From NCBI GenBank assembly GCA_027295405.1, contig JAPUKZ010000307.1, positions 1-42,051 of the forward strand: DNA of 42,051 bases, read 5' to 3'. Positions 1 to 42,051 of this stretch are shown here, one piece after another (within the stretch, counting starts at the first letter, position 1; the number at the start of each line of letters is the position of its first letter). The position numbers and the translations under genes were made by a program. The notes under the pieces are model-generated. The model was given only the letters and a program-made list of their open reading frames with translations. It did not search any database and was not told where the DNA came from. This DNA comes from Gammaproteobacteria bacterium. GTDB taxonomy: Bacteria; Pseudomonadota; Gammaproteobacteria; Pseudomonadales; Halieaceae.

Positions 1-45
1 GACTACTCCACCATCGAGGCACCCACCATGGGGCTACTCTTCTAG
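1..45 (+). CDS. possible 3' end of a plus-strand CDS (…DYSTIEAPTMGLLF*)
   Basis: Frame 1 is open from the window edge to TAG at 43-45; too short to identify. Confidence 0.25.
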   Translation, partial: DYSTIEAPTMGLLF

Positions 46-85
46 GGCTAGTCTTCAGGGCTACGCTTCCAGGGTCAGGCTTGCC
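31..85. repeat. degenerate 13-14 bp tandem repeat, about 4 units
   Basis: gggctactcttcta / gggctagtcttca / gggctacgcttcca / gggtcaggcttgcc read consecutively. Confidence 0.5.
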
Positions 86-90
86 GGCGA

Positions 91-405
91 TCAACCGCGT
101 GGTGGCAGGCCGTTCACCAGCGTGAGAAAGTGCATGCTGGTACCGGCGCGGCGGTGCTCGGACAGGGCCTGGTAATCCTCGTCTGCATACCAGGCACGCG
201 CCTGTTCCGCCGAGGGGAACTTGAAAATCACCATCCGTCCGCTGCGCGGTGATGCGCCCTCGAAGGTCTCGCTGTTGTCATCGAAGGTGAGGAACTCCCC
301 TTCATGGCGTTTGAGTATGGGGAAAAAGCCCGTCTCGTAGGTACGGTAAGTATCCGCGTCGTTGATATCGAAATTGGCAATAACATAGGCAGGCGCATCA
401 GCCAT
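91..405 (-). CDS. DUF1330 family protein
   Basis: 104 aa ORF with DUF1330-like pattern (YVIANFDINDADTYRTYE…RMVIFKFPSAEQARAWYADEDYQAL). Confidence 0.75.
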   Translation of the reverse strand: MADAPAYVIANFDINDADTYRTYETGFFPILKRHEGEFLTFDDNSETFEGASPRSGRMVIFKFPSAEQARAWYADEDYQALSEHRRAGTSMHFLTLVNGLPPRG

Positions 406-472
406 GATAGATCTCCTTCAGTTTCTGCTGCTTGATTGATTCTGCTTCCCGGCGCACAGTGTGCGCCTGCGG

Positions 473-1366
473 CTAGGCCAGCGTCGCCAGCCAGTCGGCC
501 ACCGCCTGTCCGATCTCGACCGGGGAATCCTCCTGGATGAAGTGATTGCCGGCTACCGTTACCTCAGTCTGGTTGGGCCAACTGCGGCAAAATTCCCGCT
601 GCCTCCCCACCAGGATGGAACCCGGCTCGGCATTGATGAACAATTTTGGCAACTGCTCACTGTTGGCCATCCAATCAGCATAGTCGTTGACCAGTGCCAC
701 CATATGCTCGGGCTCACCTTCTATCGGGATCTGACGCGGCCAGTTCAACGTGGGCTGGCGGTCCTCCGGTTCAGTAAACGGCGCTCGATAAGCGTCCATT
801 TCCGCCTCATTCAGGTCGCGGATAACCGCACTGGGCAAAACCCCTTCAATGAAGAGGTTCCGCTCCAGAATCAACTCCTCCCCCCTGGGGGAACGGAAAC
901 CCCGGAAAATTTCCCGCGCGCCCTCAGGCCAGTCGCTCCAGTTTACCGGGGTAACAATGCCTTCCATGTAGGCGATACCCCGGACCGCCTGCGGGTGATT
1001 TTTGGCCCAATGAAAACCCAGGGCACTACCCCAGTCGTGTATGACCAGAGTGACCCTCGCCGTCACATCCAGGGCCGCCAGCAAGCCATCCAGATACTGG
1101 TAAACTACTTCAAACCTGTAGCGCTCTGGTCCATCGGTCGCGGGCAATTTTTCAGAATCACCCTGGCCGATCAGGTCGGGCACCAGCACCCGGCCGCTGC
1201 CCGTTAATTCGGGTATTACGTTGCGCCACAAGTAGGAGGACGTCGGATTGCCGTGCAGCATCACAATAGGATCGCCACTGCCTTCATCGACATAGGCAAT
1301 GCTTTTGCCATCGACCTGCCGATAGTGTTTTGCATAGGGCATGTCTGCTGAAATCATGTTCTGCAC
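473..1366 (-). CDS. haloalkane dehalogenase-like alpha/beta hydrolase
   Basis: HGNPTSSYLWRN, nucleophile motif VIHDWGSALGFHW, YMEGI acid region, GNHFIQEDSP histidine region, as in DhaA/LinB-type HLDs. Start may be at 1342. Confidence 0.85.
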   Translation of the reverse strand: MQNMISADMPYAKHYRQVDGKSIAYVDEGSGDPIVMLHGNPTSSYLWRNVIPELTGSGRVLVPDLIGQGDSEKLPATDGPERYRFEVVYQYLDGLLAALDVTARVTLVIHDWGSALGFHWAKNHPQAVRGIAYMEGIVTPVNWSDWPEGAREIFRGFRSPRGEELILERNLFIEGVLPSAVIRDLNEAEMDAYRAPFTEPEDRQPTLNWPRQIPIEGEPEHMVALVNDYADWMANSEQLPKLFINAEPGSILVGRQREFCRSWPNQTEVTVAGNHFIQEDSPVEIGQAVADWLATLA

Positions 1367-1402
1367 CTCCCAGGTACCGCGTGCCAGAATCGACGGACAA
1401 AC

Positions 1403-1445
1403 ATACGATATTCGTATTGACAGGGAAAGCCCTTATCGGTATTAG
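1403..1445 (+). promoter_or_regulatory. putative promoter with overlapping palindrome upstream of LLM oxidoreductase
   Basis: ATACGA-TAT-TCGTAT palindrome (1403-1417) abutting TTGACA (1417-1422), 17 bp spacer, TATTAG (1440-1445). Confidence 0.45.
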
Positions 1446-1484
1446 TGACGGGTTTTGTGCCAAGAGAGATAGTGGAGAGAGCAT

Positions 1485-2399
1485 ATGAAAATCGGGCTTA
1501 TGGCAGGCGCCACCGAAGCCACCGGCAATGGTATCGGCGATATTATCGATTTTATCAAAACAGTAGAGCAAAAGGGGTTCGACTCAGTCTGGCTGGCCAA
1601 TATTTTTGCTGTGGACGCGGTCGTAACCCTGGCCCTGGCTGGAGCGCAAACCGAACGCATCGAACTGGGTACCGCGGTGACTCCCACCTATCCGCGCCAC
1701 CCCATGGCACTGGCGCAGCAGGCGCTGACTGCCAATGTCGCCTGTGATGGCCGCTTTGTGATGGGGATCGGCCTGTCCCACAAGTTGGTGATCGAGGACA
1801 TAATGGGCCTGTCTTACGCCAAACCGGCTTCCCATATGAACGAATACCTGCAAGTTATTGCCCCGCTGTTGCGAGGAGAATCGGTCAGCTTCCAGGGCGA
1901 CGAGTTCAGGGTTAACGGCGCACTGGAGGTGCCCGGGGCAACGCCGGTACCGCTGATTGTCGCCGCCCTGGGCCCCAGGATGCTGGCGCTCGCCGGCAAG
2001 TACGCAGACGGCACCGTCACCTGGGTCACCGGCCCGAAAACCCTGGAGAACCACATTATTCCCGGTATCAGCAGCGCTGCTGAAGCCGCGGGGAAAACCG
2101 CTCCGCGAATTATCTGCGGACTGCCGGTTGCCGTCACTGATGATGTGGCTGGCGCCAGGGAAACGGTTGGCAAGGCGTTGAAGATGTATGGCATGTTGCC
2201 CTCCTATCGCGCCATGCTGGATCGGGAGGGGGCCGAGGGACCGGAGGACGTAGCCATTATCGGTAGCGCCGAGGAAGTTCGCGACCGCATTGGTCAATTG
2301 CGCGATATCGGGGTCACCGACTTCACCGCCGCCATTACCCCGACCGCAGAGGGTGTCTTCGACGCGACCATGGCCGTCCTGGAAGCAGAGCTGGGATAG
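1485..2399 (+). CDS. LLM class (luciferase-like) oxidoreductase, annotated F420-dependent type
   Basis: 304 aa; MKIGLMAGATEATGNGIGDIIDFIKTVEQKGFDSVWLANIFAVDAVVTLALAG… typical luciferase-like monooxygenase fold sequence. Confidence 0.85.
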   Translation: MKIGLMAGATEATGNGIGDIIDFIKTVEQKGFDSVWLANIFAVDAVVTLALAGAQTERIELGTAVTPTYPRHPMALAQQALTANVACDGRFVMGIGLSHKLVIEDIMGLSYAKPASHMNEYLQVIAPLLRGESVSFQGDEFRVNGALEVPGATPVPLIVAALGPRMLALAGKYADGTVTWVTGPKTLENHIIPGISSAAEAAGKTAPRIICGLPVAVTDDVAGARETVGKALKMYGMLPSYRAMLDREGAEGPEDVAIIGSAEEVRDRIGQLRDIGVTDFTAAITPTAEGVFDATMAVLEAELG

Positions 2400-2442
2400 A
2401 AGCAGAACCGGGGCATCCGCCATGTTCCAGCTCTCCCGGCTT

Positions 2443-2640
2443 GAGTGGCGCTCCAGCGGCAAAGGCAGGTACCGAGGGCAGACCCCAGCGGATAAAGATC
2501 CCCAGCTTGGCCTCTTCGAATTACTGCGACGTGGTTCGGGAACGCTCCAGCAGCTCCGGTGGCAGCGGGTGGGCGCAGGCCGCAAGCAATACCAGGAACC
2601 CCAGGGCCAGCAGATGCGCCCCGGGGGACCGGGACCCGTT
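2443..2640 (-). pseudogene. GH29 alpha-L-fucosidase-like N-terminal remnant (lipoprotein signal + catalytic-domain start)
   Basis: Minus-strand reading from 2640: NGSRSPGAHLLALGFLVLLAACAHPLPPELLERSRTTSQ*FEEAKLGIFIRWGLPSVPAF. Lipobox LAAC, in-frame TAA at 2521-2523, then a segment like the GH29 motif W-x-x-x-AKFGIFIHWGxxSVPA. No start codon, rest of gene missing. Confidence 0.6.
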
Positions 2641-3579
2641 TCAAGCCCTGACCACCTCCAGCAGGGGCGCAAAGAATTCCGGTTGGGCAAGCCACCCCGC
2701 CACGCCGGGATTCTCGGCAAAGAAGCTGGTATCAATGATCAGTTCACTCACGCCCGCTGCGGCCGCTTCTTCGACCTTGTCTCGCATACTGTCGACGCTA
2801 CCCTGCCAGTTGGGACTCAAAGGACCCGGGGCTGTGGCAGCGATACCCGCCAGTTGTGGCGAGGAGAAAACCCGGTAAACCAGATCCAGCGGCGCACGGC
2901 AAAAATCGTCCCGGGCCATGCCATTGATGGCCTTGATGCCGACCGCTGCCTCGCTGACACTCATGCCCGCCGGCATCCAGGCATCGCAATATTCGGCGGT
3001 GCGACGCAAGCCTGCTTCTGACCAAAAACCGCCAATGAGTGGTAGCGAACCATTGACCGGCTTGGGACTGGTGAGACAGGCGGGAATATCAAAAAAAACA
3101 CCGCGGTATTCTACCGGGTCTGGACCCAGACAACATTGCAGGGCGCGAATAAAATCTCGCGAGCGCGGCCCGCGGGCCGTAAACGGCGTATCCATCAGCT
3201 GGTATTCCGGCTCACACCATCCCAGACCCAGGCCCAGCTGGAAGCGCCCTCCGGACAGTACGTCAAGGGTCGCAACCTGCTTCGCCAATGCCAGCGGTCG
3301 ATGATAGGCGGTGACCAGTATGGAAGTACCGAGCCGGATGTGCCCGGTTATCCCAGCGACAAAGGAAAGTAGCTCCAGCGGTGACAGCAGCTGTGCGTAG
3401 GCCTCTGGCCAGGGCACTCCCGGGGCACCCGCATAACCCTCGGCGGGTTGCGGGTAGAACAGGTGCTCCTGCACCCAGAGTGAGTCAAAGCCCAGTGACT
3501 CGGCCGACCCGGCAAAGCCTCGTACCGCGTCCAGAGTGGCAAAGGGACCCAATTGCGGAAGGCACAGGCCTATTTTCAT
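2641..3579 (-). CDS. LLM class (luciferase-like) oxidoreductase
   Basis: 312 aa; MKIGLCLPQLGPFATLDAVRGFAGSAESLGFDSLWVQEHLFYP… RLGTSILVTAYHRPLALAKQVATLDVLSGGRFQLGLGLGW. Confidence 0.87.
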   Translation of the reverse strand: MKIGLCLPQLGPFATLDAVRGFAGSAESLGFDSLWVQEHLFYPQPAEGYAGAPGVPWPEAYAQLLSPLELLSFVAGITGHIRLGTSILVTAYHRPLALAKQVATLDVLSGGRFQLGLGLGWCEPEYQLMDTPFTARGPRSRDFIRALQCCLGPDPVEYRGVFFDIPACLTSPKPVNGSLPLIGGFWSEAGLRRTAEYCDAWMPAGMSVSEAAVGIKAINGMARDDFCRAPLDLVYRVFSSPQLAGIAATAPGPLSPNWQGSVDSMRDKVEEAAAAGVSELIIDTSFFAENPGVAGWLAQPEFFAPLLEVVRA

Positions 3580-3666
3580 GGAGCAGCTCCCGATTCAACA
3601 GCTGGATGATTAACGCTGGCGGTGCTCTCCTATGATAGCCCCTGGCGAGGCCAATGCCGGTGTTTT

Positions 3667-3963
3667 TTACCAGCCGTGGTCCAATTCAGGTGGGTCGTCT
3701 TTCTCGCCGGGATACCAGATGTCGGCCTGCCGGAAGCAATAAACCCAGGCATTCTGGATGGCGGCGGCAGACAAGACCAGTTGCCGCTGATTGAAGGAAC
3801 TGTTGTCAGCCATGCAGTCCTTGCGTGTCTGCGCGTCTTCTTTTGACTCGTGTTCTGGAGTGAAGAAGTAATGCACCGTATCCGTCGCCGACGGCGCGGT
3901 ACTGCACCCCGCCACCAAACTAATCGCGGTAATACAAAAGCAAAAGCGCAGAAATGATCGCAT
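3667..3963 (-). CDS. small putative lipoprotein of unknown function
   Basis: MRSFLRFCFCITAISLVAGC signal with lipobox (LVAGC), about 98 aa; longer ORF call to 4041 trimmed to the ATG at 3961-3963. Confidence 0.65.
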   Translation of the reverse strand: MRSFLRFCFCITAISLVAGCSTAPSATDTVHYFFTPEHESKEDAQTRKDCMADNSSFNQRQLVLSAAAIQNAWVYCFRQADIWYPGEKDDPPELDHGW

Positions 3964-4065
3964 GGGTCCAAACTCTCCACCGGGGGAAGTCTGGCGTACT
4001 GTAATTATGTTTCCCCGGCAATAGCTAGGAACTATTACCACCGCGGTCCAGTATAGCCCGTTTTC

Positions 4066-4081
4066 TGTGACCTATGTCACA
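4066..4081. promoter_or_regulatory. candidate CRP-family binding site
   Basis: TGTGA-CCTATG-TCACA, both half-sites match the CRP core consensus exactly. Confidence 0.5.
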
Positions 4082-4181
4082 CTTTTTCGCAAGCTGAACC
4101 CCGTCACAGCCGGGCTACTGCGCCCGGGTCAGGGGGCATCTGGCTCCCCAACAGACACTGATAATCGCTCACCCCAATTTC

Positions 4182-4529
4182 CTACAGCATTTCTTCGGCC
4201 GGTAAATCCAGCGCCTCGGTCTGCATTGCTCCGACTATCATCAAGTCGACTTCCCCTCGCTGGTTTGATGCTTTCCAGTCCACCAGGTGGACCGCATTGA
4301 TCAATTCGTCTGGCACTGCCGCGATGGCCTCCTGCTTGTTGCCGGCGAGGTACAGGTCCTGGATTTTGTGCGCCGCATCCGCAAATCCCAAACGACAAGC
4401 GTAATCGGTGTAGAAGTTCTTGTTTCTTGCTCCCATGCCCCCGATATACAGGGCCAGATTGGGCTTGATCAGTTCGATATTCACGCTGGCACGACTGCCA
4501 AATCTTTGCTGACTGATTCCCAGTTTCAT
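4182..4529 (-). pseudogene. internally deleted LLM-class oxidoreductase remnant (still open)
   Basis: 115 aa ORF starts MKLGIS and then jumps to C-terminal LLM-like sequence [63 protein letters not shown]; the central part of a ~300 aa enzyme is missing. Confidence 0.65.
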
Positions 4530-4540
4530 GCTGTTACCTC

Positions 4541-5224
4541 TCAGGTTTGGAGTGTTTTACGGGCATTTATCTTGAACTCCTCCGCCGCCTTGTCATCCTC
4601 AAGCAAACTGTCAATAGCGAATGGAACTTCGATACCCTTGCGCAGACCCGGCTTTTCTTTCAGTACAGCCAGCCAGCGATCCAGGTTGTCCAGACCCTCC
4701 CGGGACACCCCGGACCACTTGTAGGTTCGCACCCAACACCAATTGGCGATGTCGGCGATCGAGTAATCGTCTGCCAGCCACTCACTCTCACCCAGGCGTC
4801 GGTCCAGTACTTCAAAAAGTCGCCGGCATTCGTGTTGGTAGCGATCAATGGCGGGCTGAATGGTCTCGGGAAAGTAGCGATAAAACACGTTGGCCTGACC
4901 CATCATTGGACCTATGCCGCCCATCTGGAACATCAGCCACTGAATGACCCGGGTCCGGCCCTTGTCGTCCGTAGGCAACAGTCTACCCGCTTTCTCAGCC
5001 AGGTAGATCATGATGGCGCCCGATTCAAACACCGCCAGATCGTCATTGCCGCTATCCACGATCGCCGGTATGCGTCCATTGGGATTAATAGCGCGAAACT
5101 CTTCGCTGTGCTGGTCGCCTTCGCTGATATTGACCAGCTTCACGCTGTACTCCAGGCCCAGCTCCTCCAGGGTACAGGAGGCCTTGTGGCCGTTTGGGGT
5201 TGGGGCGGTATACAAATGTATCAT
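4541..5224 (-). CDS. glutathione S-transferase family protein (YfcG/GstB-like)
   Basis: [57 protein letters not shown]…[18 protein letters not shown]. Confidence 0.9.
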
Positions 5225-5255
5225 CGTCAGCTCTCGTCTGTGTGGGTCCGGATAT

Positions 5256-5306
5256 TGCTTGACAGGGGGAGATTAGCAAGCATACTAATGGCACATATAA
5301 TGTCAA
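5256..5306. promoter_or_regulatory. putative overlapping divergent promoters for GST and TetR genes
   Basis: Plus: TTGACA 5259-5264, 18 bp, TACTAA 5283-5288. Minus: TTGACA (plus TGTCAA) with a plausible -10 in the same interval. Inverted repeats TGCTTG/CAAGCA and ATTAG/CTAAT. Confidence 0.4.
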
Positions 5307-5342
5307 TAGTTTCTACGCAGTGGATGTGACGGCATAGGGCCA

Positions 5343-5939
5343 ATGAGACCATCAGCGAGAAAAACAGCGAGCGGTGGCCCCGACGGACGTGCCCTGCGCA
5401 GTGAACGCAGCCGGCAGCTGATTGTTGATTCCATGCTGGAACTGGTGACTGAAGGCAACCTGGTACCCACGGCCCAGCAGGTTGCCGAGCGTGCCAAAGT
5501 GGGCATTCGCACAATCTTTCGGCACTTTCCCGAAATGGACTCCCTGTACACGAGCACCGATGAACGCCTGCGCGGGACGTATGAAAACCTGTTCCTCGGC
5601 GGCGACCGTGAGGGCACTCTGGAAGAACGGATTTTGCACGCCGTGGAGCGCCACGCCAATGCCTACGAGGCGGTAGGCCCACTGCTGCTTTCCGCGCTGG
5701 TGCAACACTGGAAATCAGAGGTCATCAGGAAAAACTACGCCCGCAATCTGCGGGGCTTGCGCAAGGATCTCAATGCCTGGCTGCCCGAGTTGGAGCAGTT
5801 GCCGGCGTCGGAGCGGGAAGCCGTAGACGCCATCGCCTCTTTCGAAACCTGGCACCGTTTGCGCGAGCATCAAAATCTTGGCAAACAAGCGAGCATCGAT
5901 ATTATCGTGATGTTACTGAGTAAACTGATTGCCGAATAA
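5343..5939 (+). CDS. TetR family transcriptional regulator
   Basis: RSERSRQLIVDSMLELVTEGNLVPTAQQVAERAKVGIRTIFRHFPEMDSLY N-terminal HTH. Confidence 0.88.
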   Translation: MRPSARKTASGGPDGRALRSERSRQLIVDSMLELVTEGNLVPTAQQVAERAKVGIRTIFRHFPEMDSLYTSTDERLRGTYENLFLGGDREGTLEERILHAVERHANAYEAVGPLLLSALVQHWKSEVIRKNYARNLRGLRKDLNAWLPELEQLPASEREAVDAIASFETWHRLREHQNLGKQASIDIIVMLLSKLIAE

Positions 5940-5971
5940 CCGGGCTGCGGATCCAGGCAAAGCGGCTTGGA

Positions 5972-7843
5972 CTAGTCTCCCACCACCCTGACCCAACCTT
6001 TTTGCGGGCGTGTGGCCGGATCGCGCTCAGCTGGCGCCCGGATCAGCAGCGCTTGCAAGTCCTCGGCGTCAAGCGGCTTGCTGAAATAGTAACCCTGAAA
6101 CATGCTGCAGTTATGGTCTCGCAGAAAATCCAGCTGATCCCGATTCTCCACGCCTTCCGCCAACACCTTGAGATGCAGGCTTTCCGCCATGGCGATGATC
6201 GCAGTGGCTATCACTGCATTTTTGCGATCATTGAACAGATTGCGAACGAAACGCTGATCGATCTTCAGCTCGTAGAAGGGCAGCTCGGAAAGATAGGACA
6301 AGGATGAGTAACCAGTGCCAAAGTCATCCATGGAAAGTCTCACACCCAGAGCGTTGAGGGCTTCCATCTTGGTCCGCGCCTCTTCCAGATTCTCCACCAC
6401 CACACTCTCGGTGAGTTCCAGTATCAAATTCTCCGCCGGTAACTTCGTGGTAAGTAAAGTACGTTGCACGCTGCTCAAAAAACCACCGTCCGCGAACTGG
6501 CGTGGGCTTACGTTGACGGAGATGTGATCCAGCAACAAGCCACTCTCCAGCCATTGTTTCATCTGCCGGCATGACTGGTCCAGCACGTACTCCCCGATCT
6601 GCACGATCAATCCGGATTGCTCCGCAATCGGGATAAACTCATTGGGTGAGACCGACACCCCCATTGGTCCGGTCCAGCGCAACAGCGCCTCCACGCCGCG
6701 GATCTGACCATCGCGATCGACCTGTGGTTGAAACTGGAGATCCATTTCATCCCGCACCAGGGCCTCACGCAGGTCTCGCTCCATGACCAGCTTCTTCTCC
6801 GCCAACTTCTGCATTTCCGGGTGAAAGAAACTGGCGGTATTCTTGCCAGCATTTTTTGCCTTGTACATGGCGGTATCCGCCTGTTTCAGCAGGTCCTGCG
6901 GGTTGGCGGCGTTGCTGGGGAAAATAGTGATGCCGATACTGATGGAGACATAGTGCTTGTGACCCTCGATCAAGTAGGGCTCTTGCGACAAAGACAGAAT
7001 TTTTTCACACACACTGGTGGCGTGGTCTATTGTGTCCTGCTCCGAGGCGGTATCGCGCTGCAGCAAAATCAGGAATTCATCCCCCCCCAGCCGTGAGACC
7101 ATGTCCGTCTTACGCACATGTCTGCGCAACCGGCGTCCCAGCTCAATTAGCAGGCAGTCGCCATGGTCGTGCCCCAGCGTATCGTTGATGTCCTTGAAGT
7201 TGTCGATATCCAGGAAAAACAACGCGCCACCGGAGTCGTAACGATCGGCGAGGTACAGCTCCCGATCAAGTCGCTCCATAATTTGGCGCCGGTTTGGTAA
7301 GCCGGTCAGGGGATCGTAAAACGCCAGCTTGTTGATTTCCTCCTGGCTGCGTTTTTGTTCGCTGATATCAGAGTAGACAGCCACGTAGTGGGTGGTGCCC
7401 TGGCTTTCATCCTTGATGGCACTGACCCGCAGGTGCATGGGCAGATTGCTACCGTCCTTGTGCCGGGCGGTGACTTCGCCATTGAATATGCCAGTGCTGG
7501 TCAGGGTTCGCTGAATCTCTTCGTAGGGATTGTTGCGGTCATCTGCGGAAAAATCGGTAGCCTTGCGACCGACTACTTCGTGTGATTCGTATCCTGTCGC
7601 CGCAAGGAACGCCTGGTTGACCCGCAGTACAACGAGATTCTGATCGGTTATCAAGATGGGCTCGTGGGAGTTAAAGGTACTCGCCAGCAGCCGGAGTTCT
7701 TCCGCGGACACCTGCAACTGGTCCGATTTCTCTTTCAGCAGGTTGGCAATGGCATGGTTTTTACGGCGAATGCTGACCAGGACAATCAGCAACACCCAGA
7801 CCAGTACGATGCTGATGACGTTCAATACGACACTACTCACCAT
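5972..7843 (-). CDS. membrane-anchored PAS-GGDEF-EAL c-di-GMP signalling protein
   Basis: N-terminal TM segment, PAS (LLASTFNSHEPILITDQNLVVLRVNQAFLAATGYE), RLGGDEFLILL, VEALLRW (EAL), DDFGTGYSSLSYL. Confidence 0.95.
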   Translation of the reverse strand: MVSSVVLNVISIVLVWVLLIVLVSIRRKNHAIANLLKEKSDQLQVSAEELRLLASTFNSHEPILITDQNLVVLRVNQAFLAATGYESHEVVGRKATDFSADDRNNPYEEIQRTLTSTGIFNGEVTARHKDGSNLPMHLRVSAIKDESQGTTHYVAVYSDISEQKRSQEEINKLAFYDPLTGLPNRRQIMERLDRELYLADRYDSGGALFFLDIDNFKDINDTLGHDHGDCLLIELGRRLRRHVRKTDMVSRLGGDEFLILLQRDTASEQDTIDHATSVCEKILSLSQEPYLIEGHKHYVSISIGITIFPSNAANPQDLLKQADTAMYKAKNAGKNTASFFHPEMQKLAEKKLVMERDLREALVRDEMDLQFQPQVDRDGQIRGVEALLRWTGPMGVSVSPNEFIPIAEQSGLIVQIGEYVLDQSCRQMKQWLESGLLLDHISVNVSPRQFADGGFLSSVQRTLLTTKLPAENLILELTESVVVENLEEARTKMEALNALGVRLSMDDFGTGYSSLSYLSELPFYELKIDQRFVRNLFNDRKNAVIATAIIAMAESLHLKVLAEGVENRDQLDFLRDHNCSMFQGYYFSKPLDAEDLQALLIRAPAERDPATRPQKGWVRVVGD

Positions 7844-8064
7844 GGGACTGGTCCCCCGCTGAGTAGTAATTCCCTGTCTGAATGTTCGCGTCCTGCATGG
7901 TGGCTTGTTTCGCGTTTTAAATGCTTGGATTGATACTAAACATCCTGCCCACAGGATTAAAACGGGAAGCCCAGAAGTGTCTAATCGGTCACACTTTTAC
8001 TCCTCACAGTGTGAACCAGCGCACATTATGCTTCCAAAACAAACCATAACTGGCGGATTTCACA

Positions 8065-8457
8065 TAAGTTTCCCGAAAACAAGACCAGCGCTATGAGCGG
8101 CCCTTCGAAACTGTCGTGTTTACGGAAAACCTCGATCACCAGCCGGATTACACCGACAAACACGTGGATCTGGACGAGATCATGCTGCCGCAGCTGCTCA
8201 AGCAGCGGGATTATCACAGCATTATTCTGGGCAAGTGGCACCTGGGCGGGCAGGCCGGCCGGACCCCGAACGATCGCGGCTTCGATGAGTTCCTGGGCTT
8301 TCTCGCCGGCGCTGCAGCCTACGCCGGGTTCGACGATCCCGAACACATCAAGTCGATACAGGAGTTTGACCCCATCGACCAGTTTCTGTGGCCGAACCTG
8401 TCCTTTGCGGTACGTTACAACCGGGGCCCGCGGTTTACGCCCTCGAAAGCCCTAGCC
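8065..8457 (+). pseudogene. sulfatase (arylsulfatase-type) internal fragment
   Basis: Frame from 8068: VSRKQDQRYERPFETVVFTENLDHQPDYTDKHVDLDEIMLPQLLKQRDYHSIILGKWHLGGQAGRTPNDRGFDEFLGFLAGAAAY… The sulfatase GKWHLG and RGFDEFxGF motifs are present; the N-terminal CxPxR active-site region and C-terminus are absent. Confidence 0.8.
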
Positions 8458-8865
8458 GCGCGCTTCCAGGCGTCGCCAACGCTCGATAAGCGCAGCGACT
8501 ATCGGTCCATTGGCGGCGGGAAACTCATAATCAGCTAACTCTGCGATGGGTACCCAGCGCAGGGGCTGTCCTTCCCGACCCTCTGCAACCCCGGTGAAAT
8601 CCAGCACCTGCCAGACATCCAGCAACACCTGTTTGTCCGCGTAGTCGTGGCGAATCTCAAGCAGGGGCCTGGCGTCACCGATACAGATGCCCAACTCCTC
8701 CTGAAGCTCACGCCGCAGGGCGGCAGACACGTCCTCACCCGCTTCCAGCTTGCCACCGGGAAACTCCCACAATCCGCCCTGGTGGGAATCGGCATGCCGC
8801 TTGCTGACCAAGACGCGACCCCGGTCATCCCAGACCACGCCCACGGCCACGTGTACCCTGGACAT
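8452..8865 (-). CDS. mutT: 8-oxo-dGTP diphosphatase MutT
   Basis: Nudix box GGKLEAGEDVSAALRRELQEELGI; located next to argJ/secA. Confidence 0.92.
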   Translation of the reverse strand: MSRVHVAVGVVWDDRGRVLVSKRHADSHQGGLWEFPGGKLEAGEDVSAALRRELQEELGICIGDARPLLEIRHDYADKQVLLDVWQVLDFTGVAEGREGQPLRWVPIAELADYEFPAANGPIVAALIERWRRLEARG

Positions 8866-10071
8866 TCAGGTGCGGTACTCGGCGTTGATGCGCACGTAAT
8901 CGTAGGATAAATCCGAGGTCCAGACCGTGGCGCGGGCATCGCCGCGGCGCAAGCGTATCTCGATGTGGATATCTGAAGGTGCCATCGCGGCGACACCCTG
9001 CTCTTCTGTGTAGCTGGCGGCGCGACAGCCAGACTCGGCAATCAGCACACCGTTAATCAGTACATCCACCTTGTCCACATCCAGATCCGCTATGCCGGCG
9101 CGCCCGATCGCCGCCAGCAGGCGCCCCCAATTCGGATCACTGGCAAACAGCGCCGTCTTTACCAGGGGTGAATGGGCTATCGTGTAGGCCACTTGCAGGC
9201 ACTCCTGCTCGCTACTGCCGCCACCGACTTTCACCGCCACAAACTTGCTGGCACCCTCACCATCGCGCACCAGACCCTGTGCCAACTCCAGCACCAGTTC
9301 CTGCAAAGCCGCGGCAAATACCGCACAGCGCGGATCACCCTCATCGGTAATGGGGGCCGCTGCGGCCTGCCCGGTTGCAACCAGTATGGCCGCATCGTTG
9401 GTGGAAGTGTCACCATCGACAGTGATGCGATTGAAACTGATCTCTACGGCCTGGGTCCACAGGATGTTCAAAAGCGGCTGGGCGATGGCGGCGTCGGTCG
9501 CCACATAGGCCAACATGGTCGCCATATTGGGCCTCAGCATCCCGGCGCCCTTGGCCATTCCCGTGAGTGTCACCCGCTGATCATCAAGCTCCAGGTGGCG
9601 ACTGGCGAGCTTCGGCCTGGTATCGGTGGTGAGAATGCCCTCCGCGGCAGCGGCCCAGTTTTCCTCACCCAGAACGGCACAGACCGCTGCAATCCCGGCC
9701 TGGATTTTATCCACCGGGAGCGGCTCGCCAATAACACCGGTTGAAAATGGCAGTACCTGTTCCACCGCCACGCCCACGGACTCAGCGACAGCCTCGCAGC
9801 AGCGGCGTGCATCCGCGAGTCCCGCCCCGCCGGTGCCGGCGTTGGCATTGCCGGTGTTGACCAGTAAATAGCGCGGGATGGTCGCTGCCAGGTGCTGGCG
9901 GGCCACCTGCACTGGCGCCGCGCAGAAGGCATTGCGGGTGAAGACCCCGGCCACGGTGCTATCTTGCGCCAACTCCATCAATACCAGGTCGAGGCGCCCG
10001 GGAACCTTGATCCCGGCACTGACTGCGGCCAGCCTGAAACCGGCGACCGGCAGCCCGTCAGAGCTTGCCAT
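8866..10071 (-). CDS. argJ: bifunctional glutamate N-acetyltransferase/amino-acid acetyltransferase ArgJ
   Basis: Characteristic [16 protein letters not shown] segment (autocleavage T) and [15 protein letters not shown]; start placed at [14 protein letters not shown]. Confidence 0.95.
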
Positions 10072-12775
10072 GACACTGCTTGAACTTCTTGCCCGAGCCG
10101 CAGGGACACGGCGCATTGCGGCCTACCTTGGGGCCCTCCCGGATAAACGGCTGCGCCGGACTGGGCGCAGGCTCGGCCCCAGCTGCCGGCCGCGGTTGGC
10201 CAGCGGTCAAGGCATTGGCCTGGGCATGTTGAAATGCCAGCTTCTCGCGCTCAGCCGCTTCGCGCCGGCGCTGCGCCATCAGCTCCGCCTCATCCTCACG
10301 CTGTATCTGGACATGGCTGAGAAACTTCACCACCTCCAACTTCAGGTTCTCCAGCAATTGCTGAAATAATTCGAAGGATTCGCGCTTGTATTCCTGCTTG
10401 GGATTTTTCTGGGCATAGGCACGCAGGTGGATGCCCTGGCGCAGGTGGTCCATGGTGGCCAGATGTTCTTTCCAGAGGGTATCCAGCACCTGCAACATGA
10501 TCTGCTTTTCCAGTTTGCGCATGTCGGGACCGACCTCAGCGCTCTTGCGCTGGTACTGAGCCTCCACGGCCTCGACAATCTTCTCCCGCATCGCCTCTTC
10601 ATGAAGGTCGTCATCTGTATCCAGCCACTGCTGCACCGGTAGCTGTACCGCGAAATCGGTTTCCAGTTGCTTCTCCAAACCGGGAACGTCCCACTGTTCT
10701 TCAAGACTCATGGGCGGCACAGAGTCGCCGATGACGGCATTGACTACATCGGCGCGTATCGTGCTGATGGTCTCGGAAATGTCGTCTTCACCGAGCAATT
10801 CGTTGCGCTGCTGGTAAATAACCTGGCGCTGGTCATTGGCCACATCGTCGTATTCCAGCAGCTGTTTGCGAATATCGAAGTTGCGACCCTCCACCTTGCG
10901 CTGCGCCTTCTCAATGGCATTGGTGACCATGCGGTGTTCGATGGCCTCACCCTTCTCCATTCCCAGTGCCTGCATAAAATTCTTGACTCGCTCGGAGGCA
11001 AAAATTCGCATCAGGTTGTCATCCAGTGACAGGTAGAACCGCGAGCTGCCTGGATCACCCTGGCGCCCGGAGCGCCCGCGCAGCTGGTTATCAATACGCC
11101 GTGACTCGTGACGCTCAGTTCCCAAAATATGCAGCCCTCCCGCTGCCACGACGGCATCGTGTCGCTTCTGCCAGGCCTGGCGTCTTTGCTCCAGCTCGGT
11201 CTCGCTGGCATCTCCGAGCTCGGCGAGTTCAGCCTGCAGGTTGCCACCGAGGACAATATCCGTACCTCGCCCGGCCATGTTGGTCGCAATAGTCACCGTG
11301 CCGGACGCCCCGGCCTGGGCAATGATCTCCGCCTCCTTCTCGTGAAACTTGGCATTCAGCACCTGGTGTTCGATCTTTGCCTGCTGAAACCGGCGTGACA
11401 TTTCTTCAGAGGTTTCAATGGAGGCCGTCCCCACCAACACCGGCGCCCTCCGTTCCATACAGGTTTTTACATCTTCGACGATGGCGTCGTACTTCTCGTC
11501 CCGGCTCAGGTAAACCAGGTCGTTCAGATCGTCCCTGACCATGGCCACATTGGTGGGAATCACGATGACCTGCAAACCATAAATCTGGCGAAATTCAAAG
11601 GCCTCGGTATCGGCGGTACCTGTCATTCCCGATAGTTTGTTGTAGAGACGGAAATAGTTCTGGAAGGTCGTGGAGGCCAGGGTATGGCTCTCACTCTGGA
11701 TGTTCACACCCTCCTTGGCCTCAATAGCCTGATGCAGACCCTCGGAGAGGCGTCGACCGGGCATGGTCCGGCCGGTGTGCTCATCGACCAGCACGACTTG
11801 CCCCTCCTGCACGATATACTCCACATCCATCTTGAACAGCACATGCGCCCGCAGCGCGGAATGAACATGGTGCAACAGGTTCAAATTGGTGGCGGCGTAC
11901 AGACTCTCGCCTTCCACCAGCAATTTTTCCCGAATCAGCAAATCCTCTATAAACTGGTGGCCCTCCTCATTCAGTTCTGTCTGGCGCTGTTTTTCATCCA
12001 CCGTGTAGTGGCCCTGCTGCCCTTCAACGTCCAGCTTCAGCTGTGGAATAAATTTGTTGATACGGCGGTACAGTTCGGAGCTGTCCTCGGCGGCGCCGGA
12101 GATGATCAGCGGTGTACGCGCCTCGTCAATGAGAATTGAGTCCACCTCGTCGACTATCGCAAACGCCAGGTTCCCTTGCGCGCGATCCTCCAGCGAGAAA
12201 GCCATGTTGTCACGCAAGTAATCAAAACCGAACTCGTTATTGGTGCCGTAGATGATGTCGGCGGTATAGGCGTGCCGCTTCTGGGCCGGGTCCTGGCGGG
12301 AGAGGATCACTCCCACCGAGAGACCCAACGCTTCGTACAGCGGCCCCATCCAGTTGGCATCCCGCTGGGCGAGATAGTCGTTCACCGTAATCAGGTGTAC
12401 GCTGTCGCCAGTCAGGGCATTGAGATAGGCGGGCAGGGTCGCTACCAGTGTCTTACCCTCGCCGGTGCGCATTTCAGCGATATTACCTTCGTGCAAGGCC
12501 AAGCCTCCAATCAACTGCACATCGAAGTGACGCAGCTGCAGGCTCCGCTCGCCGGCCTCGCGTACCACCGCGAAGGCCTCAGGCAACAGTTGTTCGAGAG
12601 TTTCGCCAGCACCAAGCCGCTCCCGAAATTCATCGGTTTTGGCCCGCAGCTGGGCATCGGTCAGCGCGCCACAACCTTCGGTAAATGCGTTGATCTGTTT
12701 GACCACCGCGCCCATGCGTTTGAGCTGGCGATCGTTCTTGGTACCAAATAGAGTCTTGAGCAACTTTGAAATCAT
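10058..12775 (-). CDS. secA: preprotein translocase subunit SecA
   Basis: 905 aa; [33 protein letters not shown]-terminal zinc motif [14 protein letters not shown]. Confidence 0.98.
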
Positions 12776-12871
12776 GGTGATCCGGGCTATTGATAATGCA
12801 AATACGGGAGCCCACTGCAGTGCCGGTTAAAAGGCGACTGAGCCGGGCGATCAAGCGGGGTGGGGGATGTG

Positions 12872-13798
12872 TCAGCGCGGACTGCGGTGGATGTAGCTAG
12901 CCGGATCGACTGCGCGACCGTGCTTGTAAACCTCGTAGTGAACATGTGGCCCGGTAGAACGGCCGCTGCTGCCCATCTGGGCAACCACCTGGCCTTTCTT
13001 CACCAGGTCACCAACCTTGACCTTGTTTTCCTGGTTATGTGCATAGCGGGTGGTATAGCCACCGCCATGGCTGACCTCGACCATCTCGCCGTAGCCGTAG
13101 CGATCCCCGGACCAGGTAACCACTCCGGCAGCCACTGCGACCACATCAGCACCCTTGCTGCCAGCGAAATCGACACCCTCGTGCCAGGCACTCTGCCCGG
13201 TGAAGGGATCCTTGCGGCGACCGAAAGGTGAGGACATCCAGCCTTTTTTGACGGGTCGGCCGGACAGATAGCTATCGTCAGCCAGCTGGCGATTGAGCAG
13301 CAGTGATTGCAGCACATCCAGTTGCTGTTTGCGATCGACCATGCGTCGCTCCAGATCCTGCATTTCCGAGTTAAGGCTGGGTTCCTTCAGCTCACCGGCA
13401 GCGCCATCAGTGAGTGGGCCACCCAATGCCGGATTCCGACTGAAATCAAATTCCCCACTATCCAGGCCCGCCAGACTGGTGAGGCGTTGCCCCATGGCGT
13501 CGAGGCGCACCATGCGGGCTTCCAATTCTGTAACCGTCAGGGTCAGGGCTTGCAGTTTGCGTTGTGCGCTAGCGCGCAAATCCGCCACCGCCTGGTGCTG
13601 TGAATCCAGCTCATCCTGCATGCTGTCCAGGCTGACATCACGCGCCGTGGGTTGCCCCGCTTGCGCCATGAAATAGCCCAGACCGACCATACCCAACGGC
13701 AGACCAAGGCAACACAGGGACACCACTGCCCGGGACCAGCGTCCCAGCTCCAGCGCCCGGGCTCCCCCGGCCCCCCCGTTAATAACAATGACTTTCAT
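12872..13798 (-). CDS. M23 family metallopeptidase (LytM domain)
   Basis: WHEGVDFAGSKGADVVAVAAGVVTWSG…GPHVHYEVYKHGRAVDPASYI; N-terminal TM plus coiled coil. Confidence 0.92.
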   Translation of the reverse strand: MKVIVINGGAGGARALELGRWSRAVVSLCCLGLPLGMVGLGYFMAQAGQPTARDVSLDSMQDELDSQHQAVADLRASAQRKLQALTLTVTELEARMVRLDAMGQRLTSLAGLDSGEFDFSRNPALGGPLTDGAAGELKEPSLNSEMQDLERRMVDRKQQLDVLQSLLLNRQLADDSYLSGRPVKKGWMSSPFGRRKDPFTGQSAWHEGVDFAGSKGADVVAVAAGVVTWSGDRYGYGEMVEVSHGGGYTTRYAHNQENKVKVGDLVKKGQVVAQMGSSGRSTGPHVHYEVYKHGRAVDPASYIHRSPR

Positions 13799-13883
13799 TT
13801 AAAAGTGCGAATTCCGTCACAGACGGGCGCAACTATCGCATATCCGTTGTGGAAATACCACGCTGGAAACTGTATCGGTGTCG

Positions 13884-13914
13884 CAAAAAAAGCAAGGGGA
13901 GCCCAAGGGCTCCC
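13884..13914 (-). terminator. rho-independent terminator downstream of ftsZ
   Basis: gggagccc-aa-gggctccc stem followed, on the minus strand, by cttgcttttttt. Confidence 0.8.
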
Positions 13915-14034
13915 GTGCGTCGAACAGCGTCAAAAACGGTGCTAAAGGGCGCTAACAGCCAGAAAAAGGGGTAGATTCGACCTGCGACCCCCCTCTTCGC
14001 ACCGCCTTCGCCAGCCGCGCCGGCCGGGTGCGAC

Positions 14035-15198
14035 CTAATCCGCCTGGCGCCTCAGGAAGGCGGGAATATCGAAGTAATCCATATCCTGACCCACGGCCTT
14101 GCCCAGACTCACCCCGGCGTCCTCACTGTGGGCTTGCTGGCTCTTGCGCTGCGCCGTGGGTCGGTCCAGTTCCTGGTAATCCGGTAATTCACTGCTGGAC
14201 CTTGCGGGCGCATCCACAACCTGCAGCGGGGTACGCGTAACCTCGCCACCCAGGCCCGTGGCTACCACTGTCACCTTGAGCTCATCGCTCATCGCCGAAT
14301 CGATCACCGTACCCACCACCACCGTCGCATTTTCAGAGGCGAACTCCTCAATCGTATCACCCACCTCCGAGAATTCACCCAGCGACAGGTCCAGTCCCGC
14401 GGTGATATTCACCAGAATTCCACGCGCACCCTGCAGATTGATATCTTCCAGCAGCGGACTGCGAATAGCCGTTTCAGTGGCTTCCCGGGCACGGTTTTCA
14501 CCCCGACTGCTGCCGGTGCCCATCATGGCCATACCCATTTCTGACATAACGGTGCGAACATCTGCAAAGTCAACATTGATCATTCCCGGACGGATAATCA
14601 AATCAGCAATGCCCTGTACCGCTCCCAACAACACATCATTGGCTGCCTTGAACGCGTCCAGCAAGCTGGTGTTTTTACCCAGCACATCCAGCAGTTTTTC
14701 GTTGGGTATAGTGATGAGGGAGTCTACATGTTGCTGCAACTCCGTCATTCCGTTTTCGGCAACGGCCATGCGCTTCTTGCCCTCGAAAGGGAAGGGGCGG
14801 GTTACCACCGCCACGGTGAGAATTCCCATCTCGCGCGCGACCTCGGCCACCACCGGCGCCCCACCGGTACCGGTACCACCCCCCATACCGGCGGTAATAA
14901 AGACCATATCCGCGCCGCTCAGGGCCTCGGCAATACGGTCGCGATCTTCCATGGCCGCCGCCCGCCCGATATCCGGGTTGGCCCCGGCGCCCAGACCCTT
15001 GGTGATATCACAGCCCAACTGCAGCACCATCCTGGAATCAATCTCCGCGAGGGCCTGCGCGTCGGTATTGGCACAAATGAAGTCCACGCCAGCCACCGAG
15101 TTGGCGATCATGTGCTTGACGGCATTACCACCGCCGCCGCCCACACCGACAACCTTGATGACCGCACTCTCAGGTACATTGTCTACTAGTTCAAACAT
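14035..15198 (-). CDS. ftsZ: cell division protein FtsZ
   Basis: GGGGNAVKHM, GGGTGTGGAPVVAEVA, C-terminal peptide DYFDIPAFLRRQAD. Confidence 0.98.
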   Translation of the reverse strand: MFELVDNVPESAVIKVVGVGGGGGNAVKHMIANSVAGVDFICANTDAQALAEIDSRMVLQLGCDITKGLGAGANPDIGRAAAMEDRDRIAEALSGADMVFITAGMGGGTGTGGAPVVAEVAREMGILTVAVVTRPFPFEGKKRMAVAENGMTELQQHVDSLITIPNEKLLDVLGKNTSLLDAFKAANDVLLGAVQGIADLIIRPGMINVDFADVRTVMSEMGMAMMGTGSSRGENRAREATETAIRSPLLEDINLQGARGILVNITAGLDLSLGEFSEVGDTIEEFASENATVVVGTVIDSAMSDELKVTVVATGLGGEVTRTPLQVVDAPARSSSELPDYQELDRPTAQRKSQQAHSEDAGVSLGKAVGQDMDYFDIPAFLRRQAD

Positions 15199-15255
15199 GG
15201 TGTTTCTCCCCTTTTTAAAATAATGCCAGGCGCTAGCCCGACGATTTTCTACTGC

Positions 15256-16491
15256 CTAAAAATTGTTCTGGAACCAGATTTTGATGCGCTGCAACAAGCC
15301 CGGCTGGGCCGCTCCGCGGGCACCCGTGATTCCACCCTCTTCCTGGGCCCTGGCCCCGTAGTGCAACAAGCCCACTCCAGTTGAATAAATCGGATTGCGC
15401 ACTATGTCGGTCAGCCCCATCACCGCCTGCGGAAATCCCACCCGCACCGGCATGTGGAATATTTCCTCCGCCAACTCCATAGCCCCTTCCATCTTGGAAG
15501 TACCGCCGGTAAGCACGATTCCGGCCGGAATCAGGTCTTCAAAACCACTGCGCCGCAGTTCGGACTGCACCAGAGTGAACAACTCGTCGTAGCGCGGCTC
15601 CACCACCTCGGCCAGCGCCTGGCGCGAGAGGTCACGCGGCGGTCGATCTCCCACACTGGGCACTTTGATGGTTTCCTCAGCACCTGCCAGCTGCGTAAGC
15701 GCACAGGCGTACTTGATCTTTATCTCCTCCGCGTGGTGGGTGGGAGTGCGCAGCGCCATGGCGATATCGTTGGTCACCTGGTCACCGGCAATCGGAATGA
15801 CGCTGGTGTGGCGGATCGACCCCTCGGTGAAGATGGCGATATCGGTAGTGCCGCCGCCTATATCCACCAGACAGACACCCAGCTCCTTCTCGTCCTCAGT
15901 CAGCACCGCGTAACTGGAGGCCAACTGCTCGAGGATGATGTCCTCTACGTCCAGACCACAGCGTCGGATGCACTTTTCAATATTTTGGGAAGCATTCGTG
16001 GCACAGGTAACCAGGTGCACCTTCGCCTCCAGGCGCACACCAGACATACCCAGCGGCTCCTTGATACCCTCCTGGTTATCGATGACGTATTCCTGCGGCA
16101 GGATATGCAGAACGCGCTGGTCCGCCGGTATGGCCACGGCCTGGGCGGCGTCGATGACACGCTCCAGATCAAGTGCGTAAACCTCACGATCGCGAATGGC
16201 GACAATACCGTGGGAATTCAGGCTACGGATGTGACTGCCGGCGATACCCACATAGACCGAGTGAATCTGGCAGCCCGCCATCAGCTCAGCTTCTTCCACT
16301 GCTCGCTGTATCGACTGTACGGTGGATTCGATATTGATCACCACACCTTTTTTCATGCCCTTGCTGGGTTGGAAGCCAATACCGAGGATTTCGATAACCC
16401 CGGCCGCTCCTATCTCACCAACGATAGCGACCACCTTGGAGGTACCGATGTCCAGGCCCACTATCATTTTCTTTTCTTGCCCGCTGCCCAT
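15256..16491 (-). CDS. ftsA: cell division protein FtsA
   Basis: MIVGLDIGTSKVVAIVGE, LVDIGGGTTDIAIF, GIVLTGGTSKMEG. Confidence 0.98.
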   Translation of the reverse strand: MGSGQEKKMIVGLDIGTSKVVAIVGEIGAAGVIEILGIGFQPSKGMKKGVVINIESTVQSIQRAVEEAELMAGCQIHSVYVGIAGSHIRSLNSHGIVAIRDREVYALDLERVIDAAQAVAIPADQRVLHILPQEYVIDNQEGIKEPLGMSGVRLEAKVHLVTCATNASQNIEKCIRRCGLDVEDIILEQLASSYAVLTEDEKELGVCLVDIGGGTTDIAIFTEGSIRHTSVIPIAGDQVTNDIAMALRTPTHHAEEIKIKYACALTQLAGAEETIKVPSVGDRPPRDLSRQALAEVVEPRYDELFTLVQSELRRSGFEDLIPAGIVLTGGTSKMEGAMELAEEIFHMPVRVGFPQAVMGLTDIVRNPIYSTGVGLLHYGARAQEEGGITGARGAAQPGLLQRIKIWFQNNF

Positions 16492-16584
16492 GAGCAGATT
16501 CCCCTTATGGTCCTAAGTCCGCACTGACATCTTTTCTTGTTATTGCTTGCAACACTCTATTCCTCCTGGTTTGCCTAATGTCTC

Positions 16585-17325
16585 TCAACCGGTGGTCCAC
16601 GCCACCGCCAGCCCATATTCGTAGCGCAGATCAACACTGCGTACCCGCGTCGCCCGGGACACCAGATCGGCGTGATAAACACCGAGAAAACGTTGTATTT
16701 TTTCCTCCATATCACCCCGTCCCAATACCAGTTCGGTGCCATTGGACAAGCGCGCTCGCAGGCCACCGCGATCATTCATGCTCAGCTCCAGCAACTGCAA
16801 CTCGACCCGTGCCAGTTGCTCCTGCATGCGCATATAGTGCTGCATCAACAGCAACTGGCTAGCGGCTGGACCAGACAACAAGGGCAGCTCGTCCAGGGTT
16901 TCCGTGACCTGGGGCCGGAATACCTCGCCCTCGTGATTCACAAAACCATCCTGTCCCCAGCGTGCAATCGGCAGCTGTTCGGTCACCTCAATTTCCAGGC
17001 TATTGGGCCAGCGGCGCTTGACCACCACCCGAAACACCCAGGGCAGTTGCTCCAGCGGCGCTCGGACATTCTGCAAATCCGCCCACAGAAAGCCCCCCTG
17101 CAGCGACTCGGTTACCATCGAGCGCAGCTGCGATCGGGAAACCCGCTGCAGGTCACCACTAACCACAATCCGCTCTATCGGCAGTTGCGACAATTCCCGG
17201 GCCGCCAGGAGCAAGGCGGCGATCACAGCGACGCCGGCCAATACCCCCAGCAGCGCGCGCCCGGTGCGCGCCGCGCCAGCCAGCACCCCGGGTTTGTTGG
17301 CTTTGCTTGTCGCCCCTGTAGCCAT
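16585..17325 (-). CDS. ftsQ: cell division protein FtsQ
   Basis: TM segment and POTRA-like IERIVVSGDLQRVSRSQLRSMV, VVKRRWPNSLEIEVTEQLPIARWG; position between ddl and ftsA. Confidence 0.93.
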   Translation of the reverse strand: MATGATSKANKPGVLAGAARTGRALLGVLAGVAVIAALLLAARELSQLPIERIVVSGDLQRVSRSQLRSMVTESLQGGFLWADLQNVRAPLEQLPWVFRVVVKRRWPNSLEIEVTEQLPIARWGQDGFVNHEGEVFRPQVTETLDELPLLSGPAASQLLLMQHYMRMQEQLARVELQLLELSMNDRGGLRARLSNGTELVLGRGDMEEKIQRFLGVYHADLVSRATRVRSVDLRYEYGLAVAWTTG

Positions 17326-17329
17326 ATCC

Positions 17330-18250
17330 CTAGTTCCGCACCAAGCTGAGACAGGCAATTCTGCCCACCAGTTCTGGCAGCGACAGCCCCCTGGCCGCCG
17401 CTGCCATCGGTACCAGACTGTGGTGGGTCATACCCGGCACCGTATTCACCTCCAGTACCCAGGAGTTGCCCTGCTGATCACGCATAAAATCCACCCGGCC
17501 CCAGCCTGCACAGCCCAGCGATTCAAAAGCCAGCAGGGCCAACTGCGCTAGTTCCGCCTCCTCGGAACTGCTCAGGCCACAGGGGCAGAGGTAACGTGTT
17601 GCGTCGGAAAGATACTTGGCTTGGTAGTCGTAAAACTCGTTATCGGTTTCCATTTTGATGGCCGGCAGTGCCTGCCCGTCCAGAATCGCAACCGTGTACT
17701 CGCCACCCTCAATCAGGCGTTCAGCGATTACCCGGTCTCCGTACTGGGCCGCCTGCTGCCAGGCCGCCGCCAGGCTCTCGGCGGTGTTGGCGCCTGCGGT
17801 ACCGATGCTGGAGCCACCGGTAGCCGGTTTCACAAAGACACTGCCGAGACGATCGATCACTGCCTGCCAGTCACTGTCTACCGCCAGCTCCTCAAAATCT
17901 TGCGTCGCCAGACCGATCCCGCGCCAGAGCCGCTTGCTGCGCAATTTATCCATGGCCAGGGCTGAGGCGAGCACACCGGAGCCAGTGTATGGAATAGCCA
18001 TCGTTTCCAGCGCACCCTGCACTACGCCGTCTTCGCCGCCGGGACCGTGCAGGCAGATGAAAGCCAGATCTATCTGCTGCAGTTGGTTCCACCAGCGGGG
18101 CAGCGCGGTGTCCACGGCAATTGTCGCCACTCCCAGTTCCTGTAAAGCCGCCTCCACCGAGGCACCGCTCATCAGGGACACCTCCCGTTCCGGGGAGTCA
18201 CCTCCCTGTAACACTGCAACGCGAGCGTCCTGCAACTGTTCCAGAGTCAT
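17330..18250 (-). CDS. ddlB: D-alanine--D-alanine ligase
   Basis: [47 protein letters not shown]. Confidence 0.96.
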
Positions 18251-19698
18251 GGGGCTGCTCCGGTAAACTGGTATTGACGCAATTCCTGGGCGAGGGCCGC
18301 GACATTGCCAGCCCCCTGGGTGAGAATGACGTCACCATCCTGGATAATGCCGGCCAACACGCCGGGGACCTCATCTATTTCCTGCACGAAGACCGGATCG
18401 ACCACGCCCCGCTGGCGAATGCTGCGACTGAGACTGCGCCCGTCAGCACCCGCAATCGCCGCTTCGCCGGCAGCGTAGACATCGAGCAGCAGCAGCACGT
18501 CACAGCTGGAAAGCACGTTCACAAAGTCCTCGTACAGGTCCCGGGTACGGCTGAAACGATGGGGCTGGAAAATCACCACCAGACGCCGCTCGGGCCAGGC
18601 CTGGCGGGCGGACTCCATAGTGGCCCGCACCTCGGTGGGATGATGCCCGTAGTCATCAACCAGCAGCGCCGAGCCCTGCGTAAGCGGCAGTTCCCCCAAC
18701 ACTTCAAACCGCCGACCCACACCCTGAAAACCACTGAGCCCGCGCTGTATAGCCGCATCGTCCAGGCCCTCATCACTGGCCACAACCAACGCCGCGGTCG
18801 CATTAAGCACGTTGTGCAGGCCCGGCATGTTCAGCTCTACTTGCAGCGGCGATTTTGGCGACGGTCGTTGCACGGTGAAGGCTGTGGTCAGGGATTTTTT
18901 CTCCACCCCGGTAATCCGGTAGTCGGCCTGTTCCGAAAAGCCATAGCTGAGCACGGCGCGGCTGGCTTCGGGTAGCAGTTCAGCCACCACCGGATCATCC
19001 ACACACAGTATGGCCAGGCCGTAAAAGGGCAGGTTGTGCAAAAACTCCAGAAAGGTGCGGCGCAGGACGGCAAAATCGCCGCCGTAGGTATCCATATGAT
19101 CCGCCTCAATGTTGGTCAGCACGGCAACCACGGGCTGCAGGTGCAAGAAGGAGGCGTCACTCTCGTCTGCCTCAGCGATAAGGTAACGGCTCGCCCCCAG
19201 CTTGGCATTGGTGCCAGCGCTGTTGACCAAACCACCGATAACAAAGGTTGGATCCAGGCCAGCCTCGGCAAATATTGAGGCGATAAGACTGGTGGTTGTG
19301 GTTTTGCCGTGGGTTCCCGCTACAGCGATGCCATGCCGGTAGCGCATCAACTCCGCCAACATCTCCGCCCGCGGTATCACCGGAATACGAGCCTCCCGCG
19401 CCGCCGCAACCTCTGGATTATCGCTGTGCACGGCGCTGGAGATCACCACCACGTCGGCGCGGCCAATGTTCTGCTCGCTGTGGCCTATCTGCACGTCAAT
19501 ACCCAGCTCGCGCAAGCGCTGGATGATCTCGCTATCACGCACATCCGAACCGCTCACCTGATAGCCCAGGTTGAGTAGTACCTCAGCAATTCCGCTCATG
19601 CCAGCACCGCCAACACCAACCATATGAATGGCACTGATGCGGCGCATTTCAGGTACCGGAAAAGAGTTGCTAGCGCCGTTCAAAACGCACCTCCTCAC
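18247..19698 (-). CDS. murC: UDP-N-acetylmuramate--L-alanine ligase
   Basis: [51 protein letters not shown]. Confidence 0.97.
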
Positions 19699-20773
19699 AG
19701 ATATCCGCGACCTTGCTGGTGGCGTCCAGTTGCGCCGACTGGGTGGCTGCGTGCGCCAGTGCCGCCAGCCGGGTGGGACTGCCGGCTAACTGGGACAATA
19801 ATTTTGCCAGATTCTCAGGTTTAAGCTCTGACTGCGGCAACAACAGCGCCGCACCCGAGCGTACCAGCCAGTTGGCATTGTGCAGCTGATGATCATCAAT
19901 CGAATGTGGCAGGGGTACCAGCACCGAGGGTCGCCCCATCACCGTGAGTTCAGCGAGTGTCAGCGCACCCGCGCGGCACAGCACCAGATCTGCCCAGGCA
20001 TAGGCCGCGGCCATGTCCTCAATATAGGACACCACCTCCACACCCCCATTGTTAACAACCTGATAGGCGGCTTTGACGGCTTTACCATGGGCCCTGCCAG
20101 TCTGGTGGCGCACGTGCAGGGGATGGGAGGATCCCAACAGGCCCAGGGTCTCCGGCAACACATCATTGATAGCGCGAGCGCCCAGGCTTCCGCCGAGTAC
20201 CAGCAACTTCAGCGGGCGCTCGCCGTCATAGTCATAGCCGGCCCTCGCCCCGCATTCAAGTACTTCGGCGCGCACCGGATTGCCTACCATAATCGCGTCG
20301 ACGCCGGTGTCGAAGGCAGCGGGGTAAGCGCTGAGGACGCGCCGGGCGAAGCGGCTGAGAATACGATTAGTGGTGCCCGCCACTGAATTCTGCTCGTGAA
20401 TCAGTAGCGGTTTGCGCAATATTCGACAGGCCATGCCCACCGGACCCGCCACATAACCTCCCATGCCAAGCACACACAGCGGCTGCATACGCCGCAGCGC
20501 TCCCAGTGCCTGTAGCACCGCCCAGCAGGCCAACACCAGACCCTGTAGCTTGGCGCTCAAACCCTTACCGCGCAATCCCTGAACCCGCAGGAAATGCAGC
20601 TCTATTCCCGCCGCTGGCACCACCCGGGCCTCAAGCCCGGCTTCGGTACCCAGCCAGTGGATTCGATAGCCGCGCTCCTGCAACTCCAGCGCGACCGCCA
20701 GCGCCGGATAGACATGTCCCCCGGTGCCACCGGCGACTACCACAATGTTCTTGACCCGGGGTTCAGCGTCCAC
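19670..20773 (-). CDS. murG: UDP-N-acetylglucosamine--N-acetylmuramyl-(pentapeptide) pyrophosphoryl-undecaprenol GlcNAc transferase
   Basis: [44 protein letters not shown]. Exact start uncertain (overlaps ftsW 3' end). Confidence 0.96.
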
Positions 20774-21923
20774 GCTTCCCCCTCCCGGTCCGGCGTTCAC
20801 GGTCCACGCGCAGCACCAGCGCCAACATGCAGCAACAGACGATCAGGCTGCTACCGCCGTAGCTGATCAGCGGCAGGGTCAGCCCCTTGGTTGGCAACAA
20901 GCCAGTACTGACCCCGATATTGATAAACACCTGCGCGGTGAAGACCAGCGCCACACCATGGCAAATATGGGCGCCGAACAAATCACCCGCCTGGCAGCTC
21001 TTGCGCGATATCCACAGAATCCGGTAGATCAGCGCCAGGTAAAGGGCAATGACGGTAACCGCCCCGATCAGCCCCGTCTCCTCCGCCCAGATTGAGAACA
21101 CGAAATCGGTATGGGCTTCCGGTAGGTAAAAGAGCTTTTGCACGCTGTTGCCCAGACCGACTCCAGTCCACTCACCCCGACCAAACGCAATCAACGACTG
21201 GGTCAGCTGGTAGCCACTGTTGAACTGGTCCGCCCAGGGATCGGTGTAAGCGGTGAGACGCTGCATGCGATAAGGCTCACTCACCAGCAGGATCACCAGC
21301 GCCATCACACTGCCCAGTACCACCAATAGGAAGTGACCCAGCTTCACACCAGCGAGGAACAACATGCCAAAGGCCGTGCCCACTGTAACGACAGTGGCCC
21401 CGAAATCCGGTTCCACCATCAACAGCAGGGTAATAGCGAACACGACCATCATGGGTTTGACGAATCCCTGCCACTGGCTGCGCACTTGTTCCTCCCGACG
21501 CTGCAAGTAACCCGAGAGATAAATAATGAGGAACAGCCTGGCGAACTCGGACGCTTGCAGGGTAGCCGGCCCCAGCGCCAACCAGCGACGGCTGCCATTA
21601 ACCTCGCGGCCGATGCCGGGAATCAGCACCAACAGCAAAAGTACCAGCCCTATGAACAACCACACCCACCCGGTATCGAACCAGAATCCCATGGGCACAC
21701 TGTAGGCCACTGTCGCCGCCAACAATGCCAACACCAGATACATCAGGTGCCGACTACTGTGATGCAGAGGATCACCATAGTTTGCCGCGGCGTATTCAAC
21801 TGAGGCTGAGGTGATCGCAACAAATCCCACCAACAGCAGAGCCAGGCCCAAACACAAAATCACGCTGTCCGCCGGCTGCGCCAGGGCTCGCAGCGGTGTG
21901 CCGATTGCGCCGGCAGCAGTCAT
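20763..21923 (-). CDS. ftsW: lipid II polymerase/SEDS protein FtsW
   Basis: Polytopic SEDS protein; GREVNGSRRWLALGPATLQASEFARL, KGLTLPLISYGGSSLIV. Confidence 0.96.
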   Translation of the reverse strand: MTAAGAIGTPLRALAQPADSVILCLGLALLLVGFVAITSASVEYAAANYGDPLHHSSRHLMYLVLALLAATVAYSVPMGFWFDTGWVWLFIGLVLLLLVLIPGIGREVNGSRRWLALGPATLQASEFARLFLIIYLSGYLQRREEQVRSQWQGFVKPMMVVFAITLLLMVEPDFGATVVTVGTAFGMLFLAGVKLGHFLLVVLGSVMALVILLVSEPYRMQRLTAYTDPWADQFNSGYQLTQSLIAFGRGEWTGVGLGNSVQKLFYLPEAHTDFVFSIWAEETGLIGAVTVIALYLALIYRILWISRKSCQAGDLFGAHICHGVALVFTAQVFINIGVSTGLLPTKGLTLPLISYGGSSLIVCCCMLALVLRVDRERRTGRGKRGR

Positions 21924-23305
21924 ACCCGCCCACGCTCAGTCAAGTGAGCCAGCACGCACTGAGCAAAATGCTGGCCGCGTTCTGGAAACCCGGAAAACAT
22001 GTCAAAACTGGCACAGGCCGGGGACAGCAGAACCACATCTCCGGGGCTCGCCAGTTCCGCCGCCACAGAGACCGCCGCCGCCATGGACGTGGCGCGGTAG
22101 ATCGGTACCACGGCTTCGAGGACGGTGGCCAGCCTGCCCGCATCCTCACCCAGCAGGATCACTCCCTTGCAGCGCGCAGCCACCTCGCCTGCCAGCACCG
22201 AAAAATCCGCGCCCTTGCCCTGTCCACCGGCAATCAACAGCAGGTTCTGTTCTCCTCCGAGCCCGCGCAAGGCCGCCAGCGTCGCGCCCGGATTGGTGGC
22301 TTTGGAGTCATTGATGTAGCGCACATCCTCACTCTCCGCCACCAACTGGCAGCGATGGGGCAGACCGGTAAACTCCCGCAACTCATCCAGCATCGGCGCC
22401 ATCGGCAGTTCCAGGGCCATGCCCAGTGCCAGGGCAGCCAGGGCGTTGCTGATATTGTGGCGCCCAACCAGTGCCAGCAACCTCGCTGGCATGAGCAGCT
22501 CACCCTGGTAGGAGAGCCACTCCTCGCCATCCCGTTCCACCAGCCCCAGGCCAGCCTCCATGGGTAGGGACAGTCCATAAGTCCAACACGGGGCCAGGTT
22601 CGCCTGTGCGGGCAGGGTCATAGCATCGTCCCGGTTACACACCAGCTTGTGACAACCGGCAAAAATGCGTTGCTTGGCCTGCAGGTAGTTTTGCATGCTG
22701 CCGTGCCGATCCAGATGGTCGTCACTGACGTTGAGTACCGTGGCCACCTCCAGTTCCAGCACTCCGGCCCGCTCCAGTTGAAAGCTGGACAATTCCAGAA
22801 TGTAACAATCAGCCTTGCTGTCCAGCAGATCCAGAGCCGGGGTACCGAGATTTCCCCCAACCGCTGCAGCCATCCCGGCGCGACGCGCCATCCCGCCCAA
22901 CAATTCCGTGACCGTGGATTTGGCATTTGAGCCGGTGATACCGACCACAGGCGCGGTGGCCTCGGCGCAAAACAGATCGATATCTCCGCAAATCGGCACG
23001 CCCGCAGCAATCGCCTCTACGACCGCTGGCTCCGTCAGCGGAATACCCGGGCTAACCACCAGGCGGCCGGCCGCTCGCAAGCGCTGCGCGGGAATTTCCC
23101 CCAGTATCACCTCGGTGTCGGGGCAGTCCGCGCGCAGCTCACCCAGGCCCGGAGGATTGCCACGGCTATCTACCACTACGAAGGCGACTCCCTGACGCTG
23201 GAAGTAGCGCGCGATAGACAGACCCGTGCTACCCAGGCCCACGATAATCGGGGGTTCACTGCGGGAAATCAGGTCAGTATTCAAGGCCGCTACCATTCCC
23301 TTCAC
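21920..23305 (-). CDS. murD: UDP-N-acetylmuramoylalanine--D-glutamate ligase
   Basis: GLGSTGLSIARYF, VVGITGSNAKSTVTELL, LLSPACASFDMFSGFPERGQHF. Confidence 0.97.
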   Translation of the reverse strand: MKGMVAALNTDLISRSEPPIIVGLGSTGLSIARYFQRQGVAFVVVDSRGNPPGLGELRADCPDTEVILGEIPAQRLRAAGRLVVSPGIPLTEPAVVEAIAAGVPICGDIDLFCAEATAPVVGITGSNAKSTVTELLGGMARRAGMAAAVGGNLGTPALDLLDSKADCYILELSSFQLERAGVLELEVATVLNVSDDHLDRHGSMQNYLQAKQRIFAGCHKLVCNRDDAMTLPAQANLAPCWTYGLSLPMEAGLGLVERDGEEWLSYQGELLMPARLLALVGRHNISNALAALALGMALELPMAPMLDELREFTGLPHRCQLVAESEDVRYINDSKATNPGATLAALRGLGGEQNLLLIAGGQGKGADFSVLAGEVAARCKGVILLGEDAGRLATVLEAVVPIYRATSMAAAVSVAAELASPGDVVLLSPACASFDMFSGFPERGQHFAQCVLAHLTERGRV

Positions 23306-24388
23306 TCAGCGCAGTTTCAGTGTCGCCAGCCCGAACAGGACCAGCATCACCGTAATTATCCAGAACCGCACAATCACCCGCGGCTCCGGCCAGCCCTTCA
23401 GTTCAAAATGGTGGTGTATGGGTGCCATCCGGAAGATGCGCTTACCCGTTAATTGATAGGAGGCCACTTGCAAGATGACAGAAACAGTCTCCAGCACGAA
23501 GATGCCACCCATAATGAAAAACACGATCTCGTGGCGGGTGATCACCGCCACAGTGCCCAGCGCAGCACCCAGAGCCAGCGCGCCGACATCTCCCATAAAC
23601 ACCTGGGCTGGATAGGTATTGAACCAAAGGAAACCAAGGCCGGCACCGGCTATGGAGCCGCAAAACACCACCAATTCACCAGCGCCGGCGACGTAAGGAA
23701 TATGTAGATAGTCCGCAAACTGAATATTGCCGGTCAGGTAGGCAATGATCCCCAACGCCGCGCCCACCATCACCGTGGGCAATATCGCCAGCCCATCCAG
23801 CCCATCCGTCAGGTTGACCGCGTTGCTGGCGCCGACGATGACAAAGTAGGTCAGCACGATGAATAACGGCCCCATCTCCCAGGCAACATTCTTGAAGAAG
23901 GGGACGAAAAGCTGCGTGGTCACCTCGGAATCCACCATGGTATACAGGTAGAAAGCTGCAGCCAGACCCGCCAGCGATTGCCAGAACAGTTTCCAGCGCC
24001 CGGGCAAGCCGCGCGGATCGTTCTCCACCACTTTGCGGTAGTCGTCCACCCAGCCCACTGCCCCAAAGACGCTGGTTACCAACAGTGCCAACCACACGAA
24101 GGGGTTGTAAAGGTCGCTCCACAGCAGCGTGCTGACACCAATCGCCACCAGTATCAGAGCACCGCCCATGGTGGGGGTACCTGATTTGGTGAGGTGAGAC
24201 TCCGGACCATCGTCCCGCACGGCCTGCCCGATCTGGTGGTAGTTGAGCCGACGAATCATGGCGGGACCAACCAGCAGAGCGATGAGCAGCGCGGTAAGCA
24301 CGCCGAGTATGCCGCGAAAGGTCAGGTACTGGAACACCTGAAAACCACTGGCAAAACTACTCAGATATTCGGCTAGCCACAGCAACAT
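23306..24388 (-). CDS. mraY: phospho-N-acetylmuramoyl-pentapeptide-transferase
   Basis: [58 protein letters not shown]. Confidence 0.98.
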
Positions 24389-24389
24389 A

Positions 24390-25754
24390 TCAGTTTACCC
24401 CGCCAGCCTGCGCAAGCAGGGCCGTCACAATGGCTTCCATTCCAGCACTGCGTGAACCCTTCACCAGGACCACGTCACCCCGGGAAAAACGTCCCCGCAA
24501 GCGTTGCGCCAACTCAAGGAGATCCGCGCAGTGCTCGGCACCCACGCCATAGCCCCGGCCCGTCGCCAGGGTCTCGGTCCCGGTCAACCACAATTCTTCG
24601 AGCCCCTGCTGCAACGCATAACGCCCCACTTCCTCATGCAAGCGCTCGCTGTCCGGACCGAGTTCACTCATTGTACCCAGTACCAGAATCCGACGACCAT
24701 CACAGTCGGCCAGCAAATCTATGGCAGCCTTGACCGACCCGGGATTGGCGTTATAACTGTCATCGACCAGTACCATGCCACTTGCAGCCGTGGTCACATG
24801 CAGTCGGCCTGCTTCCGAGCGCACCCGTGCCAAACCGCTGGCGATGTCAGGCAAGCGAGTACCCACTGCCAGTGCAGCTGCGCTGGCCGCAAGCGCGTTG
24901 ATAACGCTGTGTCGCCCCGGCAGCGCCAGCTCTATGGCAACTTCACCCTGCTCAGCCACCAGCTGGAAACGGGTTCCGAAAACTCCCCGGTCCACACAGT
25001 CGCGGGCGCTGACTGCAGCGCTCCCGGCGAGGCCAAATTCAATGCGGTGGGCCGTTTGCGCCAGGCGCCGCCACTGGGGCGCGAACTCGCTATCGGCATT
25101 GATTACCGCGGTACCGCTCTCGGCCAGGCCGGAAAAAATCTCACCCTTGGCCGCAGCCACCCCGGCGAGATCACCGAAACCCTCCAGATGGGCCGGCAGG
25201 GCATTCAGCAGCACCGCAACATCGGGTACCGCCAGCTCACACAGGTAGCTGATATCTCCGGCGCGGGACGCACCCATCTCGATGACGGCAAACTCATGTC
25301 GCTCCTGCAGGCGTAACAAGCTCAGTGGCAGACCGATCTCGTTGTTCAAATTGCCCACCGTTGCCAGCGTCGGAGCCCGTGCTTGCAGTATCGTCGCCAG
25401 CATGTTCTTGACCGTGGTCTTGCCACTGCTGCCGGTGATTCCCACCAGCTTGCCGGCAAAGTGCTGCCGATTGAGTGCCGCCAGCTGCCCCAATGCCTGC
25501 CGGGTGTCTGCCACCCGCAGGGTCGAAATCGGGTATCTGCCTTGCCCGGACACCAGCGCAGCACCCGCACCCTGCTCTGCCGCGGTTGCAACAAAACCAT
25601 GGCCATCAAAACTGGGGCCACGCAACGCGACAAACAAGTCGTCGGGCTGCAGGGTTCGGGTATCGGTGGAAACCGCATCGAAACTGACGTCCACGCCCTG
25701 TAAGCGGCCGGCCAGCGGTATTTCCAGCTCGGTCAGGCAGAAGCTGCGCATCAC
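24390..25754 (-). CDS. murF: UDP-N-acetylmuramoyl-tripeptide--D-alanyl-D-alanine ligase
   Basis: [46 protein letters not shown]. Confidence 0.96.
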
Positions 25755-27241
25755 TGCACCTGCCTCCCCGTCAGTGCCAGACGCACCTGCTGGATATCGC
25801 TGAAGGGCAGGCGCCTGGCACCGAGCTGTTGATAGGTCTCGTGGCCCTTGCCTGCGATCAGTACACAGTCATCCGGCTCGGCAGTCGCCACCGCCAGGGC
25901 GATAGCCGCGGCCCGGTCAACTTCAATCTCGGGCGCGTGGATGCAGCCCGCTTCTATGTCGGAGATGATTTTCTGTGGCGACTCGGTGCGTGGATTGTCG
26001 CTGGTCACTATGACCCGGTCAGCAGCTGCCGTCGCCACCTGCCCCATCAGCGGCCGCTTGCCAGCATCGCGATCGCCGCCACAGCCAAAGACGCAAATCA
26101 GGGAACCGCGGGTGTGCGCTCGCAGCGCATGCAAAGCCTGCTGCAGCGCAGCGGGGGTATGGGCATAGTCGATGACGATCTGCAGACCTAAGTCATTGGG
26201 CACGTATTCCATTCTGCCCGGTGCCCCTTGCAAATCAAGCGTGCAGTCCAGCACGCTCTGCAGCGGCATCCCGGTGTTACAGGCAGCGGCCAGCGCCGCC
26301 AGCAAGTTGGAGAGATTGAATTCCGCCGCCAGTGGGCTGCGCAGCACCCCCTCACCCCAGGGCGTCTCGATATCCGCCGCCAGCCCGCTGTCGTGAAAGC
26401 TGACATTGCTGGCCACAACCGTGCTGGGGGTGCCCTGTACCGAATAGGTCAACAGCTGCACCCCGGGTGCGAGCACGTCCCGCAGGAATGCGCTGTAAGG
26501 ATCGTCGGCATTGACGATGGCGGTTTGCAGCTGGCTGTCGCGAAACAAACGGGACTTGGCCAGGCCATAGCTGACCATATCACCGTGATAATCCAGGTGA
26601 TCTTGGCTGAGATTGGTAAAGATTGCCGTGTCGAAAGACAGCCCGTTGACACGCCCCTGGTCCAAGCTGTGTGACGATACCTCCAGCGCCGCAAGTGCCA
26701 CACCCAGGTCATGCCATTCCGCCAGCACGCGCTGCAAGCTGACCGCATCGGGGGTGGTATTGACCGCGTCGCTGATATCATCTCCCAGGGTGGCACCCAG
26801 GGTTCCTATCACTCCACAGCGGCCAAACTGGCGGCGCAACAACTGTGCCAGCAAACGCGAGGTGGTGGTCTTGCCGTTGGTGCCGGTGATACCGAACAGG
26901 CGCATGCTGGCAGCCGGTTCGCCGTAATACCTGGCGGCAATACGTCCCAATTGCTGCACCAACCCCGCCACCTCGACGACGGGCACAGCCGCGCAGGCAG
27001 ATCGCTGCGCTCGGCTTAGCCCCTTCTCAGCAATAATTACCGCGGCACCTGCTGCTGCGGCCTGGGCACAGTAATCACGACCGTCGTGCTCGGCACCGCT
27101 GACCGCTAAAAAGGCCTCTCCGGCCTTGAGCTGACGGGAATCCAGCTGCAAACCCTGGATACGGACATCGCCATGGGACCCTGAATCCAGTACCCGACTG
27201 AGTGGCACAGTGGTGGGTTTATGTCTGTGCAGCACCATCAC
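25751..27241 (-). CDS. murE: UDP-N-acetylmuramoyl-tripeptide synthetase MurE
   Basis: FGITGTNGKTTTSRLLAQ, VIDYAHTPAALQQAL, DNPRTESP (meso-DAP-type DNPR motif). Confidence 0.97.
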   Translation of the reverse strand: MMVLHRHKPTTVPLSRVLDSGSHGDVRIQGLQLDSRQLKAGEAFLAVSGAEHDGRDYCAQAAAAGAAVIIAEKGLSRAQRSACAAVPVVEVAGLVQQLGRIAARYYGEPAASMRLFGITGTNGKTTTSRLLAQLLRRQFGRCGVIGTLGATLGDDISDAVNTTPDAVSLQRVLAEWHDLGVALAALEVSSHSLDQGRVNGLSFDTAIFTNLSQDHLDYHGDMVSYGLAKSRLFRDSQLQTAIVNADDPYSAFLRDVLAPGVQLLTYSVQGTPSTVVASNVSFHDSGLAADIETPWGEGVLRSPLAAEFNLSNLLAALAAACNTGMPLQSVLDCTLDLQGAPGRMEYVPNDLGLQIVIDYAHTPAALQQALHALRAHTRGSLICVFGCGGDRDAGKRPLMGQVATAAADRVIVTSDNPRTESPQKIISDIEAGCIHAPEIEVDRAAAIALAVATAEPDDCVLIAGKGHETYQQLGARRLPFSDIQQVRLALTGRQVQ

Positions 27242-28941
27242 TATGCCGCTCCCGCATCCGCGCGCCGATCTGGCGCGATATTCAACAGGCGCAGTGCGCC
27301 GGCGGTAATTCTGGAGAAAACCGGCGCCGCCACCTCACCGCCGTGATAGCGATTTCGCTGCGGCTCATTGATCAGCACCACTGTCACCAGACGCGGATTG
27401 CTAACCGGAGCAATGCCGGCAAACAGCGCCAGGTAGCGATCATCCGCGTAGCCGCCGTGGTTAGCTTTGTGCGCGGTTCCGGTTTTGCCGGCAACCCGGA
27501 AGCCCGCCACTCTGGCCCGTCGTGCCGTACCGGTGTCCGCCGTCGCTCCTTCAAGCATCTGCAAAACCTGGCGAGCCAGACGAGGGTCGACCACCTGCTC
27601 GGTGAGAACTTCATCCGCGTCCAGTCGCAACAAACTTGCGGGATGGCGCAAACCGCGATCGGCCAATACTGAGTAAGCCAGTGCCAACTGCAGTGGGGTT
27701 GCGGTCAAACCGTAGCCGTAGGCCAGCGTCACCCGCTCTATGGGCAGCCATTTCGCGCGATATGGCAAGAGGCCAGCAGCCTCACCGGGGAAACCAGTGC
27801 CCGGGCTCTGACCCAGGCCGAACTGTTTGAACATCTGCCACACAGCCTGTTCGTCCAACTGCAAGGTCATTTTCACGATTCCGACCTGGCTGGACTTGGC
27901 CACTACTTTCGACAGATCTATCTCACCGTAGTTCACCGGGTCCAGCAGTACCTTGCGGCCCACCTTGATCCGACCTGGTGAGGTATCAATAAGCGTCTGT
28001 GGCGTAAACAGCCCACTTTCAAGGGCCGCCAGTACCGCCAGTGGTTTCATGGTGGAGCCCGGCTCGAAGTTGTCCACCAGGGCGCGGTTCCGGGTCTGCC
28101 CCGGCTTGAGGTTTTTGCGGTTATTCGGGTTGTAGACTGGATGATTTACCATCGCCAGCACTTCACCCGTGCGGATGTCTATCGTCACCACACTGCCGGA
28201 CTCGGCCCCGGTGAGCGCGATGGCGCGCTGCAGCTCCCGGTGCGCCAGGTACTGCAGCCGCAAATCAATACTGAGACTGAGATCCTTGCCGGAGCGCGCG
28301 GGCTCCAATTCTCCGATGTCGCGCACCACCTCACCGTACAGATCCTTGATGACTTGCTTGCGTCCCGGGCTGCCACGCAACCAGTCATCGTAGGCCAACT
28401 CCAGGCCTTCGATACCCCTGTCGTCCACGTTGGTGAAGCCCACCAGATGTGCTGCGATCTCCCCCGCCGGGTAATAGCGCTGATACTCCTGCTCACCACG
28501 CACCCCGGGAAACTGGAGCTGCAGTACCGCGCGGGCGTCAGCCGGGGCCATATGGCGCTTGAGATACATAAACTGTCGGCCCTGGTAGCGCTCAAGCCGA
28601 CGTTCCAATACTGCCGGTTTCATTTTCAGCGCCCGCGCCAACCGCGCAGTTTGTCCCGAACTCGCCAACACCTGCGGGTTGGCCGTGAGGGAGATGACCG
28701 GTGTACTCACCGCCAGCGTTTCACCACGGCGATCCGAGATCACCCCGCGGTAAGCAGGTATCACCGCCGTACGCACGAAGCGGGCTTCGCCCTGGCCCTG
28801 CAGAAATTCGTAGCCGCGATCAGTATCCAGCACTTGCAGACTCACCACTCGCCATAACAACAACATGAATAATAGGGCGATAATTGTGGCCATGAGCAGA
28901 ACCCGCCATGGCGAAACCGGGATGTATTGTGACTTTTTCAT
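27241..28941 (-). CDS. ftsI: peptidoglycan D,D-transpeptidase FtsI (PBP3)
   Basis: FEPGSTMKPLAVLAAL (SxxK), KSSQVG, GKTGTAHKA (KTG). Confidence 0.97.
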   Translation of the reverse strand: MKKSQYIPVSPWRVLLMATIIALLFMLLLWRVVSLQVLDTDRGYEFLQGQGEARFVRTAVIPAYRGVISDRRGETLAVSTPVISLTANPQVLASSGQTARLARALKMKPAVLERRLERYQGRQFMYLKRHMAPADARAVLQLQFPGVRGEQEYQRYYPAGEIAAHLVGFTNVDDRGIEGLELAYDDWLRGSPGRKQVIKDLYGEVVRDIGELEPARSGKDLSLSIDLRLQYLAHRELQRAIALTGAESGSVVTIDIRTGEVLAMVNHPVYNPNNRKNLKPGQTRNRALVDNFEPGSTMKPLAVLAALESGLFTPQTLIDTSPGRIKVGRKVLLDPVNYGEIDLSKVVAKSSQVGIVKMTLQLDEQAVWQMFKQFGLGQSPGTGFPGEAAGLLPYRAKWLPIERVTLAYGYGLTATPLQLALAYSVLADRGLRHPASLLRLDADEVLTEQVVDPRLARQVLQMLEGATADTGTARRARVAGFRVAGKTGTAHKANHGGYADDRYLALFAGIAPVSNPRLVTVVLINEPQRNRYHGGEVAAPVFSRITAGALRLLNIAPDRRADAGAA

Positions 28942-28959
28942 CGCAGCTTCATCACACCT

Positions 28960-29259
28960 TCATCGCAACAACAGCCGGATATCAGCGGCTGTGGGAATAC
29001 GCATCTGCAAGCGCTGTTCGGCAGCCTGCTCCACGCGGTAGTGGGTGGCCAACGCGCTCTCTTGCAACAGCAGACGACTCCAGTTTTCCTGCATATCCCA
29101 TTGTGCCGACTGCAGCTTTTGCAGGCGCGCATATGACTGCCGGCATTTATGGCTGGTCCCGACTACAGCGACCGCACTCAAGACCACTGCCAGGGTCAAC
29201 AGCGCATTGATGCCCAACCAGTGGAACCTGGCGCGGGCCTGCTGGGGCTGGGATGTCAT
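28960..29259 (-). CDS. ftsL: cell division protein FtsL
   Basis: 99 aa, single TM plus short coiled coil, position between rsmH and ftsI. Confidence 0.88.
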   Translation of the reverse strand: MTSQPQQARARFHWLGINALLTLAVVLSAVAVVGTSHKCRQSYARLQKLQSAQWDMQENWSRLLLQESALATHYRVEQAAEQRLQMRIPTAADIRLLLR

Positions 29260-30203
29260 CGGTGAGTGCTGCCGCTGACCGGCAGTTTCTCCGCAACCCG
29301 CATGATCGCGCTGCGCGCCCGGGTGTTGGCGGCAATCTCTTCGGTACCGGGGCGCACCGCCTTGCCAATGGGGCGCAGCCGCCGATTCAGATCTTGCTCT
29401 CGCACCGGCACACTCGCCGGCAGCTCATCGCCCCTGGCCATGCGCCGAATAAAACGCTTGACCAGGCGATCCTCCAGGGAGTGAAAGCTGATCACCACCA
29501 GGCGACCGCCGGGGCCGAGCAACTCCACCGATTCACCCAACAGCTTTTCCAGATCTTCCAGCTCCTGGTTGATGTAAATACGAATGGCCTGGAACGCGCG
29601 GGTGGCCGGGTGTTTGTGCTGTTCCCATTTGGGGTTTGCTGCGGCAACCACCTGAGCCAACTGCGCGGTGGTTTGCAGGGGCTCCTTCTCGCGCGCGCGC
29701 AGGATGGCGCTGGCAATCCGCCCGGCATACCGCTCCTCGCCGTCTTCCCGCAATACCCGCGCCAGGTCGCCATGCTTGACCGTGGCCAGCCACTGCGCTG
29801 CGGTCATGCCACTGCTGGTATCCATACGCATGTCCAGGGGTCCGTCCTGCAAAAATGAAAATCCCCGCGCACCTTCATCGAGTTGCGGACTGGACACACC
29901 CAAATCCAATAAAATGCCATCAACTGCCTCGATCCCCCTTCGCCGCAGTTGATGGGGAAGCTGAGCGAAAGACCCGTGTTCAAAATCGAACCTGGTTTCA
30001 TTCTCCTGAATCAACCTGGCCACCTCTATTGCCTGTAGATCTTTGTCCACTGCCAACAGGTGCCCTCCCGCTCCCAAAACCGAAAGAATTTCGCGACTGT
30101 GGCCACCACGGCCAAAGGTGCCGTCTACGTAGTAGCCATCCCGCTCTGTTACCAGGGCGGCGACTGCCTCCGGTAACAATACTGTTTGATGCATCACCGC
30201 CAC
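29256..30203 (-). CDS. rsmH: 16S rRNA (cytosine(1402)-N(4))-methyltransferase RsmH
   Basis: HQTVLLPEAVAAL, DGTFGRGGHSREIL, LLDLGVSSPQLDEGARGFSF. Confidence 0.97.
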   Translation of the reverse strand: MAVMHQTVLLPEAVAALVTERDGYYVDGTFGRGGHSREILSVLGAGGHLLAVDKDLQAIEVARLIQENETRFDFEHGSFAQLPHQLRRRGIEAVDGILLDLGVSSPQLDEGARGFSFLQDGPLDMRMDTSSGMTAAQWLATVKHGDLARVLREDGEERYAGRIASAILRAREKEPLQTTAQLAQVVAAANPKWEQHKHPATRAFQAIRIYINQELEDLEKLLGESVELLGPGGRLVVISFHSLEDRLVKRFIRRMARGDELPASVPVREQDLNRRLRPIGKAVRPGTEEIAANTRARSAIMRVAEKLPVSGSTHR

Positions 30204-30659
30204 CTACAGGGTCAGTGACATCAATTCTTCAGGTAGTTCTACGTCGGGGCCAGCTTCCTCCAGGGCCCGATCGCGCTCGGCCAGCCACAATTCCTCTGCC
30301 CAAAGCTCCAGCTTCCTGCCCTGACCAACCAACACCAGTTTCTTTTCCAATTGGGCATACTCGCGCAGGGGAGCCGGCAACAGCAATCGACCACTGCCAT
30401 CCAGTTCCAGGTCGGTGGCATAGCCAATCACCAGACGCTGGAAACGTTTCACCGCGGGTTTCAACGCTGGCAACGCCTGAATCTCTCGCTCAATTTTTTC
30501 CCATTCGGGCAAAGGGTAGATAAACAGGCAACGGGATTGGGTATCGATAGTTGCCACCAACTGGCCGTTACATTCGTACAGCAATGGCTCGCGCTGGCGC
30601 GCCGGCATCGCCAGTCGCCCTTTCGCATCCATATTGATGTGCTGTACACCGCGAAACAC
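30204..30659 (-). CDS. mraZ: transcriptional regulator MraZ
   Basis: FRGVQHINMDAKGRLAMPARQRE and second SpoVT/AbrB-like repeat LELDGSGRLLLPAPLREYA; GTG start. Confidence 0.95.
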   Translation of the reverse strand: MFRGVQHINMDAKGRLAMPARQREPLLYECNGQLVATIDTQSRCLFIYPLPEWEKIEREIQALPALKPAVKRFQRLVIGYATDLELDGSGRLLLPAPLREYAQLEKKLVLVGQGRKLELWAEELWLAERDRALEEAGPDVELPEELMSLTL

Positions 30660-30690
30660 AGTTTGAAATCCCCACTGATTGACTTTCTTG

Positions 30691-30725
30691 CGCCACTAAA
30701 AGCCAAAAATTCCCACTTATTTCCA
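30691..30725 (-). promoter_or_regulatory. MraZ operator: four TGG-box repeats with exact 10-bp period
   Basis: Minus strand TGGAA-ATAAG-TGGGA-ATTTT-TGGCT-TTTAG-TGGCG. Confidence 0.75.
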
Positions 30726-30734
30726 CTTTTCGAC

Positions 30735-30764
30735 ACTATAGGTACGTGGAGGAGAAACTGTCAA
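30735..30764 (-). promoter_or_regulatory. putative Pmra promoter of the dcw cluster
   Basis: Minus strand TTGACA (30759-30764), 18-bp spacer, TATAGT (30735-30740), just upstream of the MraZ boxes. Confidence 0.65.
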
Positions 30765-30886
30765 GCTAGAAACAGGGGAAAAACTTCGTAATTTCAGTGA
30801 ATTAGCGTGCTTTTACGTGACTAACCCTAAGATCTTCCGGATTGAAAAAGGGTAAAAACAATCTTAAAACAGCTCCATATACACTT

Positions 30887-30909
30887 TAGTTAAGGTTTTA
30901 CCTTAACTA
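30887..30909. repeat. 23-bp palindrome TAGTTAAGGT-TTT-ACCTTAACTA
   Basis: 10-bp perfect arms, 3-nt loop, in an AT-rich intergenic island between rnpB and mraZ. Confidence 0.6.
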
Positions 30910-31042
30910 TCAAATTATTTTTTTATGTCTATGGATGTTTTTTATATGAAAAAGGAATAAACACCACGGGCAAGCCAGTTCGCAGCGACCAACGCGTGCA
31001 GCAAACGGGAACAAAGTGGGAGAGAGGGGACGCGTAAAGAAA

Positions 31043-31383
31043 GTGGAGTTGGCCGATAAGCCGGGTTCTGTCGTGGACGATCATTCATCTGCGACGAACG
31101 TCACCGTCCGCCTGTAGCAACCTACCCGAATCCACTGCGGGCCGCAGCCATGGATTCCTATTTGGTCTTGCTCCGAGTGGGGGTTTACCGTCGCCACGCC
31201 TGTTACCAGCCGCGCGGTGCGCTCTTACCGCACCTTTTCACCCTTACCCGACGAATCGGGCGGTATCCTTTCTGCTGCACTTTCCGTAGGCTCACGCCCC
31301 CCAGGTGTTACCTGGCACCCTGCCCTGCGGAGCCCGGACTTTCCTCCCGTTACGAATAACAAGCGATCGCCTGGCCAACTCCG
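31043..31383 (-). ncRNA. rnpB: RNase P RNA (type A)
   Basis: Minus strand GGAGTTGGCCAGGCGATCGC…GAGGAAAGTCCGGGCTCC…GGGTGCCAGGTAAC…CGGTAAACCCC…AGATGAATGATCGTC…ACAGAACCCGGCTTATCGGCCAACTCC. Ends approximate. Confidence 0.95.
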
Positions 31384-31474
31384 GGGGCAAGGTTAGCGGG
31401 AGCGTCATCGAGACGCAAGCTCTGTTCGAGATCGTGGACCCGCTAGCAGGGGTCAGGGCTACCGTTTTCCACGA

Positions 31475-32308
31475 TCAAGCCGACTGCGAGATAATCCAGT
31501 TGTAGAGATCTTTCTTACGTAGCCCGGTGTATTCGGCAGCTATAGCCGCCGCCTTCCTCGGCGGCAACTCCGCCGCCAATAACTGCAACAGTCTTTCAGC
31601 ATCGCTGTCCAACGCAGCGGACACGGGTCTCGCACCTTCCACCAACAACACGATCTCGCCGCGGCTCTGGTTACTGTCGGCTTCCACAATCGCGAGTAGC
31701 TCGGCGACCGGTGCCCGAATGACGGTTTCGAAGACCTTGGTCAGCTCTCGCGCCAGTACCACCAGGCGATCGTCGCCAAAACTTTGCTGCATATCCTGAA
31801 GACACTCATGCAGCCGGTGTGGCGCCTCATAAAAAATCAGGGTGACTGGCTCCGCTGCCAGTGCTTCCAGGCGCCGGCAGCGGGCGGAAGTTTTTGCCGG
31901 CAGGAAACCCTCGAACCGGAACCGGTCCGTGGCCAGCCCCGCCACCGAGAGCGCCGCCAGCAGGGCGCTGGCGCCCGGTACTGGTACTACTCGCCAACCA
32001 GCAGCGTGGGCATACCGCAGCAAGCGGTACCCGGGATCGGAAACCAGCGGTGTTCCCGCATCGGAAATGAGCGCTACCGAACCGCCATTGTTAATACAGT
32101 CTGCAATCCGGGCAATGGCTCTAGCGTCGCTGTGATCGTGATAGGGAAAAACCGGCGTGTCGATATCGAAGTACCGCAGCAGCACACCACTGTGCCGGGA
32201 ATCCTCCGCCGCAATAAGATCGACCGATTGTAGTACTTGCACCGCTCGCGGTACCATGTCCCCCAGGTTGCCGATAGGGGTAGCCACAACGTAAAGTGCA
32301 CTCTCCAT
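31475..32308 (-). CDS. rsmI: 16S rRNA (cytidine(1402)-2'-O)-methyltransferase RsmI
   Basis: LYVVATPIGNLGDMVPRAVQVL, AEDSRHSGVLL, SDAGTPLVSDPGYRLL, FYEAPHRL. Confidence 0.96.
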   Translation of the reverse strand: MESALYVVATPIGNLGDMVPRAVQVLQSVDLIAAEDSRHSGVLLRYFDIDTPVFPYHDHSDARAIARIADCINNGGSVALISDAGTPLVSDPGYRLLRYAHAAGWRVVPVPGASALLAALSVAGLATDRFRFEGFLPAKTSARCRRLEALAAEPVTLIFYEAPHRLHECLQDMQQSFGDDRLVVLARELTKVFETVIRAPVAELLAIVEADSNQSRGEIVLLVEGARPVSAALDSDAERLLQLLAAELPPRKAAAIAAEYTGLRKKDLYNWIISQSA

Positions 32309-32334
32309 TTTTACTGTAAGTCCCGTGTTTATCA

Positions 32335-34140
32335 ATGAGCAGTCCAGTTACACGCCACCCGGCAACCACCTTCATTATCGCCCTGCTGGTGACGGCTTGC
32401 GGCAGCCAACCCAGACCGGAGGCAACCATCACGGTACCCGTGGTAGAGGAAACCCCGGTCGCTGTCCCGGGCAGCGAGGGTGACTACACCGCCCTGCTGG
32501 ACAGTATTCACAGCCTGTTGCAGGAACGGCAATTGCCGCCTGCGGCCAGCATACTCAGGGAAATTCAGCGCGACAAGCTGACACTTGATGAACAAGCCCG
32601 TCACAGCCTGCTGTGGGCGCAGCTTTATTACCTGCGGGGAGACGTCACTTCCGCACTGGTCAGTTTGAGCCTGGAGCAGTTGCGGCTCAGCGACATGAGC
32701 CCCGAATCGCGCTGGCAGGTCCAGCGCGAAACCCTGCGCATGTTGAGCGCATCGGGAGATACGCTGGCGGTCGCGCGCACGGCTAACCAATGGCTGGCGG
32801 GTAGCAGCGAGCCCGGGCATCGCGCCTTCCTGATTGACCGCATCTGGCACCAACTGCAATCCAGCTCACTGACGCAGCTGAGAAAGGAAAGTGAGAAAGC
32901 ATCGGCCGATTCCCATTGGCGGGGCTGGCTGGACCTGAGCCTGATCGCTGCACGGGTGGCGGAGAGCCCCGATATCCAGGTTGCTGAAATCCAGCTGTGG
33001 CAAGAGCGGTACAGCGAACATCCCCTGGCAGGTTCACTGCCCGGCGGGCTGGAGTTGCTAGACGAGCTAGCGAATACCAGACCAGAGCGGGTGGCACTGC
33101 TGTTACCGCTGAGCAACGCGCTCGCCAGCGCTGCCCAGGCGGTATTGGATGGATATCTCGCAATGCAGTATGACTCGGCACAGCGCGGCTGGGAACCGCA
33201 ACAGCTTCTAGTGCTGGATACCGACAGATACGCGGACATTAACACAGCCTATCTGGCCGCAGTGCACATGGGTACGGAGTTGGTCATTGGCCCCCTGGCC
33301 AAGGAGACGCTGGCCCAGTGGGCGCCACTGCAAGCAGCCGACAGCGCACCTCTGCTTGCGCTCAACTGGCTGGAACAGCAACCAGTAGATAGCAGTGGGC
33401 TTTACCAAATGGCGCTGGCACCGGAGGATGAAGCACGGCAGATCGCCCAGCTGGCATTTGACCAGGGCGCACGCCAGGCCTTGCTAATCCGCCCCGCCGG
33501 CACCTGGGGCGATACCATGTCCGATGCCTTCGAGGAGCGCTGGCAGCAATTGCAGGGCGAGCTCCGCAGCACTGCCGTCTACAGTGGTCGCAGCGATTAC
33601 TCCAGCAGCATCAAGGCAGCGCTAAATCTGGTCCAGAGCGAAACGCGAGCACGCAAGATCCGACAACTGATGGGCACCGAGGTCGAATTTTCACCCCGCC
33701 GCCGCCAGGATATCGACAGCGTCTTCCTGCTCAGCGGCCAGCCCGCCGAAGCCCGTTCCATCAAACCACTGATCGCATTCCACTACGCCGAGGATCTGCC
33801 GGTCTATTCGACTTCCCACGTGTTCAGTGGTCAACCCAGCCCTCAGCTGGACAGGGACCTGAACGGTGTGCGCCTGGTGCAAATGCCCTGGCTGCTACAG
33901 CAGACCAAGCTGCGACAGACGATCAAGGCCAGCGGCGCCACCGAAACATTGGCTGCCATGTACGCCCTGGGGGCCGATGCATTCCTGCTACACTGGCGCC
34001 TGGGGCAGTTGCGCGCCAGCCCCAACAACAGTATCCGCGGGCACACCGGATTACTGAGTATGGATGAGCGGGGGCGCGTACACCGGCAGTTGCTGGCGGC
34101 CACGTTCAGTGGCGGAATACCGGTGCCATTGCGTCAATGA
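32335..34140 (+). CDS. lpoA: LpoA/LppC-family penicillin-binding protein activator lipoprotein
   Basis: Lipobox LLVTACGSQ; PERVALLLPLSNALASAAQAVLDGYLA; divergent from rsmI and upstream of yraN as in E. coli. Confidence 0.9.
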   Translation: MSSPVTRHPATTFIIALLVTACGSQPRPEATITVPVVEETPVAVPGSEGDYTALLDSIHSLLQERQLPPAASILREIQRDKLTLDEQARHSLLWAQLYYLRGDVTSALVSLSLEQLRLSDMSPESRWQVQRETLRMLSASGDTLAVARTANQWLAGSSEPGHRAFLIDRIWHQLQSSSLTQLRKESEKASADSHWRGWLDLSLIAARVAESPDIQVAEIQLWQERYSEHPLAGSLPGGLELLDELANTRPERVALLLPLSNALASAAQAVLDGYLAMQYDSAQRGWEPQQLLVLDTDRYADINTAYLAAVHMGTELVIGPLAKETLAQWAPLQAADSAPLLALNWLEQQPVDSSGLYQMALAPEDEARQIAQLAFDQGARQALLIRPAGTWGDTMSDAFEERWQQLQGELRSTAVYSGRSDYSSSIKAALNLVQSETRARKIRQLMGTEVEFSPRRRQDIDSVFLLSGQPAEARSIKPLIAFHYAEDLPVYSTSHVFSGQPSPQLDRDLNGVRLVQMPWLLQQTKLRQTIKASGATETLAAMYALGADAFLLHWRLGQLRASPNNSIRGHTGLLSMDERGRVHRQLLAATFSGGIPVPLRQ

Positions 34141-34168
34141 GCACACTGGAACAGGGAGGTTTCAGGCA

Positions 34169-34525
34169 ATGAACAAGGGCCAATACTACGAGGAACACGC
34201 TGTAGACTACCTGCTGAAAGCGGGCCTAAAACTGCTGGAGCGAAATTTCCGCTGCAAGGCCGGTGAAATTGACATCATTTGCAGCCAGGGGCAACAACTG
34301 GTTTTTGTGGAGGTTCGCTATCGCAGCAATCGCAACTTTGGGTCGGCAGCGGCATCCGTGGACCGCAATAAGCAGCGCAAAATTATCCGGGCAGCACAGT
34401 TTTACCTGCAGAGCAGGCCGCGGTTTCACGATCGACCCTGCCGCTTTGATGTGTTGGCAATCACGCCGATCCAGTCGACTGCTGAAGTTGAGTTACAATG
34501 GCTGAAAAGCGCATTTATTGGCTAG
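34169..34525 (+). CDS. yraN: YraN family endonuclease-like protein
   Basis: YYEEHAVDYLLKAGLKLLERNFRCKAGEIDIIC…VFVEVRYRSN; ATG at 34169 preceded by gggaggt. Confidence 0.93.
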   Translation: MNKGQYYEEHAVDYLLKAGLKLLERNFRCKAGEIDIICSQGQQLVFVEVRYRSNRNFGSAAASVDRNKQRKIIRAAQFYLQSRPRFHDRPCRFDVLAITPIQSTAEVELQWLKSAFIG

Positions 34526-34530
34526 CGTAG

Positions 34531-34713
34531 TGTAACCTATAAAGTGTACATTCAGAGCCCTCCAATTCGTCCGCTGCAAGTGCGGCGGCACTCCGACGCA
34601 GTTCGCAGGGAATGTAGGTCACCTTGCCAAGAGCTGCACCAACAGAAGGCGCTCTTAGGCGACGCGGCAGCAGGCGAACTGGGAGGCTCTGAATGTACAC
34701 TTTATAGGTTACA
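34531..34713. mobile_element. MITE-like element with 29-bp perfect terminal inverted repeats
   Basis: Left TGTAACCTATAAAGTGTACATTCAGAGCC (34531-34559), right GGCTCTGAATGTACACTTTATAGGTTACA (34685-34713); nested inverted repeats CAGTTCGC/GCGAACTG and AAGAGC/GCTCTT; no credible transposase ORF. Confidence 0.72.
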
Positions 34714-34725
34714 GTACACCAGAAT

Positions 34726-35322
34726 ATGGATAATTATCAGGCCATCGCAGGTGGCTTCCAGGAAACCGTTGAACTGATTACGGTCTCAGTCGACGCATTG
34801 GTGGATCACCTTCAGCGTGCCAGCGATGTCTGTATAGAGGCGCTGCTGCAGGAAAAAAAGATACTCGCCTGCGGCAACGGCAGCGGTGGCGCGGTGGCCC
34901 AGATATTCAGCACCAACCTGTTGCACCGCTTTGAGCATGAGCGACCCTCCCTGCCAGCACTGTCTCTCGGCACCGACAGTGCCACCCTGTCCGCCATCGC
35001 TACTTCATCAGCCAGTAACGAGTTGTACTCCAAACAAGTTCGCGCCCTGGGGCAGCCTGGAGACGTACTGCTGGCGGTAGCGGGGGTGGAAAATAACGGC
35101 AGTATCATCCAGGCCATTCGCGCCGCCCATGACCGGAATATGCTGGTCATCGTTCTCAGCGGTGGCGCTTGTGGCGACATTTCCAGTCTGCTGTTACCGG
35201 AGGACGTCGAATTACACATTCCCAGCACCCGGGCACCACGAATTATTGAAATGCAGACCATGATCGTTCACTGTCTGAGCGAACTCATCGACCAATCACT
35301 TTTTGGCAGTTACAGCCCATGA
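34726..35322 (+). CDS. diaA: SIS-domain DnaA initiator-associating protein DiaA (GmhA-like)
   Basis: KILACGNGSGGAVAQIFSTNLLHRFEHERPSLPALSLGTD…IPSTRAPRIIEMQTMIVHCLSELID, same pattern as E. coli DiaA. Confidence 0.9.
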   Translation: MDNYQAIAGGFQETVELITVSVDALVDHLQRASDVCIEALLQEKKILACGNGSGGAVAQIFSTNLLHRFEHERPSLPALSLGTDSATLSAIATSSASNELYSKQVRALGQPGDVLLAVAGVENNGSIIQAIRAAHDRNMLVIVLSGGACGDISSLLLPEDVELHIPSTRAPRIIEMQTMIVHCLSELIDQSLFGSYSP

Positions 35323-35891
35323 AGACTCTCAGTGGTATCGCCCTCATTCTATCCCTGCTGTTCAACTCCGGCTGTGGCGCTATGCTCAGCGCTGTCGACT
35401 CAGAGCCGATAGGGGACGACTCCGGCGAGCGCACTTACGGCGCGCGTATGGATGATGAGTCAATAGAGACCAAGGCTACCGTCAATATTCACGCCGCAGA
35501 CCCGGGCTTTGATGATGCCCACCTCAACGTCATCAGCTACAACAGCTATGTGCTTATGGTCGGCCAGGTTCCCAGCCAGGCGTTGAAAGACAAGGCCTCT
35601 GAGGTGGTCAGGGAGATTCGCCGGGTGCGCAGAATCTACAATGAACTGGAGGTGACCGGCAACGTCTCCCTGCTGACTCGCAGTAGCGATACCTGGATCA
35701 CCAGCAAGATCAAAACCACCCTGCTGGCCAGTTCCGAGACCGAAGGGAATCGCGTGAAAGTGGTCACCGAGAATGGCGTGGTGTATTTGATGGGTCTGGC
35801 CACCCATGCTGAAGCGGAGCGAATAGCCGATACAGCCAGCGCTAGCTATGGCGTGCGCAAGGTTGTGCGCCTGTTTGAATATATCGATTGA
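35319..35891 (+). CDS. dolP: BON-domain outer membrane lipoprotein (DolP/YraP-like)
   Basis: Lipoprotein signal FNSGCGAML; two BON-like repeats; downstream of diaA. Confidence 0.88.
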   Translation: MKTLSGIALILSLLFNSGCGAMLSAVDSEPIGDDSGERTYGARMDDESIETKATVNIHAADPGFDDAHLNVISYNSYVLMVGQVPSQALKDKASEVVREIRRVRRIYNELEVTGNVSLLTRSSDTWITSKIKTTLLASSETEGNRVKVVTENGVVYLMGLATHAEAERIADTASASYGVRKVVRLFEYID

Positions 35892-35892
35892 A

Positions 35893-37320
35893 TCAAAACA
35901 ACGCGTCGAGTATCGCTTTGTCTTCCGCATAAATATCCAGCGAGTCGGAAACCTCCTGCGCCACCCGCTTACCACTCATATAGGCCCCGTGAACGGTCTG
36001 GTAGTGCGGTGCTGGCGCCGTCGCTTCACCAGCAAAGTACAAGGTCTTCTCTATCGGCCGGGCCAGTATCTCACGCGCTCCCTGCCCTCCCGGCCGGGTG
36101 AATGAATAGGACCCCAGGGAAAAGGGGTCCGACACCCAGTCCTGATAGCGGTGCCATTTGAGCTTTTCCTGTAAGCGGGTTTTGCCACTGATACCCTCCA
36201 GCCAGTGCAGCACCTGTTGCATACCCTCCTGACCACCGAGATCGCTCAGTTGTTGTGCCGCTGAACCCACAAACCAACCGGTTATGGCTGCCGCACCCTC
36301 CCCCGGGGTATGGGCCGCCCAGAACTGCATGCGCCCATCCGGGGTTGCCCAGGATACGGGCCCGGACGCCAGATCGGACCAAAAAGGCGCATTGAACAGC
36401 ATGGCAACCACTACCGCCTGGCCCATCTGCAGGGAATCGATGGACTGTTTTTTCCAATCGGGGAACGGGGGCAATACCTCGATCTGTTGGCTCTGCAATA
36501 CACCCACGGGCAGGGTGATGATCAAGCGCTTGGCGGTTACCGTCTGGGACTGAAGATTGTAGATATAGGTCACGCCAGCCACCCCGGAGCGCCAGTAGAG
36601 GCCGGCTACCGCACAGGAAAGCTGAATCTTGCCCTCCAGTTCATTCGCCATTTTTTCCGCCAGCAGACTGTGGCCACCGATGATCTGAAAATCCTCATCG
36701 TGGTAAGCATCCCAGGCAACACCGTCATCGATAACCGCCCGGGCGCTGACTTCCCCGGGCTCGCTGGACCAACTCAGGGCCTCGGCGCCCAGGGCACTGC
36801 GCTGCGTGTCGTTAAAGGACATCGTCTCAAGAAAGGCCTGGTAGGACATATCCGGCCCGTCATACTTCGCGTGCTTGACCACGACCTTGTGATAGAGGGC
36901 GTCGAGGTCTGCCTGATTGGGTTTGTAAGGGGGCTGCCCGGGTAAAAAATGATAGGACTCAGTGGCGCCTCCGGCATCCAGTGAACGGGTCTGCAACCCG
37001 TATTCACGTATCAGTTCCCAGCTCTCAGCCCTGGACCCGTGGATCACCTGGGCGCCCAGTTCCACGCCGTGAACGGATACATCCGTGCTGGTGAACATAC
37101 GCCCGCCGACCCGGTCGCGGGCTTCCAGAACCAGCACCTTCAGCCCGGGACCCACTTTAGCGAGAATACGTGCGGCAGTCAGGCCCGCCATACCGGCGCC
37201 GAGAATCACCACGTCAAAATCCGCGCCGGCGAAACCACTGACCCCAACCACTCCCAGCAGGTTGGACGCACCCACCACGGCTGTATTGCGGATAAAAGAT
37301 CTGCGCGTCGCCTTTGCCAT
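35893..37320 (-). CDS. flavin monoamine oxidase family protein with Tat signal
   Basis: TRRSFIRNTAVVGASNLLG Tat-like leader, DVVILGAGMAGLTAARIL FAD motif, LYFAGEATAPAPHYQTVHGAYMSGKRVAQE C-terminal motif. Confidence 0.9.
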   Translation of the reverse strand: MAKATRRSFIRNTAVVGASNLLGVVGVSGFAGADFDVVILGAGMAGLTAARILAKVGPGLKVLVLEARDRVGGRMFTSTDVSVHGVELGAQVIHGSRAESWELIREYGLQTRSLDAGGATESYHFLPGQPPYKPNQADLDALYHKVVVKHAKYDGPDMSYQAFLETMSFNDTQRSALGAEALSWSSEPGEVSARAVIDDGVAWDAYHDEDFQIIGGHSLLAEKMANELEGKIQLSCAVAGLYWRSGVAGVTYIYNLQSQTVTAKRLIITLPVGVLQSQQIEVLPPFPDWKKQSIDSLQMGQAVVVAMLFNAPFWSDLASGPVSWATPDGRMQFWAAHTPGEGAAAITGWFVGSAAQQLSDLGGQEGMQQVLHWLEGISGKTRLQEKLKWHRYQDWVSDPFSLGSYSFTRPGGQGAREILARPIEKTLYFAGEATAPAPHYQTVHGAYMSGKRVAQEVSDSLDIYAEDKAILDALF

Positions 37321-37411
37321 GTACACTCCCGGCTCCCCCACGACTACTATAAATCACTTCTCCGGGAAAAGTCACGGGAACATACTCACCGCAGCCCCCC
37401 GTGTGTGGGTA

Positions 37412-37801
37412 CTATTTCACAACTTTGAGGGAAGGCTTCCTGTCGGCTGCAGGGGGCGTGCCGGGCTCATCAGGGGGATCCGGCGCGGCTTCATCATCAA
37501 ATACCATACCCTGGCCATTCTCCCGGGCATAGATGCCGATGACCGCGACGGTAGGCACATACACGTCAGTGGCCACCCCACCAAAGCGGCCATTGAAACG
37601 CATGGCACCGTTGTCAATCACCAGATCCTCCACCGACAGTGGGGATATATTCAGTACGATCTGGCCATCCTTAACATACTGTTGTGGCACCTCGACCCTT
37701 GCAGCCATGGCGTTCACCAGCACATACGGCGTGCACTCATTGTCCAGAATCCACTCGTAAAGCGCACGCATGATATAGGGCCGACTGGATGTCATCGCCA
37801 T
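37412..37801 (-). CDS. sspB: ClpXP protease specificity-enhancing factor SspB
   Basis: MTSSRPYIMRALYEWILDNECTPYVLVNA…MRFNGRFGG, acidic region and C-terminal basic tail PSLKVVK. Confidence 0.93.
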   Translation of the reverse strand: MAMTSSRPYIMRALYEWILDNECTPYVLVNAMAARVEVPQQYVKDGQIVLNISPLSVEDLVIDNGAMRFNGRFGGVATDVYVPTVAVIGIYARENGQGMVFDDEAAPDPPDEPGTPPAADRKPSLKVVK

Positions 37802-37853
37802 GGGGTTCCACCATCTACGGGGGTACGCAGACCACCGACCCCCGCAAACGCCC

Positions 37854-38486
37854 TTACAGGCGCATCTCCCGTTCTTGTTCGGACAGGCTGGCCTGGAAAG
37901 ACTCCCGGCCGAACAGGGTATCCATATAGGCCAAAAGCGGCTTGGTTTGCCTGTTGGCGCGAAATTCAATACCCAGCGCCGGCAAGCGCCATAGAATTGG
38001 CGCGATGCAGCAATCCACCAGGGTGAACTCCTCACTCATGAAGAAAGGCTTGTCCGAAAATATCGGGGCTATTCCCAAAATGCCTTCGCGCAACTCCCTG
38101 GTGGATTTTTCGACTACATTCTCGGAACGGGTATGCTGTATCGCGTCCACCAGCGTACACCAATCCCGCTCAATCCGATGTATATATAGCCGGCTCTCAG
38201 CGCGGGCAACGGGATACACCGGCAACAGCGGCGGATGCGGAAAACGCTCATCCAGGTATTCCATCATGACCTTGGATTCATACAGAACCAGGTCACGGTC
38301 AACCAGCGTCGGCAGCGAATTATAGGGGTTCAGGTCAGCCAGCTCATCCGGTGGGTGAGCTTCACTTGCCTCGACCACGTCTACCGCAACCCCTTTTTCC
38401 GCCAGGACGATGCGCACCCGGTGGCTGTAATGACTCTCATTGTCCGAGTAGAAGGTCATTGATGCCCGTTTAGCCACAACTCCCAT
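37854..38486 (-). CDS. sspA: stringent starvation protein A
   Basis: GST-like; [30 protein letters not shown]…[44 protein letters not shown]. Confidence 0.95.
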
Positions 38487-38513
38487 GCAAATTCCTCAAA
38501 TAATTAATCAGTA

Positions 38514-40541
38514 TTAGTGAACATCTTTCCAGTACTCGCGGTTAAGCAGCCAGGTGAAGACAAAAAACAGTGCTATGAATAACAGGACGTAAACGCCCAG
38601 TCGCTCGCGCTCGACCGCGGCAGGTTCGCCTGTATAGGCCAGAAAGTTGACCAGATCGTACATCGCCGCGTCGTACTCCGCGGGCGACAACTCACCCGGC
38701 TCGGCGATGGTGAACCGACTGCAGGGGCCCTCGAGAATGTCTTTACCGGTGAGCGGATCACGCCTGATGCCATCGTTGGCGGCAGCCACTGGCCCCATGG
38801 CACACTCCTGCAAGCCCTGGAGCTCCAGCAATACATGGGGCATGCCCACATCGGGAAAGGCCTTGTTGTTCACACCATAAGGTCGACTCGGGTCCGCGTA
38901 AAAGGTACGCAGGTAGGTATACAGCCAATCTGTGCCGCGCGCGCGGGCCACCAGCGTCAGGTCCGGTGGCGTCGCACCAAACCATTTCTTGGCCATGTCC
39001 TTGTCCATGGCATTGTCCATCAATGCACCCACCTTCTGATCCGTATCAAACATCAGGTTGGCCTGCATCAGCTCGATCGGAATTGCGAGATCATTGGCGA
39101 CGCGCTCGTAACGCGAGTACTGCAGGGAATGACAGCCGAAGCAGTAGTTCATGTACAACCTGGCGCCCCTCTGCAATGACGCCTTGTCATGCAGATTGGG
39201 CTGCATGGGGTCCAGATGCACGCCGGGGCCGCCTGAGCCTGCCGCCTTGAGAGGAAGAATGCACAATAGCAAAATCAGGGCCAATCCAGCAATTGAACCC
39301 AATAAACCGATGCCCCCGTCATCTGTGGTCCGCTCCGGCACGGGTTTGGTCCTCTCCAAGGACGTCCAGATCGGCATCAGGAGAAAGAAGCCAAAGTAGA
39401 TAATGGCGCAGATCTGGGCCAAAAGCGTGCGCTCCGGGGTCGGCGACTTCACACCCAGGACACCCAGAATAATGAACGACGCCGTGAACAGGACCAGCAT
39501 CAGTTTGGTCATGTTGCCCCTGTATCGCCAGGATTTCACAGGGCTGCGATCCAACCACGGCAGAATGAAAGGTATCGCCACCGATGCCGCAAAGGCAATA
39601 AAACCCCAGAATTTATCCGGGACCGCGCGCAACACCGAATAGAAAGGAGTGAAATACCAGGTCGGTGCAATGTGCTCGGGCGTCTTCAGAGAATTGGCCT
39701 GTTCGAAGTTGGGACCTTCCAGGAAGAAACCACCCATTTCCGGAAAGAAGAACATGATCGTGCAAAATACAAACAGGAATACAGCCACCGCCTGCAAGTC
39801 GTGCACGGTGTAGTAGGGGTGAAAGGCCACACCATCCAGTGGAATGCCATTTTCATCCTTGTGTTTCTTGATATCAACGCCATCCGGGTTGTTGGAACCG
39901 ACCTCGTGCAGTGCCAGCAGGTGTAGTAGCACCAACGCTAGCAAAACAATGGGTAAAGCCACCACATGCAGGGCGAAGAAACGGTTGAGGGTAATACCGG
40001 AGATCAGGTAGTCACCGCGAATCCAGGTAACAATGTCTTCGCCAAAATAGGGGATCGCACCAAACAGGGAAATAATAACCTGTGCACCCCAGTAGGACAT
40101 CTGACCCCAGGGCAGCACATAACCGACAAAGGCTTCTGCCATCAGTGCCAGAAAGATGAGCATACCGAATATCCAGATCAGCTCGCGTGGCTTCTGATAG
40201 GATCCGTACAACAGCGCCCGAAACATATGCAAGTAGACCACGATAAAAAAGGCTGAGGCGCCGGTGGAGTGCATATAGCGCAGAATCCAGCCGTAGTCGA
40301 CATCGCGCATGATGTACTCGACCGAAGCGAAGGCGCCCTCGGCACTGGGATTGTAGCTCATGGTCAGCCAGATGCCGGTCAACAGCTGGTTGACCAGTAT
40401 TAGCAGAGCCAGTACGCCGAAGAAGTACCAGAAATTAAAGTTCTTGGGAGCGTAGTAGGCACCCATATGGGTATCCCAGGCACGCACGATAGGCAAGCGG
40501 GCATCAACCCAGTCTCTCAATCCGATGAGAAGCTTATTCAT
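38514..40541 (-). CDS. fused cytochrome b / cytochrome c1 (FbcH-like) of ubiquinol-cytochrome c reductase
   Basis: Single uninterrupted 675 aa ORF: cytochrome b (residues 1 to ~405, WGAQVIISLFGAIPYFGEDI, PTWYFTPFYSVLR) followed by c1 (CFGCH at residues 467-471, C-terminal TM anchor). Confidence 0.93.
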   Translation of the reverse strand: MNKLLIGLRDWVDARLPIVRAWDTHMGAYYAPKNFNFWYFFGVLALLILVNQLLTGIWLTMSYNPSAEGAFASVEYIMRDVDYGWILRYMHSTGASAFFIVVYLHMFRALLYGSYQKPRELIWIFGMLIFLALMAEAFVGYVLPWGQMSYWGAQVIISLFGAIPYFGEDIVTWIRGDYLISGITLNRFFALHVVALPIVLLALVLLHLLALHEVGSNNPDGVDIKKHKDENGIPLDGVAFHPYYTVHDLQAVAVFLFVFCTIMFFFPEMGGFFLEGPNFEQANSLKTPEHIAPTWYFTPFYSVLRAVPDKFWGFIAFAASVAIPFILPWLDRSPVKSWRYRGNMTKLMLVLFTASFIILGVLGVKSPTPERTLLAQICAIIYFGFFLLMPIWTSLERTKPVPERTTDDGGIGLLGSIAGLALILLLCILPLKAAGSGGPGVHLDPMQPNLHDKASLQRGARLYMNYCFGCHSLQYSRYERVANDLAIPIELMQANLMFDTDQKVGALMDNAMDKDMAKKWFGATPPDLTLVARARGTDWLYTYLRTFYADPSRPYGVNNKAFPDVGMPHVLLELQGLQECAMGPVAAANDGIRRDPLTGKDILEGPCSRFTIAEPGELSPAEYDAAMYDLVNFLAYTGEPAAVERERLGVYVLLFIALFFVFTWLLNREYWKDVH

Positions 40542-41137
40542 CAGGCTGCCTCCTCGTCCACGCCGATTATAATGACGTTCTCGCTCTCATAGGTATAGGG
40601 CGGAATCACGAGGTTGGTCGAGGCGGGAACCCCTGCGTAGACGCGTCCGGCCAGGTCAAATTTGGAACCGTGACAGGGACAGAAAAATCCGCCCAGCCAG
40701 GAGTCGCCACCAAGATCCACCGCGCCCACTTCCGGGCGAAACTTCGGGGTACAACCCAAATGGGTGCACAAACCGACCATGACCAAGATCTCCGGCCTGA
40801 TCGCGCGTGACTTCATATCCACATAGGCGGGCTGCGTTGAAATGGCTGAGTCCGGGTCCTTCAACTCCCCATCCAGTTTGGCCAGGTCATCAATCTGCTG
40901 GGGGGTGCGGTGCATGACATAGACCGGTTTGCCGCGCCACTCGACCACGACCATCTGGCCGGGCTCAACCCTGCTGATATCGAACTTTACCGGCGCGCCC
41001 GCCGCCTTGGCCCTGGCACTGGGATTCCAGGAACCCAGAAACGGAACCGCTATACCCACCACTCCGGCCGCACCGACTGCGCTGGTGGCAGCCGTCAAAA
41101 AGCGCCTGCGGCCAGTATTCACGCCGTCACTACTCAT
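40541..41137 (-). CDS. petA: ubiquinol-cytochrome c reductase iron-sulfur subunit
   Basis: Tat-like GRRRFLTAATSAVGAAG; Rieske motifs CTHLGC and CPCHGS. Confidence 0.96.
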   Translation of the reverse strand: MSSDGVNTGRRRFLTAATSAVGAAGVVGIAVPFLGSWNPSARAKAAGAPVKFDISRVEPGQMVVVEWRGKPVYVMHRTPQQIDDLAKLDGELKDPDSAISTQPAYVDMKSRAIRPEILVMVGLCTHLGCTPKFRPEVGAVDLGGDSWLGGFFCPCHGSKFDLAGRVYAGVPASTNLVIPPYTYESENVIIIGVDEEAA

Positions 41138-41341
41138 GATTTTCTCCCAAATCTGACTTCGGCACTGAGGGCGCACCGAGGGGAAAGCACAAAACGCTGC
41201 AAATGGTAATGATTTTACTGTTGTGTGACAAGGATAACCCCATGAAATACCTGTCTTAAATCAACAATATAAAATCCGTCGTCTGCCACCGGCAGAGCGC
41301 CCCGGTGGAGTGTCATCGCGCGTGCCTTAAGACCTGCGCAT

Positions 41342-41382
41342 AAAAAAACGTCCAGCGGACAAACCAGGCTGGACGCTTTTTT
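41342..41382. terminator. bidirectional rho-independent terminator between rpsI and petA
   Basis: aaaaaaa-cgtccagc…gctggacg-cttttttc; 8-bp arms with A-tract and T-tract. Confidence 0.8.
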
Positions 41383-41401
41383 CGAATACAGCAAAAAAAA
41401 C

Positions 41402-41794
41402 TTAGCGTTTGGAGTACTGAGGTCTCTTGCGGGCCTTGCGCAAACCTACCTTCTTGCGCTCAACAGCTCGTGCATCGCGAGTGACATACCCGGCACCGCG
41501 CAGGGCGCCACGCAGTGACTCATCATACTCCAGCAGCGCACGGGTAATGCCATGGCGAATCGCACCGGCCTGACCAAAGCTGCCACCACCACAGACGGTG
41601 ACGCTGACATCGAACTTGTCGTTCAACTCAACCAGTTGTAGGGGCTGACGCACAATCATACGTGCTACTTCACGGCCAAAGTACTGGTCCAGCGGGCGCT
41701 TGTTGACAGTAATGCTGCCAGCGCCGTTTTTCAGGTAAACGCGCGCCGTAGCGGTCTTGCGGCGGCCGGTTCCATAGTATTGAGTAACTGACAT
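41402..41794 (-). CDS. rpsI: 30S ribosomal protein S9
   Basis: [18 protein letters not shown]…[14 protein letters not shown]. Confidence 0.98.
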
Positions 41795-41806
41795 AGCGGA
41801 ATTCCG

Positions 41807-42051
41807 TTAGATATTCAGGGGCTGTGGCTGCTGCGCAGTGTGCGGGTGATCCGGGCCGGCATAAACCTTCAATTTCTTGAACATGGCGCGTCCCAGGGGA
41901 TTGCGCGGCAACATGCCTTTCACGGCGCGCTGCAGGACACGCTCCGGCGCTTTGTCTATCAGCTTTTCAAAGGACAAGGACTTGAGCCCACCGGGATAGC
42001 CGCTGTGGTGGTGGTACATTTTATCGGTAGCCTTGGCGCCGGTCACTTTCA
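41807..42051 (-). CDS. rplM: 50S ribosomal protein L13 (5' end outside window)
   Basis: [15 protein letters not shown]…[34 protein letters not shown]. Confidence 0.97.

Follow-up and report, generated by a model that had tools for sequence, protein, structure and literature searches.

What is the palindrome that fills the spacer between yraN and diaA in the 42,051-nucleotide stretch of DNA analysed here (the window), and how did it come to lie there? A sequence-only reading had left three options, namely a non-autonomous transposon, a REP/RAYT-like unit or a folded regulatory RNA, between which its boundaries, copies and flanks can be used to choose.

Boundaries and genomic context

Each 29-bp arm is the exact reverse complement of the other, as the sequence-only reading had described. 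The arm has no match elsewhere in the window, even when 3 mismatches are allowed, and no chance counterpart of the pair arose in 100 shuffles. The nested pair at 34599-34606/34674-34681 was also confirmed, and the palindrome does start 5 bp past the yraN stop codon and stop 12 bp ahead of the diaA ATG. The unit nevertheless proved larger than the interval 34531-34713 initially proposed: its arms extend outward imperfectly (86% over 56 nt), and alignment with other copies placed its ends at CTAG and CCAG (Table 1). With its perfect 29-bp TIRs and no gene, this 201-bp element corresponds to the short, non-coding, TIR-bounded format of bacterial MITEs. The left CTAG provides the TAG stop codon of yraN, and the TA within it is presumed to be a 2-bp target duplication, the right copy of which has likely decayed to CA. 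The GTA on each side, previously considered as a possible target duplication, belongs to the inverted repeat itself (GTGTAC...GTACAC).

Table 1. Coordinates of the element, its parts and the neighbouring genes in the window.
Feature	Position	Strand	Basis
Complete 201-bp insertion unit with its two flanking target copies, CTAG...CCAG	34522..34722	.	Alignment with other copies
Element proper, if TA is duplicated	34525-34719		TA-duplication model
Left target copy, CTAG	34522..34525	+	
Right target copy, decayed to CCAG	34719..34722	+	
Left perfect 29-bp inverted-repeat arm	34531..34559	+	
Right perfect 29-bp inverted-repeat arm	34685..34713	-	
Micro-insert T2, GTGCGGCGGCACTCC (boundary ambiguous by 1-2 nt)	34580..34594	+	Sister elements G001 C57 and G087 C82 lack these 15 nt
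Micro-insert T1, CCAACAGAAGGCGCTCTTAGGCG, 23 nt, between A34638 and A34662	34639..34661	+	Filled/empty alignment; copies elsewhere
yraN (UPF0102), upstream neighbour	34169..34525	+	Pfam PF02021, 105.6 bits
diaA (SIS domain), downstream neighbour	34726..35322	+	Pfam PF13580, 73.1 bits

In the nearest relative (G006), the TGA of yraN is followed by CTC (3 nt) and then by the diaA ATG. Among the relatives where the gene pair was identified, the spacer ranges from 3 nt to a few tens, against 200 nt here, and the element was found in none of the relatives read at this position. Its right end lies 3 nt upstream of the diaA ATG, and removing it in silico together with one target copy leaves TAG-AAT-ATG, again a 3-nt spacer. 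The short spacer of the relatives thus identifies the window copy as a lineage-specific insertion into the CTAG ending yraN, and such a presence/absence difference at an orthologous locus is what is expected of a MITE.

Both strands were predicted to fold far below shuffled sequences (-102 kcal/mol, z -10.2; -106 kcal/mol, z -12.0), and this very stable fold, located between two co-directional genes, would also suit an RNA regulator or attenuator fixed in the yraN-diaA operon. However, copies occur at many unrelated loci, the relatives' spacer is short and lacks the element, a pattern scan of the element detected no promoter or terminator, and an Rfam search of the window and the element returned no match besides RNase P. 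We regard a conserved regulatory element as refuted, an operon-specific RNA being highly improbable, and a secondary effect on diaA as possible. The element parts two genes that nearly abut in the closest relative and places a long hairpin ahead of diaA; by analogy with Correia elements (PMC10969869), this hairpin would plausibly weaken coupled translation or offer an RNase III substrate. The window also carries a class A RNase P RNA gene at 31041-31382 (-) (322 bits).

Dispersed copies, target site and a candidate transposase

Searching the genome of origin with the 183-bp palindrome recovered one full-length copy (C307, 90% identical) and nine further loci, several of them truncated, and the same ends or core were found at about 20 loci. 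Together with further copies present in other genera, these form a set of dispersed copies with conserved ends, as in MITEs. A single copy conserved in all relatives, which the sequence-only reading had named as the outcome that would speak against mobility, is not what was found.

These copies terminate farther out than the TIRs first described, at (C)TAGTGTAC...GTACACTA(G), and differ in their outer arms, which are of type A in the window, C307, C433, C414 and C200, of type B (GTGTACCTCGTCACTCATATTGTAACATTCAG) in C43, C121, C430, C2, C470 and others, and of type C in C224. Type-B ends occupy 18 places in the genome of origin (none for the reversed control) and have a patchy distribution, occurring in 5 of the 140 genomes of the family. 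Elements sharing the same plan, with CTAGT ends and other arms, were found in distant Gammaproteobacteria. In G356, a distant gammaproteobacterial genome, 61 related ends were counted, paired ends spanning 247-314 bp; contigs there often break off within the element, as expected when copies are nearly identical. An autonomous copy sought through paired ends was not found, all pairs enclosing elements of 37-314 bp only.

Within a complete copy, the outer 36-nt arms resemble each other (mean match 0.87) more than do left arms taken from different elements (mean 0.65). The arms also co-vary, with TGTAACC in both arms of the window copy and TGTAACG in both arms of C433. Imperfect palindromes are known to mutate by template switching from one arm to the other (PMC7202029), and arm-to-arm copying of this kind is the likely source of the resemblance within elements.

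Several small elements were also observed. A 37-bp palindrome (CTAGTACTCCGTCA...TGATGGAGTACTAA; L002) adjoins the C307 copy on its left, and the ends of this palindrome resemble those of distant elements in G356 and G224. A 37-39-bp element (L059, C3:6776) consists of the two outer type-B ends alone and is located at the stop codon closing a >380-codon ORF; 53-bp versions of this type occur in G022 and G085.

Flanks were compared in 30 complete elements from several genomes. CTAG was found on the left in 21, on the right in 21 and on both sides in 15. In the window itself, CTAG occurs 24 times against 153 expected from base composition, a roughly sixfold deficit. Directly inside, all 30 elements have a G at the left end and a C at the right end, and no direct repeat of at least 3 bp was found outside CTAG. 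Members of the IS630 family are described as targeting and duplicating TA (PMC2170065), with a preference of IS630 itself for TA lying within CTAG (Tenzen and Ohtsubo 1991, cited therein); the CTAG flanks were identified here independently of this preference. The 15 elements with CTAG on both sides, together with one CTGG/CTGG pair, would fit equally well a MITE of another DDE family (IS5-like) generating a 4-bp CTAG duplication. Yet the inner G/C is invariant while the outer C/G varies, as expected if TA alone is the target, and the sole IS found with such ends belongs to the IS630 family, leaving an IS5-like origin improbable. None of the relatives examined offered an orthologous empty site with its CTAG intact, so that TA and CTAG duplications are not directly separable. 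A preference for stop codons was considered and rejected, since the CTAG target accounts for the figures (12/30 ends versus 12/46 background CTAGs).

Among seven genomes with elements or core searched for Pfam DDE_3, only G087, a member of the same family that also carries the MITE, was positive. It harbours a 1,160-bp IS630-family IS, in which an imperfect 33-bp TIR starting CTAGTGTAGGTCGTCA flanks a 365-aa ORF with matches to the NCBIfam IS630 transposase (289 bits, cut-off 100) and to DDE_3. The type-B MITE end, the most frequent one, agrees with the right end of this IS at 25/32 positions, a score equalled by none of 10,000 shuffles; the type-A ends of the window agree at 16-19/32 (0.3-2% of shuffles as good). 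A candidate autonomous partner with matching ends, as expected of MITEs, is present in a relative, the match being weaker for the type-A ends. No DDE_3 transposase was detected in the genome of origin (assembly 88% complete) or in G022 and G085, both of which have many copies; its absence from the genome of origin may reflect a real loss or the incomplete assembly. The transposase of the G087 IS, or a lost relative, would have moved the window copy.

Mobilisation by a Y1 tyrosine transposase, as for REP/RAYT repeats, was weighed against these data: Y1-transposase genes occur in the genome of origin and its relatives, and most copies have GTAG in their inner block. The Y1 loci, however, show no significant match to the element on their flanks, and the elements bear IS630-like TIRs and CTAG flanks, making this second option of the sequence-only reading a very poor candidate.

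Its first option, a non-autonomous transposon, is borne out by the multiple copies, the lineage-specific insertion, the conserved ends and the relative's IS with matching ends; what that reading missed were the true ends, the link to IS630 and the nested 23-nt insert. With a probability of roughly 85%, the 201-bp unit is a MITE inserted at CTAG with duplication of TA, most likely mobilised by an IS630/Tc1-mariner-type transposase. Such a transposase would be supplied in trans by a full-length related IS and would recognise the ends C-TA-GTGTAC...GTACAC-TA-G before cut-and-paste of the element, which would have inserted at the CTAG closing yraN and duplicated TA. Micro-inserts T1 (23 nt) and T2 (15 nt) would have been gained in the inner hairpin ahead of the family's expansion in the genome of origin. 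The element is a lineage-specific MITE, probably of IS630 type, ordinary in kind and unusual in its modularity.

Inner modules and nested micro-inserts

Sister elements in G022 and G087 have one or two inner hairpin modules within the same outer arms, a variation that indicates an architecture made of an outer stem with exchangeable inner hairpins. This modular, coordinately changing palindrome would be a natural record of IS630-type mobilisation combined with arm-to-arm copying. Alignment of the window copy with these elements revealed the clean gap corresponding to T1. For the second micro-insert, T2, the window element shows a gap of 15 nt and C470 shows gaps of 15 and 23 nt, which define a unit of 15-23 nt terminating in GCGGCATTCCGA.

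T1 follows the pattern (A)CCAA[C/A]AGTAGGCGC-n3-5-AGGCG(A), with the site consensus GCA^A[C/G]G. Near-identical blocks were found in 20 of 369 gammaproteobacterial genomes, including the genome of origin; outside this class, one family of the same phylum has them in eight genomes, with a weak match in one more. Named records comprise marine gammaproteobacterial and Mariprofundaceae MAGs. Exact-pattern counts reached 44 (G424) and 36 (G356), the reversed control pattern remaining at 0 throughout. Altogether, T1 occupies 49 distinct contexts in Gammaproteobacteria and one non-gamma family. Among 45 distinct contexts, its flanks are A on the left in 43 and A on the right in 44; position -2 is C in 34 of them, and position +3 is G in 33. 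No T1 was found in phages, and searches of plasmids and viral contigs gave one weak match and one occurrence, respectively. In an IMG/VR contig (L267, position 2074, minus strand), T1 splits the hairpin repeat ATTCCCACGCAGGAG|CGTGGGAACG and is bordered there by G|C and not by A|A. A preference for hairpin loops was not convincing (11/49 sites in a loop versus 143/870 control positions), and no longer version carrying a gene was seen among the loci examined.

Many T1 copies sit inside larger repeats and some outside. Since most of them lie within repeat families (G356, G424 and G408), T1 might not be an insertion unit itself and might be dispersed solely as a constant component of larger palindromic repeats. 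This is unlikely in view of the group IIC intron (L126) and the ISCR-type transposase gene (L122) that T1 interrupts, each with an exact 22-nt gap relative to uninterrupted plasmid homologues. A third, probable case is an integrase gene (tyrosine recombinase, L206), which regains its frame once T1 is deleted in silico and for which the DNA alignment is weaker. An adaptor artefact was considered unlikely, given that T1 has diverged variants, recurs at one position across several copies of a family and is present in a two-contig genome (G408).

Tentatively, and at slightly less than even odds, we propose that T1 is a 22-23-nt micro-insertion at A/A, with neither duplication nor loss of the target, spread through Gammaproteobacteria and at least one further proteobacterial family and far below the size of any recognised transposable element; T2 may act likewise. 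If true, this 22-nt block, cleanly inserted into a ribozyme intron, a transposase gene and other repeats, would be smaller than any dispersed insertion we know of and would imply a hitherto undescribed insertion activity. Neither the letters of T1 nor a description of it was found in the literature searched, the coverage of which excludes most subscription papers. The filled/empty pairs make the micro-insertion reading directly testable, and the nested T1 carries more weight than the MITE itself.

Other loci display further arrangements. One palindrome (L191, G424 C107) has inverted T1 in both arms, with only the middle 4-5 nt differing, which suggests arm-to-arm copying. A unit of roughly 46 nt (CGACTCCATGGATGGAGGAGGTAGAGCAACGCAGGAGC...; L263, G764) lacks T1 and, a similar unit with T1 being present in other genomes, represents a further empty site. 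The point at which T1 inserts (GCTGCA|) is exactly where two shortened copies in the genome of origin, C433 (L006) and C59 (L007), start to diverge.

Comparison with known systems

The element resembles the IS630/Tc1-mariner group (IS630, ISY100) in its presumed TA target, its apparent CTAG preference and, in the IS of a family relative, similar terminal repeats, but it has no transposase, measures about 200 bp and has arms that vary by copy. Its resemblance to the Correia repeat enclosed elements (NEMIS) of Neisseria is general only: these are also non-coding palindromic MITEs of about 100-200 bp in many copies, gene-adjacent and forming a hairpin in mRNA (PMC10969869), whereas the present element has other hosts and inner modules and holds T1 and T2. 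REP/RAYT repeats are likewise dispersed palindromic units of Gammaproteobacteria, from which these elements differ in not being associated with Y1 genes. Finally, ERIC, RUP and Rickettsia palindromic elements are small dispersed palindromic repeats, some of them within genes, but all are much longer than T1, which at 22-23 nt shifts the frame of the genes it enters.
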